This document shows, in pieces, positions 1 to 64,000 of a stretch of 64,000 nucleotides of DNA. Origin of the DNA: Dactylosporangium siamense. GTDB taxonomy: Bacteria > Actinomycetota > Actinomycetes > Mycobacteriales > Micromonosporaceae. The number at the start of each line of letters is the position of its first letter. Position 1 is the stretch's first letter. Under the pieces are notes generated by a model that worked only from the letters and a program-made list of their open reading frames with translations, was not told the origin of the DNA and did not search any database. The stretch is from NCBI RefSeq assembly GCF_016862795.1, contig NZ_BONQ01000129.1, positions 1 through 64,000 of the forward strand, in the 5' to 3' direction. The translations under genes and the position numbers were made by a program.

Positions 1-523
1 GAGCACGTAGACCGTGACCACGTCTCCGGGGGGACCACCCCCGCATGCGCGGGGAGCACTACTCGCAGGGCGGCACCGGCGGCAACAGCGTGGGACCACC
101 CCCGTATGCGCGGGGAGCACACGTCCTATTCAGTTAGGCCCAATCCCAGCTAAGGACCACACCCCCCCGCATGCGCGGGGAGCACGGCACCCGCTGCACT
201 GCCCGCACGGCTGACCTGGGACCACCCCCGCATGCGCGGGGAGCACCGGCTACTGGCGGCCAACGACGCTGCTGTCGCGGGACCACCCCCGCATGCGCGG
301 GGAGCACGCGCGCTCGCACGTGAGACACCCGTCTACCCGGGGATCACCCCCGCATGCGCGGGGAGCACTACTCGTCCAGGGTCGTCGGGTACATCAGGGC
401 GGGACCACCCCCGCATGCGCGGGGAGCACGCCTACATGCCGCGGGCGTCGCTGGCCGGGACGGGACCACCCCCGCATGCGCGGGGAGCACATCCTGTGGT
501 ACTTCAACGCGACGGACTTCTAT
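1..523 (-). CRISPR. Left CRISPR array, type I-E-like, read on the minus strand
   Basis: Eight full repeats lie at 31-59, 92-120, 153-185, 218-246, 279-307, 340-368, 401-429 and 462-490, with a 61-bp period and 32-nt spacers. A possible ninth repeat end (GAGCAC) is at 1-6, which would leave only a 24-nt spacer. On the minus strand each repeat begins GTGCTCCCCGCGCATGCGGG and ends GGTGGTCCC, the stem-loop form of actinobacterial I-E repeats. The repeat at 153-185 carries a 4-nt insertion, and the ones at 92 and 340 have single substitutions. By the usual I-E polarity the leader would lie to the right, near 524, but no leader is there. The array continues beyond the left edge. Confidence 0.95.
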
Positions 524-553
524 GGACCACCCCCGCGCACGCGGGGATGGTCC
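524..553. repeat. Hybrid, near-palindromic CRISPR repeat joining two opposed arrays
   Basis: This unit starts like a left-array repeat (GGACCACCCCCGC) and ends like a right-array repeat (CACGCGGGGATGGTCC). The switch lies inside the CCCCGC stem that both repeats share. The result is an inverted repeat with 14-bp arms, 524-537 and 540-553, with one mismatch. The spacer to its left (491-522) has the normal 32 nt and the one to its right (554-586) has 33 nt. It sits exactly where the leader of both arrays should be. Confidence 0.9.
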
Positions 554-963
554 ACCATCCACAACGACCTGAAAGCGCTCCGGGCCGTGCTCCCCGCGCA
601 CGCGGGGATGGTCCCCCGACAGCGACCGTCCCGGTGATCCGCCACACGTGCTCCCCGCGCACGCGCGGATGGTCCCAACCAGCTGACCCACGCGATCGCC
701 AAGACCAAGTGCTCCCCGCGCACGCGGGGATGGTCCGGCGGGCACGCCGACCAGTGGCGGGCACGTCCAGCGCTCCCCGCGCACGCGGGGATGTCCCGTC
801 CCTGGAGGTGGGGGAGCTCCCCGCGTACGCGGGATGGTCCGATCTCTTCCGGCCCCAGGTGGCGGCGGGTGCCGTGCTGCCCGCGCACGCGGGGATGGTC
901 CCGCGTGGCAGTTCATGGTGGGTGCGACGTCGCCGTGCTCCCCACGCGCGCGGGGATGGTCTC
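554..963 (+). CRISPR. Right CRISPR array, type I-E-like, read on the plus strand
   Basis: Seven repeats at 587-615, 648-676, 709-737, 770-797, 814-840, 874-902 and 935-963 start GTGCTCCCCGCGCACGCGGG and end GATGGTCCC. They differ from the left-array repeat at repeat positions 15 and 22. Spacers are 32-33 nt except 798-813, which has only 16 nt. The last four repeats are increasingly degenerate, which marks the right side as the trailer end and agrees with plus-strand reading. After 963 there is about 110 bp without repeats or an evident gene. Confidence 0.93.
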
Positions 964-1074
964 GCCTCGTCGATGTCGTCGCTGGACGACTGATCCATGC
1001 CAAGACATTGATGTCCACACCGAGACTTGCTGTGCATCGACAAATGGGTTGGACGCTGCTGCCACACTTACCTT

Positions 1075-1968
1075 GTGGATCATGGATATGATTTTGAGCC
1101 GGCTGCCGCCGCGTCCCCGGTCCGTACCAATGCACTACTGGGCTTCCCCGCCGACGCTCGGGTGGTCATCATCAACCTCGACGACTTCGGGATGTACCCC
1201 TCGATCAATGCCGCGGTCATCGCCTCGATCGAGGCAGGGATCGCCGGCTCCTGCAGCCTGATGGTGCCGTGCCCAGGGGCGCAGGACGCCATGCGGCTGC
1301 TGCGCCGGAAGCCGGAGATCCCCTTCGGGATCCATCTGACCCTGGTCTGTGACACGACCCACGACCGGTGGGGGCCGCTGACCGCGCGGGAGCGGGTGCC
1401 TTCGCTGCTCGATGCGGCGGGCGAGCTGTTCTCGCCGGCGCTGCGCCCCGAGCTGCTTGCCCGCGCCCGCCTGGGCGAGGTGGAGCTCGAGTTCCGCGCC
1501 CAGATCGACACGGTCATCGAGGCCGGGCTGGCGCCGACCCACCTGGACTGGCACTGCCTGGCCGACGGCGGCCGCGACGACATCTTCGACCTGACCGTCG
1601 GGTTGGCCGAGGAGTACGGGCTGGCGGTGCGGGCCTGGCTCGACCCGGCCCGCGAGCAGCTGCGACACCGCGGCCTGCCGGTCGTCGACCACGACTTCCT
1701 GGACAGCTTCCAGCTGGATCTGGACGGCAAGGCGGCCCGATATGCGCAGCTGCTCCGCGACCTGCCGGCCGGTCTGAGCGAGTGGGCGGTGCACCCCGGC
1801 CTCGGCACCGAGGAGGCGCGGGCGGTCGACCCTGACGGCTGGCGCGTGCGGCAGACCGACCACGAGTTCCTGACCTCGCCCGAGGCCCGCGAAATCCTCC
1901 AGGAGGAGGGGATCGTGGTGACCGACTACCGGGCCATCCAGCAGCTGTGGCTGGCGCGCTTGACTTGA
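1075..1968 (+). CDS. YdjC/ChbG-family carbohydrate deacetylase
   Basis: About 297 residues from GTG 1075; a TTG at 1027 would add 16 residues, and neither start has a clear ribosome site. The family hydrolyses N- or O-acetyl groups from sugars such as chitooligosaccharides, using a metal. Visible family signatures are NLDDFGMYPSIN with the metal-type Asp pair D36-D37, FGIHLTLVCD with a His, THLDWHCL with two His, and AVHPGLG near the C-terminus. It has no signal peptide, so it probably acts in the cytoplasm. The next gene begins 28 bp downstream on the same strand. The substrate is not predictable. Confidence 0.85.
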   Translation: MDHGYDFEPAAAASPVRTNALLGFPADARVVIINLDDFGMYPSINAAVIASIEAGIAGSCSLMVPCPGAQDAMRLLRRKPEIPFGIHLTLVCDTTHDRWGPLTARERVPSLLDAAGELFSPALRPELLARARLGEVELEFRAQIDTVIEAGLAPTHLDWHCLADGGRDDIFDLTVGLAEEYGLAVRAWLDPAREQLRHRGLPVVDHDFLDSFQLDLDGKAARYAQLLRDLPAGLSEWAVHPGLGTEEARAVDPDGWRVRQTDHEFLTSPEAREILQEEGIVVTDYRAIQQLWLARLT

Positions 1969-1996
1969 ACCTCGGTTCATGTTCGACGCTCAGGTC

Positions 1997-2854
1997 ATGA
2001 CAGCTACCGGCAAAGTTCTCGTGCTCGGCGCGACAGGCAACATCGGGCGGAACGTCGTCGCCGGCCTCCATGCTCGCGACGTCGCGGTGCGCGCGTTGTC
2101 CCGCTCGGCGGCGGCGGCCGTGCTGCCCGGCGGTGTTGAACCGGTCGCGGGTGACCTCACCGATCCCGGCGCGTTGCGGGGTGCCCTCGCCGGCGTCGAT
2201 CGGGTGTTCCTGCTGTGGCCGTTCCTGTCGGCCGAAGGGGCGTCCGCCGTGGTCGAGGCGATCGCCGGTCAGGCCCGCCGGGTCGTGTACGTGTCGGCGA
2301 TGAGCGTCCGCGACGACCTCCCGCTGGCGGCCAACGGCGTGTGGGGACAGGTCGAGGCCGCGATCCGTGACACCGGTCTCGACTGGACGTTCCTGCGCCC
2401 GAGCGGGTTCGCGACGAACACCCTGCAGTGGGCGGCCGCGGTGCGCGACGGCCGTCCGGTCCGCATCCCGTACCCCGATGCGGCCAGGTCGTTGATCCAC
2501 GAGCGGGACATCGCCGACGTTGCCGTGCGGGCGCTGACCGGAGAGGAGCACTCCGGGCGCACGTACGTGCTCACCGGACCTGCGGCGCTGACCCAGGCCG
2601 AACAGGTGCGCATCCTCGGTGAGGTCGCCGGTCGGCCGGCGCGGGTGGAGGGGATCAGCCCGGAGGAGGCCCGCATCGGGATGCTCAGCTGGGCGGACCC
2701 CGACTTCGCGGACAGCTCGCTGGCCTACTGGGCCTCGCTCGTGCACACGCCGGAGCCGGTGACCGACACCGTCGAGCAGCTCACCGGTGCGCCGGCCCGC
2801 AGCTTCGAGCAATGGGCCCGTGACCACGCCGACGACTTCCGGCCGTTGTCGTAG
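1997..2854 (+). CDS. NmrA-type NAD(P)-binding atypical short-chain reductase
   Basis: 285 residues from ATG 1997; an upstream ATG at 1979 gives six more residues, but the protein family begins right before the Rossmann strand. The N-terminus has KVLVLGATGNIGRNV, the glycine-rich dinucleotide motif at residues 11-17. The rest matches the NmrA/quinone-reductase-2-like class: a VVYVSAMSV strand, DWTFLRPSGFATN, and a C-terminal helical segment. The classic catalytic YxxxK is not obvious, so it may act as a redox sensor or a reductase of quinones or flavonoids. Convergent with the next gene at only 9 bp, so the two probably share a terminator region. Confidence 0.8.
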   Translation: MTATGKVLVLGATGNIGRNVVAGLHARDVAVRALSRSAAAAVLPGGVEPVAGDLTDPGALRGALAGVDRVFLLWPFLSAEGASAVVEAIAGQARRVVYVSAMSVRDDLPLAANGVWGQVEAAIRDTGLDWTFLRPSGFATNTLQWAAAVRDGRPVRIPYPDAARSLIHERDIADVAVRALTGEEHSGRTYVLTGPAALTQAEQVRILGEVAGRPARVEGISPEEARIGMLSWADPDFADSSLAYWASLVHTPEPVTDTVEQLTGAPARSFEQWARDHADDFRPLS

Positions 2855-2863
2855 CCCGCCCAT

Positions 2864-3667
2864 TCAGGTGCGCTGGCGGTATACCTGGGCGTTCTTGTCG
2901 TTTCGGCCGGCCTCGAGCAGCCGCTCGGCTCGTTCCCGCAATGTCGTGGTGTCGGTGTTCCGGCGATGCCGGGCGGCCCAGATGTCGGCCTCGAGCGCGA
3001 TCGCCGCGCGTTCCCATTCGCGTTCCGGGCCGTAGAGTTCACAGTCCATCGTGTCGCAGCTGGCCCGGCAGGCCTTGCGGTTCAACGCCTGCCGTGCCAG
3101 GCCGCTGAAACCGATGATGGCGCACCAGGGCGACTCTCCAAGGTCGATCACCGTCGGGCTCGGCTCGCCGGCCTCGGGCAGACCGAGCGCCGGCAGCAGT
3201 TCGAGCGGCAGCTGGTAGCCCCAGAACGAAGATTCGTAGGCTGCGATGGCCCGTACCTGTTCCGGGACGGCCGTCAGCCCGACGGCACGGGCCCACTGTT
3301 CGAGATCGGCGGCGACGGCCTCCGTCGTTCGTGACACCGGCTGTGGGTTATGCCAGTACGGGCACGGCACCTGGTCGACGGGCAGATGGAACGATGTGGT
3401 CCAGCCCTCGCCCGTCCGCCCGTAGACGCCGAGGCAGTCGGCGGCGTTCACATACAAGGCCAACACGCCGACACCCGTGGCTGCGACGAACCGCTCGCTG
3501 GCGGCGGCGAAGTCCTGCGGGTCCGAAATGCCCCGGGTCTCCAGCAGTTGCCATCCGTCGCCGAGCTCGTACAGATGCTCGTGCTGATATCCGAAGCCGA
3601 GCACCGTCTCCTCATCGACGAGAAGCCGGTCGGATCGCGCCAGTACGAACGTCCCGAAGAAACTCAC
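2864..3667 (-). CDS. Uncharacterised protein
   Basis: About 267 residues from GTG 3667. The open frame reaches 3766, but that would run into the upstream gene. I do not recognise the family. The protein is soluble, with no signal peptide. It has a mixed alpha/beta N-terminal half (FFGTFVLARSDRLL) and a middle part with CPYWHNPQP. The C-terminal third contains RKACRASCDTMDCELYG, with four Cys within 20 residues, followed by a charged helical tail rich in Arg and Glu. The Cys cluster could bind metal, which is an inference only. It lies downstream of a NIPSNAP gene on the same strand with a 47-bp gap. Confidence 0.6.
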   Translation of the reverse strand: MSFFGTFVLARSDRLLVDEETVLGFGYQHEHLYELGDGWQLLETRGISDPQDFAAASERFVAATGVGVLALYVNAADCLGVYGRTGEGWTTSFHLPVDQVPCPYWHNPQPVSRTTEAVAADLEQWARAVGLTAVPEQVRAIAAYESSFWGYQLPLELLPALGLPEAGEPSPTVIDLGESPWCAIIGFSGLARQALNRKACRASCDTMDCELYGPEREWERAAIALEADIWAARHRRNTDTTTLRERAERLLEAGRNDKNAQVYRQRT

Positions 3668-3714
3668 CGGCGCACGATACGTCAACGGATCACCGCCAGA
3701 TGAGGTGCGCCTGG

Positions 3715-4023
3715 TCAGTTTGGCAGGAGCGGCCGCATGAACGTCCGGTCCCATCGGAGGACGCAACCGGATTCGTCGCGAATCTTGTCCGCGGCGACGA
3801 ACTCCGGGTCCTGGCCGAACCTGGAGCGGTAGACCTCGTAGGCCGCCAGGCTCTCGAAGCTGAACAGGGCCTCAGCCCGGTCGCTGGCGCCCTCGGCCGG
3901 CAGGAAGTAGCCGTGGTGGACACCCCCGTGCTTCACCACGAGCCGCATCCACTCACGGGCGAACCGTTCGAACGCGTCGATCTGGGCGGGATCGATGGTG
4001 TAGTGCACAACGCAGGTGATCAC
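3715..4023 (-). CDS. NIPSNAP-family small protein
   Basis: 102 residues, one ferredoxin-like (dimeric alpha/beta barrel) domain. It opens MITCVVHYTIDPAQIDAFER and carries VKHGGVHHGYFLP and SFESLAAYEVYRSRFGQDPE, the usual pattern of NIPSNAP proteins. These are dimeric proteins of unclear function, often beside redox or stress genes. The start is ATG 4023; the divergent DUF2695 gene starts at 4091, leaving a 67-bp control region. A second, longer NIPSNAP gene is about 0.4 kb away (4391-4975). Confidence 0.85.
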   Translation of the reverse strand: MITCVVHYTIDPAQIDAFERFAREWMRLVVKHGGVHHGYFLPAEGASDRAEALFSFESLAAYEVYRSRFGQDPEFVAADKIRDESGCVLRWDRTFMRPLLPN

Positions 4024-4090
4024 GGTGCCAGCATACGTACGCGCTGAGGTCGCCGACGGTGGTCCGGCCGGGCCGTGGCACCATCGGCAG

Positions 4091-4390
4091 GTGGTATCGG
4101 CCGAAGAACGAGCACGGCGGAGGCAGCTGCGCGACGCCTACAAGCACGCCGAACGCACCGCACGGGCGGCACTCATGCCGCTGGACAAGGGTGAGCTCGA
4201 TGACCTGGTCAAGTTCGTGGACGCCCGGGTAGTGGCCGAGGGCTGTGATCACACCAGGCGCTTCACCGTGCAGTGGGCGGCCGAGCATCAGGTGTCATTG
4301 GACCGGCTCGTCGAAGGGCTCGAGGAGTTCGATGGGTACTGCGACTGCGAGGTCGTCATGAACTGCGACCCGGACCAGATCTACGGCTGA
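4091..4390 (+). CDS. DUF2695 small protein
   Basis: 99 residues from GTG 4091. The frame is open from 4016, but that start would overlap the divergent NIPSNAP gene. The N-terminus is very basic (SAEERARRRQLRDAYKHAER). The DUF2695 core has GCDHTRRFTVQWAAEH and EEFDGYCDCEVVMNCD, with a CDH motif and a C-terminal Cys pair that could be metal ligands. Function is unknown. Its stop codon abuts the stop of the convergent gene at 4391 with no gap. Confidence 0.7.
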   Translation: MVSAEERARRRQLRDAYKHAERTARAALMPLDKGELDDLVKFVDARVVAEGCDHTRRFTVQWAAEHQVSLDRLVEGLEEFDGYCDCEVVMNCDPDQIYG

Positions 4391-4975
4391 TCAGTGCAGG
4401 GTGGAGCGGTGGGTAGGGCTGAGGCGGAAGTGCTCGGTCTTCACCACCTGCTCGGGCACTTCCGTCCGCAGGGGTGACCGGGTGAGCCACACGAGCGCGT
4501 GCTCCCCCTCGCGGATCGGTAGCCCGGGGAAGGTGTTCTCGGCGTACTCGGTGCGCAGGACGGCCAGGGTGTCGTCCGCGTGTTCGGTGGGATCGGGGAA
4601 CGGGCCGGTCCAGTACCAGATCGTCGCGTGCAGGACGGCTTCTGGGTCGGCGGTGCCGCGGTCGAACACCGGGACCGCGACGAGTTCGCGGAGCAGCAGG
4701 ACATCGTCCGAGTCGAGCATCGTCGCGTTCGCCGCCGGTCCGTGCTGCTTCCATGCCGGGCCGGAGTAGAAGGCCGTCAGGCCGGCGTGCCGCGACGGCA
4801 TGTCGGTGAATCCGCGCAGCCATACGAACTGGTCGGGCCGGTCGAGGTCGCGGAACTGGCCCAGCACGGCCATCCCCAGTTCCTCCTGGGTCTCGACGAA
4901 CTCACGGTCGAACAGGTCGATCAGCTCGTCGCGGCGTCCCTGGCGCAGGGTGTACCGGCGCAGTTCGACGATCAT
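4391..4975 (-). CDS. NIPSNAP-family protein, two-repeat form
   Basis: 194 residues from ATG 4975, beginning MIVELRRYTLRQGRRDELID. The first half is a typical NIPSNAP domain (FVWLRGFTDMPSRHAGLTAF, FYSGPAWKQHG). The second half (YWTGPFPDPTEHADD, FPGLPIREGEHALVWLTR) looks like a diverged second copy. The start overlaps the stop of the Rrf2 gene as ATGA, so the two are co-transcribed and probably translationally coupled. The pairing suggests that the NIPSNAP gene answers to the signal sensed by the Rrf2 regulator. Confidence 0.85.
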   Translation of the reverse strand: MIVELRRYTLRQGRRDELIDLFDREFVETQEELGMAVLGQFRDLDRPDQFVWLRGFTDMPSRHAGLTAFYSGPAWKQHGPAANATMLDSDDVLLLRELVAVPVFDRGTADPEAVLHATIWYWTGPFPDPTEHADDTLAVLRTEYAENTFPGLPIREGEHALVWLTRSPLRTEVPEQVVKTEHFRLSPTHRSTLH

Positions 4976-5397
4976 GTCAGGATCCTTTCCAGAACGTCGT
5001 TGACGGTCGTGCGCGCCAGGGTCGCCCGGAACGCGCCGGTCGCCTCGTCGTACACATCGGTCAGCACCGGACGGATGCCGCGCCCGACCGGGCATTCCAG
5101 GTTGGGCTCGGAGTGATGCAGGGCGAGCAGCGGCTCGGGCGAGACGGCGAGCCACACGTCCAGCAGCGTGATCTCTGCGGCCGGCCGCCCGAGCGCGAAG
5201 CCGGCGCCGTTGCCGCGGCGCGCCGTCACCAGGCCGGCCCGCTGCAGGTCGCCGAGGCTGCGCCGGACGATGACCGGGTTGGTGTTGACGCTGGCCGCCA
5301 CCTCCTCGGAGGTGAGCACCGCTCGTCCGCGCCGCCTGGCCAGTTCCAGCCATGCCAGGGCATGGGCCGCGATCGTCACCCTGCTGTTGGCCGCCAC
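4972..5397 (-). CDS. Rrf2-family transcriptional regulator
   Basis: 141 residues from GTG 5397, giving the usual N-terminus MAANSRVTIAAHALAWLELA; the frame extends to 5433 but that adds atypical residues. The winged helix includes VLTSEEVAASVNTNPVIVRR and LGDLQRAGLVTARRGNG. The C-terminal half has a single Cys (NLECPVGRGI) rather than the three Cys of FeS-binding IscR/NsrR, so it may sense redox through one thiol or another signal. It is the first gene of a two-gene unit with the NIPSNAP gene. Confidence 0.85.
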   Translation of the reverse strand: MAANSRVTIAAHALAWLELARRRGRAVLTSEEVAASVNTNPVIVRRSLGDLQRAGLVTARRGNGAGFALGRPAAEITLLDVWLAVSPEPLLALHHSEPNLECPVGRGIRPVLTDVYDEATGAFRATLARTTVNDVLERILT

Positions 5398-5428
5398 CGT
5401 GACAGTCTCACCGACACCCGGGCCCAAA

Positions 5429-5441
5429 AGCAACCATTGCT
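5429..5441. promoter_or_regulatory. Candidate Rrf2 operator
   Basis: The short inverted repeat AGCAA-CCA-TTGCT lies 32 bp upstream of the Rrf2 start, in the 76-bp space before the divergent decayed hydrolase. Autoregulation from such a place is usual for Rrf2 genes. The link is inferred from position only. Confidence 0.3.
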
Positions 5442-5473
5442 GTTACATTCGACGGAAGTCGTAGCATGCCGGG

Positions 5474-5793
5474 ATGGCGTTGCACGTGTACCGCTTCGGG
5501 CCGGCGAACGGCCGGGCAATCGTCGCGGTGCATGGTCTGAAGGGGTACGGCGGCCGGTGGCGCGTGTTCGCATCGCCTCGTCCGGGACGAGGTGGCGAAC
5601 CATCTGCGATGTGGGTCGGACGGGCGGTGGCGGTGGCGCTACAGCGTGCCGGCCGCCGTCACCGCCTACTCGGAGCTCGCCCGGCCCGCCGTCACGCCGC
5701 CCGCGCACGTACCGACGCTGCTCGCCGTCGCTGGCCGGCACGACACTGCGCCGGCTGATCCGCGACTTCCTCGCCGAAGTCACCGGCGGTTGA
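5474..5793 (+). pseudogene. Decayed alpha/beta hydrolase
   Basis: Three pieces of one alpha/beta hydrolase are spread over three frames. The N-terminus from ATG 5474 reads MALHVYRFGPANGRAIVAVH and GLKGYGGRWRVFA, the first strand and oxyanion region. From about 5574 a second frame carries RLVRDEVANHLRCG, GRWRWRYSVPAAVTAYSEL and VPTLLAVAGRHDTA, the late strand with the acid Asp. From about 5740 a third frame ends LIRDFLAEVTGG. The nucleophile-elbow region is missing, so at least two deletions have occurred and no active enzyme can be made. Confidence 0.8.
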
Positions 5794-5929
5794 CCCGGGC
5801 CCGACGAAACGCGCTGATCCGCCGCAGACGACCGCGTGTTCGGGTCCCCGTCACGGTCACGGCGATGACGAGCATCGCAGGATCATGGCCATGGCGACGC
5901 ATTGCTGTCCGGCGACATTGTGCCGGTGG

Positions 5930-6319
5930 TCATGGTGCGTCGTGGACATGGCGGAGGTGGAGGCGCGAGGCCATCGCCAGGTACTGCAACGTCGTGGTTG
6001 ACGAGGGTGTGCTCAGTTCGATCTGGAAGGCGTCCTCGTATCCCTGCTGATTGCGGAGCACCCACCACCAGGCGGAGGTGCTGCCGATCAGACCGGCAAG
6101 ATGCTGATTCGTTTGGGTCGGTACGGCGTCCGGCGCCCAGTGGCGAAGCGGCGGTCGTTGGCGCGGGTCGAAGGAAACCTCGACCGTGTCGTCGTCCGGA
6201 TCAACCTCGACGTGGAGGTATCCCTGGTCGAACCGGAATTGAACCGCCACAAGCCAGGCAGGGTCCTCCGCGTGCGCCAGATGCACGACCTCGACCAGAC
6301 CAGTCAACACAGAGGGCAC
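5930..6319 (-). CDS. Uncharacterised small protein
   Basis: 129 residues from ATG 6319, soluble, with no signal peptide. It opens MPSVLTGLVEVVHLAHAEDP and contains VEVDPDDDTVEVSFDPR and LAGLIGSTSAWWWVLRNQQG, then EDAFQIELSTP near the end. The pattern of strands followed by a Trp-rich segment resembles small DUF proteins found beside immunity or stress genes in actinomycetes, but I cannot name the family. The 136 bp between it and the decayed hydrolase hold nothing recognisable. Confidence 0.55.
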   Translation of the reverse strand: MPSVLTGLVEVVHLAHAEDPAWLVAVQFRFDQGYLHVEVDPDDDTVEVSFDPRQRPPLRHWAPDAVPTQTNQHLAGLIGSTSAWWWVLRNQQGYEDAFQIELSTPSSTTTLQYLAMASRLHLRHVHDAP

Positions 6320-6363
6320 CTCACGCTACGCGCCACACGAAGATCAGCGGGCGGGCCGGCGCC

Positions 6364-6768
6364 CTATCCGGCGACGGCCTCACGCTGGATCTGCTCGAAC
6401 TGGCCGGCCATCGCGGCGGCCAGGGCCTGTGCGGCGGACAACGGCCGAACCATGACCGTCAACTCGTCGATCAGGCCGCGCTCATCCAGGTGCAGGAAAT
6501 CGCAGCCCTCGACGGTGACGTCGCCGATACGCGCCTCGAACACCAACGCGTGGTCGCGACCGCCCTCGGCGCCCAGTTCACGGACGTACCGGAAGTCCTC
6601 GAAGACCCGCAGCACGCCGCGCAGGATCGCAGCGGTGATGGCCTTGCCCGGGTAGGGTTTGAACGCCACGGGACTGCGAAACACCACGTCGTCTGCCAGG
6701 GTCGCCGCGATGGCGTCGGCGTCACGCGCTTCAACCGCAGCACGAAAGTCGATCACCCGCGCCAGCAT
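6364..6768 (-). CDS. SnoaL-like / NTF2-fold protein
   Basis: 134 residues from ATG 6768, chosen because the family begins MLARVIDFRAAVEARDADAI; an upstream ATG at 6801 adds 11 unlike residues. The body has TLADDVVFRSPVAFKPYPGK, a fold-defining helix-strand step, and VEGCDFLHLDERGLIDELTV, the paired late strands of the cone-shaped NTF2 fold. Proteins of this class bind or isomerise small hydrophobic molecules, or have no known ligand. The substrate cannot be predicted. Confidence 0.8.
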   Translation of the reverse strand: MLARVIDFRAAVEARDADAIAATLADDVVFRSPVAFKPYPGKAITAAILRGVLRVFEDFRYVRELGAEGGRDHALVFEARIGDVTVEGCDFLHLDERGLIDELTVMVRPLSAAQALAAAMAGQFEQIQREAVAG

Positions 6769-6879
6769 ACTGGTCCGTTCCGCTGTCGGTTGACGCCTCA
6801 CGGACGTAGTTGGGCCGTGTTGTTGTCGGGGCGGGCGACGTCAGCACGCCGGTTCAGACCTACCGTAAGGCTCGTCGCG

Positions 6880-7062
6880 GTGACATTCGGCGGCACAGAA
6901 CCGACTTGGTACGGTCCGGCATTGGAATGGGCGGTCTTCTGGCGCATCGTCGAAGGTGCCCGAGCTGAGGCGGGCAGTGACACCGAACGCGTCGCCCAGG
7001 TGCTTCTTCGTCGCCTTCGCGCGTTGGCCAGCGAACGATCTGCGCCAGTTGCGTGTACCTGA
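6880..7062 (+). CDS. Possible small protein or gene fragment
   Basis: 60 codons from GTG 6880, reading MTFGGTEPTWYGPALEWAVF followed by a charged helix (EGARAEAGSDTERVAQVLLR). The composition is protein-like, unlike the surrounding shadow frames. There is no clear ribosome site and no recognised family. It may be the C-terminal remnant of a larger gene, since the same frame is open upstream but does not look like protein. Low confidence. Confidence 0.3.
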   Translation: MTFGGTEPTWYGPALEWAVFWRIVEGARAEAGSDTERVAQVLLRRLRALASERSAPVACT

Positions 7063-7169
7063 TCGAGTCGTCGCCGCCACGGCGGGGCTCGCCCGATAAC
7101 CGCGGGATCGGATCGCCGCCGGCGGGTAGTGTGCGCCTTCGGATCCGTTGTGTGTTTGGGGGTCGGGTG

Positions 7170-7946
7170 GTGTCGGTCATCGACGACGACGCAGCACTCA
7201 ATCGGGAGGTGTGGACGCGGCAGAACGCCGCCTTCACCGACGCGCAGGCGTTCCGCGCCTGGGCCAGTGCTGAGATCACCTGGGGGCTGTTCGACATCCC
7301 CGAAAGCCGGCTCGGGGCTCTTGGCGATGTCACCGGTCTGGATGTGGTCGAGTTGGGCTGCGGCACCGCATACTTCTCCGCCTGGCTGGCCCGGGCCGGC
7401 GCCCGCCCGGTCGGTGTCGATGTGACCCCGGCTCAGTTGGACACGGCTCGGCGTTGCCAGGAGCAGTTCGGTGTCTCATTCCCGTTGATCGAGGCGGACG
7501 CCCAGGACGTGCCGCTGCCCGCAGCGAGCTTCGACCTGGCGGTGTCGGAGTACGGCGCCAGCCTCTGGTGCGACCCGGACCGCTGGATCGCCGAGGCGGC
7601 GCGGCTGCTTCGGCCGGGCGGCCGCCTGGTGTTCCTGACCAACAGCATCCTCGTGACGCTGTGCCTGCCGGAAGAGGAAGGCTACGCGGGGCAGTCGCTG
7701 CTGCGCCCCCAGCGCGGAATGCACCGGGTGCAATGGTCGAACGGCGGGGTCGAGTTCCATCCCGCCCATGGCGAATGGATTCGTATCCTGGCCGCTCATG
7801 GGTTGGTTGTGGAGGCCCTCCATGAGTTGTACGCCCCGGACGACGCCCAGACGCACGAGTACTACGACGTGGCAACGGCCGACTGGGCCAGGCAGTGGCC
7901 GGTGGAGGATCTGTGGACCGCCCGCAAACTCGGACATCGGCCTTAA
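7170..7946 (+). CDS. Class I SAM-dependent methyltransferase
   Basis: About 258 residues from GTG 7170, preceded by GGGGG about 8 bp upstream; earlier in-frame starts back to 7053 give a non-family extension. Motif I is VVELGCGTAYFSAWLARAG, motif II has VGVDVTPAQLD, motif III IEADAQDVPLP, and RLLRPGGRLVFLTNS follows. This is the standard Methyltransf_11/25 layout for small-molecule methylation. The C-terminal part (PAHGEWIRILAAHGLVVEAL) is that of free-standing methyltransferases. Acceptor unknown. A second methyltransferase follows 87 bp downstream on the same strand, but the two differ in sequence. Confidence 0.85.
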   Translation: MSVIDDDAALNREVWTRQNAAFTDAQAFRAWASAEITWGLFDIPESRLGALGDVTGLDVVELGCGTAYFSAWLARAGARPVGVDVTPAQLDTARRCQEQFGVSFPLIEADAQDVPLPAASFDLAVSEYGASLWCDPDRWIAEAARLLRPGGRLVFLTNSILVTLCLPEEEGYAGQSLLRPQRGMHRVQWSNGGVEFHPAHGEWIRILAAHGLVVEALHELYAPDDAQTHEYYDVATADWARQWPVEDLWTARKLGHRP

Positions 7947-8033
7947 AGATTTGATCAGGGGCGTTCTGGCGGTAGTAGTGCGCGCTTGCGTGCTGCCGTT
8001 TCGGTTCGCTGCTCGTGGGGTTGAATTGCGGCT

Positions 8034-8834
8034 ATGACGGCACCTGAGCGCTACGGTGAATCGGTTCTCAGCCCCGAGTGGCACGGTGAGCGGGAACGGC
8101 TCGTCGCCATGGCCGAGGTGGCCGATGGCACGACCATCCGGATACTGCAGGATCTCGGGCTCGGCCCGGACTGGGACTGTCTGGAGGTCGGTGCCGGCGC
8201 CGGCACGATCGCGGCGTGGCTGGCCGGCCAGGTGCCGGACGGCAGCGTCCTGGCGACCGACATCGACACCCGGTGGTTGCACGCGATCGGCGTGCCCAAC
8301 CTGCACGTCACTGAGCACGACATCGTCTTGGACCCGTTGCCGGAGTCGGCGTTCGACCTCGTCCACGCCAGGTTCGTGCTGGAACACCTGCCCGAACGCG
8401 ATGCGGTCCTGACCAAGTTGTGCCGGTCCCTGCGACCTGGGGGCCTGCTGGTGATCGAGTCGATCGCGAGCTTCCCGATCGCCTCCGGTGGCACCCCGGC
8501 GTTCCGCGACGCCATGCACGCGATCGAGTCGACGCTGGCCGCGACCATCGGCACGGACGCGAGATGGCCGCGGACGTTTCCCACGCCCCTGCTGGCGCAC
8601 GGGCTCACCGCGGTATCGGCCTCGGTGCACGTCCCTGCGACCGGAGGCCGTAACGCATCGGCGCGATGCTGGTCGCACACCCTCGCTCAGCTGCGCCCCC
8701 GCATCCTTGAGCACATGCCCGGGGCCCGGCCGGCGGTCGACGAAGCCCTGCGCCTCCTGGACCGGCCGGAGTTCTTCGAGTTGGCATTCGCCACCGCCGT
8801 CTGTTGGGGCCGCAGGCCGACATCGCATTCATGA
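8034..8834 (+). CDS. Class I SAM-dependent methyltransferase
   Basis: 266 residues from ATG 8034. Motif I is CLEVGAGAGTIAAWLA, the acidic post-I residue is in VLATDIDTRWL, followed by FDLVHARFVLEHLPERD and LRPGGLLVIESIAS. The opening YGESVLSPEWHGERERL is seen in antibiotic- and lipid-type methyltransferases that bind their substrate with a mobile N-terminal helix. It lies 87 bp after the first methyltransferase; whether they share a transcript is not clear. Confidence 0.87.
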   Translation: MTAPERYGESVLSPEWHGERERLVAMAEVADGTTIRILQDLGLGPDWDCLEVGAGAGTIAAWLAGQVPDGSVLATDIDTRWLHAIGVPNLHVTEHDIVLDPLPESAFDLVHARFVLEHLPERDAVLTKLCRSLRPGGLLVIESIASFPIASGGTPAFRDAMHAIESTLAATIGTDARWPRTFPTPLLAHGLTAVSASVHVPATGGRNASARCWSHTLAQLRPRILEHMPGARPAVDEALRLLDRPEFFELAFATAVCWGRRPTSHS

Positions 8835-8893
8835 GTTGACGGCGGTGGCGGTCCGGAACTCGCAGCCCCGGGCCGGTGTGGCAAGGTGGCGTG

Positions 8894-10072
8894 GTGATCG
8901 ACAACGGCGAGGCGTTGGAATCCGTGATTCGGCATGCGGCGCAGTTTGGCGAGATCGACTACGACGACATCGCGGTGACCGTCGACGCGCTGACGGACTC
9001 CGGGGATGTCAGCTTGGCGCCGCGACTGCACGAGGCCCTCGACCGGTTCCTCGACGAGGAGAATTTCTACGGCCGCGACCTCATCGCCGGAATGCTTGCC
9101 GGTATCGAAGGTGTGGCGGCACTACCGGTGTTGCTGCTGGCCTCGGCCCGCGATCTCGGCGATGACCAGGACGGCTTGCAGTCCGAGATCGCCGGCCTGT
9201 TGGACGCCGACCCTGAGGCCAGCCGGCGCATGGTGCTCGAACTCGTCCACAACGCCGCGCCCGAGCGGCGCCGGGCGGGACTGCTGGCGCTCGGTTCAGT
9301 GGCCGGATCCGGCGACCTTGAACTGCTGGCCGAGGCGGCCACTGACGCCGATCCGCAGATCAGGCTGATGGCGATCGAGGCTGTCCCCGACCCGGCCGGC
9401 AACGACCGCGCGTTCCAGGTCCTTGTCGCATCGCTGCACGATCCCGACGAACAGGCGCGGATGTCGACGATCGGTCGGCTCGGCTCGACGAAGCGGCCCG
9501 ACGCGGTGGCGCCCCTCGCGGCCGTCGCCGACGACCCCGCACCGCGGGTGCGGGCAAGGACGGCGTACGCGTTCGCACGCCTCGGCAGCGCCGAGGCGAC
9601 GCCGATCCTGGTGCGGATGCTCGACGACTCCGACCGGCACGTTCGTGAGCAGGCTCTCGACGCACTCGGCTCGATCGGCGGACAGGCTGCCGTCGATGCC
9701 CTGCTCGCGGAGGCTGATCAGGACCCGCGGCGGCGGGCCCAGGCCGCGAAGGCGCTCGCGAAGGCCACCGACTCCGATCCTCGGGTCGCACCGCGGCTCA
9801 TGGTGCTGGCACGAGACGATGAGGCGGCGGTGCGTGCGGCCACGCTGAGCGGGCTTGCGACTGTCGCCGACACCTCGTGGCGTTGGGCATCGCTCGTGGC
9901 CGAAATGGCCAACGACCCCGACCCGACGGTTCGTCAGCGCGTTGCCGTCGTCGCGGGTCACCTCGCGCCCAACGAAGTCATCGAGATTCTTCACCGCCTC
10001 GCCGGCGATCCCGAAGCGATGGTGCGCCAGGTCGCTACGACCCAACTCGATCGCCTATCCCGACGCTCATAG
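8894..10072 (+). CDS. HEAT-repeat protein
   Basis: About 392 residues from GTG 8894, with AAGG just upstream. Nearly the whole length is a run of about ten two-helix repeats of some 31 residues, for example DPQIRLMAIEAVPDPAG, DPAPRVRARTAYAFARLGSA and DDSDRHVREQALDALGSIGG. These D-x-x-V/I-R-x-x-A signatures are those of HEAT/PBS-lyase repeats. Such proteins bind other proteins or act as lyases on phycobilin; here a protein-binding scaffold is the more likely role. No signal peptide or membrane segment. Confidence 0.85.
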   Translation: MIDNGEALESVIRHAAQFGEIDYDDIAVTVDALTDSGDVSLAPRLHEALDRFLDEENFYGRDLIAGMLAGIEGVAALPVLLLASARDLGDDQDGLQSEIAGLLDADPEASRRMVLELVHNAAPERRRAGLLALGSVAGSGDLELLAEAATDADPQIRLMAIEAVPDPAGNDRAFQVLVASLHDPDEQARMSTIGRLGSTKRPDAVAPLAAVADDPAPRVRARTAYAFARLGSAEATPILVRMLDDSDRHVREQALDALGSIGGQAAVDALLAEADQDPRRRAQAAKALAKATDSDPRVAPRLMVLARDDEAAVRAATLSGLATVADTSWRWASLVAEMANDPDPTVRQRVAVVAGHLAPNEVIEILHRLAGDPEAMVRQVATTQLDRLSRRS

Positions 10073-10254
10073 CGGATACGGCAGCCGCGGTTCGTCCGCC
10101 GAGCGCGAACGCGCTTGTCATCGGTACGTGCGAGCAGCGCGGCCGCGGTTCGACGTTCTCCACTGCGTGCGCTGTCGGCGGCCGGTTGGGCACGGTTGCT
10201 GCGCCCCGTTGCGTTCGGGGCCACGATGTCGAGCGCATCGGGCAAGCTGGAGCG

Positions 10255-10851
10255 GTGGAACGTCGCGCCGTGCTTGACCGGCTGTCCGCCAGCTTCATGC
10301 TGGCCGTCCTCGCGGTCGCATTCCGGCCCTGGTGGTCGGTGCGGGTGCGGTCGGCCTCATGGGAGGACGGACGCGAGACCGACGTCATCTACACCACCTA
10401 TGGGCGCACGGCGTGGCAGGTATCCACCCGGTGGACCGTTGCCGTGCTGCTGGTCGCCGCCGTCGCGGTGGTGTGGCTGATCGTTGTTCTGGGGCGCCGG
10501 CGGATTCCGTTCGTGGTGCGGGTCCTGGCACTCGGGGTCATCGTTGTCGCGGTCGCACTCACCGTCGCGCAATGGCGTGGCATCGAGTCCTGGCCGCCAC
10601 CGAACGCGGTGAGCCGGGTGGACGTCGAACTCGGCTCGGTGGACACGCACCGCGATCACAAGCAGGAGCTGGCCGACGCCTGGACCGTACGCGACCACCT
10701 GCGCAGCATCCACGACACCGGCCTCACCGCCGACGTCACCCCGGAAATGTGGTTCGGCCTGGCCACCATGTCCCTGACGGCGGTCACGTTGTTCGCCGGC
10801 ATGCTCGCCCGCCCTCGTCGCACCCTGGGGCCCGACGGGCCGAGCCTCTGA
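10255..10851 (+). CDS. Small integral membrane protein, function unknown
   Basis: 198 residues from GTG 10255, with GGAG directly upstream. Three membrane segments can be seen: about residues 12-24 (FMLAVLAVAFRPW), 60-80 (WTVAVLLVAAVAVVWLIVVL) and 87-107 (FVVRVLALGVIVVAVALTVA), plus a C-terminal one (WFGLATMSLTAVTLFAGML). An extracytoplasmic stretch of about 60 residues between the third and the last contains many charged residues. The family is not recognised. The 182 bp upstream hold no gene. Confidence 0.7.
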   Translation: MERRAVLDRLSASFMLAVLAVAFRPWWSVRVRSASWEDGRETDVIYTTYGRTAWQVSTRWTVAVLLVAAVAVVWLIVVLGRRRIPFVVRVLALGVIVVAVALTVAQWRGIESWPPPNAVSRVDVELGSVDTHRDHKQELADAWTVRDHLRSIHDTGLTADVTPEMWFGLATMSLTAVTLFAGMLARPRRTLGPDGPSL

Positions 10852-10895
10852 CAGCTGAACCGCCGCCAGACCAAGGCCCCACCGGAACAGAGCAA

Positions 10896-11294
10896 TCAGT
10901 GGTCGTCGTCGGGCGGGAGTGCGAAGACGTCATCTCCGCGTAGGCAGTCGCCTCGAGGTCGAGGAGACAACGGGTGCGGCTCATTGAGCACGATCTGTGC
11001 CCGCCATCCGCCGGTCACCAGTCCGTTGGAGGCGTGACCGGCGAGCCGTTCGTCGGCAGCGTCGCCGAGGAGTCCAGCCTGTTCGAGGATGACGAACAGC
11101 GCGTCGGCGGCGCAGGTCACCATGTCGTTGGCCTCGTCGACGCTCGTGCCTGGGTTGAGTTCACAATAGGCGCGGCGGGCGGTCGCGAGGAGGCGGTCCG
11201 CGTCGGTGACGGTGAAGTCCCGCCGGAGGCGCACGGACAGCCGCATGCCGTCGACGAGCGGATCGTTGCCGATCACGCCGTCGTCGTCAGCCAC
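10896..11294 (-). CDS. Uncharacterised small acidic protein
   Basis: 132 residues from ATG 11294, starting MADDDGVIGNDPLVDGMRLS. It has a helical centre (TDADRLLATARRAYCELNPG; SVDEANDMVTCAADALFVIL) and ends in a His/Asp-rich tail (LPPDDDH). No motif of known function. It is convergent with the membrane-protein gene, 44 bp apart, and 75 bp beyond the oxygenase gene on the same strand. Confidence 0.6.
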   Translation of the reverse strand: MADDDGVIGNDPLVDGMRLSVRLRRDFTVTDADRLLATARRAYCELNPGTSVDEANDMVTCAADALFVILEQAGLLGDAADERLAGHASNGLVTGGWRAQIVLNEPHPLSPRPRGDCLRGDDVFALPPDDDH

Positions 11295-11369
11295 GCCGAC
11301 ACGGTACCGGCATCTCGGTCGAGAGCCACCACGCCATGCCGCGGATCCGCGTACGCCGGATTGGTCGAC

Positions 11370-12332
11370 TCAGGTGACCGACGCGGCGGCTTCCCGCTCC
11401 CGGTAGTAGTCGCCGGCCACCACTGGCGGATGGTCGGTGCCGCCGCCGGCCGGGGGAGCCAGTGGCGTGATGACCCGGTCCATGTCGGATTCGCAGAAGA
11501 CGATGAGGCTGATCAGTTCCTCGTTCGGGTCGGCCTGCGACGGCGGCAGCACCCGATGCCGGGTGGAACGCCATCGGTCACCGGTCCACCGGGCGAGCAG
11601 GTCGGCGATGTTGACCGTGAAGGCGCCCGGCACGTGCGGCGCATCCGCCCACTCGCCGTCGAGCGTCTGCACCTGGAGTCCGCCGTACCCTGGCTGCCGG
11701 TCGAGGATGGTCAGCATCCCCCAGTCGGTATGCGGTGCCACCCGGAACTGTCCCTCCAGTGGCGCACCGGTGACCGACAGCGCCGGATAGCGGTTGATGT
11801 TGAAGGTGTACGGCGCATTCCTGGTCCGCTCGACGAAGTAGCCAGGTTCCAGCCCAAGCGCGGTGGCCAGTACCTCCAGCAGCTCCCGATACAGGTCCTG
11901 GACCTGGGCGGCGTACTCGGTGACCGGCTCGCGGAGCCCGGGCACCTGGTCCGGCCAGACATTCGCCATGAACCAGGCGGGATCACCGGCAGGGTCCTCA
12001 CGCCCGAGGGTGAAGGACTCCTTCAGGTCGGCCTTGTTCGCATCAGCGACCTCCCCGTAGAACGCGTTCGCCTCGCGGCCCTGTGCGATCCACCCCCGCC
12101 CGCCGACGCCTGTCGCGTACGCCTCCTTCACCGTGTCGGGCAGCGCGAAGAACGTGCGGGACACCTCACGGATGCGCTCCTTGAGCGCGTCATCGATGCC
12201 GTGCCCGCTGACCATGAAGAACCCGCAGTCCTGCATGGCACGGTCGAGCCGGGCGGCGAGCACAGCGCGTTCCTCGACGCCAGCGGTCCGCCACGTACCG
12301 ATGTCGAACAGGGGAATGTCCAGCGTGCTCAT
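11370..12332 (-). CDS. Isopenicillin-N-synthase-like 2-oxoglutarate/Fe(II) oxygenase
   Basis: 320 residues from ATG 12332. The N-terminal DIOX_N region includes DCGFFMVSGHGIDDALKERI, and the C-terminal jelly roll has the iron triad in FRVAPHTDWGMLTILD (H201, D203) and WRSTRHRVLPP (H259). The Arg of the RxS motif that normally binds 2-oxoglutarate seems replaced: EELISLIVF has Ser275 but Leu at the Arg position. The Leu form may be a subfamily trait. Members oxidise small molecules including antibiotic precursors; the local genes give no clue to the substrate. It appears monocistronic. Confidence 0.85.
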   Translation of the reverse strand: MSTLDIPLFDIGTWRTAGVEERAVLAARLDRAMQDCGFFMVSGHGIDDALKERIREVSRTFFALPDTVKEAYATGVGGRGWIAQGREANAFYGEVADANKADLKESFTLGREDPAGDPAWFMANVWPDQVPGLREPVTEYAAQVQDLYRELLEVLATALGLEPGYFVERTRNAPYTFNINRYPALSVTGAPLEGQFRVAPHTDWGMLTILDRQPGYGGLQVQTLDGEWADAPHVPGAFTVNIADLLARWTGDRWRSTRHRVLPPSQADPNEELISLIVFCESDMDRVITPLAPPAGGGTDHPPVVAGDYYREREAAASVT

Positions 12333-12420
12333 GCATCACATCCCGGCCGAGGTGGGCAAGCAACACGACCATACGGAGCGACTGTTTCCACAACCGCACA
12401 GCCTGAACCGCTACCCTCCG

Positions 12421-14616
12421 TTACTCCGCGAGTGCGGCGCCGATCGCGGCGACGCGGTCCTGGTCGTTGCGGATGCGGTCGAGTTCGTACCCGATCGGCG
12501 GTGGCCGGCGCTCGTTGGCGAGGATCCGTCGCAACGCGTCGGCCGCCGCGGGTTCGAGCGTTCCCCCGCCGAGTTCGCGCAGCAGCGCGATGGCAGCCTC
12601 GGTGCGCCCGCCGTATTCCACGATCGTGAGCAGGACCTCGGCGAGGTCGTCGTGGCTGATCACCCCGTCGGACCCGACCGGGTTGGGGAGCGCCTCGCCC
12701 GGGCCGGACCGGGCAAGGGCCAGCAGTGCCCCGGCGGCGGCCAGCGCCGTGCGCAGCGCACCCAGGAGCGGAACCACCTGCGGGGCGAGGCTTGCGGCCG
12801 GGACGCCGATCCGCCGGACCAGCCCGGCCGCCGCCGCGCTGCGCTTGTCGAGCGCGATCGACAGGACCGGCAGCAGTTCGTCGGCGACGGCGTCACCGGC
12901 GATCGCGTACATCGCGCCGGCGGCGGCCATCCGGTCGTCCGCGGCCCAGCCCCGGTCGTCGTACACCAGCAGCTCCCGCAACCGGGGCAGCAATGGCTCG
13001 CCCGCCGCGCCGAGCTGGCCGGCCCGCGGCATCGCGTACCGCAGCTCGTAGAGCACCCCGGCCAACCCCTGTCCCAGCGCGGCGACGAGCGGGGCGGTGT
13101 CGCCGGTGAGCTTGTGCAGCGCGTCGGCGACGAACATACGGTCATAGCTGGAGGCGGCGTCGGCGAGCGCGGTGAGTCGCGCGGCGGCTTCCGCGGCGGC
13201 ATCGGTGCCGGCCGCGATGGCCGCGATGGCCGCCGGTGCGTGCTGCGGATGCTTGTCCAGCAGCGAGTACAGCTCGGGAAGCGCCGGCGCGGCCTCGGCT
13301 CCCCACGAGGCGAGCAACGAACACAGATGCCTGAGCGCGCCGGTGCTGCGCCGGTCCGGGTTGCGGAGCAGGTCCCGGGCCGCGTCGAGCAGCGCGGGGT
13401 CGAAGGGCGCGGTCGATCCGGCCCCGCGCCACGAGCGGCCGATGGCGACCTCCAGGGCCTTCCCGCGGCGTGGCAGGTCGCGGGCGAGCAGCGGCAAGGC
13501 GCGCGGGTCGCCGAGGTCGAGCAGCACCCCGAGCGCCTGGTCGGCCAGTTCGTCGTCGCTTCCGTCCCGCGAGTCGGCCACCGCCAGGACGGCATCCGCG
13601 GCGGGCCGACCCTCCGGCCCGATCCGGTGCAGCACGGCGAGGGCCTGTTCGGCCACGGTCTCATCCTCGTCGGCCACCAGCGGCGCGAGCAACGGGGCCA
13701 GCAACACCGGCGCACCGCGGTACTCGCCGCACAGCTCGTCGATGCCGGCCAGAGCGCGGCGGCGCCGGAAGCCTTCTCCGGGTCCGTCGACCGCCAGGAC
13801 GGTCCGCGCCAGGGCGGCGGCCTCCGCCAGCGCGCCGCGCCCGGCGAGCAGGCCCAGCAGCTCGACGAACTTGTCGTCCTGGTCGGTCTCCTTCCAGTCG
13901 CCGGTGCTGGTGTCGAACCAGCGCTCGGCGAATTCGACGTCGTCGCCGGACAGCGCCCACGCCGTGGCCGCGGCGGCCAGTTCGGGCGTCCAGGGCGCCT
14001 CTGCCAGCACGAGGCTGAGCGTCGCGGCGAGCCGGAGCTCGGGAGCCTCCTGCGGGGCAATCGCGGCGACGCTCAACTCGGCGGCGATCTCCGGGTCGGC
14101 GTGCCGGCAGGCGTTGAGCAGCTCGGTGCGCAGGTCCGGATCCCGCTCCCGCGTCCAACGGGCGCGGATCGCCTCGGCCGCCTCCCGCGAGCGGCCGCAC
14201 AGCGCGATGATGCCGATCGTCCAGCGACGGTTGTCCTCGTCGGGGTCGTCGAGCCGGGGGAGCAGCAGCGGCAGCTCGGCGGCCACGGCCGCCACCAGCT
14301 CATCCTGGTCGTCGCGGGGCTGGTTGAACCCCTGGGCGACGCTGTGCAGCAGCTCCAGCAACTCCCTGGCGAACACGCCCGCCGCGCTGAGCCGGGCGAG
14401 GAAGGGGATGCACTCCACGGTCGCCCGGTAGCGCGGCGCCCGCGTGTTCATGGCCGCCCAGAAGTCACCGACGGCCTCCCGCGCGACCTCCGCGTCCTCG
14501 GACACAATGGTGCGCAGCTTCTCGGCGGGAAACTCGACGTACGAGAAGCCGATGTGGGGCCACTCCACGTCGTCGAGGCCGGCGAAGATCTCTTCGAGGT
14601 TCAGGTGCGTCGTCAT
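12421..14616 (-). CDS. Large HEAT-repeat protein
   Basis: 731 residues from ATG 14616 (MTTHLNLEEIFAGLDDVEWP). The protein is almost entirely alpha-helical, with Ala/Leu-rich helix pairs such as LLPRLDDPDEDNRRWTIGII, HADPEIAAELSVAAIAPQ and ADEDETVAEQALAVLHRIGP. These are diverged HEAT-type repeats over the whole length. No catalytic motif, signal peptide or membrane segment. It is one of several helical-repeat proteins in this stretch (8894, 16538, 20465), though they are not close copies of each other. Likely a protein-binding scaffold; the partner is unknown. Confidence 0.8.
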   Translation of the reverse strand: MTTHLNLEEIFAGLDDVEWPHIGFSYVEFPAEKLRTIVSEDAEVAREAVGDFWAAMNTRAPRYRATVECIPFLARLSAAGVFARELLELLHSVAQGFNQPRDDQDELVAAVAAELPLLLPRLDDPDEDNRRWTIGIIALCGRSREAAEAIRARWTRERDPDLRTELLNACRHADPEIAAELSVAAIAPQEAPELRLAATLSLVLAEAPWTPELAAAATAWALSGDDVEFAERWFDTSTGDWKETDQDDKFVELLGLLAGRGALAEAAALARTVLAVDGPGEGFRRRRALAGIDELCGEYRGAPVLLAPLLAPLVADEDETVAEQALAVLHRIGPEGRPAADAVLAVADSRDGSDDELADQALGVLLDLGDPRALPLLARDLPRRGKALEVAIGRSWRGAGSTAPFDPALLDAARDLLRNPDRRSTGALRHLCSLLASWGAEAAPALPELYSLLDKHPQHAPAAIAAIAAGTDAAAEAAARLTALADAASSYDRMFVADALHKLTGDTAPLVAALGQGLAGVLYELRYAMPRAGQLGAAGEPLLPRLRELLVYDDRGWAADDRMAAAGAMYAIAGDAVADELLPVLSIALDKRSAAAAGLVRRIGVPAASLAPQVVPLLGALRTALAAAGALLALARSGPGEALPNPVGSDGVISHDDLAEVLLTIVEYGGRTEAAIALLRELGGGTLEPAAADALRRILANERRPPPIGYELDRIRNDQDRVAAIGAALAE

Positions 14617-14769
14617 CGCAGAAGATCATCCCACCCGCCGCAACCGCCCCGAGCAGCGACCTTGACCGGTCAATCAGGTGGACGGCCGTGCCGCAGGCTG
14701 CGTTTGTCGGCCAGGCGGTGCTGGTACACCATCGAGAAGGGCTGACGCCGGGTCCGAGGTGTTCCGCAG

Positions 14770-14910
14770 TTGATCCGCAACGTCGCTCGCGGCGAATACC
14801 GGGGCGTCGCCTTCGCTCCGGACGGGACCCGTCTTGTGGCCCCGCTGCGCGACGAGGGCTGGTTCTCGACGCGCTGGTCGATACGCGTCATCGCCACCCC
14901 AATGCTGTGA
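14770..14910 (+). pseudogene. WD40-like gene remnant
   Basis: A 46-codon frame from TTG 14770 contains RGVAFAPDGTRLVAPLRDEG and ends at a stop at 14908. VAFAPDGTRLV is the typical second and third strand of a WD40 blade. No further blades or start region are present within the 345-bp gap between the HEAT gene and the DUF4240 gene. The simplest reading is the tail of a deleted WD40 protein. Confidence 0.45.
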
Positions 14911-14961
14911 CCGCAGCCGGTCCGTGGCCGGTGACGTGCTCGGGCCGGGTGCGGACCAGGC

Positions 14962-15504
14962 TCAGCGCTCGTCCTCGTCGTAGAAGATCGCGGTCAAGCG
15001 AGGCAACAGGCGGCGCATCCGGTCCTCGTCCTCGAAGTCGAAGCGCTCTCCCGCCGGTCCAGGCGGCAGATGCTCGCCCTTGTCCGGCAGCGCCGCCCAG
15101 AACGCCTCCTCATCCTCCGCTGCCGTCGGCGCCACGTAGAGCATCTCCTCGCAGTCGAGGTCACCGGTGTCCGCGTCGACGACATCGGCGAGCGAGTCCG
15201 GGTCGGCGAGCGTCGCCTCCCACCGCGTCCGGCCCTGCGCCATCAGCCAGCCGAGGAAGTACTCGAAGCCGTCATCGGACGCGCCGCCGTTGATGACATA
15301 CGCGGCGGCCCACAGGTCCCAGCGGTAGGCCTCCCGATCGAACAACTCGTCCTGCACCTCGCGGAAGGCCACCAGTTCGGCGAGCGGCCGACCTCGGAGC
15401 ACCTCAACGAGCGCCGCAGGCACCTCGTCGACATCGACCACCCGCGCACGGGCGGCGTCGACATCTTCCCAGAAACGATCTCTGTCCACGTCGGCATTCT
15501 GCAT
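14962..15504 (-). CDS. DUF4240 protein
   Basis: 180 residues from ATG 15504; ATG 15522 would add six residues. The DUF4240 core is clear: DRFWEDVDAARARV, FDREAYRWDLWAAAYVINGG, DDGFEYFLGWLMAQGR and MLYVAPTAAEDEEAFW. The family is widespread in actinomycetes and related to WGR/SMI1-associated proteins; function unknown. The C-terminus is very acidic. Monocistronic. Confidence 0.8.
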   Translation of the reverse strand: MQNADVDRDRFWEDVDAARARVVDVDEVPAALVEVLRGRPLAELVAFREVQDELFDREAYRWDLWAAAYVINGGASDDGFEYFLGWLMAQGRTRWEATLADPDSLADVVDADTGDLDCEEMLYVAPTAAEDEEAFWAALPDKGEHLPPGPAGERFDFEDEDRMRRLLPRLTAIFYDEDER

Positions 15505-15646
15505 CGGCGGCGCGGCTTGCACACCCCGGTCGTGAGCCGTGGGTTACGTGCCCGAGGCGTTTCCGTCGTGTCGGTGCGAGGCAATTCGTGTTCGCCGCGG
15601 CATGGGCGCGCAGCCGATCAAGTGCTGCCGAATGGCGAGATGCCCG

Positions 15647-16096
15647 TCAGTTCTCAGACTGTCGCGGCCATGTCCAGGCGGGGACCTCACGGATCGGATG
15701 CAGCTGGTCATCGGTCTCGGCATGCGAGTTCTGCTGGGCCACGCGGGCGCCGAAGTCAAGATGCTCGCCGACGGCCGCGCGGAAGGCGTCGTCGTCCGGT
15801 AGACCGGCTTCATCGATCGCTTCGAGGTAGAGGACGACGAACCGCTCCCGTTGCTCGTCGGTGATCTTCAGATGGCGGTGGACGTCAATGAGGTACTGAA
15901 ATCCGGGGCCGGTGGTGAATCTGCTCGGGCCGCCGAAGGACTCGGCGGTGAACCACGTGAGATGTTCGACGTGGCTCGGCTGGCGAGTGGGGAACACGCT
16001 GCTCAGCACGGGGTCGTCCAGCACTTTGGTGTAGAACAGTTCTTCCAGGCGATGCAGCGCGTCGTCGCCGCCGGCGAATTCGTAGAGAGTGGTCAT
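15647..16096 (-). CDS. Truncated haemoglobin, group II-like
   Basis: 149 residues from ATG 16096. It opens MTTLYEFAGGDDALHRLEEL, has the CD/E region FPTRQPSHVEHLTWFTAESF, and FQYLIDVHRHLKITDEQRER with the proximal His. The order and spacing match the two-over-two globins of mycobacteria and streptomycetes, which handle oxygen or nitric oxide. The Trp that group II proteins usually carry at G8 is not evident (ERFVVLYLEA), so class assignment is tentative. The C-terminal 20 residues extend past the usual fold. Confidence 0.85.
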   Translation of the reverse strand: MTTLYEFAGGDDALHRLEELFYTKVLDDPVLSSVFPTRQPSHVEHLTWFTAESFGGPSRFTTGPGFQYLIDVHRHLKITDEQRERFVVLYLEAIDEAGLPDDDAFRAAVGEHLDFGARVAQQNSHAETDDQLHPIREVPAWTWPRQSEN

Positions 16097-16537
16097 TGCG
16101 TCGTCCTTCGTAGCCTAGGGCTGAGCGGGGTGCGTGCTTCCCGAAGATCCGATCGCTGCGACCGTACCTCGTGGTGACGAGCGTGGTCACCTACGGCCGG
16201 CTCGGGATGACGCTGGATGAGCTGTTGGTCGCCCGGCGGTAGGACGGCCGACCTGCGCGGTACCTCGTCCACGGATGACCATCGGCACAGTCGGCACCTC
16301 CGCGCCAGTCGCGGCACGAGCGGATGCAGGCATAGCGGGTCAGGTTGGCCGAAGTGGCGTACGCAACGTCACGATGGCCGACGAGCCGGGGTGCGCCCGA
16401 AATGTCACTGGACGGCTTACCCGCGTCGACGAGATCATGGCGGTGGTCCTCACCTGACGTGCTCGATCCCGCCCAGCCCTGCGGCACCGAGGCGCCGTGC
16501 CTCGCGAGGAAGCGCCCTCACACCGGAGGCGACGAAC
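16097..16537. other. Gene-free stretch of 441 bp
   Basis: Between the divergent globin gene and the gene at 16538 no frame reads convincingly as protein. A 23-codon piece at 16171-16242 (YGRLGMTLDELLVARR) looks protein-like but is too short to support. The region should hold both promoters; no clear operator was seen. Confidence 0.5.
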
Positions 16538-17353
16538 GTGACCATCGACGAATTCAGCGCTCTGTGGACCCCGCCGTTTGATCGGTACGGACTGTTCCGG
16601 GTCCACGAAACCGGCGGCTATCTCGTCGCTTCGTTCGAACACCGCGCGGTGACCCTGATCTGCGACGACGACCTCGCTGAAGCGGTCGTGCGGCGGATGC
16701 TGGAGGCCGGCGTGCCGATCGTGGACGACTTTCCCGCCCCGGCCGCCTGGCAGTGGCTGGCACGCGATCTCCGCGACGTGGGTTGCGATGTCACCACGGT
16801 CGAACGGTTGCCTGACGCCTGCGCTGGCCGCCCGGAGTCCGTTCCGGTCCTCGTTCGCTGGGTCGGGGAACTCCGGGATGTCGAGGCGCCGTCGGGCAAC
16901 CGTGACTGGCTGATGGGCCACATCGTCCGTGCGCTGATCGTATCCGGCGCCGACATCACCGCACTCATGCTGGACCTCCTGCCACACGCCGGCATCGGCT
17001 CGCTCACCGTAGTCGAGCACGCGATTGAGACCGGCGCCTCAACGGAGCACGCCGACCGGATCCTCGACTTCGTCGACGACGAACAGCACGGCCTGCGGCG
17101 CGACCGGTTGATCCTCCTCCTGGTCCGCATCGCCAAGAGGCACCCCCGCACATTGGAGGTCCTGAGCCGGATCGTGGTCGACGACACCGCCGCACCGGCC
17201 GCTATGGCGGCCCTTGCCCGGCTGCACCCACGCGAGGCGGTCGACTTGATCGCGCCCAGACTGCAGCACACCGATCGAACGATCGCACGGGCAGCCAAGA
17301 TCAACCACCGGATCGCCCTGGACAAATCCACCCGCCAACGTCGGAGCAGGTGA
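16538..17353 (+). CDS. Uncharacterised protein with C-terminal helical repeats
   Basis: 271 residues from GTG 16538, with a strong GGAGG about 9 bp upstream that fixes the start. The N-terminal third is alpha/beta (FDRYGLFRVHETGGYLVASF). The rest is helical and reminiscent of HEAT-type repeats near the end (MAALARLHPREAVDLIAPRL, DRTIARAAKINHRIAL). No catalytic motif or membrane segment. I do not recognise the family. Confidence 0.65.
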   Translation: MTIDEFSALWTPPFDRYGLFRVHETGGYLVASFEHRAVTLICDDDLAEAVVRRMLEAGVPIVDDFPAPAAWQWLARDLRDVGCDVTTVERLPDACAGRPESVPVLVRWVGELRDVEAPSGNRDWLMGHIVRALIVSGADITALMLDLLPHAGIGSLTVVEHAIETGASTEHADRILDFVDDEQHGLRRDRLILLLVRIAKRHPRTLEVLSRIVVDDTAAPAAMAALARLHPREAVDLIAPRLQHTDRTIARAAKINHRIALDKSTRQRRSR

Positions 17354-17626
17354 TTATCTGCTTCACTTCACGGCCGACCAGGCTCTGAAGCCGTGCTGGG
17401 ACACACCATGCCGTCACACGAACCGATCACCGAGATCTGACCGCGGTGCGGGGCACGAAACTTTCATGGCGGCCGCTGGGTCACCGGCGAATGTGGCGGC
17501 GGTCTTTGACAGGGACGGATCCGACTCAGCATCCTCGGCGTGCCCGGCCCCACGGTCGGCGGGTCATCGGCACATCGGCACCTCATCGGCCAGCCGGCGG
17601 CGGGTCGCGGATGCGGAGGAATGCTC

Positions 17627-18772
17627 ATGCGGGGTTCGTGGCGGCGCGGGTTCGCGGCACTGGCCGTGACGACCGGGCTGGCGGTGGCCCCCTCGGCACC
17701 GGCCGCGGCGGCGGTGACCGGCTGGACGCAGGTGTCCGCCGGCAGCTGGCACACGTGCGCAGTGCGGTCCGACGCCACACTGTGGTGCTGGGGCGCCAAC
17801 GACAGCGGGCAGCTGGGCGTCGGCGACACCGCCGCACGGCAGGTACCGACGCAGGTCGGCGGCGCCGCCTGGGCGTCGGTCGACACGGGACTGGACCACA
17901 CCTGCGCGCTCAAGACCGATGGCATCCGGTACTGCTGGGGCCGCAACACCGACGGCCAGCTGGGGCTCGGCGACACCACCAACCGCGACGCACCACGCCG
18001 GATCATCGGCGAGGCCGCCTGGCTGTCGGTGTCCGCCACGACGTACGCCACCTGCGGGATCCGTACCGACGCCACGCTGTGGTGCTGGGGGCGCAACACC
18101 GACGGGCAGCTCGGCATCGGCGACACCACCGGTCGCACCCGGCCCGCACAGGTCGGCACGCAGGCGAACTGGGCGATGGTGTCCACCGCCGAGAACATGG
18201 CCTGCGCGCTCAAGACCGACGGCACCCGGTACTGCTGGGGCGCGAACAACACGGGGCAGCTCGGTATCGGCGACAGGACCGGCCGCACCGCGCCGCGGCG
18301 GGTGGTCGGTGAACCCGCGTGGCGCACCATCACCAACGGCTACCCGACGGGGTGCGGTATCCGCATCGACGGGACGCTGTGGTGCTGGGGCGACAACTCC
18401 TGGTTCCAGCTCGGCACCGGCGACGCCGCGGCCACCGACCGGCTCACCCCGGTCATGGTGAGCAGCCGCACCAGCTGGACCCGCGTCGCGATGGCGACCG
18501 GTGGCCGGCACGCCTGCGGCCAGGCGGCCGGCGTCCGCTACTGCTGGGGGCTCGGTGCCCCCGGGCTCGGCGTCGGTGACCTGGCGACCCGGACAACCCC
18601 GTCGGCCGTGTTCGACGGCCCGTGGACCGGCCTGTCCGCCGGGTTCAGCCACACCTGCGGCATCCGCAACACGCACCTGTACTGCTGGGGCGCGGGTGCC
18701 ATGCTGGGCCTCGTCGACGATGACGACGACGATGACGACGACGCGGTGACCCCTGTGCTCATCGCCGCGTAG
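17627..18772 (+). CDS. Secreted RCC1-repeat protein with acidic tail
   Basis: 381 residues from ATG 17627; GGAGGA at 17615-17620 sits 6 bp ahead and touches the alternative ATG 17621. A Sec signal is present (RRGFAALAVTTGLAVAPSAP, then AAAAV). Seven RCC1-type beta-propeller blades follow, each with a (L/R)(W/Y)CWG core and QLGxGD, e.g. ATLWCWGANDSGQLGVGD. Regularly placed Cys in each blade (HTCAVR, YCWG) probably form disulfides outside the cell. The C-terminus has eight consecutive Asp before AVTPVLIAA. The role is unknown; seven-bladed RCC1 propellers bind proteins or ligands. Confidence 0.85.
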   Translation: MRGSWRRGFAALAVTTGLAVAPSAPAAAAVTGWTQVSAGSWHTCAVRSDATLWCWGANDSGQLGVGDTAARQVPTQVGGAAWASVDTGLDHTCALKTDGIRYCWGRNTDGQLGLGDTTNRDAPRRIIGEAAWLSVSATTYATCGIRTDATLWCWGRNTDGQLGIGDTTGRTRPAQVGTQANWAMVSTAENMACALKTDGTRYCWGANNTGQLGIGDRTGRTAPRRVVGEPAWRTITNGYPTGCGIRIDGTLWCWGDNSWFQLGTGDAAATDRLTPVMVSSRTSWTRVAMATGGRHACGQAAGVRYCWGLGAPGLGVGDLATRTTPSAVFDGPWTGLSAGFSHTCGIRNTHLYCWGAGAMLGLVDDDDDDDDDAVTPVLIAA

Positions 18773-19038
18773 TTCCTCACCGACTCGGGGCCGATGACAA
18801 TGTACGGCTATGGATGTGCGAGCCGTGCGGTTACCGCGTCAGGGGCCAGACTGTGAGTCCGGCGCTGGCGGCACTGCGACGATCGAGCGCGCTCTCAGTG
18901 GTGGCCGTCCGCTGCTCGGCGGCGGCGGCCCTGGGCGGGTCCGGTCCAGTGATCATCGTCAACGCGGCACGAATTCGGGAATCGACCAGGCGGCTACGGT
19001 TCGTAGTGTGGTGGCATCGACAAGGAGGCCTGCCTGCC

Positions 19039-19548
19039 ATGACAGACTACGACTTCACCTCGGATCATCTGGACGACCCGTACCACGCGCACACCTTCGA
19101 GACCCACCCTGGCGTCAGCGACCACATCGATGCGCAGTCCACGCCGCACCACTACGGGCCCGAGGTTCACGAGCAGGACATCAACCACGACGGGCGCGTC
19201 GACGTGGTCAGCGCCGACACCGACGGTGACGGCAAGGACGACGCCTGGCAGTACGACCTGAACAACGACGGCACGATGGACATGACGGGGTACGACACCA
19301 ACCACGACGGTTCCATCGACCAGAAGGAGTATGACCACAACGAGGACGGCCGCATCGATGAGGTACGCCTCGACGCCGACCATGACGGTCACCCGGAGCT
19401 GCGCCAGACCGACACGAACAACGACGGCCGGCTCGACACGATGGACCGCGACAGCAACGACGACGGCCAATACGACCAGCACGACCGGATCGACGCCGCC
19501 AAGACCATGCCGCACTGGGGCCCGAACGCCACCTACGGCAGCGTCTGA
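19039..19548 (+). CDS. Calcium-loop repeat protein
   Basis: 169 residues from ATG 19039, with AAGGAGG at 19022-19028. After about 45 residues rich in His and Asp come eight tandem units of about 12-13 residues of the form D-x-N/D-x-D-G-x-x-D, e.g. DINHDGRVDVV, DTDGDGKDDAW, DTNHDGSIDQKE and DADHDGHPEL. This matches the calcium-binding loop of EF-hand, dockerin and thrombospondin-3 repeats. The spacing leaves no room for EF-hand helices, so it is a loop-only stack. No signal peptide is visible, so location is uncertain. Confidence 0.8.
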   Translation: MTDYDFTSDHLDDPYHAHTFETHPGVSDHIDAQSTPHHYGPEVHEQDINHDGRVDVVSADTDGDGKDDAWQYDLNNDGTMDMTGYDTNHDGSIDQKEYDHNEDGRIDEVRLDADHDGHPELRQTDTNNDGRLDTMDRDSNDDGQYDQHDRIDAAKTMPHWGPNATYGSV

Positions 19549-19636
19549 GCCGCTCGTCTGCGCGACGTACACCCGGTAGGGGTGGGCCGGGACGTCTGCA
19601 CTGCGATCCAGGCCGGAACGCGACATGATCGGGCTT

Positions 19637-20260
19637 ATGGAGAAGCCACAGGTGGTAACGGTCGAAGAGTGGGACCGGGCGCGCGCGGAGCTGCTCACGG
19701 CCGAGAAGGAGGCGACCCGGCTCACCGACAGGGTCGCCGCGCAGCGACGGCGGCTGCCGATGGTCCGCATGGGCGACTACACGTTCGACGCGCCGTCCGG
19801 GCCGCGAACGCTGGTCGACCTGTTCGACGGGCGGCCGGAGCTGGCTGTGTATCAGTTCATGGATAACGGCGCGGACGACTTCTGCCCTGGGTGCACCGCG
19901 TTCACCAACAACGTGCCTGAGCATGGCCTGGCGATGCTCGCCGACGCCGGCATCAGCTGGGCAACGATCTCGAACATGCCGCTGGCGCAGATCGAAGGGT
20001 ACAAGGCGAAGATGGGCTGGACGATGCCGTTCGTCTCGTCCCGCGGCACGACCTTCGCCAAGGACTGCGGCGCGGACTACTTCATGCTGTCGATGTTCGT
20101 CCGCGACGGCGACGTCGTCCACCGCACCTACAGCACCACCCAGCGGGGCGTCGACCGGCTGCTGTTCAGCAACAACGTGCGAGATCTCAGCGTGTACGGG
20201 CGGCAGGAGGATTGGGAGGACTCGCCCGACGGCTGGCCGCAGCATCCGACGTACGGCTGA
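19637..20260 (+). CDS. DUF899 thioredoxin-fold protein
   Basis: 207 residues from ATG 19637, giving MEKPQVVTVEEWDRARAELL. DUF899 features: FDGRPELAVYQFMDNG, DDFCPGCTAFTNN with a CPGC motif in the thioredoxin position, and a late YSTTQRGVDRLL segment. The protein class is cytosolic and predicted to be redox active; the CxxC supports that. No redox partner genes are adjacent. Confidence 0.85.
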   Translation: MEKPQVVTVEEWDRARAELLTAEKEATRLTDRVAAQRRRLPMVRMGDYTFDAPSGPRTLVDLFDGRPELAVYQFMDNGADDFCPGCTAFTNNVPEHGLAMLADAGISWATISNMPLAQIEGYKAKMGWTMPFVSSRGTTFAKDCGADYFMLSMFVRDGDVVHRTYSTTQRGVDRLLFSNNVRDLSVYGRQEDWEDSPDGWPQHPTYG

Positions 20261-20464
20261 CGAGCCCTGGCGCCTGGCCTGCCCCGAGAAGGCCCGGAGC
20301 CGCGGCGTTCGGGCGGCTGGAACGGCGTCGGCAAGCGCGCCGCTGGATCGGGCAGACGGGGAGCCGTGTGCCGGGGTGGGGTCACCTCGGCACGCGCTCG
20401 ATGGCCGGACCGCCGAGCGTGGCGGGTGTCAGCAAGCGGATGGCGGCATGTGCGGCAACGTGAG

Positions 20465-21877
20465 CTAGAGACGTGCTCGGGTGCGGGTGGCGCGTGGCAT
20501 GTCGAGCCACCACGCGGCAGCGCGCCGGGCGTCGTGTACGGCGGCCGGATTGGTCCGGACATCGCCGAGCAAGGTGTCTTCGCCCGCGACGCCCATGGCG
20601 TACACCAGCGATGGCAGGATGACTGGGTCGGCCGTGAAGCGGCTCACGGCGGCGCGCCAGAATTCGGTCGGGCTGCGACCGCCGACGTGGCCGATCACGT
20701 GTGCTGCCGTCGCCATCACCTCGGGTGCCAGGCCTGGGGCGAGCAGCAGGCGCTGCACCATGGTCCGGTGCTCGGCGCCGCCGACCACCCGCAGTGACTC
20801 CAGCGACCGCACCGTCGTGGCCGTGTCGCACGCGGCCAGCGCACCGGCCGCTCGAGTGGCGAGCCGCTGCGCCACGCGCTCACGGTACGGGCTCGCGGCC
20901 AGGAACATCGCGCTGATGAGGCGCACGTCGGGGCTGGGGTTACCAAGCATTTCGCCGTACAGGTCGTCCACCACTCGGTCGGGGTCATGGGTGCGGGGCG
21001 CCGGCCGGGCGGCAGGCGTCGCCAGCAAGGACAGCACGTGGCCGGCGAGGGCCCGCACGTCGGCGGGCGCCTCGCCGTCGCGCGTGCGCAGCCGGGCGAG
21101 CATGGCTACCCGGTATACCTCGTCGGGCGCGAAGTGGTGATGGCGGATCTTTCGGACGCACGCCAGCAGGGCCCCGTACAGCGCGCGGTCGTTGGTCGGC
21201 CGATGCAGTTGGCGCAGCACGTGCCGCGATGCCTCAGGGTGCACCGTGGCGTCGAACATGCTGACGACCTCGACCGGCACCTGGTTGGCGGGGTCGTCGG
21301 CGAGGTCCGCGCATACGGCGATCGCCGCGCCCTGGGCGTCGCGGTGACTCATCAGCCGGTTCAGCGACTCGAACCGCAACTGCCACGCCACGCCGTCCGC
21401 GATGATCATTTCGTTGACCAGGCGTTCGGCGAGCGTCCGCCAGATCCGGCGCGGAGCGACGACCGGGTACGGCTCCTCGACCAGCAATGACGTCAGATCA
21501 TCCCACTGCATGCCGGTGAGGTCGGCGTTGCAGTCAACGAGATCGATCAGGCTGACCAGCCTGGCATGATCACCGCCCGCCGCGTTGCGTACAGTCGACT
21601 GGCTGTCCCGGCCCAAGTTGAGATAGCGGCCCCCGACGTTCAGCGTCCCCACGAGCCGGCCGGGTTGGAGCTCGAGCAGCTCTTCGTAACGGCGCACCGC
21701 GGCGAGGGGCGCCTGGTGCACTCCGGTCTCCCACCGTGACAGTTGCGACTCGCTCACGCCGGCAGGGAACGCAGCCGCGAACGCTTTCGCCGTACGGAAT
21801 CGCGCCGCCGGATCGAGAGTGCGGCTGGTGCGCAGCAGCCAGCCGGTCAATCTGGGGCTCGCCGGCCACAACGGCAT
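20465..21877 (-). CDS. XRE-type regulator with long helical C-terminal domain
   Basis: 470 residues from ATG 21877. Residues about 8-70 form an XRE-type helix-turn-helix (RFRTAKAFAAAFPAGVSESQ, LSRWETGVHQAPLAAVRRYE). The remaining 400 residues are Ala/Leu/Arg-rich helices of HEAT or TPR type. This architecture is common in actinomycete regulators thought to sense a protein or peptide. It is divergent from the secreted DUF2690 protein across 120 bp (21878-21997), so that gene is the natural first target. Confidence 0.75.
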   Translation of the reverse strand: MPLWPASPRLTGWLLRTSRTLDPAARFRTAKAFAAAFPAGVSESQLSRWETGVHQAPLAAVRRYEELLELQPGRLVGTLNVGGRYLNLGRDSQSTVRNAAGGDHARLVSLIDLVDCNADLTGMQWDDLTSLLVEEPYPVVAPRRIWRTLAERLVNEMIIADGVAWQLRFESLNRLMSHRDAQGAAIAVCADLADDPANQVPVEVVSMFDATVHPEASRHVLRQLHRPTNDRALYGALLACVRKIRHHHFAPDEVYRVAMLARLRTRDGEAPADVRALAGHVLSLLATPAARPAPRTHDPDRVVDDLYGEMLGNPSPDVRLISAMFLAASPYRERVAQRLATRAAGALAACDTATTVRSLESLRVVGGAEHRTMVQRLLLAPGLAPEVMATAAHVIGHVGGRSPTEFWRAAVSRFTADPVILPSLVYAMGVAGEDTLLGDVRTNPAAVHDARRAAAWWLDMPRATRTRARL

Positions 21878-21997
21878 ACCCCGACCGTAACAGCGCGGGC
21901 TGTTCCTTGCGGGTGGAATCTCAAATGCAATCGATCTCCATCAATCATCGGACGGTTCGTACGGTCGTCCTCGACAACATTTTGAGAGGAGACAGGG

Positions 21998-22480
21998 ATG
22001 CGTATCCGCACGATGACCGCCGCGGTGCTGGCGGCCGCGGCAGTCGCCTTCGTCCCGTCGGAGTCCGCGCAAGCGGCACCGCCGGGCGCCGGCATCGACA
22101 ACACCGACCCGTCGTCAACGGGTTGCTCCGCATCGGCCATCACATACTGGTCGAAAAACCTGACCAACCCGGCCACCGGCGTCGTCAACGGCACGATGGA
22201 GCTCCGCTACTCGCGCTCCTGCGAGACCAACTGGGTGCGAATCAACAACTACGTCAGCGGTGCCACGGCGCAGAAGACCATCGTCCGGTTGCACACGTAC
22301 GCGCCGAGCGGCGGTTCCGTGCCGTACGCGCAAGACATCACGTCGGACACCGTCACCGGCTGGAGCTACGGCATGCAGCTCTACGCACCGTCGTGGGTCT
22401 GCGTGCAGGTGGGCGGCGTCATCACGCTCAACGGCCAAGTGATCGCCTCAAACGGCCAGTCTCTCGACTGGGTCTGCTGA
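21998..22480 (+). CDS. Secreted DUF2690 protein
   Basis: 160 residues from ATG 21998, with GAGAGGAGAC just ahead. A Sec signal (MTAAVLAAAAVAFVPSESAQ, cut near AQA-AP) precedes a DUF2690 domain: STGCSASAITYWSK, TMELRYSRSCETNWVRI and a final LDWVC. The paired Cys suggest disulfides in the exported protein. DUF2690 proteins are common in actinomycetes, often fused to or beside XRE regulators, as here. Function unknown. Confidence 0.85.
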   Translation: MRIRTMTAAVLAAAAVAFVPSESAQAAPPGAGIDNTDPSSTGCSASAITYWSKNLTNPATGVVNGTMELRYSRSCETNWVRINNYVSGATAQKTIVRLHTYAPSGGSVPYAQDITSDTVTGWSYGMQLYAPSWVCVQVGGVITLNGQVIASNGQSLDWVC

Positions 22481-22557
22481 ATCCCTGGCAGACGGTGGCG
22501 CCGGTCATCAGCATCTCGACCTGCGCCACCCGCAGTCCGGTTGGACAGGCTCACTGA

Positions 22558-23199
22558 CTAGGGCACGGTGTAGCCGTCCGCTGGCGCCGGATCGTCCGCG
22601 GGTCGTGGATCAGCCGCCGTCCAGGGCCGCAAATCCTGAGACGGGGGGCGGCTGACCGGTGGCAGGAACCGCTCACTGCGACGATCGGCCAGCCTGGTGT
22701 CGGCGGGGAGCAGGCCTCGCGCTGCCAGGAAGGCTCGGAGTTCGGCGTCCTGCTGCTCGGTCAGCGGAACCCGCGGCAGGTCGAGGATGCCGAAGTTCCG
22801 CACTCCGAACACATATGCCTCAGGCGTGACCCAAACGGTTTGCACCAGCGGCCAGCGGTACGTCACGGCTGACAGGTCGGTGCTGGCATGCAGCGCTTCG
22901 TCATCAACCCGGTACTGGCGTGGCAGCGACAAGAATTCAGGTACGTTCATGAGCGCGGCATAGCTGCGCCATGCCCGCCACAGCGCGTACCCCGTTGGGA
23001 TGACGAAGAACCCGATCACGGTGGGGCCGGCGGGGAGCCAGCTCCAGGCGATGTCGTCGACGAAACCGACGACCGCATACCCGAGCAGCACGAGCACGCC
23101 AGCGGTGAGCACCCCCGGCAGCGCGGCATGCCTGGCCTTCGGGGCCGCGTACGTCCGGAAATACTTCTGCGGCCGGGCGAAGGTGAACTCGATATGCAC
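22558..23199 (-). CDS. YcxB-like membrane protein
   Basis: 213 residues from GTG 23199, giving MHIEFTFARPQKYFRTYAAP; the frame runs to 23334 but the extension is Arg/Cys-rich and unlikely. Two membrane segments at about residues 33-52 (LTAGVLVLLGYAVVGFVDDI) and 60-76 are followed by the YcxB domain: VDDEALHASTDLSAVTYRWP and TPEAYVFGVRNFGILDLPR, then a Pro-rich tail. The family is of unknown function, with a PH-like cytoplasmic part. Confidence 0.7.
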   Translation of the reverse strand: MHIEFTFARPQKYFRTYAAPKARHAALPGVLTAGVLVLLGYAVVGFVDDIAWSWLPAGPTVIGFFVIPTGYALWRAWRSYAALMNVPEFLSLPRQYRVDDEALHASTDLSAVTYRWPLVQTVWVTPEAYVFGVRNFGILDLPRVPLTEQQDAELRAFLAARGLLPADTRLADRRSERFLPPVSRPPSQDLRPWTAADPRPADDPAPADGYTVP

Positions 23200-23346
23200 G
23201 CGGCGATAGTACGGCGCCGAACCGTTGCACGGCTCACGGCAGCGCAGCGACCGACACCAGCAACCGGTCGCGGCTGGCCGCTGCGCACGGTCGGCCGCAT
23301 GTGCGGGCGTTACGAGAATCGCCGCGGACGCCATCAGCTACTGGTC

Positions 23347-23589
23347 TCAACCGTTGCGGAAGGCCTCGTGCACGAACCACGCCACTGGCAACGCCAGCAA
23401 GACGAGCACGGCAGCACCACAACAACTTCCAAGAGCGACGGCGTTGATCCAGCTGGTGATCCCGTCGTAGTCCGCGATCACGGCCGAGAGCGCAGCAACG
23501 CACAGGGCCGCCGCGCCCAGGAGGAACACGGCGACCGTAACCGTTGGCCACACCCACGGGGCGCGGTTCGACGTCGGCTGGCGGTCCAT
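23347..23589 (-). CDS. Small two-helix membrane protein
   Basis: 80 residues from ATG 23589 (the ATG at 23592 adds one residue). Two membrane helices: VWPTVTVAVFLLGAAALCVA at about 12-31 and ALGSCCGAAVLVLLALPVAW at about 51-70, with a short acidic loop between (ADYDG). It lies 147 bp beyond the YcxB-like gene on the same strand. No family recognised. Confidence 0.55.
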   Translation of the reverse strand: MDRQPTSNRAPWVWPTVTVAVFLLGAAALCVAALSAVIADYDGITSWINAVALGSCCGAAVLVLLALPVAWFVHEAFRNG

Positions 23590-24000
23590 CACTCACTGAA
23601 TGCTATGCGTCGGCCAGCAGCCACTTCATGGAGCGGCTGTGAATGTTTGCGACCGACCTCGTGGAGAGGCTGCTCGTGATCCGGGAGTCCCGGCGAGAAG
23701 TGCGAGGCCGATGGGACCTATGCAAAAATCTGGCCGCCATCGGCCGAAGGCGCTGGTTGAGCCGGCCTGCAGGTCCGAGCGGGACGACAAGACGGGACGA
23801 GCGGTCAGCGACGGATGTTCGCGCCCGACCTCAGCAGTCGCCACGCGGAGATCGGTGTGATGCCGAGCCGGCCTCGATGAGCAGACGCAGCTCCTCGATC
23901 ACGCCGGTGCGCATCGATTGCGAGATCTGCTGCCCCAACTCAAGAAGCTGTCCACAATCGCCTGGCGCAGGACCACCACGAGGTGCTTTGATCTTGCGCC
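23590..24000. other. Gene-poor stretch of 411 bp
   Basis: No convincing gene. On the minus strand the frame 23831-24013 contains LLELGQQISQSMRTGVIEEL followed by RLLIEAGSA, which looks protein-like, but its start would overlap the lipoprotein gene and I know no family for it. It could be a remnant. Confidence 0.4.
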
Positions 24001-24378
24001 ATGAGGCGTGCACTGGTCGGTATGGTTTTGGTCGCGACGGTCCTGACCGGGGGCTGCGGATCTTCGGACACGGCCGAGGAGACGTGCGCCAAGGCGCGCG
24101 CCACCCTCAAGTACTACACATCGGAAGCACCGGAGCTGAAGGCGCTCAACGCTGAGATCGAGAAGGCGTACCAGGGCAACGGCACGCCCGATGACGCGAA
24201 GGCCGCACGGCTGGCGTACAACAGAGCGTTCGGTGACGCGTTGCGATCGATCGCGGACAGGGCCGATGACCCCGGCCTGAAAGCGTCTGTCACTGCAGCA
24301 GCGGACGCCTACAGCGCCGGCGGTCAGGATCTCGAGGCGATGCAGACGGCGCTCGACCAATGCCCCCAGAAGCCGTGA
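24001..24378 (+). CDS. Small lipoprotein
   Basis: 125 residues from ATG 24001. The signal MRRALVGMVLVATVLTGGCG ends in the lipobox LTGGC, so Cys19 should be lipidated and the protein membrane-anchored outside. The mature part is helical and charged (ETCAKARATLKYYTSEAPEL, KAARLAYNRAFGDALRSIAD) with a second Cys near the end (ALDQCPQKP), possibly paired with the Cys of EETCAK. No known family. Confidence 0.75.
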   Translation: MRRALVGMVLVATVLTGGCGSSDTAEETCAKARATLKYYTSEAPELKALNAEIEKAYQGNGTPDDAKAARLAYNRAFGDALRSIADRADDPGLKASVTAAADAYSAGGQDLEAMQTALDQCPQKP

Positions 24379-24824
24379 CTGGCGAATGCCGCTCAGCGTC
24401 TCGAGTTGGTGCGCTTCTGATGCGGGAGGCCGGTGACGCCGCAGGCGCTGGGGGCCGGGCGGTGCGGGCCGCTGACCGTGGCCTCCCTGGCGCGCTGCGG
24501 GATCTAGTCGGGATGCGGGCGCGGCCGGGACGCTGACCCGGATGCAGCAGCCACCCTCCACACCTCGGGCGACGCGCCGGATCGTGGCTCCGGACGGTCT
24601 ACGTCGTGATGTTCGCGTGGGCTGCTACCGGCCCGCGGCATGACGAGCCCATCGAGCCACGGACCCCAGATGCCACTGTTCCGTGACCGTGGAGTCGCCC
24701 GTCATCGCCGTGACGGTTCGGGTGGCTTGCACGACCAGCCGGCTGCGGGTACATGTGCGCCTCCGTGCTGGACGCGTACGCGTTGCGTGACACCCAGTTG
24801 TGAACGAGGCGCTGCGGTAGCGAC
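24379..24824. other. Gene-free stretch of 446 bp
   Basis: No frame in this stretch between the lipoprotein gene and the SseB-like gene has recognisable protein content, on either strand. It is GC-rich and may be degenerate coding sequence. No hairpin, repeat or RNA gene was recognised. Confidence 0.4.
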
Positions 24825-25571
24825 TCAGTCGAACTCACGGGACACGACGTGCACCCGGCGCCCGGCGTGGTCGGCGCGGATCGTGTCCAGCCCCATGCGG
24901 TCCAGCTCGGCCGCCTGATGTGCCTCGTGCGGCTCAAATATTCGCAGGGCGAGGTTCGGCGACTCGGAGTTCAGCGGAACGTCCTCGGCCAGCACCGCCT
25001 CCAGCAAAGCCTGCGCGGCGGACCGCGCCCCCTCGTCGACCGCCATCTGGACTATGAGTTGCTCGTTGCCGGACTCGACCCACCGCGCCTGCGCGATCCA
25101 CACGGTCCGCACCGGCGGGTGGGCCAGGATCCGATCCGCGAACGCACCTCGCAGCGCCACGGCGACCGGGTGCGTCGACCATGTCAGGCGCAGCGTCTGA
25201 TCGCCCTGGGTGCGCAGCCCTCGGTCGCGCAGCGTCGCCGCTACCAGGGACAGCGGAACCTTCGCCCACTGCTGGCCCGCGAACACGGCGAGCGTCTCGA
25301 CGCCCGTGTGCTTGGAGATGTCGAGCAGGCGCAACGCGTCGCAGTGCACGGACCCAGCGGCGTCGGGCAGCCACCGTTCGCACGAGGCCTCACTGGTATA
25401 GCCGGGCAGCACCGGACCGGTGTCGTCGACACCGATGAAGACCACCGAGCCCTGCGCGTCGAACGGCACGTAGACGCCACCGTCGACAAGTGCGGCGAGC
25501 AGGGCGTCGGCCTCGTCGGCTGGCCGACCGCGACCGAGGACGGCGGCGAGGACGTCGTTGGGGCCGGACAC
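24825..25571 (-). CDS. SseB-family protein
   Basis: 248 residues from ATG 25571. The N-terminal SseB domain has DALLAALVDGGVYVPFDAQG and VFIGVDDTGPVLPGYTSEAS. The C-terminal half (QLIVQMAVDEGARSAAQALL, ending VHVVSREFD) resembles the SseB C-terminal domain. In actinomycetes these proteins occur singly or beside ESX/type VII and toxin loci, with unknown role. No such partners are seen here. Confidence 0.75.
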   Translation of the reverse strand: MSGPNDVLAAVLGRGRPADEADALLAALVDGGVYVPFDAQGSVVFIGVDDTGPVLPGYTSEASCERWLPDAAGSVHCDALRLLDISKHTGVETLAVFAGQQWAKVPLSLVAATLRDRGLRTQGDQTLRLTWSTHPVAVALRGAFADRILAHPPVRTVWIAQARWVESGNEQLIVQMAVDEGARSAAQALLEAVLAEDVPLNSESPNLALRIFEPHEAHQAAELDRMGLDTIRADHAGRRVHVVSREFD

Positions 25572-25854
25572 CGGCGGAGCCTACCGCGCGAAGCGGCATC
25601 TGTCCCACCAGGTATCAGTGGGAACCGGGGGGATGCTGTCCGCGAACGCCGACCAGTCAAAGATCAGGGGCACTGTATTCGCTGTTCGTGACAACGAACC
25701 GATACCGACCGCCAGCTACGCGGCGTCCGAAGCACGCTGACCGGCCGCTCACGGACGGCGGCGGAAGCGGACATCGGATTCGTGTTCCGTATGGCATCGT
25801 GGCGCAGATGGAGGTGGACGATTTGTCGGTCTGGGTGGGAGCGTGGGAGGAACG
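25572..25854. other. Intergenic stretch of 283 bp
   Basis: Divergent space between the SseB-like and LysE genes. No supported gene or clear operator was seen; promoters for both flanking genes are expected here. Confidence 0.4.
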
Positions 25855-26493
25855 GTGACGACAGCCGCGCAGGTGCTGACCTTCGGCGGCGTTGTCGCCC
25901 TTGGTGCCATCTCGCCAGGGCCGGACTTCGCCGTTGTGATGCGACGCTCGGTCCTTGCCGGCCGTGCGCATGGCATGGCGACGGCGGTGGGCGTTGCCGC
26001 CGGAGTGTTCGTCTGGGCGATCGCTGCCGCGACCGGCGTTGCGGCACTGGTCGCCGTGAGCGCTGTCGCCTTCACCGTCATCAAGCTTGCCGGAGCGGGC
26101 TATCTGCTCTACCTGGGTGTCAAGGCACTGCGCTCGGCACTGCGCTCACGCGACCTGCGACCCGACCTGAACACCGGGCCTGCCGCTGGGTCAGGCCTGT
26201 GGGCAGCGTTCCGTGACGGTCTGCTGTGCAATGCGCTCAACCCCAAGGCGGCGGTGTTCTTCGTCGCGCTGCTGCCGCAGTTTCTCCCGTCCGACGCCGG
26301 CCTCGTACCGCTGCTGACGTTGTCGATGATCGCTGTGGTCATCACCGCCGTCTGGTTCCTCACGGTGGCGAACCTGGTCGCCGCGGCGCGCCGGGTGCTC
26401 GGCCGCCCGGCCGTGCGTCGTTGGATCGACGGGATCAGCGGCACGGCGCTGATCGGCCTCGGCGTCCGGCTCGCGTTCACCACCGCGAGGTAG
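25855..26493 (+). CDS. LysE/RhtB-family exporter
   Basis: 212 residues from GTG 25855, with GGGAGGA 5-11 bp upstream. Six membrane helices can be traced. The family signature is present: GAISPGPDFAVVMRRSVLAG in the first loop, the KLAGAGYLLYLGVKALRSAL helix, and LCNALNPKAAVFFVALLPQF at the middle. The family exports amino acids such as lysine, threonine or homoserine lactones; the substrate cannot be assigned. No adjacent LysG-type regulator. Confidence 0.9.
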   Translation: MTTAAQVLTFGGVVALGAISPGPDFAVVMRRSVLAGRAHGMATAVGVAAGVFVWAIAAATGVAALVAVSAVAFTVIKLAGAGYLLYLGVKALRSALRSRDLRPDLNTGPAAGSGLWAAFRDGLLCNALNPKAAVFFVALLPQFLPSDAGLVPLLTLSMIAVVITAVWFLTVANLVAAARRVLGRPAVRRWIDGISGTALIGLGVRLAFTTAR

Positions 26494-26541
26494 GTCACCG
26501 CGCTGGACCCACCGCTGCGGCCGGCAAACCCAGCTCAACGT

Positions 26542-26589
26542 TGACCTTGGAGACTTGCCGGCCCAGGACCAGGCAGGTCTCCAAGGTCA
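26542..26589. terminator. Near-perfect hairpin between convergent genes
   Basis: Arms TGACCTTGGAGACTTGCC (26542-26559) and GGCAGGTCTCCAAGGTCA (26572-26589) pair over 18 bp with one wobble, around a 12-nt loop. The element lies between the ends of the LysE gene (26493) and the membrane-protein gene (26652). There is no U-tract, which is usual for hairpin terminators in actinomycetes. A MerR-like operator is a less likely alternative, since no gene starts nearby. Confidence 0.6.
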
Positions 26590-26651
26590 TCAGCTTTGGC
26601 CGGGGTACCGGTGCCGGCGAGCGGGCTCACTCATCGGCGGGACGGGAAGCG

Positions 26652-28301
26652 TCAGCGACGTCCCTGCGCGGATGGGGTGGACGCTGACAGCACGAACCGG
26701 CCGAGGTCGGCGATGGCGGTCGAGCCGGTCGGGATGTCGGCCGGGGCGCTGAGGAGGGCCTGCTGCCCGGTCGCGACCTCGTCGGCGGTGCAGACCAGGT
26801 CCTTGGTCACGATCCACGTCCACCACGGGTCACGTACACAGACGCGGGTGGCGCTGCGTTTGCCGGCGAGCAGGAGCGGCGTCGGATCGGGCAGTGGACT
26901 GTCTCCGCGCACTTCGAGGACCAGCGGCCGGCCGGCGGCCCAAGCGGTGACGGACGGCATCGCGGCCGCCAGCTCGGGGACGTTGTCGTAGCGTGGTGTG
27001 ACCAGCGTCGGCGCGTTGCCGGCGGCGAGCAGGCCGGCTACGAGTGCGATCGCGACACCCGCCGCGACGAGGCGAGGCCTGGCCAGGCGCGGCGCCCGGA
27101 CCCGGAGCGACTCGACCGCGGCCAACACCGCGACCGTGATGACGAGCAGCGGCAGCGCGTAGGAGAAGAAGCCGATGTAGGTCTCCGCGAGGCGGTCGAT
27201 GCCGAACTGCGCGTAGACGGCGAACAGCGCGGTGGCGATGCCGGCGATGCCGAGGGCGGCACGCAGATACCGGCGGTCCGGGCCGTCCGGCAGCCGGCGG
27301 GTCAGCACGACCGCCGCCGTCCACGATCCCACGGCCACGATCGACTGGGTCAGTGGATGCTCACCCGGCCAGAAGCGAACCACGTACAAGGCCGACGACC
27401 ACGGCGAGTGGCCGCCGGCCTGCTCCGACGAGCCGTAGCTGAGGTACTTGCCGAACTCGCCTGGCCAGTGCGCGACGAGATTGACCAGGATCGGCAGCGC
27501 GAAGACGGCAAGCACGCCCGTGAGCAGCAGCCAGGCGCGGCGGCGTCCGGTGCTGGCCGGCTCGGGTCGGCGGCGGCGGCGGATCAGTGCGGCTACCGCG
27601 GTGCCCGCGATCAACGGTACGAAGAACATGAACTCCGCATGCCCGTGCACCAGCAGCCCGCCCGCCAGCCCGAGGACCCACAGGTGGTCCGCGCGGCCGG
27701 CCGCGACCGACGCGGCGGAGGTGAGCAGGAGCAGGAACGGCGGGAAGTACAGCAACGGCATCCACGTGCCGGCGATGACCGGGTCGGGCACCGTGGCGGC
27801 GTATCCCACCAGCACCGCACCGGCCAGGCCGATCGCCGTCCAGGACCGCAGCCAGCCCCCGATGACGGCCAGCGCGCCGGCCAGCAGTGCCGCGTTGAGC
27901 ACCAGCAGCGCAACGGTCTGGCCGTTCCACGGCGACGGGACGACGTGCAGCAGATCGTGCAGGAGCCACTCGCCGAAGGCCTGGACGTACAGGAACGCCG
28001 GGCCGGGGTGGTTGAAGCCGAGCCGCGAGTAGTTGCCGACGAGCTGGTCGAAGTCCTTGGCGCGCAGGACCAGGATGGAGTTGGCTCCTGAGTCGCCGCC
28101 TTCGTTGATGACCACCGAGAACAGCGCCCAGTTGCGCACCGCCAGCAGCGTGCCCAGCGTCAGGAACGCGGCGGCGAAGACGGCCGGCCCGTGTAGCATT
28201 CCGCTCCGCCGCGTTGTCGGTGCCGGCGTCAACGTCTCGGTCGGCGGTTCGAGCGGTCGCCGTAGCCGTATTTCCTGCTGCTCGAACGACAACCGACCCA
28301 T
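26652..28301 (-). CDS. Polytopic membrane protein, glycosyltransferase-39-like
   Basis: 549 residues from ATG 28301, preceded by GGGGG; the frame is open to 28343. It has about ten to twelve membrane helices (AVFAAAFLTLGTLLAVRNWA; AIGLAGAVLVGYAATVPDPV; LLVITVAVLAAVESL). The first extracytoplasmic loop has NEGGDSGANSIL and GNYSRLGFNHPGPAFLYVQA. The long loop after the first helix and the acidic pair resemble lipid-linked-sugar glycosyltransferases of the GT39/ArnT type. The C-terminal 100 residues form an outer domain. The function is inferred from the fold only. Confidence 0.65.
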   Translation of the reverse strand: MGRLSFEQQEIRLRRPLEPPTETLTPAPTTRRSGMLHGPAVFAAAFLTLGTLLAVRNWALFSVVINEGGDSGANSILVLRAKDFDQLVGNYSRLGFNHPGPAFLYVQAFGEWLLHDLLHVVPSPWNGQTVALLVLNAALLAGALAVIGGWLRSWTAIGLAGAVLVGYAATVPDPVIAGTWMPLLYFPPFLLLLTSAASVAAGRADHLWVLGLAGGLLVHGHAEFMFFVPLIAGTAVAALIRRRRRPEPASTGRRRAWLLLTGVLAVFALPILVNLVAHWPGEFGKYLSYGSSEQAGGHSPWSSALYVVRFWPGEHPLTQSIVAVGSWTAAVVLTRRLPDGPDRRYLRAALGIAGIATALFAVYAQFGIDRLAETYIGFFSYALPLLVITVAVLAAVESLRVRAPRLARPRLVAAGVAIALVAGLLAAGNAPTLVTPRYDNVPELAAAMPSVTAWAAGRPLVLEVRGDSPLPDPTPLLLAGKRSATRVCVRDPWWTWIVTKDLVCTADEVATGQQALLSAPADIPTGSTAIADLGRFVLSASTPSAQGRR

Positions 28302-28527
28302 CTTTGGACCCCCATGGTGATGTTGAGCGCGGACCGTGCGCATGGAACTGGACCGGTGCGTTCGTCACGACCCCGAATCGACCGGTCCAGGATGTGCCCT
28401 CTCCAACACGCATCAATCCTCGGAAAAGGTTGGCGGCGAAACGTAACCATTCAGCGGCTTCAGCCGGTTGGCTCGCAGACCCGGAAATCGGGCTGCGTTC
28501 GTGCAGGTTGGGGGGCAGCATGGCCGG

Positions 28528-29013
28528 ATGCCGGATCTGCTGTGGGATGACGTCAGGAACTTCTTCGATCCTGACCTGATGGGTGCGCTGCCGGACGTGT
28601 GCGTGGCAGGCGCCTCGGTCGAGGATTGGCAGGCCGTCTTCGACCTGGTCCGGTCGAGCGGATGGACGTGGGAGTTTGCAGTGGGCGGAGTCGCCGGGGC
28701 GCTGCCGTCTGCGGCGGAGGTGCTGTCGCGTCCCGCCGATGCGGAGACGGTCGACCTGCGGGTATGGCCGGTCGCTGATGTGCTGGCGATCTTCCGTCCG
28801 ATGTCCGCAGCCGAGATCGACTTCGACGTCGACCTTCGCGAGCTGCAGGGCCAGGCAGGAGTGGACACCCTGTGCGGCTTCCTCGGCGCGATCGGTCGGC
28901 GGCTGGGCAAGCCGGTGGTGATGACCGCCGAAGGCGGCTACGGGGACCCGGTCCTCGGGTTCGACCCGGCAGCCGACCGCGTGGGGCTGCTGCAAGATCC
29001 ACGGCTCAGCTGA
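28528..29013 (+). CDS. Uncharacterised protein
   Basis: 161 residues from ATG 28528 (MPDLLWDDVRNFFDPDLMGA); the frame is open from 28468 but that extension looks non-coding. Contains WQAVFDLVRSSGWTWEF, SRPADAETVDLRVWP and MTAEGGYGDPVLGFDPAAD. Soluble alpha/beta protein of the size of polymorphic-toxin immunity proteins, but no toxin gene is nearby, so no role is proposed. Its 3' end overlaps the transposase remnant on the other strand. Confidence 0.6.
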   Translation: MPDLLWDDVRNFFDPDLMGALPDVCVAGASVEDWQAVFDLVRSSGWTWEFAVGGVAGALPSAAEVLSRPADAETVDLRVWPVADVLAIFRPMSAAEIDFDVDLRELQGQAGVDTLCGFLGAIGRRLGKPVVMTAEGGYGDPVLGFDPAADRVGLLQDPRLS

Positions 29014-29150
29014 CCGGGGCGGCTGGCCAGGACCGGTGGAAGGTGCCGTCGCGGAGCATCACGAACAGGACGTGGACCGGGCGTGGACCGGGCGTCTGGC
29101 CAGGCAGAGGAGTGCCTGGATGTGTTCGTCGGTGAAGTTGGTCCAAAACG
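29006..29150 (-). mobile_element. IS110-like transposase C-terminal remnant
   Basis: On the minus strand the sequence reads FWTNFTDEHIQALLCLARR and then, after a shift of frame, VHVLFVMLRDGTFHRSWPA to a stop at 29006-29008. ALxxLARRR-x-VLFAMLRDGTF is the usual end of IS110-family transposases. The rest of the element, including its catalytic parts, is absent. It lies between two plus-strand genes and marks a past insertion and deletion. Confidence 0.5.
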
Positions 29151-29177
29151 GGGTTCGGTGCGGCCTACTCTGGTCCG

Positions 29178-29621
29178 GTGCCCCTTGCGTCTGATGGCGG
29201 TTCCGGGTCGGCCCGAGCGGTGTATCCAGGGACGTTCGATCCGTTCACCCCAGGTCATTTCGATATTGTTGACCGGTCGCGCCACATGTTCGATCGGGTC
29301 ACGGTGCTGGTTGCCGTCAACGACGGCAAGCAGCCGTCCGGGACGACTGCTGCGCGGGCGAGGGAGATCCGGGGTTTGCTGCCGGCGGGCTGGGAGAACG
29401 TTGCGGTCGCCGCCTGGCATGGGTTGACCGTGGATTACTGCCGGCGGAACGGCTGCGGGGTGATTATCCGCGGGGTCAGGAACCCGGCCGATTGTGTGCA
29501 CGAGCACGAACTCGCCGCGATGAATGCAGCGCTGGGCGTGACGACGTTGTTGGTGCCTTCCCGGCCGGAGCTGGTGACGATGTCGTCCACGGCCGTGCGG
29601 GCTCTGCGCCCCCAGGGTTGA
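29178..29621 (+). CDS. CoaD-like nucleotidyltransferase
   Basis: 147 residues from GTG 29178. It carries the cytidylyltransferase signature YPGTFDPFTPGHFDIVDRS (TxGH), then VLVAVNDGKQPSG with the Lys, and VIIRGVRNPADCVHEHELAA, which lines up with the RGxRxxxDFxYExxMA segment of phosphopantetheine adenylyltransferase. It is shorter than housekeeping CoaD (about 160 residues), and the SSS motif near the end is reduced to MSSTAVRAL. Probably a CoaD paralogue making a nucleotide-activated ester; whether it works on phosphopantetheine is open. Confidence 0.75.
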   Translation: MPLASDGGSGSARAVYPGTFDPFTPGHFDIVDRSRHMFDRVTVLVAVNDGKQPSGTTAARAREIRGLLPAGWENVAVAAWHGLTVDYCRRNGCGVIIRGVRNPADCVHEHELAAMNAALGVTTLLVPSRPELVTMSSTAVRALRPQG

Positions 29622-29652
29622 CTGCCGCGGCAACGACCGGTCGGTGCGGTGG

Positions 29653-30114
29653 TCAGGACAAGGGCCACGGGCGGGCGGTGGCGCCGAGCATGTTCCATGC
29701 GTTGATGACGGTGATCGACCAGATCAGTTCGGCCAGCTCCACCTCTGTGAAGTGCTCGGCGGTCCGGGTGATCGTGTCGTCGCCGACGGGGGACTGGCTG
29801 AGCCGGGTCATCGCCTCGGTCAGCTCCAGGGCGGCGCGCTCGCGTGGTGTGAAGAACGGCGACTCGCGCCAGACCGGCAGCGCGTAGAGCCGGCGCGGAT
29901 CGTCGCCGCCTTCGACCGCGTCCCGGGTGTGGGTGTCGACGCAGTAGGCACAGCCGTTGATCTGCGAGGCACGGGTACGGACGAGCTCCAACAGGCCCGC
30001 CTCCAGCCGGGTGTTCCGCGCCGCGGCGTCGAGGGCGTTCATGGCCTTGTTGATGTGTGGGGCGAGGTCGCCGACCGCGACGCGGACCGGCACCTCAGTG
30101 GTCGTCTGGGTCAT
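29653..30114 (-). CDS. AhpD-like carboxymuconolactone decarboxylase family protein
   Basis: 153 residues from ATG 30114. The active-site helix is LELVRTRASQINGCAYCVDT followed by HTRDA: CxxC with the downstream His of AhpD-type peroxidase partners. ERAALELTEAMTRL and WSITVINAWNMLG follow as in the family. It starts 46 bp from the divergent MocR regulator, the arrangement in which a MocR protein controls its neighbour. Likely a thiol-dependent peroxidase or related enzyme. Confidence 0.85.
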   Translation of the reverse strand: MTQTTTEVPVRVAVGDLAPHINKAMNALDAAARNTRLEAGLLELVRTRASQINGCAYCVDTHTRDAVEGGDDPRRLYALPVWRESPFFTPRERAALELTEAMTRLSQSPVGDDTITRTAEHFTEVELAELIWSITVINAWNMLGATARPWPLS

Positions 30115-30160
30115 GAGACAACCGTACGAACGCAATGGCCCCTTGATAAGATCCATTCTT

Positions 30161-31531
30161 GTGCCGACGGATTGGGCCAATGCTGGCATCGACCTGCATC
30201 TCGACCTCAGCGTCGCCGGGGATCGGCGCTCGCGCGTGGAGCAGGCGCTGCGCGATGCCATCCGCTCCGGGCGGCTCGCACCCGGGACGCGGTTGCCGTC
30301 GACCCGGGCGCTGGCCGCCGAGCTGAGCCTCGCCCGCAACACGGTTTCCGCCGCCTACGAGCAGTTGGTCGCCGAGGGGTACCTGGCCGCGCGTACCGGG
30401 TCGGGAACCACCGTGATCGCCCTGCCCACGCAGCCTCGTCCGGCGGCCCGGCCCGCCCAGTTGCCCACGCCCCGCTTCGACCTGCGGCCGGGCAGCCCCG
30501 ACGTGACGACGTTTCCAGTCGAGGCGTGGATCCGGGCGACGCGGCGGGCACTCGCCCGGGCGCCCGTCTCGGCGTACGACTACGGGGACCCGCGGGGCCG
30601 TCCGGAGCTGCGCGCGGTCCTGGCGACGTATCTCGGCCGTACCCGCGGCGTGCTGGCCGACCCGGACCACATCGTCGTCTGTTCCGGCTTCGTCCAGGCC
30701 CTGTCGCTGCTGTCCGGTGTCCTCGGCGGTGCGATCGCGCTGGAGGACCCCTGCCTCCCGTTGCACCGTGCGGTGGTCCGCCACGCCGGCCCCCGCGTCG
30801 TGCCGCTGCCGGTGGACGAGGACGGCGCGCGGGTCGACCTGCTCACCGATGCCGTCCGGGCCGCCGTGCTGACACCGGCCCACCAGTACCCGACCGGCGT
30901 GACGCTGCAGCCGGAACGCCGGCACACCGCTGTCGCCTGGGCCCGCGAGCACGGTGGGCTGCTGATCGAGGACGACTACGACGGCGAGTTCCGTTACGAC
31001 CGACAGCCGGTCGGCACCCTGCAGGGGATGGCCCCCGCGCACGTCGCGTATGTCGGCACAGCCGCCAAGAGCCTGGGCCCGGGGCTGCGGCTGGCGTGGA
31101 TGGTGCTGCCCGCCCACCTGGTCGCGCCGGTGGCCGAAGCCAAACGGCTCACCGACCTGCACACCGAGAGCATCGGTCAGCTCGCTCTGGCCGAGTTGAT
31201 GGCAAGCCACGGGTACGAGCGGCACATCCGAACCCGCCGCCTGCACTACCGCCGCCGCCGGGACCTGCTCGTCACCCGGATCGGCGGCCGGCACCGGCTG
31301 CACGGCATCGCGGCCGGCTTGCATGCCTTGCTGCAGTTGCCGCCGGGCGGCCCGACCGAGGAGGAGGTGGTCGCCCGCGCCTCAGCCGACGGCCTGGCCC
31401 TCACCACACTCGGCCCGCAGTGGCACATGCCCGGCACCGGCGACATGGAGGGCCTCATCCTGGGGTACGCCACGCCCGGACCGGCAACCTATCCCGCCGC
31501 ACTCGACGCACTGGCCAGGGCGCTCGCCTAG
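30161..31531 (+). CDS. MocR/PdxR-type GntR regulator with aminotransferase domain
   Basis: 456 residues from GTG 30161. A TAAGAT box at 30147-30152 suggests a nearly leaderless message. The N-terminal GntR wing-helix (RRSRVEQALRDAIRSGRLAP, TRLPSTRALAAELSLARNTV) is linked to a fold-type-I aminotransferase domain with YDYGDPRGRPELR, IEDDYDGEFRYD and the PLP lysine K303 in YVGTAAKSLGPGLRLAW. Such proteins sense PLP or amino-acid derivatives. Divergent from the AhpD-like gene. Confidence 0.88.
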   Translation: MPTDWANAGIDLHLDLSVAGDRRSRVEQALRDAIRSGRLAPGTRLPSTRALAAELSLARNTVSAAYEQLVAEGYLAARTGSGTTVIALPTQPRPAARPAQLPTPRFDLRPGSPDVTTFPVEAWIRATRRALARAPVSAYDYGDPRGRPELRAVLATYLGRTRGVLADPDHIVVCSGFVQALSLLSGVLGGAIALEDPCLPLHRAVVRHAGPRVVPLPVDEDGARVDLLTDAVRAAVLTPAHQYPTGVTLQPERRHTAVAWAREHGGLLIEDDYDGEFRYDRQPVGTLQGMAPAHVAYVGTAAKSLGPGLRLAWMVLPAHLVAPVAEAKRLTDLHTESIGQLALAELMASHGYERHIRTRRLHYRRRRDLLVTRIGGRHRLHGIAAGLHALLQLPPGGPTEEEVVARASADGLALTTLGPQWHMPGTGDMEGLILGYATPGPATYPAALDALARALA

Positions 31532-31842
31532 GCCAGCAGCACCGCCAGCTCGCGTTTCAGCACCTTGCCGCTCCCGCCGAGCGGGAACGACGCGAGGAAC
31601 TCGACCCGCCGGGGGCACTCGTACGCGGAGCGGCGTTCCCTCGCCAGCGCCACCAGCTCGGCCGCCAGCTCCGGGCCCGCCGCGAAGCCGTCCCGGACGA
31701 CGACTGCGGCGCACACCTCCTCGCCGAGCCGGTCGTCAGGCAGCCCGACCACCGCGACCTGCCGGACCGCGGAATGCCGGGTGAGGACCTCCTCGATCTC
31801 CCGCGGGTGCACGTTGTGGCCGCCGCGGACGCCCCGGATCGG
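31528..31842 (-). pseudogene. C-terminal remnant of an acyl-CoA ligase
   Basis: About 105 codons reading RGVRGGHNVHPREIEEVL, then RQVAVVGLPDDRLGEEVCAA and LASFPLGGSGKVLKRELAVL. This is the AMP-binding_C domain of acyl-CoA synthetases, with the A8 hinge and the catalytic Lys (GGSGKVLKREL). The 400-residue N-terminal domain is missing, and the MFS gene ends 29 bp upstream. Its stop overlaps the MocR stop codon. It cannot form a ligase by itself. Confidence 0.75.
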
Positions 31843-31870
31843 GCAGCCGACCGAGCATCGGGGATGCGTC

Positions 31871-33382
31871 TCAGCCCATCGCCGCGGGCTGCGGGGCCGG
31901 CTCTGCCGCGTCGTCGCGCAGGGTGCGGGGCAGCAGCAGCGCCGGAATCACGGCGACGACGGTCAGGGCCACGGTCCACCAGAAGGTGTTGCCGAACGCG
32001 CCGGCGATCTGGTCCAGGTTCGGCCGGCCGCCGGCGGCGTCGGTCGTGTCGGTGACCTGGCGCTGGAGCACCACGGCGACGACGGCCACGCCGAAGGAGC
32101 CGCCGAGCTGCTGGAAGATGCGCAGGGCGCTGCTCGCCCGGTTGAAGGCGTGCTGCGCCACCCCGGCGTAGGCCGCGGCCATGCAGGGCACGATGACCGC
32201 GCCCAGCCCGGCGCCGCGCACGACCAGGGAACCACCCAGCAGCCACTGGTTGATCTCGCCCTTGGCCAGGCAGAACGGGATGGTGCCCGCGATCGCGAGC
32301 AGCAGCCCGACCACCGCGATCCAGCGGGGGCCGATCTTGTCGGTGAGCGGCCCGGCGAGCAGGAGCGCGACGGCCAGGCCGACGCCCTGTGGTGCCAGCA
32401 GCAGGCCGGTCTTGACCGCGCTGTCCCCGTGCACCTGCTGATACAGCAGCGACAGCAGGAAGATCGCGCCGAACAGGGCCATGCTGAAGACGAACAGCAC
32501 GTTCGAGGACGCGCTGAAGTTGCGCGACTTGAGCAGGCGCAGGTCGATGATCGGCTCCACCGTGGTGCGCAGCGCGTGCAGGGCGAACGCGGCCAGCAGC
32601 ACGACGCCGCCGACCAGCGGGATGAGGACCTCCGGGGCGGTGAAGCTGCCGTGCTGGCCGGCCTTGGACAGCCCGTACACCAGTGCGGCACAGCCGGGTG
32701 AGAGCAGGAGCAGCCCGAGCTTGTCGAGTCCCTTGCGCTCGCTTTCGGCGCTGGTGCCGGAAGGCATGAGCCGCCAGGACAGGGCCAGCGCGGCGAGGCA
32801 GATCGGCACGTTGACATAGAAGATCCAGCGCCAGGAGAGGTGGTCGACCAGCACGCCGCCGAGGACCGGGCCGAGGACCGGGCCGAGCATCGCCGGCACG
32901 CCGATCGCGCTCATCATGCGGCCGAGCCGCTTCGGCCCGGCCGCGGCCGCGAGGATCGCCTGGGCCAGCGGGAGGATCATCCCGCCGCCGAAGCCCTGCA
33001 GCACGCGGAAGGCGATGAGGCTCTCGGCCGACCAGGCGACACCACAGAGCACGGAGCCGCCGAGGAACGCGACGAGGGAGAACGTCCACACGGCCCGCGC
33101 GCCGAACCGGTCGGACGCCCAGCCGGTGAGCGGGATGACGATGGCCATCGCCAGCAGGTAACCCGTGCTCACCCACTGGATCGTGCTGACCGTGACCTCG
33201 AAGCGCTTGCTCAGCGTATCGATCGCGACATTGACCATCGTGGAATCAAGCTGAACCATGATTGCGCCGAGCATGATGACGCCGGCCAGCTTGAGCAGGC
33301 CGGGGGAGATCCGGGTGTCGTCGTCGGAGGTGGTGGCTGCGCCGTCGGGCACGGATGCGTCGGGAGGTGCCGGAACAGTCAT
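31871..33382 (-). CDS. DHA2-type MFS drug exporter (EmrB/QacA class)
   Basis: 503 residues from ATG 33382 (MTVPAPPDASVPDGAATTSD); the frame is open to 33499, across the divergent TetR start. About 14 membrane helices, motif A in the first loop (GWASDRFGARAVWTF) and motif C in helix 5 (GVPAMLGPVLGPVLGGVLVD), typical of proton-driven drug/H+ antiporters. Divergent from a TetR gene across 97 bp, so it is very probably repressed by it and induced by its drug. Confidence 0.9.
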   Translation of the reverse strand: MTVPAPPDASVPDGAATTSDDDTRISPGLLKLAGVIMLGAIMVQLDSTMVNVAIDTLSKRFEVTVSTIQWVSTGYLLAMAIVIPLTGWASDRFGARAVWTFSLVAFLGGSVLCGVAWSAESLIAFRVLQGFGGGMILPLAQAILAAAAGPKRLGRMMSAIGVPAMLGPVLGPVLGGVLVDHLSWRWIFYVNVPICLAALALSWRLMPSGTSAESERKGLDKLGLLLLSPGCAALVYGLSKAGQHGSFTAPEVLIPLVGGVVLLAAFALHALRTTVEPIIDLRLLKSRNFSASSNVLFVFSMALFGAIFLLSLLYQQVHGDSAVKTGLLLAPQGVGLAVALLLAGPLTDKIGPRWIAVVGLLLAIAGTIPFCLAKGEINQWLLGGSLVVRGAGLGAVIVPCMAAAYAGVAQHAFNRASSALRIFQQLGGSFGVAVVAVVLQRQVTDTTDAAGGRPNLDQIAGAFGNTFWWTVALTVVAVIPALLLPRTLRDDAAEPAPQPAAMG

Positions 33383-33437
33383 CTGGACTCCGATCGCTGG
33401 CCGGACCGATGGATAACAGGTACGGCATATCGATTGT

Positions 33438-33452
33438 TGATACAACGTATCA
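33438..33452. promoter_or_regulatory. Candidate TetR operator
   Basis: The perfect inverted repeat TGATAC-AAC-GTATCA lies between the divergent exporter and TetR starts, 55 and 27 bp from them. It is the AT-richest patch in this region and has the length and position of TetR operators. Binding by the adjacent regulator is inferred. Confidence 0.7.
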
Positions 33453-33479
33453 CAAACCGATGGGCTGTATGATGGACGT

Positions 33480-34253
33480 ATGTCGCCGACGCCATCCACC
33501 CCTGGGCTCGATCAGGAGCCCGCCGACCGCCCCAACGCCCGCGGTGGCGCGTCCGCGCCGGTCAGTGGCTCGGTCTGGACGCGCCCACGACGGCCCATGC
33601 GCCGACGGCTGTCCCTGGAGGCGATCGTGCGGGCCGCCATCGACCTGGCCGACGCGGAAGGGCTCGACGCCATCACGATCCGCCGGGTCGCCGCCGAGCT
33701 GAACGCCCGGCCGATGAGCCTCTATTCGTTCATGGACCGCAAGGACGACCTCATCGAGCTCATGGTCGACGAAATCATGGGTGAGATGGTCCTCGGTGAG
33801 CCCCCGAAGGACTGGTTGGCCGCGCTGCACGCCATCGCTGCGCAGACCCGCGCGGTCGGCCGCCGCCACCCGTGGCTGATCGCCGCGATCATGCAGCGAC
33901 CGGCACTCGGGCCCAATGCGGTGCGCCACGCCGAGCAGTCCATGGCGGCCATTGCGGGACTCGGCCTCGAGCGGGAGCAGGCGCGCACCCTGCTGATCGC
34001 CGTCGACGCGTTCACGATGGGCTTCGGAGGCCTGGAGCTGGCCGGTCACAGCATGCGGCAACGCGACGGCCTCACCGAGTCCCAGTGGGCCGACTCCACC
34101 GGCGCCTACCTGGATGACCTGTCCCGCACCGGCCGCGCGCCCCATCTGGCCCAGCTCGCCGGGGAGCCCTCCGACCACGCCTTCGTCACCAGCCTGAACT
34201 GGTTACTGGCCGGCTTCGCCGCCAGCCACGGCAAGGCGACCGGCAAGCCCTGA
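33480..34253 (+). CDS. TetR/AcrR-family regulator
   Basis: 257 residues from ATG 33480. After a 40-residue low-complexity leader comes the HTH: LSLEAIVRAAIDLADAEGLD, then ITIRRVAAELNARPMSLYSF and MDRKDDLIELMVDE. The C-terminal ligand domain is of the TetR_C_1 (tetracycline-repressor-like) type. It should repress the divergent MFS exporter and itself through the palindrome at 33438. Confidence 0.88.
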   Translation: MSPTPSTPGLDQEPADRPNARGGASAPVSGSVWTRPRRPMRRRLSLEAIVRAAIDLADAEGLDAITIRRVAAELNARPMSLYSFMDRKDDLIELMVDEIMGEMVLGEPPKDWLAALHAIAAQTRAVGRRHPWLIAAIMQRPALGPNAVRHAEQSMAAIAGLGLEREQARTLLIAVDAFTMGFGGLELAGHSMRQRDGLTESQWADSTGAYLDDLSRTGRAPHLAQLAGEPSDHAFVTSLNWLLAGFAASHGKATGKP

Positions 34254-34419
34254 CGGCGCACCCCTGAATCCGGCTCCCGCGCCCCCTGCACCTTCCAGGG
34301 GGGTTCTGACGCGAGCGGACCACCGACGGTCTCGCCGTCGTCTTCCGCTGGACCACCCGCACCCGGATCGCCGAATAGGGCCGACAGCCGCGCCGGCCCG
34401 CTGGGACCGCGCCGTCTCG

Positions 34420-34471
34420 GGCGGCTCGCTCGGGCGGCTTGCTCAGGCGGCTTGCTCAGGCGGCTTGCTCA
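34420..34471. repeat. Four tandem 13-bp repeats
   Basis: Units GGCGGCTCGCTCG, then three identical GGCGGCTTGCTCA, are followed by a decayed fifth unit that runs into the stop codon of the next gene (34481-34483). The repeats lie in the 227 bp between convergent TetR and oxidoreductase genes. Their role is unknown; slippage of this tract could change the end of the oxidoreductase frame. Confidence 0.85.
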
Positions 34472-34480
34472 GGTGCTCGC

Positions 34481-35491
34481 TCAGGTGAGTGGGAACACCG
34501 ACTGTGCCCACGGCGGTCGCCGTGACGGCTGGACGGACGTGACCCACTTGACCCACCAGAAGCCGCGCCGGCCGGGCGCGACGATCCGGGCCGGGAAGCC
34601 GTGCCCGTAGGTCAACGGCCGGCCGGCCACGCCGGTCACCAGCCACACGTCGTCGAGGGTGGCGGCGCCGAACCAGCGGCTGTACCCGGTCGCCGAGCGG
34701 GCCTCGACACTGCGCCAGCCGTCGTCGGGCACCCCGGCCGCGGCGAGCAGCTCGCTGAGCCGTACACCGTCCCATTCCTGTTCGCTGTACCAGCCGCTGG
34801 TGCAGTCGAGCACGGCCGTGAACCGCTCGTGCGGCAGGTCATGGACCGCGGCGAGGTCGAACGTGGCCGTGCCGACCCGCAGCGTCCACTGTGCCGGGTC
34901 GATGCGCTGGATGCGGTCGTCGAGCCAGGCCGTGACGAGCAGCTCGGGCTTGCGGACGGACCCGCTGAACCGGCGGCCGTCGCCGGGCCCCTCATCCCAG
35001 ACGGCGGTGGCAGCCGCGGCCCCCGCGCCCAGCGCGGCGAGCCGCAGCACCGCCCGGCGGTCGACGTCGGCGCGGCGCGGCCGCACCACGTGCGTCCCGA
35101 AGTGGGCGACGAGGACGGCCAGGGCGGTCACCGCCGCACCGACGTGGATCTGCATCAGCGTCAACGGGCCGACGTGCTCGAGGTGGCCGGTCGAGTGGAT
35201 CAGGCCACTGGCGATGGTGATGAGCACGAGCACGGCCAGCGCGATCGACAGCCACTTCACCACGGCGCGCCGCCCGGGCCGCCGCAGCCCGCGGCGGATC
35301 ACGACGTACTTCCACGGGGCGAGCAGCAGGATCGCGAGGGCGCCCGCGGCGTGCAGCTGGATGAGATCGAGGGGCCAGTCGACGCCGATGGTGTTGGCGC
35401 CGAGCCCGGTCAGGACCCCGGCCACCAGCAGAAGCCCGAGCGCCAGGTCGACCCGCCGGCCACCCTGCCTGTTCCGGAACCGCACGTCCAT
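34481..35491 (-). CDS. Cytochrome-b-like / molybdopterin oxidoreductase fusion
   Basis: 336 residues from ATG 35491. The first about 140 residues form four membrane helices with regularly placed His (H47 in LIQLHAAGA, H99, H116 in MQIHVGAA, H130, H134), suited to two haems. A twin basic segment follows, then a sulfite-oxidase-type molybdopterin domain from about 180 with the molybdenum ligand Cys230 in AVLDCTSGW and RFTAV, RSATGYSRWFG, TYGHGFPARIVAPGRRGFWW. Separate MsrP/MsrQ subunits perform similar chemistry; here both are on one chain. Divergent from a MarR gene. Confidence 0.85.
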   Translation of the reverse strand: MDVRFRNRQGGRRVDLALGLLLVAGVLTGLGANTIGVDWPLDLIQLHAAGALAILLLAPWKYVVIRRGLRRPGRRAVVKWLSIALAVLVLITIASGLIHSTGHLEHVGPLTLMQIHVGAAVTALAVLVAHFGTHVVRPRRADVDRRAVLRLAALGAGAAAATAVWDEGPGDGRRFSGSVRKPELLVTAWLDDRIQRIDPAQWTLRVGTATFDLAAVHDLPHERFTAVLDCTSGWYSEQEWDGVRLSELLAAAGVPDDGWRSVEARSATGYSRWFGAATLDDVWLVTGVAGRPLTYGHGFPARIVAPGRRGFWWVKWVTSVQPSRRPPWAQSVFPLT

Positions 35492-35534
35492 GCGATGATG
35501 CTAACTCGTACCGATGAAAATGCGAGGTCGCAAT

Positions 35535-36104
35535 ATGGCATCGGCGCAACCCGCCAAGAACGTGCTGGTCGACGTGTGGCTGATCTCGACCCTGGCGACA
35601 CCGGCGGTCGAGGAGGCCCTCGCCGGCTCGCCGATGTCCGCCGACGAGTTCGCGATCTACGGCCTGGTCGTGGACCTCGCCCCGGTCACCGCCGCCGACC
35701 TGGTGCGAGCGACCGGCCTACCGGCGACGACCGTGTCGGGCATCCTCGCCCGCTGCGAGCGCCGCGGCGAACTGGAGCGGGTCGCCAACACCGCCGACCG
35801 CCGCAGCGCCCTGCTGCAACTCACCGAGCAGGGCCAGGCGGTGTACCGCGCCGCGCTGCCCGGCCTGCTTGATTTGCTGTCCCGGCTGGAGGACGCCACA
35901 GTCGGCGGCAGCGAAGGGATCCGGCCGGCCCTGCAGGTCCTCGACGACGCGCTGCGCACGGTGCGTGGGGTGAGCGCACGGCCGTACCAACTGCCACCGC
36001 CGTCGCAACGGCCGACCCTCGACTATGACGGGCCGCCGCTGACGCCGGCCCAGCAGCGCGAGGTCCGCCGCTACGTGGACTGGCTACGCCACCGCGACCA
36101 GTAG
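35535..36104 (+). CDS. MarR-family regulator
   Basis: 189 residues from ATG 35535, with GAGG 8 bp ahead; ATG 35514 would add seven residues. The winged HTH is VTAADLVRATGLPATTVSGI and LARCERRGELERVANTADRR, with the wing R-R-S-ALLQLTEQG. The C-terminus is extended (QREVRRYVDWLRHRD). It starts 43 bp from the divergent oxidoreductase and likely controls it. Confidence 0.85.
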   Translation: MASAQPAKNVLVDVWLISTLATPAVEEALAGSPMSADEFAIYGLVVDLAPVTAADLVRATGLPATTVSGILARCERRGELERVANTADRRSALLQLTEQGQAVYRAALPGLLDLLSRLEDATVGGSEGIRPALQVLDDALRTVRGVSARPYQLPPPSQRPTLDYDGPPLTPAQQREVRRYVDWLRHRDQ

Positions 36105-36277
36105 TGGTCTCTCCCGCTGCAACGGTGGCCTGGTCACTGGTGTTCGCCCTCGGCCTGGCCGTCCTCAGTGGACCGGCGTTCGCAGTGCGCGGGGACCCAG
36201 TGGTGCGGCTGGCGGCGAACCCCGCCCTGGCCGCTGACCGGAGCACCCGCCGGACGTCCGCCACAACGAACATGTAG
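36104..36277 (+). CDS. Small membrane or signal-bearing ORF
   Basis: 57 codons from GTG 36104, which overlaps the MarR stop by one base (TAGTG), suggesting translational coupling. The product starts MVSPAATVAWSLVFALGLAV, a good membrane helix or signal, and continues VLSGPAFAVRGDPVV. The last 20 residues are polar. Family unknown; it may be a truncated gene. Nothing else fills the space to the EPS locus. Confidence 0.35.
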   Translation: MVSPAATVAWSLVFALGLAVLSGPAFAVRGDPVVRLAANPALAADRSTRRTSATTNM

Positions 36278-36300
36278 CGGCGGCTCCGGCGAACACGTTG

Positions 36301-37827
36301 TCATCGCCCAGCGGCGGCAAAGACCTCACGGAGAGTCCGTAGGACGATCTTTAGATCGAGCCAGAGCGACCAGTTCTCGATGTAGTAGTTGTCGAACCTG
36401 GCTCGGTCCGAGATCGGAGTGTCACCGCGCAGGCCGCTCACCTGCGCCAGGCCGGTCAGGCCGGCGGGCACCCGGTGCCGCCATGCGTAGAGCTGGTGCT
36501 CGGCGGAGAATCGCTCGACGAAGTGCGGCCTTTCCGGTCGCGGACCGACGATGGTCATGTCGCCACGCAGGATGTTCCATAGCTGGGGCAACTCATCCAG
36601 CGAGGTGCGGCGTAGGATCTTGCCGACGACACCGACCCTGGGATCGTCGGCGATCGACCATCTCGTTCGCGACTCCGTCTCGTCGGACGGACGCATCGTG
36701 CGGAACTTCAACACGTTGAACAGCCGCTGATTGCGGCCGACGCGCTGCTGGCGGAACAGCACGCCACCCCTGCTCTCCACTGCGACCGCACAGGCGCACA
36801 CGGCCAGAACCGGACTCAGGACCATCAGCCCGAGCAGGCTTACGACGATGTCCACCGTCCGCTTCAGGGTCCATCGCCAACCACCCACCCGTGGCGCGCG
36901 GATTCGCATGATCGGGATGGCCCCGATGTGGTCGGCTGATGTCATCTGGGTCTGGAGTTGCGGCATCTTCGGCACCACGAACACGTCGTATGTCAGCGTC
37001 AGGGCGGTGCGTAGCAGGTCTGCGAGCCGACCGTCGGTCGTGTCGGGGTCGCTGATCAGCAATACTTCGGCGTCATGGGTGGTCATGAGCCGCACGATGT
37101 CGTCGAGTGCGCCGAGACGCTCGAGCCCTGCCTGCCGAGCCTCCGGGCGATCGAAGGTGTCGACATAGCCGATGAGCCGTAGTCCGTAGGCGGGATAGCG
37201 ACCGAGCACGGTCGCCACTTCCGCTCCCAGCGTCCCGGCGCCGACCAGGATGGCCCGGTGCACCGCCAGATTCCGTCGCCGCCCCTGTCGCAGCGCCCAT
37301 GTCGTGCATGCGCGGCCGATCAGGAGGCAGACAGCCGTCGCCGCTGCGTCGCGCATGAAGCCGTCCACGCTGGTGCGGTCGTGCCGCAGTGCCACGACAC
37401 AAGCGACGAGCCCGGCGGCGACGAGGAAGCGGCCGGTGAGGCTGGGTAGGTCATCCAGGAAGGACAGGTGGAGCCGTGGACGGTAGAAGCCGCCATTCGC
37501 CAGCAGCCCCACCGTGAGTACCGCCATGACACCGAGCGCTCGAAGATAGAGCGGATTCATCAAGATCGGCCCGACCAGCGCGGCAAGGTCGACGGGCAGC
37601 ACCACCATCCAAGCGCGCAGCGGCGCGAACCAACGGCGTGGGTACCGGACGCCTGAAGTGGGCGCGGACGCCGGCGCTGCGCTGCGCCGGTTGGCCTGCA
37701 TGACCGCCACCGCGGCGCCGAGCCGGGCCGCCTGCTGATCCGAATGTGCCGTGCCCGTGTCAACTGGAGTGACATCGTTGTTTGATGGTCGCTTTTGTTG
37801 TATGACCGGCGCGCCGTCGGATGTCAT
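36301..37827 (-). CDS. EPS priming glycosyltransferase (polyprenyl phosphate sugar transferase)
   Basis: 508 residues from ATG 37827, with GAGGGG upstream; the frame is open to 38007. It has four to five N-terminal membrane helices from about residue 70. A CoA-binding-like domain follows (AILVGAGTLGAEVATVLGRY, GYVDTFDRPEARQAG). The C-terminal bacterial sugar transferase domain has KRTVDIVVSLLGLMVLSP, LKFRTM, RRTSLDELPQLWNILRGDMT and IVGPRPERP. This enzyme puts the first sugar phosphate on undecaprenyl phosphate. It is divergent from the other EPS genes. Confidence 0.92.
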   Translation of the reverse strand: MTSDGAPVIQQKRPSNNDVTPVDTGTAHSDQQAARLGAAVAVMQANRRSAAPASAPTSGVRYPRRWFAPLRAWMVVLPVDLAALVGPILMNPLYLRALGVMAVLTVGLLANGGFYRPRLHLSFLDDLPSLTGRFLVAAGLVACVVALRHDRTSVDGFMRDAAATAVCLLIGRACTTWALRQGRRRNLAVHRAILVGAGTLGAEVATVLGRYPAYGLRLIGYVDTFDRPEARQAGLERLGALDDIVRLMTTHDAEVLLISDPDTTDGRLADLLRTALTLTYDVFVVPKMPQLQTQMTSADHIGAIPIMRIRAPRVGGWRWTLKRTVDIVVSLLGLMVLSPVLAVCACAVAVESRGGVLFRQQRVGRNQRLFNVLKFRTMRPSDETESRTRWSIADDPRVGVVGKILRRTSLDELPQLWNILRGDMTIVGPRPERPHFVERFSAEHQLYAWRHRVPAGLTGLAQVSGLRGDTPISDRARFDNYYIENWSLWLDLKIVLRTLREVFAAAGR

Positions 37828-38300
37828 TTCCAGCCCCTCGCAAGATCTGATGCCAGCAGCGATGACAGTAGGTGCAATTTGCGCATCGGATCCCCGGTAG
37901 AAACGCTCGTCTGAATTCCCAAGGGTTGCGACGATCGGTCCGATCGTATTCCCACGAAAGATGTTCACGCCCTTGCTGGTGGGATTGCCGAAGCGCTCGC
38001 TGCGCACGGGAGTGGCTCGCAGTGAATCTGACCACAGGTTGACCGCCTGGAGTTGCGGAATCTTGCTCGTTGTGTTGTGGCGAATTCGATGTTTCCGATT
38101 CGTTAAATGGATCGTGCATGTCGTTGCAGGTGTACACGAACGGGTTAACCCGCAGGTGGGTCACCCGAACGTCTGATGACATGCGGTTCGCCCTTGGGCA
38201 GTGTGGGTGTCGACACGGCGCATTCACGAGCGCCTCCTGGTAGTTCGGCACGCATGAACCTGCTCGCCTCTACCGCATGACTCGCTTCCTGGAATAGGAT
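37828..38300. promoter_or_regulatory. Divergent EPS control region, 473 bp
   Basis: The region is clearly more AT-rich than the rest of the window (around 38045-38130) and holds no supported gene. It includes the perfect 12-bp palindrome CGGGTTAACCCG at 38141-38152, about 150 bp ahead of the Wzz-like start. Its size and composition fit a heavily regulated pair of promoters for the EPS locus. Confidence 0.5.
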
Positions 38301-39188
38301 ATGGCTACCGATTCATTGGTCGAGAGACTGCAATTTGAAAACGCCTCCGAGCCGCCTGCTGCGCTGTCGCGCTGGCAAATAATGTGGCGGTCGAAATACG
38401 CGATCGGTGGCGTCGCCGCAGTCATCGCCGTGGCGACCTGGGCGACCGCTTCATTTCTGCCGGAAAACTTTCAAGCATCCAGTGATGTCCTGATCGGCGG
38501 GCGGGCCGCCGCAGCGACCATGGATTCCGTCGGTGGTATGAACAGCCTGGCAACGCAGTATGCCCACCTCGCCACGACGACCCCCGTGCTCGACGAGGCT
38601 GCCCGCCGTGCGGGCACGACGGCCAAGGAACTGGTACGCACCACCACTGTCGCCACCGTGGCCAATACCAACATCGTGCGGGTGACCGTAGCGGCCAGTT
38701 CAGCCAGCGTCGCCAGCCGCCGAGCTGAAGCGGTCGCCGGGTCGCTGTCCGCGTTTGTCGGCACTCTGCGGACAGGCAAGGAACAGGCGAATGCTGACCG
38801 CCTCAAAGAGCTGGACGCGCTGCTGGTCCAGGCGAAGAACGATGTGACCGCGGCCCGGAGCGCACTGCTCGGTGCGCCGTCCGGGTCGTCCGCTGCCCAA
38901 TTGGCCAACACGCTGCTCAACAACGCAGAGCAGCAGGTCATGATGTTCACGCTCAAGCGCGTCGACCTGATCAACCAGATGACGAACGAAAGCACTGCCC
39001 ACGACGTGTCGCTCACCGTCCTCACGCCGGGTGGAAGCGCACAACAGACTGGACCGCGTCCACTGCGGTCCGCCGTCATCGCGCTGCTGCTCAGCCTCGT
39101 CGTCCTCGCCGAACTGGCGGTGTTCAGCGAGCGCCGGCGGAACCCCGTCAACCGGGCACGACGGCACCGCCCGGTGCTGTTCGGATGA
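38301..39188 (+). CDS. Wzz/chain-length-determinant-like protein
   Basis: 295 residues from ATG 38301. Two membrane helices flank an outer domain: about 35-54 (AIGGVAAVIAVATWATASFL) and about 252-272 (RSAVIALLLSLVVLAELAVF). Between them are the Wzz-type start (PENFQASSDVLIGG) and a helical coiled-coil part (KEQANADRLKELDALLVQAK). No tyrosine kinase domain follows; a separate kinase is not in the window. It should set EPS chain length with the polymerase, whose gene overlaps by 4 bp. Confidence 0.82.
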   Translation: MATDSLVERLQFENASEPPAALSRWQIMWRSKYAIGGVAAVIAVATWATASFLPENFQASSDVLIGGRAAAATMDSVGGMNSLATQYAHLATTTPVLDEAARRAGTTAKELVRTTTVATVANTNIVRVTVAASSASVASRRAEAVAGSLSAFVGTLRTGKEQANADRLKELDALLVQAKNDVTAARSALLGAPSGSSAAQLANTLLNNAEQQVMMFTLKRVDLINQMTNESTAHDVSLTVLTPGGSAQQTGPRPLRSAVIALLLSLVVLAELAVFSERRRNPVNRARRHRPVLFG

Positions 39189-40648
39189 GTTTTCCGCAGT
39201 CGTGGCCCGCTCCGAACCGAGCCGCGGTGTTCGTCCTGAGCGAGATGTCGCCGGCCCGACGGATCACGCTCTTGGCGGCAGTCCCGTTGCTGGTGTTGAG
39301 TTCTTCGGGGCTGACCGCCGAGCTGATGTTCGACCGGACGTCTGCACTCAAGTACGCCCTGACCGTCGGCGCAGCGATGATCGCGATCGCCGCGGCGCTC
39401 GCACCGCAGCCACTGCTGGTCTTTGTCGCTCTGTTGGTCGTCGCCGCACCAGTGGCGACGTTCGAGGTCGACCTGGTCGGCGTCCGCGTCTCGGCGGTCG
39501 TGGCGCTCTTGATGCTGACCGCGGTGCCGGTCTTCCTCGGCTTGGGCAAGCGGGTCGGTCCGACGGCACTCGGCCGCGCTGGTTGCTTCGCAGCAGTGCT
39601 GATCGCAGTGCCGATCGCCGCAGGACCGGACATCAGCGAGGCACTCTACGTCCCGGCCGTCATTGCGGTCGTCGCGTTCTACTGTGCCCGGGCCTCGGTG
39701 CTGCCCGGTGGCACGTCCGTTGTGCTGATCAGCAGTTTGATCTCGTTGATGACGCAGGCAGCGCTGGCGGTCTGGGAGTACGCCACCGGCCAGCAGATCA
39801 ACCTGTACGGCGGTGCGGAAGCACGCGCAGCCGGATACTTCTTCGACTTTCAGACGCAGCCGCGGCCGACCGGCACGTTCTTCGATCCCATCTCGCTGGG
39901 CACGGTTCTGGCGCCGGTGCTGCCGCTCGGCGTGGCCGCGGTGCTGCTGCTCGTGCACCACCGCCGCCGTCTCGCTGCAATGGCGACCGCGTCTGCGGTG
40001 ATTCTGGTCGGATGCGGGTTGTCGCTGACGCTGTCGCGGATGCCGTCGATCGGTGCTCTCGTCGGGATCGCCACGGTGCTCGTGCTGGTCCCGCGTCGGC
40101 TGCGCTGGCCCGCCGTTGCGCAGACGGGTGCCGTGTTGGGCGTCCTGGTCGCCATGGCGGTGAGCGTCGGCGGGCCGTCGCTGCTGCTGCGGGCGACGTC
40201 GGTGACCGACCCGACCGCCAACGGGGTGGTGACCGCTGACGGCGATCGTGACCGCGTCGGATTCTGGCACGTCGCACTCGAAGCAGGTTTTGACCACCCT
40301 CTCGCGGGGGTCGGCGTCGGCCACCTCAACCAGCTGCTTGTTGCCCGAGCACCCGACGCCAACGTCTACACGCACGCCCACTCGACCTATCTCCAGATCT
40401 TCGCCGAGTGCGGCGTGCTGGGCCTGGCCGCGATTGCGATCATCGGCGCAGGGTTTCTGCGCGATCTGGCGCGGGTATGGCGGCGGTCGCCGGTGCTCGC
40501 CGCCGGGTTGGCCGGCGCCGCCACAGCGGTGTCGGTCGCTGCGCTCACCGACGTCGTGGTGATCCGCTATGTCGCCGTCGCCGCCGCGCTCGCGCCATTG
40601 CTGGGCCTCGTGGCAGGGCTGGCCTCACGGCAGAGCGCCGATGGTTAG
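39185..40648 (+). CDS. Wzy-like O-antigen polymerase/ligase
   Basis: 487 residues from ATG 39185 in an ATGA overlap with the Wzz-like gene. Ten or more membrane helices, with a large outer loop (ATGQQINLYGGAEARAAGYF). The Wzy_C signature is THAHSTYLQIFAECGVLGLA near residue 400, and GFWHVALEAGFDHPLAGVGV precedes it. It polymerises lipid-linked repeat units outside the membrane. Overlaps the flippase gene by 8 bp. Confidence 0.87.
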   Translation: MSFPQSWPAPNRAAVFVLSEMSPARRITLLAAVPLLVLSSSGLTAELMFDRTSALKYALTVGAAMIAIAAALAPQPLLVFVALLVVAAPVATFEVDLVGVRVSAVVALLMLTAVPVFLGLGKRVGPTALGRAGCFAAVLIAVPIAAGPDISEALYVPAVIAVVAFYCARASVLPGGTSVVLISSLISLMTQAALAVWEYATGQQINLYGGAEARAAGYFFDFQTQPRPTGTFFDPISLGTVLAPVLPLGVAAVLLLVHHRRRLAAMATASAVILVGCGLSLTLSRMPSIGALVGIATVLVLVPRRLRWPAVAQTGAVLGVLVAMAVSVGGPSLLLRATSVTDPTANGVVTADGDRDRVGFWHVALEAGFDHPLAGVGVGHLNQLLVARAPDANVYTHAHSTYLQIFAECGVLGLAAIAIIGAGFLRDLARVWRRSPVLAAGLAGAATAVSVAALTDVVVIRYVAVAAALAPLLGLVAGLASRQSADG

Positions 40649-42071
40649 TACCCAGGCGGCCTCCAAGCTCGCGCGCTCGGCGGCGGTGCTGGTCGGCCGG
40701 AAGATCGCCGTGTCCGCGATGTCGGCGACCGCCTCGGTGATCGTTGTGCGCAGCCTGCTGCCGGAGCAGTTCGGCCAGTACGCGGCGGGACTGGCGGCAT
40801 TCTACGTACTGCTCGCCCTGACGGACTTTGGTCTTGGCGAGGTGCTCGGCCGTTCACTCGGCCGCCGGCCCGAAGGCGCGCAGCACCGCATTCGAGTCGT
40901 GCTGCGGGTACACCTGACATGGTCAGCGACGGTGGCCCTCGGCGGCCTGGCCTTCGCGGTGCTGGTCGGCATCGGCACGATCCGTGGGGGCGTCCTGCTC
41001 GCACTCATTCCGGCGGTTGCGGTCGCCGGCGCCAGTTGCCTGCGGCAGGTGTTCTACGCGCGGCACGCGGTTGGCCGGCTGGCAACGCTCGACCTGATGA
41101 CGACCGCCGCGTCGACGGTTGGTCTCATCGTCCTGGCGGTAGCGGACGCGCCACCGTTTCTGCTCGCCGCTGTCGCGTCGTTGGCGGCGACCATCAACAG
41201 CCTGCTGGTGATTCGCCTCGCCTGGCCGCTGACGTCGTCCGGTGACGTCGTCGACGCCGACGGCCTTGATGCTCGAACCGTCGTCAGCCAGGCCGCGCCC
41301 ATTGGTGTCGCGTCGTTCCTGGCGAGCGCCTACTTCTCCATCGACGTTGTCCTGCTCGCGAGCTTGCTTCCCGCCGAAGACATCGGCCGGTACGCGGCGG
41401 CCGTGAAGGTCCTCACCATTCTGATCATGGTGCCCGGTGTCGTCATGGGCATGGCCCTGCCGCAGGTGAGTGCCGAGCTGATCGACCGTGCGCGTGTTAC
41501 GGCACTGCTTGCCCAGGTGTGGCACTGGTTCGCGAGTCTTGTGTTGCCAGGATTCGTCCTCGTGAGCCTCTATGCAGCCACCGCGATGGGCCTGCTGTTC
41601 GGCCCGCACTACGTCGACGCTGCGCCGTTGCTGCGGATTTTGATGCTGGCCGGCGTGGTGCAAATGTGTTCGCAGGTCCTCAGCGTGGTCGTGGTCGCCG
41701 CGGCTCGTAGCGCATGGCTCATCGGTCAGAACATCCTCGCGTTGGTGATCAATGTCGGGGGCAACCTGTTGTTGACGCCCCGCTTCGGTATGGCCGCGGC
41801 GGCATGGCTGACGGTGTTGACCGAACTGACGGTGTGCGTCGGCTCGTGCTGGGCGCTGCGGCATCGCTTGGACCTTGGCCCGTTACTGCGAATGACCGCA
41901 GCACCCGCACTTGCGATGGCGCCCATGGTCGGGGTCTGGTCGCTCCTTCCGGGGCGGCCGTGGGTTTCGATCCCGCTGTGCTGCCTGGCTTACCTCATCA
42001 CCCTGACGGCCCTGCGCGGGTGGCCGACCGAGCTGACAGCCGCGCTGCTGAAGTGGCGGAAACTCGCGTGA
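40641..42071 (+). CDS. Wzx-like polysaccharide flippase
   Basis: 476 residues from ATG 40641; an upstream start at 40569 would lie deep in the polymerase gene. Twelve to fourteen membrane helices of the oligosaccharide flippase (MATE/MOP) type: VGRKIAVSAMSATASVIVVR, SLLPEQFGQYAAGLAAFYVL, and FLASAYFSIDVVLLASLLPA. It moves lipid-linked repeat units across the membrane. Ends in a GTGA overlap with the next glycosyltransferase. Confidence 0.87.
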   Translation: MVSTQAASKLARSAAVLVGRKIAVSAMSATASVIVVRSLLPEQFGQYAAGLAAFYVLLALTDFGLGEVLGRSLGRRPEGAQHRIRVVLRVHLTWSATVALGGLAFAVLVGIGTIRGGVLLALIPAVAVAGASCLRQVFYARHAVGRLATLDLMTTAASTVGLIVLAVADAPPFLLAAVASLAATINSLLVIRLAWPLTSSGDVVDADGLDARTVVSQAAPIGVASFLASAYFSIDVVLLASLLPAEDIGRYAAAVKVLTILIMVPGVVMGMALPQVSAELIDRARVTALLAQVWHWFASLVLPGFVLVSLYAATAMGLLFGPHYVDAAPLLRILMLAGVVQMCSQVLSVVVVAAARSAWLIGQNILALVINVGGNLLLTPRFGMAAAAWLTVLTELTVCVGSCWALRHRLDLGPLLRMTAAPALAMAPMVGVWSLLPGRPWVSIPLCCLAYLITLTALRGWPTELTAALLKWRKLA

Positions 42072-43126
42072 AGGTAGTGTTGGCCACCGACGCCATGATT
42101 CCGGGCGGCGTCGGGAGGCACATCAAGGACCTGGCCCGGGGGTTCATCGAACGTCGATGCGAGGTCAGTCTGACAGCGCCGGCTGGGTCCGCGATGCGGC
42201 AGACAGCCGACGAACTCGGCGTACCGTTCACCGCTTTCGCGCGTGCTCCGGGCGGTGCTGACATATGGCACCTGCACCTTGCAGACACCTATCATCGCGG
42301 GTCCGTGCACCAGCTCGCGCGTGCCCGGCTGCGCAACCACCGGATCGTTCTCACTGAGCATCTGCCGCGCAGCAACGCCTCCGACGCGGCTCTCACCGAG
42401 GACCGCCGCACTCCAGGCGCTCACGCCGCGAAGACCGCATTCAAACGCATCCAGTTCGCTGTCACCCACGCGGTCGTCGCCGTGAGCTCCGGGTCACGCT
42501 CCTTCTTGATCGACCGCTACGGGCTCGCACCGGACAAGGTCGTCGCCATCTCCAACGGCGTCGATCTCAGCCGGTTCGCCAGCTCGGCGGGCCTACCGGT
42601 CACCGAGCCCCCAGTCGTGCTGGCCGTCGGCGCGCTGGTCCGGCAGAAGGGACACGACCTTCTGATTCGTGCCGCAGCCGCGTCCCGCGGCGACTGGCGT
42701 GTGGTCATCGCCGGCGAAGGCCCCCACCGGCAGGAGCTCCAGCGGCTCGCCGACGCGGTGGCACCGGGCCGGGTCGAGCTCGTTGGCTGGCTCGACGACA
42801 TCCGGGCGGACATGCTGGCAGCGACCGCGGTATGCGTGCCATCCCGATGGGAAGCGTGCGCGTATGTGGTGCCCGAGGCGATGGCGCTCGGACGGCCGGT
42901 CGTCGCGACCCGGGTCGACGGCATCAGCGACATGATCGTGCACGGACATTCCGGAATCGTGGTTGATCCGGACGATCCGGCGAAGTTGGCCGTCGAGATT
43001 GACCGGCTGGTGGACACCCGTGCCCTGGCCGCTTCGATTGCCACGACTGCCAGGCAGGCAGCGGCCGGCTTCGGTGTGGATCGTATGGTGCGCGACACGT
43101 TCGAGCTGTATCGGAGCCTGCGATGA
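42068..43126 (+). CDS. GT4 glycosyltransferase
   Basis: 352 residues from GTG 42068, in a 4-bp overlap with the flippase gene. N-terminal Rossmann (VKVVLATDAMIPGGVGRHIK), then the GT-B second domain with VVLAVGALVRQKGHDLLIRA, VIAGEGPHRQELQRLADAV, and the donor motif E-x7-E in SRWEACAYVVPEAMALGRPV. Retaining transferase acting on EPS repeat units at the inner membrane. A 163-bp gap without a gene follows. Confidence 0.9.
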   Translation: MKVVLATDAMIPGGVGRHIKDLARGFIERRCEVSLTAPAGSAMRQTADELGVPFTAFARAPGGADIWHLHLADTYHRGSVHQLARARLRNHRIVLTEHLPRSNASDAALTEDRRTPGAHAAKTAFKRIQFAVTHAVVAVSSGSRSFLIDRYGLAPDKVVAISNGVDLSRFASSAGLPVTEPPVVLAVGALVRQKGHDLLIRAAAASRGDWRVVIAGEGPHRQELQRLADAVAPGRVELVGWLDDIRADMLAATAVCVPSRWEACAYVVPEAMALGRPVVATRVDGISDMIVHGHSGIVVDPDDPAKLAVEIDRLVDTRALAASIATTARQAAAGFGVDRMVRDTFELYRSLR

Positions 43127-43289
43127 GCCGGGTCAGAGGCCTGAGACGGTGGACGGGATCCGAGGTGGCGTGGAGCAGCCGGACTCTTCGTGAACCCCGC
43201 ACGATGGCGACTTCGTCAGGACACAGGTCGCGTCGCCACCAGCGCATCGCCGATCGGAACTGTCGTCGTCACATCCCGGGAGTGCCGCG

Positions 43290-44441
43290 ATGAAGGTCGT
43301 CGTCATCCACAACCTCACCGCCGGAGGCGCTCACCGTCGACTGACGGAGCAGGTCGCCGCGCTCGACGCAGACGTGGTCGAGGTGACCACCACACATGCC
43401 GAGCCTGTCACTGCACGGCCGTACCTGGTGCCGTTGCACCTGCGAGCACCGAGGCTGCCTTCGGTGGCCCGGCCACCGGCGCGCTATCTCGATCTTCGCC
43501 GTCTCGTCGCAGCATGGGCCGAGATCGGCGCGTTGACTCGACGGATCGGCGCCGACGTGGTGTATGCCAACCCGGACTCCGTCCTTCGGGGCGCCATGCC
43601 GTGCGGGCCACTACCCTTTCCGGTCCTGCGGTACTGCGACGAACCGCGTCGCATCGACTACGAGCCGGCGTTGCGTGCGACGCGGCGTGCCGGCACTCGT
43701 GGCCTCTACGCCGTGCTCCACAGGCAGCAGCGGCGTCTCGACCGTGCCGCCTTGGCGGACTCCAGCGCTGTTGCGACCAACTCCCGCTACACCGCCGGAC
43801 AGATTCGGCGGGCCTACGGGCGAACCGCTGACGTAGTTCCATGTGGCGTGCCGAGCTTCATGGCCCCGGGTCCGTCCGCAGCGGCCCACCATCTGCTATC
43901 GGTCGGCGCCATGATCGCATCGAAGGGACACGACCTCGTCATTCAGGCAGCTGCGCTGTGCCGGTTGCAGCTGCCGGTGATCGTGGTGGCGCATCGTGGC
44001 GACGCCATCGAGGAACAGCGCCTACACACGCTGGCACGGGGAAGTGGCGTACCGCTGCAGATCAAGATCGGAGTGTCGGACCAGGAGCTGGTCGTGTTGT
44101 ATCAGAACGCCTTCGCCACCCTGTACCTCGCTGCCGCTGAACCGCTCGGCCTGGTCAGCCTGGAGGCCCAGGCCTGCGGCAGCCCGGTCGTCGTCGCCAC
44201 TGAGGGCGGGCTCCCGGAGACCCTGCGCGACGGTGTCACCGGCTTCGCCGTTGCCCGCGATCCGGAGGCTGCCGCGCAGGCGTTGAACTATCTGGCCGAC
44301 GGCGTTCGACGCAACCGTATCGTGCAGGCAGCTGCCCGCCATGGCGCGTCGGTCAGTTGGGCGGACTGCACCAAGACTCTGCACCGAGCCCTGACCTCGC
44401 TGGCCGAGACCGCGGCGGAACAGCGGACGGTGCTGAAATGA
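43290..44441 (+). CDS. GT4 glycosyltransferase
   Basis: 383 residues from ATG 43290. It opens KVVVIHNLTAGGAHRRLTEQ, has LLSVGAMIASKGHDLVIQAA and the donor motif in AAAEPLGLVSLEAQACGSPV. Follows the first GT4 gene after 163 bp, so it may have its own promoter; its end overlaps the next gene by ATGA. Confidence 0.9.
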   Translation: MKVVVIHNLTAGGAHRRLTEQVAALDADVVEVTTTHAEPVTARPYLVPLHLRAPRLPSVARPPARYLDLRRLVAAWAEIGALTRRIGADVVYANPDSVLRGAMPCGPLPFPVLRYCDEPRRIDYEPALRATRRAGTRGLYAVLHRQQRRLDRAALADSSAVATNSRYTAGQIRRAYGRTADVVPCGVPSFMAPGPSAAAHHLLSVGAMIASKGHDLVIQAAALCRLQLPVIVVAHRGDAIEEQRLHTLARGSGVPLQIKIGVSDQELVVLYQNAFATLYLAAAEPLGLVSLEAQACGSPVVVATEGGLPETLRDGVTGFAVARDPEAAAQALNYLADGVRRNRIVQAAARHGASVSWADCTKTLHRALTSLAETAAEQRTVLK

Positions 44442-45589
44442 GCCGGCTGATCATGGTGGCGAAGAGCTTGTGGCATCCGTCGATACGGCGAGAGCACGCA
44501 CTGGCAACAGAGGCGTGCAGCCACGGCGTCGAGGTCACCTTCATCGAGGCACCAAGTGACGTGCGTTCCGTGCGTGTGTCCACCACGGGACCGTGGCTAC
44601 GCGGGCTCTGCAGCGCGACGCCGCGGCAGCTGCGAGACGGGCTGGACATCGTCAGTCGATCCACGCTTGCTCCCGGCCACCGCCACTCCGCAGCCGCATC
44701 CGCCGACAATGCGCTGCTGCGTCGCCAGATCGGCAGCGTGCTGAGCCGGTCACCGCGGTCGGCTCGACCGACGGTGGTGGTCAATCTTCCCTGGCAGTGG
44801 CCGGCCACCGCACGACTGCCCATCCGACGTATTTTTGACGCGGCTGACGACTGGGATGCGCTGCTCGGCGGTTCTCGCCCGCACGTGCGGGCCATGTACC
44901 ACCGGATCGCCGACGAGGCCGACGCCATCATCGTGGCCAACCCGACCCTGCGGGACCTGTTCCCGGGCCGTACCGTCGAACTTGTCGCCAACGGCACGCC
45001 GGCGGATCTCGTCGTCGATGCCGTTCGGCCACGCCCTCACGACCGCCGGCTGGTGTACGCAGGGACGCTGTCGCACCGATTCGACGTGGATCTGATCCGT
45101 GCGGTGCTGGATCTGCTGCCAGGCTGGCGTCTGGACCTGTACGGCGAAAGCCGCTATCCCGGCCATCGCGATGAGCCCGCGCGAGAGTTCCGTGACCTGC
45201 TGCGGCAATGCCCGGACCGGATCCGATGGCACGGCGTCCTGGACCGGGACGATCTCGGTCAGGCGATCGACGCTGCCGACGTCGCAGTCGTGCCGCACAG
45301 GGCCGCCCAGAGCCGAGGGCAATCCTCCATGAAACTTGCGGACTACGCCGCGCGAGGCCGTCCGATCGTCAGCACCGGCTGGGACACGAACCCCGATGCC
45401 GAGCAGCCACCCAACACCTGGATGGCGGCGAACGCCGAGGAGTTTGCCGCAGCTGTAGTCCAGGCGTACGCCGACGCGGGCGACATCGACGGTGCGGTCG
45501 CGTGGGCCCGGCAGCGGACCTGGCCGAGCCGATGGCCGCTGTGGTCCGCGGCGGCCTTCGGCTCCCAACCTGTCCCCGCCGACCGTTGA
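44438..45589 (+). CDS. TuaH-like GT4 glycosyltransferase
   Basis: 383 residues from ATG 44438 (ATGA overlap). It has IRRIFDAADDWDALLGG and DEADAIIVANPTLRDLF, as in TuaH-type transferases of teichuronic acid synthesis, then YAGTLSHRFDVDLIRAVLDL and SSMKLADYAARGRPIVSTGW. No clear E-x7-E motif; the acceptor pocket is of the variant type. The next gene starts 36 bp on. Confidence 0.8.
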   Translation: MSRLIMVAKSLWHPSIRREHALATEACSHGVEVTFIEAPSDVRSVRVSTTGPWLRGLCSATPRQLRDGLDIVSRSTLAPGHRHSAAASADNALLRRQIGSVLSRSPRSARPTVVVNLPWQWPATARLPIRRIFDAADDWDALLGGSRPHVRAMYHRIADEADAIIVANPTLRDLFPGRTVELVANGTPADLVVDAVRPRPHDRRLVYAGTLSHRFDVDLIRAVLDLLPGWRLDLYGESRYPGHRDEPAREFRDLLRQCPDRIRWHGVLDRDDLGQAIDAADVAVVPHRAAQSRGQSSMKLADYAARGRPIVSTGWDTNPDAEQPPNTWMAANAEEFAAAVVQAYADAGDIDGAVAWARQRTWPSRWPLWSAAAFGSQPVPADR

Positions 45590-45625
45590 ACCGGTTCGTC
45601 CGACACCGCACCCACACGGAGCGAG

Positions 45626-46822
45626 ATGCATCCCCCAGTCGTCATGGTCACCAACGCCGTCGCCCCAGACAAACTGGGTGGGCTGGAGCGTTACGTCCGC
45701 GAACTCGCCGCTGCCTTGGTTCGCAGCGGAGTGGAGACCACGGTCGTTGCGAAACGGATGTCACCTGATCACCCGGACGTCGAAACCGGTGATGACGGTG
45801 TGACGATTGTGCGGCACGACGTCCCAGACAAACGTCGGTTGCTCTTCGCCGCGCAGTATCCTTGGTATACGCGGCGCGGTGTTCGGGCGGCGGTTCGTCA
45901 ACGACCGGGCGCAATCGTGCACGGACACTTTCCCGTGCCGATGCTGTCAATGATCCCGTTTCGTCGCCGGTCGCATCGACCCTTCGTCTACACGTTCCAC
46001 GCACCCGTCTATCGCGAACTGCTGTCCGAGCGGCAGAACACGTACGCATTGCCAAGGCCAGTGCAACGATCGGCGGTCAGCCTGCTGCGGCGAGCGGAAG
46101 CAGCCGTCGTTGACCGCGCCGCAACGGTCACGGTGCTCAGCGAGTACATGCGCAGGCAGCTCGCGCTGCTGTCGCCCCGTGCCGCTGACGACGCCAGCCT
46201 GATTCCCGGTGGTGTCGACACCGGCTGGTTTGCCCCCGCCAACGATGTGCACCTGCCAGCCGCCGGCACGCCGATGATGTTCACGGCTCGCCGGCTGGTG
46301 CAGCGGACCGGTGTCGCCGAGGTCATTGCGGCGATGCCAGCGGTCGTTGCTCGGCACCCCGGCGCGGAACTGGCCATCGCCGGAGACGGCCACTTGCGTC
46401 CGGCAATCGAGCAACAAATCGTCCAACTCGGCCTCACCGGAAAGGTGCACCTGCTCGGACGGATCAGCGAGGAAAGCCTTCGCGACCGATACCGCACCGC
46501 TACCCTGACGGTAATGCCGACCGCGGAACTGGAGGGTTTCGGCCTGACCACCGCCGAGTCATTGGCCTGTGGCACGCCAGTGCTGGTGACGCCGGTAGGC
46601 GCCAACCCGGAGCTGGTCGCGGGAATGGACCCGCGCTTCGTCGCCAGGTCTGCCGAAGCGACGGCACTCGCCGACGCCATCTTGGCGTTGCTGGACCAAC
46701 CCGGTGTCATTGACGCAGCCCGCTGCACATTGCCTGGGCAGCGGGTCCGACGGTGGTCCTGGGACACGGTTGCAAGCCACTACATCGACCTGTATGAGCG
46801 ACACACCCGGAACCTCTCGTGA
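45626..46822 (+). CDS. GT4 glycosyltransferase
   Basis: 398 residues from ATG 45626, with GGAGCGAG just upstream. N-terminus PPVVMVTNAVAPDKLGGLER; the nucleotide-sugar domain has ARRLVQRTGVAEVIAAMPAV, IAGDGHLRPAIEQQI and the E-x7-E motif in ELEGFGLTTAESLACGTPVL. The stop overlaps the next gene as GTGA. Confidence 0.9.
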   Translation: MHPPVVMVTNAVAPDKLGGLERYVRELAAALVRSGVETTVVAKRMSPDHPDVETGDDGVTIVRHDVPDKRRLLFAAQYPWYTRRGVRAAVRQRPGAIVHGHFPVPMLSMIPFRRRSHRPFVYTFHAPVYRELLSERQNTYALPRPVQRSAVSLLRRAEAAVVDRAATVTVLSEYMRRQLALLSPRAADDASLIPGGVDTGWFAPANDVHLPAAGTPMMFTARRLVQRTGVAEVIAAMPAVVARHPGAELAIAGDGHLRPAIEQQIVQLGLTGKVHLLGRISEESLRDRYRTATLTVMPTAELEGFGLTTAESLACGTPVLVTPVGANPELVAGMDPRFVARSAEATALADAILALLDQPGVIDAARCTLPGQRVRRWSWDTVASHYIDLYERHTRNLS

Positions 46823-48006
46823 ACCTCCAGCTCCCTGGATCCAGCCAAGTGTGCGCCGACCACAAGGACACCCCGACCGTCCTGCATGTCGCACAGCCAA
46901 CGACCGGCGGTGTCGCGCGGGTCATCGAGGGTCTCGTCCGGGCGCAGACCACGATCGGATACACCGTGACGGTGGCCTGCCCACCCGGACCACTTGCCGA
47001 CGCCATCGAGTCCGAGGGCGGGCGCTGGGCTCGTTGGGACAGCACCAGGCAACCAGGGCGGTCCCTGATCCCGGAACTGCGTGCTCTCCGAGGCATCATC
47101 GCCAAAACGGAACCTGACCTCGTCCATCTGCACTCCAGCAAAGCTGGCCTGGTCGGTCGGCTGGGAATACGGCGGCGCCGCCCGACCGTGTTCCAACCCC
47201 ACGCGTGGTCGTTCCTCGCATCCAGCGCGTTGACGCGAACCTTGGCGATCCACTGGGAACAGTGCGCCACCCGCTGGACCGACCTGACGCTCTACTGCAG
47301 CAGAGCTGAACAGGCCGCCGGTCAGCGCCGAGGCGTTACCGCGCCCGGGCGGGTCGTACTCAATGGCGTCGACCTCGATACGTTCTCGCCTCCATCCGCC
47401 GCTGAACGCACCGCTGCCCGCGCGGAGCTCGGACTCTCCGATCACGCCTCCGTCGCCGTCGTCGTCGGCCGCGCCTGTCACCAGAAAGGCCAGGACATCG
47501 CACTCCGCTCCTGGAAACGAGTTCGTCAGGTGTTCCCAGATGCGTTGCTGATACTGGCCGGCGAGGGCGTCGAAGCGTTGCCGTTGCGAGGCGAAGGTGT
47601 CTGCGCACTGGGTCCCCGTAGTGACGTGCGCCGAGTGTTTCTCGCCGCCGACCTTGTCCTGGCGCCGTCGCGATGGGAAGGTATGTCGCTTTCGCTGCTC
47701 GAGGGTATGGCGTGCGCCCGCTCGACTGTCGCGACGGACGTCGCCGGCAACCGAGAGGCATTGACGCAAGGCGACCTGCCCGGCGCTGGAGCGATCGTCG
47801 GAACGGACGACCCGGTCGCGCTGTCGTCGGCGGTCATCGAGCGGTTCGCCCAACGGGATCTCCTCGCCGCAGAAGGTGCCGCCGCCCGTCAGCGAATCGA
47901 GCAACGATTCGATGAGCAGGCGACGATCCAGTCGATTCATGAGAGCTATCAAGCCGTGCTGGACGGCCGCAGTGCTCATCAGCTCCCAGGGCAGCGGCGC
48001 CGGTGA
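46819..48006 (+). CDS. GT4 glycosyltransferase
   Basis: 395 residues from GTG 46819. It has TVLHVAQPTTGGVARVIEGL, VHLHSSKAGLVGRLGIRRRR (capsular-type acceptor domain), VVVGRACHQKGQDIALRSWK and the E-x7-E motif in SRWEGMSLSLLEGMACARST. The C-terminus overlaps the next gene by 4 bp. Confidence 0.9.
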   Translation: MNLQLPGSSQVCADHKDTPTVLHVAQPTTGGVARVIEGLVRAQTTIGYTVTVACPPGPLADAIESEGGRWARWDSTRQPGRSLIPELRALRGIIAKTEPDLVHLHSSKAGLVGRLGIRRRRPTVFQPHAWSFLASSALTRTLAIHWEQCATRWTDLTLYCSRAEQAAGQRRGVTAPGRVVLNGVDLDTFSPPSAAERTAARAELGLSDHASVAVVVGRACHQKGQDIALRSWKRVRQVFPDALLILAGEGVEALPLRGEGVCALGPRSDVRRVFLAADLVLAPSRWEGMSLSLLEGMACARSTVATDVAGNREALTQGDLPGAGAIVGTDDPVALSSAVIERFAQRDLLAAEGAAARQRIEQRFDEQATIQSIHESYQAVLDGRSAHQLPGQRRR

Positions 48007-49250
48007 ACACGCGACCCGCTGCGCAGCAGCGCAGAAGACGCCGGCTGGGATGGGTCCGCCGATCACCCGTGGCTGGCGCTATCGTCAGCCTCCTTGTCAT
48101 CGGGACCGCCGGTCAGTACGCGGTCGGTGGCGAGCCGGATGTGGCTGATCGACCCACACAAGGATCGTCGCTCCGCACCGCCGTGCCTCCGCCGGCACGG
48201 TCGGCGCCCAGCAATCAGGCGGCAACCCTGCGGGCCAGGGCAATGGACGGGCTCACCGCGTTGACTACCAGGGACGGCGGCGCCGACCCGCGGTACTTCG
48301 AGGACGGCGTCTGGGTCCACGACCAGGCGCCGTGCTTCCGCTGTGACGTCGGTCCCGGCGTCGCAGCGGCGGCGCTCGGCGCCCTCAGCGGCGATGAGCG
48401 TCTGAAGGCAATGGCGATCCGAACGATGGACAGCGCCGTTCAGCACCACCGGCTCAACACCGGTGCCTATGGTCCGCCCGCAGGAGGCGAGACGGGGCCG
48501 GACATCCAGACCATGTTCTTCGCGGTCCACCTCGGTCTCACGTTGCACATCCTGGGCACGAGCCTTGACAGTGCTCACCGCATCGCATGGACCGACGCCC
48601 TCCGGGCCGCAACCGACTTCCTCGTCCGCAACGGCAACTTCACCTGGTACACCAACGGCAACATCTCACTCGGCAACGCTGTCGTGGCGGGCATCACGGC
48701 TGCGGCAACCGGGCAGCAGAGGTACGCAGACATCTACGACGAAGGACTTGCCTTCGCCCTCGACCCGCCACAGAGCCGGTGGCCGGGCCGCGGGCTCATC
48801 CTGACCCGGCAACCGGCGGCTGCCGATGGCGCGGACGGGGCCGGCTATCTCACCGAAACCGCAGGCAACGGCCCGCCCGGTTTCGACGCCGACTACACGC
48901 AGACCCAGGCTGATTTCGCAGCCATTCTTGCTCTCGTCACGGCCGACCCGCGAGCGATCCGGCTCACCAACCTCCTGGCCAATCAACTGCTGCCCAGGGT
49001 CGACCGGACCACCTGGCTACTCGATACCAGCAGCGGCAGCCGCCATCCGGACCAGCATCGCACCGCACCGTTCACCACCTGCGCAGCCGCGGTCCTCGCT
49101 GCCCATGGCAGGAACGACCTGGTGTCGCTCGTCGACAACCAGGTGGCCTTCATCGGCACGGCCTTCGCGGAATCAGGCGGCTACACCAACGTCGGCATGT
49201 ACCAGCTGTGGGGCAGCCGAATGGCCCCGACGCTCATGGTCGTTCGCTGA
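48003..49250 (+). CDS. Membrane-anchored putative polysaccharide lyase or hydrolase
   Basis: 415 residues from GTG 48003. The basic N-terminus RRRRRLGWVRRSPVAGAIVS leads into one membrane segment (AIVSLLVIGTAGQYAV), so the rest faces outside. A Pro-rich linker is followed by a helical domain: RYFEDGVWVHDQAPCFRC, NGNFTWYTNGNISLGNAVVA and FTTCAAAVLAAHGRNDLVSL, in the pattern of an (alpha/alpha)6 barrel. Its place between glycosyltransferases suggests it trims or modifies the EPS. The family is not certain. Confidence 0.65.
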   Translation: MNTRPAAQQRRRRRLGWVRRSPVAGAIVSLLVIGTAGQYAVGGEPDVADRPTQGSSLRTAVPPPARSAPSNQAATLRARAMDGLTALTTRDGGADPRYFEDGVWVHDQAPCFRCDVGPGVAAAALGALSGDERLKAMAIRTMDSAVQHHRLNTGAYGPPAGGETGPDIQTMFFAVHLGLTLHILGTSLDSAHRIAWTDALRAATDFLVRNGNFTWYTNGNISLGNAVVAGITAAATGQQRYADIYDEGLAFALDPPQSRWPGRGLILTRQPAAADGADGAGYLTETAGNGPPGFDADYTQTQADFAAILALVTADPRAIRLTNLLANQLLPRVDRTTWLLDTSSGSRHPDQHRTAPFTTCAAAVLAAHGRNDLVSLVDNQVAFIGTAFAESGGYTNVGMYQLWGSRMAPTLMVVR

Positions 49251-49354
49251 CTCGTCCGACCGTCTGCCGACCGATTGTCTGTCGTGACGGCCGCAGATCC
49301 GCCGCAATCCGTTTCGTGCCCGCGCGAGGTCAACAATCGTCATCGGAGTTCACA

Positions 49355-50521
49355 ATGATCATCCTCGTGAGCCCGGCAGCCGGCGGCGTCGCCCACGTCG
49401 CCGGCGCCATAGCCGATCAGCTTCGCGCCGACGGAGGACGCGTCCACCAGATCGTTGTCACCGACCATCGCAACGATCAGGCCCCTGCCGAAGCCGACGA
49501 TCGAACGGTCGTTGCCTGCCGTCGCGCACCCGCGCTCAGCGCCTGCCGCGCGGCCTGGGCGGCCCGCCGCGTACTGCGCGCAGCCGAGATCCTGCATCTT
49601 GAACTGGGCCGGAGTGCCGTCGGCGCGTTCTGGTTCGGCCTGGCCGCCGTCATGCTGCGCGGCCGCCGCCGCACCGTCCTGATCGCACACGACATGCCCG
49701 TCTTGATCAAGAGTCCGGGAGCAGGCCTGCTCGCCGTCGCACCTGGCCTTCGCGACATCATCGCCTACCGTCTCATCGCTCCGATGTTGGACCGCGTACT
49801 GGTGGCGGCATTGCGACTGTGGATCTCGCAGACCCTCGTGTTCAGCCGCAGCGCCGCCGAAGCGGCGACGGCCCGGCGATGGCCTTCTGTGGCCGTCCTT
49901 GTCCATGGTGCGGCGCCACCATCCGCTGCCGCACCGCCGCCGTCCCTCGGCACCCACGTACTGATGGCTGGCTTCCTGGCGCCGGACAAGGGCGTCGACG
50001 TCCTTCTGGACGCCTGGGACCGCATCGACGCGCCACTACCGCTGATCATCGTCGGTGCCGCACACCGGCAGTCCGGGGCGTGGGCGCAGCAACTCAAGGC
50101 CAGATGCGAGCAACGGCCAGACGCAACCCGTTGGCTCGGGCCGGTCGACGACTCGACCTTCGCTGACCTCATCGCCGCAGCGGCGGTGGTGGTGCTGCCG
50201 TACCGGGCATCCAACCCGGCCAGCGGCATTCTCGTGAGGGCCCTGGTAGAAGGGCGTGCCGTGATCGCCACACGAGTACCTGCGGCGGTCACCGAAATCC
50301 GCGATGGGGACACCGGTCGGCTCATCGCGATCGACGACACCACTGCGCTCGCCGCGAACCTTCAGGACCTGCTACGACATCCGGACCTGCGGGATCGCCT
50401 CGGCGCTGCGGCCCAAGCCGAGGCCGTCGAGCGGCATTCGTGGCGCGTGCATGCCGATCAACTGCGCAGTGCCTACCACGGCCAGCCAGCCACGTTGAAC
50501 GAGTCGGGAGCTTCGTCATGA
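49355..50521 (+). CDS. Glycosyltransferase, GT4-like variant
   Basis: 388 residues from ATG 49355, after a 104-bp gap. It starts MIILVSPAAGGVAHVAGAIA and has HVLMAGFLAPDKGVDVLLDA, LIIVGAAHRQSGAWAQQL and YRASNPASGILVRALVEGRA, where the usual first Glu of E-x7-E is replaced. Fold is GT-B; activity should be confirmed because the donor motif is altered. ATGA overlap with the last gene of the run. Confidence 0.8.
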   Translation: MIILVSPAAGGVAHVAGAIADQLRADGGRVHQIVVTDHRNDQAPAEADDRTVVACRRAPALSACRAAWAARRVLRAAEILHLELGRSAVGAFWFGLAAVMLRGRRRTVLIAHDMPVLIKSPGAGLLAVAPGLRDIIAYRLIAPMLDRVLVAALRLWISQTLVFSRSAAEAATARRWPSVAVLVHGAAPPSAAAPPPSLGTHVLMAGFLAPDKGVDVLLDAWDRIDAPLPLIIVGAAHRQSGAWAQQLKARCEQRPDATRWLGPVDDSTFADLIAAAAVVVLPYRASNPASGILVRALVEGRAVIATRVPAAVTEIRDGDTGRLIAIDDTTALAANLQDLLRHPDLRDRLGAAAQAEAVERHSWRVHADQLRSAYHGQPATLNESGASS

Positions 50522-51645
50522 AGATTCAGGTCGTCAGTCACGATCTCTCGCACAACTGCCTCGGTCGCGCTCACGTGTTGGCGCAGTTGGTGTCAAACAT
50601 CGCGGACGTGGAAATCATCGGCCGGTCAGCCGACGGCACGGTCTGGGAACCGCTGCGCGACGACCCGTCCGTGCCCATCCGGATGCTTCCGCCGGGCATG
50701 TCCATGGCGGCATTCGTTGAGAGTCTCGACGCCGACGTGGTGTATGCCGTCAAAGCCCGTCGAAGCAGCCTCGGTGCCGCGCTGATGGCGCGAAAGCTGC
50801 ACGGAACGCCAGTCATCGCCGACGTCGACGACTGGGAATTGGCGTTCTTCCTCGACAACCCGAAATGGCTGCTGCGAAACGCCGTGGACCTGCGGCTACC
50901 CGACAACCTGTGGGCCACGATCCAGGCCGAGCGCCAGGTGCGACACGCGAACGCCGTCACGGTGTCGTCGTCGTGGCTGCTCAACCGGTTCGGTGGGACC
51001 ATCGTGCCGCACGCCCGTGACGCGAACGCCTACCAACCGCACCTCGATGCGACGAAACTCAGGCAGGAGCTGGGCCTGCAGCGCCACACCGTCATCCTCT
51101 TCCTCGGCTCAGCCCGGCGGCACAAAGGCCTGCAGTCCATCATCGACGCCCTCGATCTGCTCGGCGACCCTGGGATCGCCTTCGTCCACGTCGGCGACGG
51201 CGCCGCACCCCGCCGCGACTACGTTCATGCCCTGGGCACTCAGCCCTTCCATCGCGTGCCGCAGTTCCTCGCCGCGGCCGACCTGGTTGTCCTTGCCCAG
51301 CAGCCCGGCTACGTTGCCAAGGCACAGCTGCCGGCGAAGGTTTTCGACGCCATGGCTATGCAGCGGCCCGTCATCGCCACACGCGTCTCCGACCTGCCCG
51401 CAGTCCTCGACGGATGCGGTGTCCTCGTCGACCCTGGCGACGCTCACGGCCTGGCTGAAGCAATCCGGAGCATCGCCGACGATCCGGACCGCCAACGTCG
51501 ATTGGGCGCAGCGGCCCGCGCCCGGTTCGAAGCCGAGTACAGCCTCGACGCGGTGCGGCAACGAGTTGAACGCATCGTCCTCAGGCTCGCCGGTAGCGTC
51601 GGGCCAAGGGACGAGATCCGTCGCGGAGGCCCTTCGCTCAACTAA
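50518..51645 (+). CDS. Glycosyltransferase, GT4-like
   Basis: 375 residues from ATG 50518. It has MKIQVVSHDLSHNCLGRAHV, VIADVDDWELAFFLDNPKWL, VILFLGSARRHKGLQSIIDA and AKVFDAMAMQRPVIATRVSD. The DDWE segment resembles the TuaH-like gene at 44438. It is the last gene of the EPS run; the 126 bp after it hold nothing clear. Confidence 0.85.
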   Translation: MKIQVVSHDLSHNCLGRAHVLAQLVSNIADVEIIGRSADGTVWEPLRDDPSVPIRMLPPGMSMAAFVESLDADVVYAVKARRSSLGAALMARKLHGTPVIADVDDWELAFFLDNPKWLLRNAVDLRLPDNLWATIQAERQVRHANAVTVSSSWLLNRFGGTIVPHARDANAYQPHLDATKLRQELGLQRHTVILFLGSARRHKGLQSIIDALDLLGDPGIAFVHVGDGAAPRRDYVHALGTQPFHRVPQFLAAADLVVLAQQPGYVAKAQLPAKVFDAMAMQRPVIATRVSDLPAVLDGCGVLVDPGDAHGLAEAIRSIADDPDRQRRLGAAARARFEAEYSLDAVRQRVERIVLRLAGSVGPRDEIRRGGPSLN

Positions 51646-51771
51646 AGTGAGGTGTTGGCGGGGCTTGTCGTGGCTGGGTCGGCACGCGACCTAGGTATTT
51701 GCAGCCCGCCGAACCGGGTTACGCAGCGCGCAACACCGGCCCTGGGCAGCGCGTTGGACCAACTCGCCGCG

Positions 51772-52329
51772 CTACCCGGATTGATCAACGGTTTGTGAAA
51801 GACGCTGCATCCACAGCGAACTGATGTACTGACCATGCTTGACCGCGTACTCGTGGAACGTGCCGACCTCCGTGAAGCCGAACTTTCGATGCAGCGCCAC
51901 CGACGCGTCGTTGGGCATGGCTATGCCCGCAAGCAGGACATGAACCGGCTCGTCGGCCAAGCACTCGAACAACGCGCGGTACAGCAAGGAACCCACACCC
52001 TGGCCACGGCAACCGGTATCCAGGGCGATGCTCACCTCAACCGTCTCCTGGAACGCTTCGTGGTCACGGTAACGCCGGCTGCAGGCGTAACCCAGGACCA
52101 ACGTGCCGCGTCGAGCAACGACCAGCCGGTACGGACCGGTCAAGGAGAACTGCTCAAACCACTCCCGCCGTTCGGCCACGCTGGTCGGCCGGGTCGCGAA
52201 GGTGGCGTGCGAGTTCGCCGCCGTGTCATTGAGGATCTCCACGATCCCGGGCAGGTCATCCTCGGCGCCGGGCCCGACCACGACCGGACTCAGGTCAGCA
52301 GCTGCGCCTGCATCAGTTCGTCGGCTCAC
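51772..52329 (-). CDS. GNAT acetyltransferase, phosphinothricin-acetyltransferase-like
   Basis: 185 residues from GTG 52329; the frame is open to 52485 but the added 52 residues do not fit the family. It has the family start region (LPGIVEILNDTAANSHATFA), YRLVVARRGTLVLGYACSRR, the acetyl-CoA loop RGQGVGSLLYRALFE, and a final VALHRKFGFTEVGTFHEYAV. It acetylates a small amine. It probably confers resistance or modifies an amino acid; the EPS and fucose genes around it do not identify the substrate. Confidence 0.85.
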   Translation of the reverse strand: MSRRTDAGAAADLSPVVVGPGAEDDLPGIVEILNDTAANSHATFATRPTSVAERREWFEQFSLTGPYRLVVARRGTLVLGYACSRRYRDHEAFQETVEVSIALDTGCRGQGVGSLLYRALFECLADEPVHVLLAGIAMPNDASVALHRKFGFTEVGTFHEYAVKHGQYISSLWMQRLSQTVDQSG

Positions 52330-52462
52330 CTCGACACGGTAAACCCAGCCACCCAGCGTCGTGGAGGCCACGACCCGGGTCGGGCGGCGGTCGATCTGGC
52401 GGTGATGCTCATAGCCCCGAGCAGCGGCCGAACCAACGCTGGGCAAGGGACGGTCAGGCCGC

Positions 52463-52477
52463 AAACATATGATGTAT
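52463..52477. promoter_or_regulatory. Third fucose-type palindrome copy
   Basis: AAACATATGATGTAT matches the two sites at 54893 and 54967 in 13 of 15 bases. It lies about 400 bp ahead of the fucosidase start and 134 bp ahead of the GNAT start, reading the other way. It may extend the same regulation to the fucosidase or form a loop with the other two sites. Confidence 0.5.
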
Positions 52478-52693
52478 TCGTCCAACGGATCTTTTGAACG
52501 CTAACATCGCAGCCGCTGGATGGGTTCTGCCTCGATCGGGGCTCGGACCGGCTGTCCGGAAAGTGTTATTCGGCGCGCCGGCTGGAGGTCCCCTTGCTGC
52601 GCGGGTGACATTCTGGCATTGTCAGTGAACGCTCGCTCTGAGCCCGCCGCCGCCAGAACCGTTCTCGATCTCGGCTCACTGCACCGCCATGCC

Positions 52694-52707
52694 TGTGAGC
52701 GCTCACA
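52694..52707. promoter_or_regulatory. LacI-type operator before the fucosidase
   Basis: TGTGAGCGCTCACA is a perfect 14-bp palindrome with the central CG of LacI-family operators, identical to the core of the ideal lac operator. A weaker copy, AGTGAACGCTCGCT (10 of 14), is at 52624-52637, 70 bp away, close to seven helical turns. The fucosidase starts 170 bp downstream. No LacI gene is in the window. Confidence 0.7.
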
Positions 52708-52810
52708 AGCTGCCTTCTACGTGCTGCGGATCGACCCGCTCAGCGCGAGCTCCACCGCTACGGACCGGCAGGACGCCACCTTCCGGGTGGCGCCATAGGT
52801 CCATCGCCCG

Positions 52811-52851
52811 GCACCCCGGCCGGGATGTCCCGTGTGTCCCGGCCGGGGTGC
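52811..52851 (+). promoter_or_regulatory. 15-bp hairpin in the fucosidase leader
   Basis: The arms GCACCCCGGCCGGGA (52811-52825) and TCCCGGCCGGGGTGC (52837-52851) are perfect complements around an 11-nt loop. It ends 15 bp ahead of the GGAGG at 52866-52870. No U-run follows, so it is not a standard terminator. It could stabilise the message, attenuate it, or control ribosome access. Confidence 0.7.
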
Positions 52852-52876
52852 TCCACCCGTTCCTTGGAGGATCTCC

Positions 52877-54874
52877 ATGTCCCGATCCCCGCTGTCCCGC
52901 CGGAGGTTCCTGACCGTGCTCGGCGCGACCGGCGCCGCGGTCGCCGCCGGTGGCGCCGAGCTCATCCGTGCGCTGCCCGCCGCAGCCGCCATTCCCGGAC
53001 CGTCGAGCTACTCCGCCACCTGGGCGTCGGTCGATCAGCACCCGCCCGCCGCCGAATGGTTCCAGGACGCGAAGTTCGGCATCTACTACCACTGGGGCGT
53101 GTTCAGCGTGCCCGCGTACGCCAACGAGTGGTACCCGCGCAACATGTACAACAACGGCTCGAACGAGAACAACCATCACCGCAGTGTGTACGGCGATCCG
53201 TCCGTGTGGCCGTACCACAACTTCATCAACGGCGCCCGGGACAAGGCCGGCAACCTCGTGCAGTTCGCGCCGCGGCTGCGGTCCGCCGGCGGGAACTTCG
53301 ACCCCAATGAGTGGGCGCAGCTGTTCCTCGACGCCGGCGCGAAGTTCGCCGGGCCCGTGGCCGAGCACCACGACGGCTTCTCCATGTGGAACAGCGCGGT
53401 CAACGAATGGAACTCGGTCGGCAAGGGGCCCAGGCTGGACCTGTTGCGGCTGCATGCCGACGCGATCCGTGGCAAGGGCCTCAAGCTCCTGGTCGCCATG
53501 CATCACGCGTTCAACTTCACCGGCTTCTACCAGTGGGCGCCGCAGCAGACCGACGCGAGCCTCAGGAAGCTCTACGGCCAGCTCGGTGCCTCCGCCGAGG
53601 AGCAGCTGTGGTACGACAAGCTGCGCGAGGTGATCGACGGGTATCAGCCGGACATCCTGTGGCAGGACTTCAACCTGTCGCAGCTGCCGGAGTCGCGGCG
53701 GCTGGATTTCCTGTCGTACTACTACAACCGCGCGGTCGCCTGGGACAAGGAAGTCGTCGCCACCTACAAGGACGGCTTCAACACCCGGGGCGAGGTCTTC
53801 GACTTCGAGCGCGGCGGGCCGGCCGGCATTCAGAGCCCGTACTGGCTCACCGATGACAGCATCTCCAGCTCGAGCTGGTGCTACACGGTGGGTATCGGCT
53901 ACTACTCGGCGAACGCCCTGCTGCACGCGCTGATCGACCGGGTCAGCAAGAACGGCAACATGGTGCTCAACATCGCGCCGATGGCCGACGGCACGATCCC
54001 GTCCGGGCAGCGCACCGTCCTGTTGAGCATCGGCGACTACCTGCGGCGCTTCGGCGAGTCCGTCTACAGCACCAGGGCGTGGAGCGCCTACGGCGAGGGG
54101 CCGACGCAGATGGGCGGCGGGACGTTCCAGACGCCGCGGACCGGCACCGCGCAGGACATCCGGTTCACCCGGAGCAAGGACAACCGGGTGCTGTACGCGA
54201 CGATCCTCGGCTGGCCCGGCAGCACGGTCAACATCACCACCCTGTCCGCGAGCCGGATCAACCTCGGCACCCTGACCTCCGCGCAGCTGCTGGGCTCCAC
54301 CGCCGGCACCTACATCAATCTGCCCACACGCAGCCAGGACGGCAGCGGTCTGCGGATCACCATGCCGTCCAGCAGTGCGCCGTACAGCGCGCCGGCCTAT
54401 GTGGTGAAGCTGGTGTTCTCCGGCCAGATCCCGGCCCTCGGCGGTGGCAGCGGGGTCCCGACCGGCTGGGCGAGGATCACCAACGTCGCGACCGGTCTGG
54501 TACTGGACAGCGGCGGCAGTGTCGCGTCCGGGTCGCAGCTCAAGCAGTGGAACTGGGACGGCAGCGCCAACCTGCAGTGGCAGTTGGTCGACGTGGGCGG
54601 AGGCTGGTATCGCATCGTGAACCGAACCAACGGGATGGTCGCCGACAGCTGGGGAAACACCGCAAACGGCGCGACCGCGATGCAGGCGCCGTGGAACGGC
54701 GGCAACAACCAGCAGTGGCGGCTCGACAGCGTGGGCAACGGCCGCTACCAGATCGTCAACCGCGGCACCGGCACCGTCCTCGACAGCGGCGGTGACGCGA
54801 CTGTCGGCGCCCGGGTCAAGCTGTGGACGGCGGACTCCAGCACCAACCTGCAATGGACCATCACCGCGCTGTGA
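52877..54874 (+). CDS. Secreted GH29 alpha-L-fucosidase with ricin-type lectin domain
   Basis: 665 residues from ATG 52877, with GGAGG 6 bp ahead. A Tat signal (SRRRFLTVLGATGAAVAAGG) directs folded export. The GH29 barrel has WFQDAKFGIYYHWGVFSVPA, AEHHDGFSMWNS and the expected nucleophile Asp264 in PDILWQDFN. A beta-sandwich follows to about residue 530. The C-terminal ricin-type domain has three QxW-type repeats (NLQWQL, NNQQWRL, NLQWTI). It releases fucose from glycans outside the cell for the importer downstream. Regulated separately from it by a LacI-type site. Confidence 0.93.
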   Translation: MSRSPLSRRRFLTVLGATGAAVAAGGAELIRALPAAAAIPGPSSYSATWASVDQHPPAAEWFQDAKFGIYYHWGVFSVPAYANEWYPRNMYNNGSNENNHHRSVYGDPSVWPYHNFINGARDKAGNLVQFAPRLRSAGGNFDPNEWAQLFLDAGAKFAGPVAEHHDGFSMWNSAVNEWNSVGKGPRLDLLRLHADAIRGKGLKLLVAMHHAFNFTGFYQWAPQQTDASLRKLYGQLGASAEEQLWYDKLREVIDGYQPDILWQDFNLSQLPESRRLDFLSYYYNRAVAWDKEVVATYKDGFNTRGEVFDFERGGPAGIQSPYWLTDDSISSSSWCYTVGIGYYSANALLHALIDRVSKNGNMVLNIAPMADGTIPSGQRTVLLSIGDYLRRFGESVYSTRAWSAYGEGPTQMGGGTFQTPRTGTAQDIRFTRSKDNRVLYATILGWPGSTVNITTLSASRINLGTLTSAQLLGSTAGTYINLPTRSQDGSGLRITMPSSSAPYSAPAYVVKLVFSGQIPALGGGSGVPTGWARITNVATGLVLDSGGSVASGSQLKQWNWDGSANLQWQLVDVGGGWYRIVNRTNGMVADSWGNTANGATAMQAPWNGGNNQQWRLDSVGNGRYQIVNRGTGTVLDSGGDATVGARVKLWTADSSTNLQWTITAL

Positions 54875-54892
54875 CCGACGATTCCGTCGGCG

Positions 54893-54907
54893 ATACATCT
54901 GATGTAA
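54893..54907. promoter_or_regulatory. Upstream fucose-operon operator
   Basis: ATACATCTGATGTAA, one base from a perfect 15-bp palindrome, sits 31 bp ahead of the -35 box at 54939. Its centre is 74 bp from the second site, seven helical turns, so both lie on the same face of the DNA. The form suits a FadR/FCD-type GntR regulator; no such gene is in the window. Confidence 0.75.
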
Positions 54908-54938
54908 TGACGAATACGTGTCGGGCAAACCGGCACTA

Positions 54939-54967
54939 TGGACACCAGTTCGCTTCTGGTCTATAAA
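54939..54967 (+). promoter_or_regulatory. Promoter of the fucose import operon
   Basis: TGGACA (54939-54944) and TATAAA (54962-54967) are each five of six matches to the housekeeping boxes, with an ideal 17-bp spacer. The downstream operator begins at the last base of the -10 box, which fits repression by blocking polymerase. The leader to the first gene is about 165 bp. Confidence 0.75.
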
Positions 54968-54981
54968 TACATCTGATGTAT
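54967..54981. promoter_or_regulatory. Core fucose-operon operator
   Basis: ATACATCTGATGTAT is a perfect 15-bp palindrome overlapping the -10 box and covering the likely start of transcription. Together with the copy at 54893 it brackets the promoter. Confidence 0.8.
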
Positions 54982-55140
54982 GGCGGATCTCGACCCGCTT
55001 GAACAGCCCCCTCCGCGCGCCGTGCAGGCAACGACACCCCCGACACGCCAGTCCACGCCTCCGCGTCCGCGGCGGTGGTGCTGACCCGTGCCGAAACGCG
55101 CTGCGCGGCGCGCACCCATGTCGAAACGGAAGGAGCCCCG

Positions 55141-56211
55141 GTGAACCGCAAAGCTCTGCTCGGCTGCGGTCTGGCTGTCACGCTCGGCGCGGCCATGTTC
55201 ACCACTGGCTGCGGTAATGACGGCGAGTCCGGCTCCGGCACCACCGGCAGTTCGGCGCCGCTGGTCGGCGTCGACTACCCGCGCTCGGACACCGACTTCT
55301 GGAACTCCTACATCAAGTACGCGCCGCAGTACGCCAAGGAACTGGGGGTCGAGCTCAAGGCCACCAACTCGCAGAACGACATCGCGAACCTGATCTCCAA
55401 CGCGCAGACGTTCATCAGCCAAGGGGTGAAGGGCGTGGTGATGGCGCCGCAGGACACCGCGGCCATCGCCCCGACGCTGGGCCAGCTCGAGGCCAAGAAG
55501 ATCCCGGTCGTCACCATCGACACGAGACCGGACACCGGCAAGGTGTTCATGGTGGTGCGCGCCGACAACCGGGCCTACGGCACCAAGGCGTGCCAGTTCC
55601 TGGGCACGAAGCTCGGCGGCAAGGGCAAGGTCGTCATGCTGCAGGGCGACCTGGCCTCGATCAACGGCCGGGACCGCACCGAGGCCTTCAACGAGTGCAT
55701 GAAGAAGGACTTCCCCGGGATTACCGTGTTCGGTGAGGCCACCGACTGGAAGGCCGACGTCGCCGCGGCGAAGCTGCAGACCCGGTTCGCGTCGGACCCG
55801 GACATCAAGGGCGTCTACATGCAGTCGTCGTTCGCGCTGTCCGGAACGCTGCAGATTCTCAAGCAGAAGGGGCTGCAGGTCCCGCCGTCGGACCCGAAGC
55901 ACGTCTTCATCGTCTCCAACGACGGCATCCCCGAGGAACTCAAGGACATCGGCAGCGGCACCATCGACGCCACCGTCAGCCAGCCGGCCGATCTCTACGC
56001 CAAGTACGGGCTCTACTACGTCAAGGCGGCCATCGACGGCAAGACGTTCCAGCCCGGCCCGACCGACCACGGCAGCACCATCATCCAGGTCCGTGACGGC
56101 CTGCTGGAGGACCAGCTCGCGGCGCCGCTGGTGACCCAGGACGGTGCAACCATCGGCGGCCAGCCGACCCTCAAGTTCGACGACAAAACCCTGTGGGGCA
56201 ACACCGCATGA
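55141..56211 (+). CDS. Sugar ABC transporter, substrate-binding lipoprotein
   Basis: 356 residues from GTG 55141, with GGAAGGAG upstream. The signal ends in the lipobox FTTGC. The mature protein is a periplasmic-binding-protein-fold type I (RbsB-like) receptor: LVGVDYPRSDTDFWNSYIKY, ISQGVKGVVMAPQDTAAIAP and DIKGVYMQSSFALSGTLQIL. By its position it should bind L-fucose or a related deoxysugar. First gene of the operon; 4-bp overlap with the ATPase gene. Confidence 0.92.
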   Translation: MNRKALLGCGLAVTLGAAMFTTGCGNDGESGSGTTGSSAPLVGVDYPRSDTDFWNSYIKYAPQYAKELGVELKATNSQNDIANLISNAQTFISQGVKGVVMAPQDTAAIAPTLGQLEAKKIPVVTIDTRPDTGKVFMVVRADNRAYGTKACQFLGTKLGGKGKVVMLQGDLASINGRDRTEAFNECMKKDFPGITVFGEATDWKADVAAAKLQTRFASDPDIKGVYMQSSFALSGTLQILKQKGLQVPPSDPKHVFIVSNDGIPEELKDIGSGTIDATVSQPADLYAKYGLYYVKAAIDGKTFQPGPTDHGSTIIQVRDGLLEDQLAAPLVTQDGATIGGQPTLKFDDKTLWGNTA

Positions 56212-57749
56212 GCTCCATCCCGCAAAGCGCGACCGACGGGCCGGCTGTCAGCGGCCGGCCCGTCGTCGAGGCCGTCAACATCGACAAACGGTTCGGCTCG
56301 ACCGTGGCACTGTCCCAAGCCGGCATCATGGTCCGCCGGGGCGAGACCCACGCTCTGGTCGGGCGCAACGGCGCCGGCAAGTCGACCCTGGTCAGCATCC
56401 TCACCGGCCTGCACGCCGCCGACGACGGCATCGTCACCTTCGACGGCGCGCCCGCGCCGCCGCTCGCCGACCGCGACGGGTGGCGGCGACGGGTGGCGTG
56501 CGTGTATCAGAAGTCCACCATCATCCCCGCGCTCACCGTGGCGGAGAACCTCTTCCTCAACCGGCACGCACGCGGCAGGGACCGGCTGATCCGCTGGCCC
56601 GCACTGCGGCGTGAGGCCGAGCAGCTCCTCGCCGCGTGGGCGGTCGACGTCGACGTCCGCCAACCGGCCTCGACCTTGTCGGTGGAGCAGCGGCAGTTCG
56701 TGGAGATCGCGCGGGCACTGTCGTTCGGCGCGCGGTTCATCATCCTGGACGAGCCGACCGCGCAGCTGGACGCCGCCGGGATCAGCCGACTCTTCCAGCG
56801 CATCCGCGACCTTCGTGCCCAGGGGGTCACGTTTCTGTTCATCAGCCACCACCTGCAGGAGATCTACGAGATCTGCGATCAGGTGACGGTCTTCCGCGAC
56901 GCCCGGCACATCCTCACCGCGCCGGTGGCCGATCTGAGCCGCCAGGCCCTGGTGGCCGCGATGACCGGCGAGGACGTGAGCCTGCCCGAGGCCGCCCACC
57001 GCCCACCGGTGCCGGGCGCGCCGGTGCTGCTGTCCGTGCGGGGGCTGACCACCCGGTCCGGCGCGGAACTGTCGATGGAGGCGAGGGCCGGGGAGGTCGT
57101 CGGCATCGCCGGTGGCGGCGGCAGCGGCAAGGTCGAGGTGGCTGAGGCGATCGTCGGTCTGTGCCGTCCCGTCGCCGGGACGGTCACCATCGACGGCCGG
57201 GTGCTGCGCCCGGGCGACGTGCCGGACGCGCTGGACGCCGGCGTCGGCCTGGTGCCGCAGGACCGGCACCGGGAGGGCCTGGTGCCGCAGCTGTCGATCG
57301 GGGAGAACGTCACGATGACCGTGCCGCATCGCATCGGGCGCAACGGGTTCATCTCCCCGGCCCGGCGCGACGCCTTCGCCCGAGTGGCGATCGCCGACCT
57401 CGCCGTCAAGGCATCCGGCCCGCACGTGCCGGTCGCCGAGCTCTCCGGTGGCAACCAGCAGAAGGTGGTGATGGGCCGCGCCCTGGCCGGTGACCCGAAG
57501 GTGCTCGTGCTCATCACGCCGACCGCCGGCGTCGACGTGCGCTCCAAACAGACGCTGCTCGGCGTCGTGGAACAGGTGCGCGGGCGTGGCACCACGGTGC
57601 TCATCGTCTCCGACGAACTCGACGATCTTCGCCTCTGCGACCGGGTCCTGGTCATGTTCCGGGGCCGCGTGGTCGGGACGAAGGCGCACGGCTGGAGCGA
57701 CAACGAACTGGTGGCCGCGATGGAGGGGGTCGATGTCGACCATGTCTGA
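56208..57749 (+). CDS. Sugar ABC transporter, double ATPase (RbsA-type)
   Basis: 513 residues from ATG 56208 (ATGA overlap). The first nucleotide domain is intact: Walker A GRNGAGKST (52-60), SVEQRQFVEIARALSF and Walker B FIILDEPTAQLD. The second is degraded: Walker A GGGGSGKVE, signature LSGGNQQKVVMGRALAG, and VLVLITPTAGVDVRSKQ where the Asp-Glu of Walker B is Ile-Thr. One catalytic and one non-catalytic site is known in this family, but loss of the second Walker B acidic pair is marked. Confidence 0.92.
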   Translation: MSSIPQSATDGPAVSGRPVVEAVNIDKRFGSTVALSQAGIMVRRGETHALVGRNGAGKSTLVSILTGLHAADDGIVTFDGAPAPPLADRDGWRRRVACVYQKSTIIPALTVAENLFLNRHARGRDRLIRWPALRREAEQLLAAWAVDVDVRQPASTLSVEQRQFVEIARALSFGARFIILDEPTAQLDAAGISRLFQRIRDLRAQGVTFLFISHHLQEIYEICDQVTVFRDARHILTAPVADLSRQALVAAMTGEDVSLPEAAHRPPVPGAPVLLSVRGLTTRSGAELSMEARAGEVVGIAGGGGSGKVEVAEAIVGLCRPVAGTVTIDGRVLRPGDVPDALDAGVGLVPQDRHREGLVPQLSIGENVTMTVPHRIGRNGFISPARRDAFARVAIADLAVKASGPHVPVAELSGGNQQKVVMGRALAGDPKVLVLITPTAGVDVRSKQTLLGVVEQVRGRGTTVLIVSDELDDLRLCDRVLVMFRGRVVGTKAHGWSDNELVAAMEGVDVDHV

Positions 57750-58764
57750 AACGTTGTCCGAGACCGCCGTGTCCCCACCGCTTGAGGTACGCCGGGGCGT
57801 AGCGCTCGCACGCCTGCGTGACCTGGCCTTGGTCCCCGCGATCATCGCCGTCGCCGTCGTCGGCTACCTCGTCAACCCGGTCTTCCTGCAGTCCGACAAC
57901 GTCATCAACGTGCTCCAGAGCATGTCGGAGATCTCCGTGCTCGTGCTGGCCCAGACCATGGTCCTGATCACCGGCAAGATGGACCTGTCGCTGGAGTCCA
58001 CGTTCGGGCTCGCCCCCGGCATCGCCGCCTGGCTGATCGTCGACCCGGCCGTCACCCACGGCCTCGGTGTCCACGTCCTGCCACCGGCCCTGGCCATCCC
58101 GGTCGTCCTGCTCGTCGGCGTCCTGGTCGGCGCCTTCAACGGGCTGCTCATCGTCCGCTTCGGCCTCAACGGGTTCATCGTCACCCTCGGCATGCTGATC
58201 GTGCTGCGTGGCCTGCTGACCGGGATCTCCGGCGGCAAGACCTTCTTCGCCCTGCCGTCGTCGATGACCTACCTCGGCTCCACCACCTGGCTCGGAGTGC
58301 CCGCATCGGTGTGGATCTCGCTGCTGCTGTTCGTGGCCGGGATCGTCGTGCTCGGCTACACCCGGGCGGGCCGGGCGCTGTACGCGATCGGCGGCAACGT
58401 CGACGCGGCGCGCGCGGCCGGCATCCGCACCGACCGGATCCTGTGGGTCACCCTGATCGTGGCCGGCATGCTCGCGGCACTCGCCGGCCTGCTGATGAGC
58501 GGCCGGCTCGCGGCCGTGCCCGCCGCACAGGGCAACGGCGCCATCTTCCAGGTCTTCGCCGCGGCGGTCATCGGCGGCGTCAGCCTCAACGGCGGCAAGG
58601 GAACCGTGTTCGGCGCCTTCACCGGCGTCCTGCTGCTGTTCATGATCATCAACGTGCTGACGCTGGCCGGTGTACCCGCCCAGTGGACGAACTTCCTCAA
58701 CGGCGCCGTCATCCTGGTCGCGCTCGTGGTCGCCCGGATCACCGGCGGCAAGGCGCAGACGTGA
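57733..58764 (+). CDS. Sugar ABC transporter, permease (RbsC-type)
   Basis: 343 residues from ATG 57733, with GGAGGGGG ahead; ATG 57742 is an alternative. It has eight to ten membrane helices and the family features [58 protein letters not shown] and [20 protein letters not shown]. Overlaps the ATPase gene by 17 bp. Confidence 0.92.
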
Positions 58765-58846
58765 CGCGGGCCGATCGCCGACCTGCGGACCGCCCGGGTG
58801 CTGCCGTGCGGCGCCAGGACCCTTCCAAGACCTCCAAGGAGCATCG

Positions 58847-60172
58847 GTGACTGAGCGCATCTCGTCCGTGGAGACTCTCGACGTCAGGTTCCCGACCTCC
58901 CTGCACCGGGACGGGTCCGACGCGATGAACCCGTTCCCCGACTACTCGGCTGCCTACGTGGTGCTGCGCACGACCTCGGGCGCGGAAGGCCACGGTCTCG
59001 TGTTCACCGTCGGCCGGGGGACCGAGATCGCGGTGGCGGCGATGCGGTCGCTCGCCGGGATGGTGGTCGGGCAGTCCGTCGAGGAGCTGCTGGCCGATCC
59101 GGGTGCGCTGGCCCGGCGACTGACCGGGGACAGCCAGATCCGCTGGCTCGGGCCGGAGAAGGGCGTCGTGCACATGGCCGCCGGCGGGCTGGTCAACGCC
59201 GTGTGGGACCTCGCCGCCCGCCGGGCCGGCAAGCCGTTGTGGAAGCTGCTGGCCGGCCTCACCCCGGAACAGCTGGTGGCCCAGATCGACTTCCGCTACC
59301 TGCGCGACGCGCTCACCGAGGACGAGGCGCTCGCACTGCTGCGGGGTGCTGCCGGTGGCCGGGCTGACCGTGAACGGATGCTGCTGGAGCGCGGCTATCC
59401 GGCGTACACCACGACGCCGGGCTGGCTCGGCTACGACGATGAGAAGCTCGCCAGGCTGTGCCGGGAATCCGTCGACGCCGGCTATGAGCTGATCAAGCTG
59501 AAGGTCGGCGGTAACCTGGCCGACGACGTGCGCCGGCTGGGCATCGCCCGGCAGGCCGTCGGGCCGAAGATCCGCATCGCCGTGGACGCCAACCAGATCT
59601 GGGGCGTTCCCGACGCCATCGGATGGATGCGCGAACTCAGCAGCTTCGACCCGTACTGGATCGAGGAACCGACGTCACCGGACGACGTGTTGGGCCACGC
59701 CGCGGTCCGCCGGGCGGTCGCGCCGGTCAAGGTCGCCACCGGCGAACACTGCCAGAACGCCGTGATGTTCAAGCAGCTGCTGCAGGCCGATGCGATCGAC
59801 GTGGTGCAGATCGACGCGTGCCGGGTCGCCGGCGTCAACGAGAACCTGGCCATCCTGCTGCTCGCGCAGAAGTTCGGGGTGCCGGTCTGCCCCCACGCCG
59901 GCGGCGTGGGGCTGTGCGAGCTGGTGCAGCACCTGGCGATGTTCGACTTCGTCGCGGTCAGCGGGAGCACCGAGGACCGGGCCATCGAATACGTGGACCA
60001 CCTGCACGAGCACTTCGTCGATCCGGTGCGCATCAGCGGCGGGCGGTACCTGGCGCCCACCACGCCGGGCATGAGCGCGCAGATCGTCCCCGCCTCGCTG
60101 GCCGCGTTCCGGTTCCCGGACGGCCCGGAGTGGGCGGCCGCGGACGACCAGCCGCTCACGACGGTCGCCTGA
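58847..60172 (+). CDS. L-fuconate dehydratase
   Basis: 441 residues from GTG 58847, with AAGGAG 6 bp upstream. Enolase superfamily, mandelate-racemase group. The start [20 protein letters not shown] is typical of L-fuconate dehydratases. The active-site residues can be placed: K217 and K219 (LIKLKVGG), D247 (AVDANQIW), E273 ([11 protein letters not shown]), E300 (ATGEHCQNA) and H350 ([13 protein letters not shown]); the spacing matches the known enzyme to within one residue. It turns L-fuconate into 2-keto-3-deoxy-L-fuconate. Last gene of the fucose operon. Confidence 0.93.
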
Positions 60173-60255
60173 CGGTGCGGACGTAGCTCCCGCCGCGCGT
60201 CCCGTGGCGCGTCTCCACCACGCAGAGCGGGCCGGTGCACCCCCGACGAGGACCG

Positions 60256-61389
60256 CTACAGGTCGGGCCAGGGGATGAGGGCGGCGACCGGGGTGAGGAC
60301 GTCGGTCAGGATCACCCGGCCGGGGACGACGAGGAGTGCGACGGCGACACTCGCCGCGAGGCACAGCCCCCAGCGCGGGGCTTCGGTGCGGGCCGACCGC
60401 GGGACCAGGTTGAAGAGCAGGATCGCCACGGCGACCAGCAGCGGCGGTCCGACGGCGATGACCCACACCGGCGTCGACCCGAGCTTCACTGGCGACTGGG
60501 ACAGCCCGATGAGAGCGATCATCACGGCCGAGAGCGCGGTCGTCAGCTCGATGAAGTTCAGCAGCACCTTCGGGGTGCCGGGGTTGTCCTTGAGGATCAA
60601 GGTCTTGAACCCGAGGCAGGCCAGGAGGAACACGGCCGACATGGCGATGAGCTCGCCGTGCAGCGCGCCAGCCAGGGACGGCACGCCACGGTGCATCGAT
60701 CGCTGAACGCCCCAGACGACGGCGGCGATGACCGCGAAGAGGACCGTGAACAGGAGGGTGACCAGAACGATGGTCTGCGGTGCGATTCTCCAGCGGTACG
60801 TCCAGCCGCGCCGATCGGACGGTCTGTTGCGGGGGTTGTTCCCCATGACGATCAGCAGATAGTTGGCGGCGACGACGACCGCATACCAGCCCGCCGCCGC
60901 GCCCCAGTCACGCCGCGCGACGCCGAGGAAGACGAGCGTGAACAGCACCATCAGGCCGGAGAAGACCAGCAAGGAGTTGAAGATCACGGCCGGTTGGATC
61001 AGCTGCGCGAGCGGCACCTTCATCAGCAGCCCGAACAGGATCCAGAACAGCCACAGCAGCACCCACTGGGTGAGGATCGCCAGCGGCAGGACGGCGAGCA
61101 GCTTGTCGTGGGCCAGGTCGACCAGGGCCCTGGCGAGGGGGCGAGGCTGCTCGTCGCGGTAGAAGGCGTAGGCGAGGACCAGGACGGTCACGCTCATCAG
61201 GGTCGTGAGCTTCCCGCCGTCGCGCCAGAACTGCTGCTCGACCTGGCTGCGGCCAAAGCTCCAAAGACCGCCGACGACAGCCTTGACCACGGCGTAGGCC
61301 AGCGCCGCCAGCATTCCGCCGATGATGAGCAGCGCCACCGCGGTCGGGTCGCCTGCCATGAGATCGGACCACCAGTCACGCAGTGACAT
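60256..61389 (-). CDS. Polytopic membrane protein, function unknown
   Basis: 377 residues from ATG 61389. About nine to ten membrane helices (ALLIIGGMLAALAYAVVKAV; LAVLPLAILTQWVLLWLFWI; LVFSGLMVLFTLVFLGVARR). A basic cytoplasmic loop (NPRNRPSDRRGWTYRWRI) lies near the middle. No transport motif or enzyme signature seen. It is convergent with the fucose operon, 83 bp apart. Confidence 0.7.
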   Translation of the reverse strand: MSLRDWWSDLMAGDPTAVALLIIGGMLAALAYAVVKAVVGGLWSFGRSQVEQQFWRDGGKLTTLMSVTVLVLAYAFYRDEQPRPLARALVDLAHDKLLAVLPLAILTQWVLLWLFWILFGLLMKVPLAQLIQPAVIFNSLLVFSGLMVLFTLVFLGVARRDWGAAAGWYAVVVAANYLLIVMGNNPRNRPSDRRGWTYRWRIAPQTIVLVTLLFTVLFAVIAAVVWGVQRSMHRGVPSLAGALHGELIAMSAVFLLACLGFKTLILKDNPGTPKVLLNFIELTTALSAVMIALIGLSQSPVKLGSTPVWVIAVGPPLLVAVAILLFNLVPRSARTEAPRWGLCLAASVAVALLVVPGRVILTDVLTPVAALIPWPDL

Positions 61390-61497
61390 GCGCCGAATCT
61401 AGATGCCGGGCGCAACACTGGCCGCCTCAGGCCCGCGTCGATGGTCGGTCCTACCGTCGTCCGAATTCGCGGCTCCAGCCGGATCAGCTACTGATCC

Positions 61498-62004
61498 TTA
61501 TAGTCCGAGCGCGACCGGGGCGGAGGGTGGCCCGAAGGTGAGCAGGTCGGTCAGCGGTGTGGCAAGGTCACGGGGCGAGAACACGTCAGGTCCGGTGTAG
61601 TCGGCGATCTCGGAGAGCTGCCACCAGCGAAAGCCGGCGAGGAGCTCATCAGCGGCGAGTTGGTCGTCGGTGAACTGGCCTCGGGGCTCGAAGTGGGTGG
61701 CACGGACGAGGAAGTAGTCGTTGACGATGCCGTCGAAGCGGGGCGCATGATCTGCGCTGACAACGACTTGATGCCAGACGTGTGGCGGATCGATGTCGGC
61801 GACCAGGCCGGTTTCCTCACGCAGCTCGCGGCGCAGCGCGGACAGCCCGTCCTCACCTGGTTCTATGCCGCCACCTGGAGCAGACCAGACGGCCGGTGCT
61901 CCGGTCGGGACCGCCGGGTGGGGGAAGACGAATCGGCACAGCAGGATGCGGTCGTCTTCGTCGAGGATGATCGCGCGGGCGGAGGCTCGAAGGTTCAGCG
62001 ACAT
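61498..62004 (-). CDS. NUDIX hydrolase
   Basis: 168 residues from ATG 62004. The full NUDIX box is present: GGGIEPGEDGLSALRRELRE-ETGL (G-x5-E-x7-REUxEExGU). The start RASARAIILDEDDRILLCRF is typical. It cleaves nucleoside diphosphate-linked compounds; the substrate is not predictable. Located alone between a membrane protein gene and a frameshifted gene. Confidence 0.9.
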   Translation of the reverse strand: MSLNLRASARAIILDEDDRILLCRFVFPHPAVPTGAPAVWSAPGGGIEPGEDGLSALRRELREETGLVADIDPPHVWHQVVVSADHAPRFDGIVNDYFLVRATHFEPRGQFTDDQLAADELLAGFRWWQLSEIADYTGPDVFSPRDLATPLTDLLTFGPPSAPVALGL

Positions 62005-62125
62005 GGCAGACTCCTGATGCTGTGCGAGTACCGCAATGATCGGCGAGAGACTGAGGGTAGCGCGTGGCGACTGCCGTCGATGGCCTCGCGGATGACGCCC
62101 ACGTGCCGCAGACGCTGATCGCACC

Positions 62126-62396
62126 TCACTGCGGGACGGGTCGGTACTCCACGACCGGCGGCACCAAATAGCCCGACGTCGCGAACGCGTGCGCGGGTTG
62201 GCCGGACGACACCAGCCAGCCGACCTCAGGCACCTCAAACAATGACCACACCGTGGCACCCGGAACGTTCCGTCGGGACGTCGGCCTCATCCGGCGACAA
62301 TCCGCGAATCCGGGAAGCCGCCACGATCACGCCATCGTGCTCGATCGTGCCGCACCACTGTGGTGCCTCAGAGGCCGGTTTGCAGGTTTCTTCCAT
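62126..62396 (-). pseudogene. Frameshifted small gene
   Basis: From ATG 62396 one frame reads METCKP-like residues, then PQWCGTIEHDGVIVAASRIR and GLSPDEADVP to a stop at 62235. From about 62258 a second frame reads VWSLFEVPEVGWLVSSGQPA and FATSGYLVPPVVEYRPVPQ to a stop at 62126. Both halves look like one protein of about 90 residues split by a one-base shift near 62245-62260. It may be a decayed gene or a sequencing error. Family unknown. Confidence 0.5.
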
Positions 62397-62458
62397 CCAC
62401 ATCGATGATCCTGTAGCTTCTTGACATCATGTCCGTCGATGTCTGGATGGGAGCTCCC

Positions 62459-63295
62459 ATGAACCTTTCCGCCGTGCTGTCCCGTGGGGCGGTGGTGTTC
62501 GCGCTGCTCGGGGTCGTCGTGCCCTTCGGCGGGCCGGCCGCCGCAGCGCTGCCGGTCGTCGACATGGAGCAGGTCATGCTCGCCGCGCAGGTCGACCCGC
62601 CGAAGAGTGGCACCGGGCAGACCCCTGGCGCGGCGGCGAGCGTGCTGGAGGTCGAGCGGGCGCTGTCGGCGAAGGGATTCCTGGCCTCGGGCTCGGTCGA
62701 CGGGCACTACGGCACGTCGACCGTCGCGGCGTACGCGGCCTGGCAGCGCTCACTCGGTTACTCGGGCCTGGACGCCAACGGGTATCCGGGTCCGTCGTCG
62801 CTGACCACGCTCGGCAGCGGCCGGTACACGGTCACCAGGCCGATCAGCACCGGGTCGCGGACCAGCTCGTACGGTGGCGAACGGGTGAACGCCAGGACCC
62901 GCGACATGCTCGCCGCGGCCGATGCCAAGCTGTCCTGGAGCATCACGCTGAGCCAGGGGTCCTACACGTCGTCGAACCCGAGCTCGGCCGGTACCCATGA
63001 CGCGGGCGGAGCGGTGGACATCTCGGTCGCCAGTCTGAGCACCACACAGCGGTGGCAGACCGTCCAGGCGCTGCGGACCGTCGGGTTCGCCGCCTGGCTG
63101 CGCAATCCGTCGCAGGGGGATTGGCCGTACCACATCCATGCCGTCGCGATCTCCGACACCGATCTGGCCACGGGGGCGGCCAACCAGGTGCACGACTACT
63201 ACTTCGGCAAGAACGGGCTGGCCAACCACGCCGCGGACGACACGCCGTCGGCCTATCGGGTGGCGTTCACGTGGTGGGAGAAGTACCAGCGGTAG
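62459..63295 (+). CDS. Secreted peptidoglycan-binding, M15-like peptidase
   Basis: 278 residues from ATG 62459, with GGGAG 5 bp ahead. A signal peptide (AVVFALLGVVVPFGGPAAAA) leads to a PG_binding_1 domain (VERALSAKGFLASGSVDGHY, STVAAYAAWQRSLGYSG). The C-terminal domain has GTHDAGGAVDISVA and DWPYHIHAV, the HxxxxxxD and HxH zinc pattern of M15 peptidases, which act as D,D-carboxypeptidases or endolysins. It probably trims cell-wall peptides. Confidence 0.82.
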   Translation: MNLSAVLSRGAVVFALLGVVVPFGGPAAAALPVVDMEQVMLAAQVDPPKSGTGQTPGAAASVLEVERALSAKGFLASGSVDGHYGTSTVAAYAAWQRSLGYSGLDANGYPGPSSLTTLGSGRYTVTRPISTGSRTSSYGGERVNARTRDMLAAADAKLSWSITLSQGSYTSSNPSSAGTHDAGGAVDISVASLSTTQRWQTVQALRTVGFAAWLRNPSQGDWPYHIHAVAISDTDLATGAANQVHDYYFGKNGLANHAADDTPSAYRVAFTWWEKYQR

Positions 63296-63306
63296 CCGAT
63301 ATTACG

Positions 63307-63342
63307 ACAACGGCCGACCCCATCGCCGGGGCCGGCCGTTGT
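63307..63342. terminator. Rho-independent terminator
   Basis: The stem ACAACGGCCG...CGGCCGTTGT, extended by CCC/GGG, ends with TTCGTC. It lies 11 bp after the stop of the peptidase gene and is one of the few clear terminators in the window. The remaining bases to 63586 hold no gene. Confidence 0.85.
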
Positions 63343-63586
63343 TTCGTCTTCAGCCGCGCCGCAGGCGGCGCACGGTGCCGTTGAAGCGCGATGCTCGACC
63401 CAGCTGCCCTCGGTCGAGTCGGCGACGCAGGCCGGCAGCTCCACCAGCTCCGGCTCCGAGTAGACGGCGGACCTGGACGCCGTGACCGCCGGCCTCACTC
63501 CGCCCTTCAGGTCCGAGCCGGTCGAGGGCAACGACACCGTGAGGCCGACCTCCGGCGGTGCACAGCGAGCAGGATGCGCGAACGTC

Positions 63587-64000
63587 TTATGGGGTTTGGT
63601 GGTGGGCGCCGGGGAAGACGAGGCCGAGTTCGTAGGCGAGGACCGCCGCCTGGGTGCGGTCGCGGGCGCCGAGTTTGTCCAGGATGTTGCCCACGTGCGT
63701 TTTGACGGTCTCGTTGGTGATGTGCAGCGTGGCCGCGATCTCCGAATTGTTCTGCCCGAGCGTGATGTGGCGCAGGACGTCCAGCTCGCGGGGGGTCAGC
63801 CCGGCCACCGTGCTGGATCGGACCGTGCCGGCGAGCGGTGCGGCGATACGGCGCAGCGCGTCGGGAAAGAGCACCGCATCGCGTGTGTGCACGAGCCGGA
63901 TGGCGTCGACCAGCTGCTCGGCGGGTGCGCGTTTGAGCACGTAGCCGGCGGCGCCGGCGCGCAGCGCGCCCCAGACGAGTTGGTCGTGCTCGAAGGTGGT
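63587..64000 (-). CDS. NarL/FixJ-type response regulator, C-terminal part (cut by the window edge)
   Basis: At least 137 residues, open at 64000. The visible end of the receiver domain (GALRAGAAGYVLKRAPAEQL, with the conserved Lys) joins a LuxR-type HTH: LTPRELDVLRHITLGQNNSE, IAATLHITNETVKTHVGNIL and DKLGARDRTQAAVLAYEL. The phosphorylated Asp and any partner kinase lie outside the window. It controls transcription in response to a sensor kinase. Confidence 0.9.
   Translation of the reverse strand, partial: TTFEHDQLVWGALRAGAAGYVLKRAPAEQLVDAIRLVHTRDAVLFPDALRRIAAPLAGTVRSSTVAGLTPRELDVLRHITLGQNNSEIAATLHITNETVKTHVGNILDKLGARDRTQAAVLAYELGLVFPGAHHQTP

Follow-up and report, generated by a model that had tools for sequence, protein, structure and literature searches.

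How did two CRISPR arrays of different repeat lineages come to be fused head to head, through one shared repeat and with no leader between them, in Dactylosporangium siamense? The arrays lie at the start of the window analyzed here, a stretch of 64,000 nucleotides whose base 1 is also base 1 of contig NZ_BONQ01000129.1 (C129). In our view the junction is probably, with a rough probability of 0.75, the deletion scar of a CRISPR-Cas locus with divergent arrays.

Two arrays joined through one hybrid repeat

The left arm (positions 1 to 523, minus strand) is composed of eight type I-E-like repeats with their spacers, starting at 32, 93, 158, 219, 280, 341, 402, and 463; beyond these eight, the contig opens with 6 nt of a further left-arm repeat. 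Its consensus, GTGCTCCCCGCGCATGCGGGGGTGGTCC, is found exactly in five of the eight repeats. The right arm (554 to 963, plus strand) consists of seven type I-E-like repeats with spacers, starting at 587, 648, 709, 770, about 814, 874, and 935, and its consensus GTGCTCCCCGCGCACGCGGGGATGGTCC is exact in two of the seven. The consensus sequences differ at position 15 (T in the left arm, C in the right arm) and at position 22 (G and A, respectively). Both arms show the features of type I-E arrays, namely repeats of 28-29 nt with the stem CCCCGC-NNNN-GCGGGG, a period of approximately 61 nt, and spacers of 32-33 nt, with a few shifted units, e.g., from 93 to 158 and from 770 to about 814.

Between the arms, at 524 to 553, lies a hybrid 3'-3' repeat of sequence GGACCACCCCCGCGCACGCGGGGATGGTCC, to which no strand can be assigned and which is the proposed deletion junction. 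We refer to it as P. It is built of two 3' halves standing back to back and in register: the first 13 nt equal the left-arm repeat, the last 23 nt equal the right-arm repeat, and the two matches overlap in the 6 nt CCCCGC. The start-to-start spacing of 61 nt is kept on both sides of the hybrid. Arms of two lineages, both pointing outward, meet at a direct microhomology, as would be expected of a deletion scar. The repeats of the right arm decay with distance from the junction. Repeat positions, arm consensus sequences, and the overlap of the two matches are in good agreement with the preliminary description of this locus, which had proposed left repeats on the minus and right repeats on the plus strand running outward from 524-553, two lineages distinguished at positions 15 and 22, a switch point inside CCCCGC, and degeneration at the far end of the right array. 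The first gene past the right arm, encoding a YdjC-like protein (Pfam PF04794; 1027 to 1968, plus strand), belongs to the flank and lies outside the junction. Rfam gave no match within the window.

A palindromic repeat can also arise without any deletion, if a polymerase switches strands at the hairpin and copies the 3' half of a repeat over its 5' half. P does occur within one-way arrays, at position 4976 of a locus from a Dehalococcoidia MAG (L082) and at position 4490 of a locus from Streptomyces massasporeus (L074), where no change of direction is seen; this suggests a hairpin-templated change of a single repeat at these two sites. Such copying does not reverse an array, whereas in the window everything to the left of P runs in the opposite direction and belongs to another lineage, and we consider this route highly improbable here. 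Mirror-image spacers, as expected from a fold-back within one array, were limited to short chance matches in the arrays of the window.

The left array is broken by the contig end. A second contig of the same genome, C205, has a first base that starts a repeat, and carries 16 repeats of the left-arm type, five of them exact, which decay outward and are most degenerate at C205:918-945. The left arm probably continues into C205, a join that we infer. Directly past the trailer of this left array, at C205:1120-1782, lies a remnant of an ISL3-type transposase (DDE_Tnp_ISL3). Far from the arrays, a solitary partial repeat of the left-arm type (approximately 23 of 28 nt) was observed in the window's genome at C215:8519-8545.

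The assembly is split into 296 contigs, C129 and C205 are each broken within an array, and this lends some weight to an assembly or chimeric-read artefact that fused two arrays of one genome. However, the two arrays have only 6 bp in common at the join, and similar junctions are found in a congener represented by a single contig (G005), in a contig of 7.7 Mb (L041), and in a record titled chromosome (L111). An artefact is thus very unlikely.

Intact divergent loci in the genus

Three congeners (G002, G003, and G004) reveal a locus in which a minus-strand and a plus-strand array, both with their leaders directed inward, flank a cas operon; the gaps between the arrays measure approximately 15.8, 15.8, and 16.0 kb, respectively. 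The operon of G003 encodes Cas2, Cas1, a PF08798 protein, Cas5, CT1975, Cse2, Cse1, and Cas3. In all three congeners the repeat of the array on the cas1/cas2 side is identical at 28 of 28 positions to the majority repeat of the right arm. The array on the cas3 side carries G22 in all three and T15 in G003, as does the left arm. The left arm shows two differences (positions 3-4) to the cas3-side repeat of G003 and likewise two to the cas1/cas2-side repeat, such that whole-repeat identity does not place it; it may derive from the cas3-side lineage, an assignment favoured by positions 15 and 22 only. The flanking ORFs of C129 and C205 are not found beside the cas loci of the congeners, and no intact relative was identified at the same chromosomal place.

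Among 20 Cse1 regions retrieved, 13 have arrays on both sides, ten of which are divergent with cas genes between them while three are not. According to the parts of Qiu et al. 2016 (PMC4762764) drawn on here, most type I-E systems of actinomycetes possess two arrays that are transcribed in opposite directions and differ in their repeats. The divergent layout appears to be lineage-dependent, since array pairs across all I-E systems mostly share a single orientation, as stated in the portion of PMC12814883 consulted. Elsewhere in the genus, such arrays and Cse1 are both lacking in G001, and G006 shows a partial match to Cse1, near which arrays were not found. The four near relatives with ordinary arrays that were tested (G002, G003, G004, and G007) all encode Cse1, but are too few to serve as a control.

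We propose that the ancestor of the present locus resembled these congeners, with a type I-E locus of two divergent arrays, leaders inward, and the cas operon between them. Due to the palindromic stem, CCCCGC forms a 6-bp direct repeat between repeats of opposite orientation. A deletion between the CCCCGC stem in a repeat of one array and that in a repeat of the other would have taken both leaders together with the intervening DNA (approximately 16 kb in the congeners, cas operon included) and would have fused the arrays in register through a single hybrid repeat. As the CCCCGC copies are direct, slippage or microhomology end-joining would suffice, and a reciprocal product would not be expected. 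A single event is presumed, as is the repair pathway (slippage or microhomology end-joining); any selection favouring the loss would be presumed as well.

Search for leaders, cas genes, and a reciprocal hybrid

A leader between the arrays would have spoken against the preliminary description, which held that both leaders had been lost. Comparison with congener leaders revealed none. When the 44-nt ends of five congener leaders were compared without gaps, the best matches reached 22-26 of 44 positions within the window, on C205, in the part of C215 covered, and at the G005 locus, as against 29-32 of 44 at the true leader positions of other arrays. Judged against these congener leaders, no leader adjoins the first repeat of either arm, and the leader sites are occupied by a spacer and P.

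Neither Cas1 nor Cse1 found a match in the window's genome (98.84% complete, 296 contigs). An 11.8-kb query from G003, which starts at the first repeat, spans leader and cas operon, and reaches into the gene that follows, aligns along its full length with G002 (95%) and G004 (79%). In the window's genome the same query gave 21 short scattered matches among the 40 of 2,333 first-look candidates that were scored, the best of which (E value 4e-8) falls into the kinase-gene part.

The preliminary description considered recombination between inverted stems the simplest model and accordingly expected a reciprocal 5'-5' hybrid, here termed Q. In the window's genome Q was not found with a stem pattern, in the five stem contexts read outside the arrays, or with a Q pattern. 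As C129 and C205 both begin inside an array, something could be hidden in the gap between them. Inversion through palindromic stems, be it between two arrays or inside a single one, would place Q at another site and would need leaders and cas genes to have been lost separately. It is a real process in other bacteria: in Brevibacterium album DSM 18261 (L103:7121-7270), P at 7121 and Q at 7245 enclose one flipped repeat of a single array, and in Actinoplanes flavus (L093:3564-4081), P at 3564 and Q at 4055 bracket a flipped segment of one long I-E array. These inverted segments share the P hybrid with the window, but they also contain Q, and the array direction resumes behind them. In contrast, Q is lacking in the window's genome as well as in G005, only two of 39 P-bearing genomes searched contain it, the arms in the window are of different lineage, and the cas genes are gone. 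Inversion between stems is not the best fit here, and we regard it as unlikely for this locus. Of the earlier interpretation, the two lineages, the head-to-head polarity, the CCCCGC switch, and the absence of a leader are retained, while inverted-stem recombination leaving a reciprocal product gives way to a deletion, which also explains the missing cas operon. P alone is no proof of a deletion; it is the difference in lineage, the absent Q, and the absent cas genes that together make the case.

Without leader, Cas1, and Cse1, the leftover arrays are predicted from the sequence to add no further units and to have no activity through this system, and they look decayed. Taking both arms and C205 together, 12 of 31 repeats are exact, whereas the cas1/cas2-side arrays of the congeners reveal 53 of 57 (G003), 64 of 75 (G002), and 23 of 26 (G004) exact repeats in scans that differ slightly from that of the window's genome. 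The low exactness fits decay.

Recurrence of P junctions

An exact P pattern, GGNNYAYCCCCGCNNNNGCGGGGRTRNNCC, was used to scan genome_contigs and matched 91 stretches with 96 instances; junctions that formed at a different breakpoint or whose stem has mutated, such as that of G005, fall outside this pattern. Array contexts and a looser local scan for Q covered the loci L034-L113, and L114-L124 were added for the test of outward repeats. Before filtering, outward repeats at the expected distance were present on both sides of 43 instances, on one side of 30, and on neither side of 23, while the same test at shifted control offsets was positive in 13 of 1,152 cases. Nine instances in five loci (three in L044, two each in L053 and L069, and one each in L082 and L114) were dropped on the ground that the palindromic repeat is the ordinary repeat of the array or sits in a one-way array; L074, likewise one-way, was kept as one-sided. 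The 87 remaining P sites divide into 35 two-sided, 29 one-sided, and 23 without an outward repeat. They occur mostly in Streptomyces and other actinomycetes, with Halomonas as one exception. A sample drawn by phylum revealed P in two of 396 genomes (the window's own included) and Q in none of 396, which is too sparse for a ratio. In L044, L053, L069, and L114, two of which are from Gemmiger, the ordinary repeat itself is near-palindromic (GGATCACCCCCGC...GCGGGGATAAGCC or similar).

Of 46 genomes with P, the window's own and G005 counted, 34 lack Cse1, as do 20 of 26 genomes with a two-sided P if these two and the two inversion cases are set aside; the count covers the two-sided loci other than L050, L078, L116, L119, L120, and L124. 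It stands without a matched control of I-E arrays that lack P, and arrays devoid of cas genes may be common anyway. In the Cse1-positive genomes of L041, L064, L067, L088, and L092, the two-sided P lies on a different contig or 2.8 Mb away from Cse1. The two-sided P of Halomonas (L057) lies approximately 4 kb from Cse1 and counts against the reading as a deletion.

The sequence of 14 of 26 two-sided junctions compared with their arms is not fully explained by the neighbouring arm repeats, as expected with diverged arms but also open to other routes. Overlaps between the two arm matches are absent in three of the 26, 2 bp long in one, and 4-18 bp long in eight.

The two genomes with Q among the 39 are those of L093 and L103, found with a pattern that misses repeats not starting with NTNCTY. 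Of the 26 two-sided genomes in the Cse1 count, 21 were included in the Q search (those other than L036, L041, L056, L057, and L062). The looser local scan gave eight Q-like matches in seven P loci; six were rejected as ordinary or degenerate repeats or as chance matches, and two were accepted, L093 at 4055 and L103 at 7245.

The strongest single parallel is provided by the congener G005, in which 42 minus-strand repeats, a hybrid at about L166:11909, and five plus-strand repeats of another lineage follow one another on its one contig. Neither Cse1 nor a Q hybrid was found in G005. DNA matches between this locus and C129 or C205 are limited to the arrays, and the arm repeats differ. Thus, as far as the sequences tell, the G005 junction looks like an independent event.

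A query with the arrays against phages matched 17 records, 16 of which are Streptomyces phages. Among the 15 of 17 matches listed, none concerns a spacer alone; the matches fall into an 83-bp stretch that bears repeats. In Streptomyces phage Piccadilly (OL455886.1; L223:1440-1640) we observed a stretch with I-E-like repeats. Given the preponderance of Streptomyces phages, this stretch is likely a phage-borne mini-array.

Comparison with known systems

The divergent I-E loci of Streptomyces avermitilis and other actinomycetes, as presented in the cited parts of Qiu et al. 2016 (PMC4762764), likewise have two opposite arrays with different repeats. They share the stem CC(T)CCGCNNNNGCGGG(A)G with the arrays of the window and carry the cas operon between the arrays. 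In the window, by contrast, leaders and cas genes are missing and a single hybrid repeat connects the arrays, a fusion not described in those parts. Deletions of a whole cas block, as proposed here, are known from Staphylococcus epidermidis escapers (PMC3784566) and from Lactobacillus acidophilus NCFM (as related in PMC6990116). In contrast to these losses, to the extent that the cited portions portray them, the proposed breakpoints in the window are the stems of two opposed repeats, and a palindromic hybrid would stay behind as a marker. The collapse of a Legionella I-F array, in the account taken from PMC7056967, is a repeat-mediated deletion too, but one between direct repeats of one array, whereas two divergent arrays joined through half-repeats are concerned here. 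The open-access literature in PMC, as far as it was sampled, yielded no paper on a hybrid 3'-3' repeat, which may be in print elsewhere.

Implications for CRISPR-Cas loss

As a rule, the loss of CRISPR-Cas is deduced from what is missing, so that the genome retains no record of the way or the frequency in which such losses occurred; a hybrid 3'-3' repeat would mark the breakpoint itself. We tentatively suggest, as a possibility we hold well short of conviction, that a divergent layout is inherently excisable owing to its palindromic I-E repeats, since each stem would offer a direct microhomology to every repeat of the opposing array and the whole system with its leaders could be removed between two repeats, and that the 35 two-sided P sites may be mostly fossils of such losses. 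If this is true, the hybrid repeat would be a countable fossil: past losses could be tallied from genomes alone and, in actinomycetes, set against self-targeting, phage load, or the gain of plasmids. A locus with two divergent arrays would then also be a structure that renders the immune system easy to discard.
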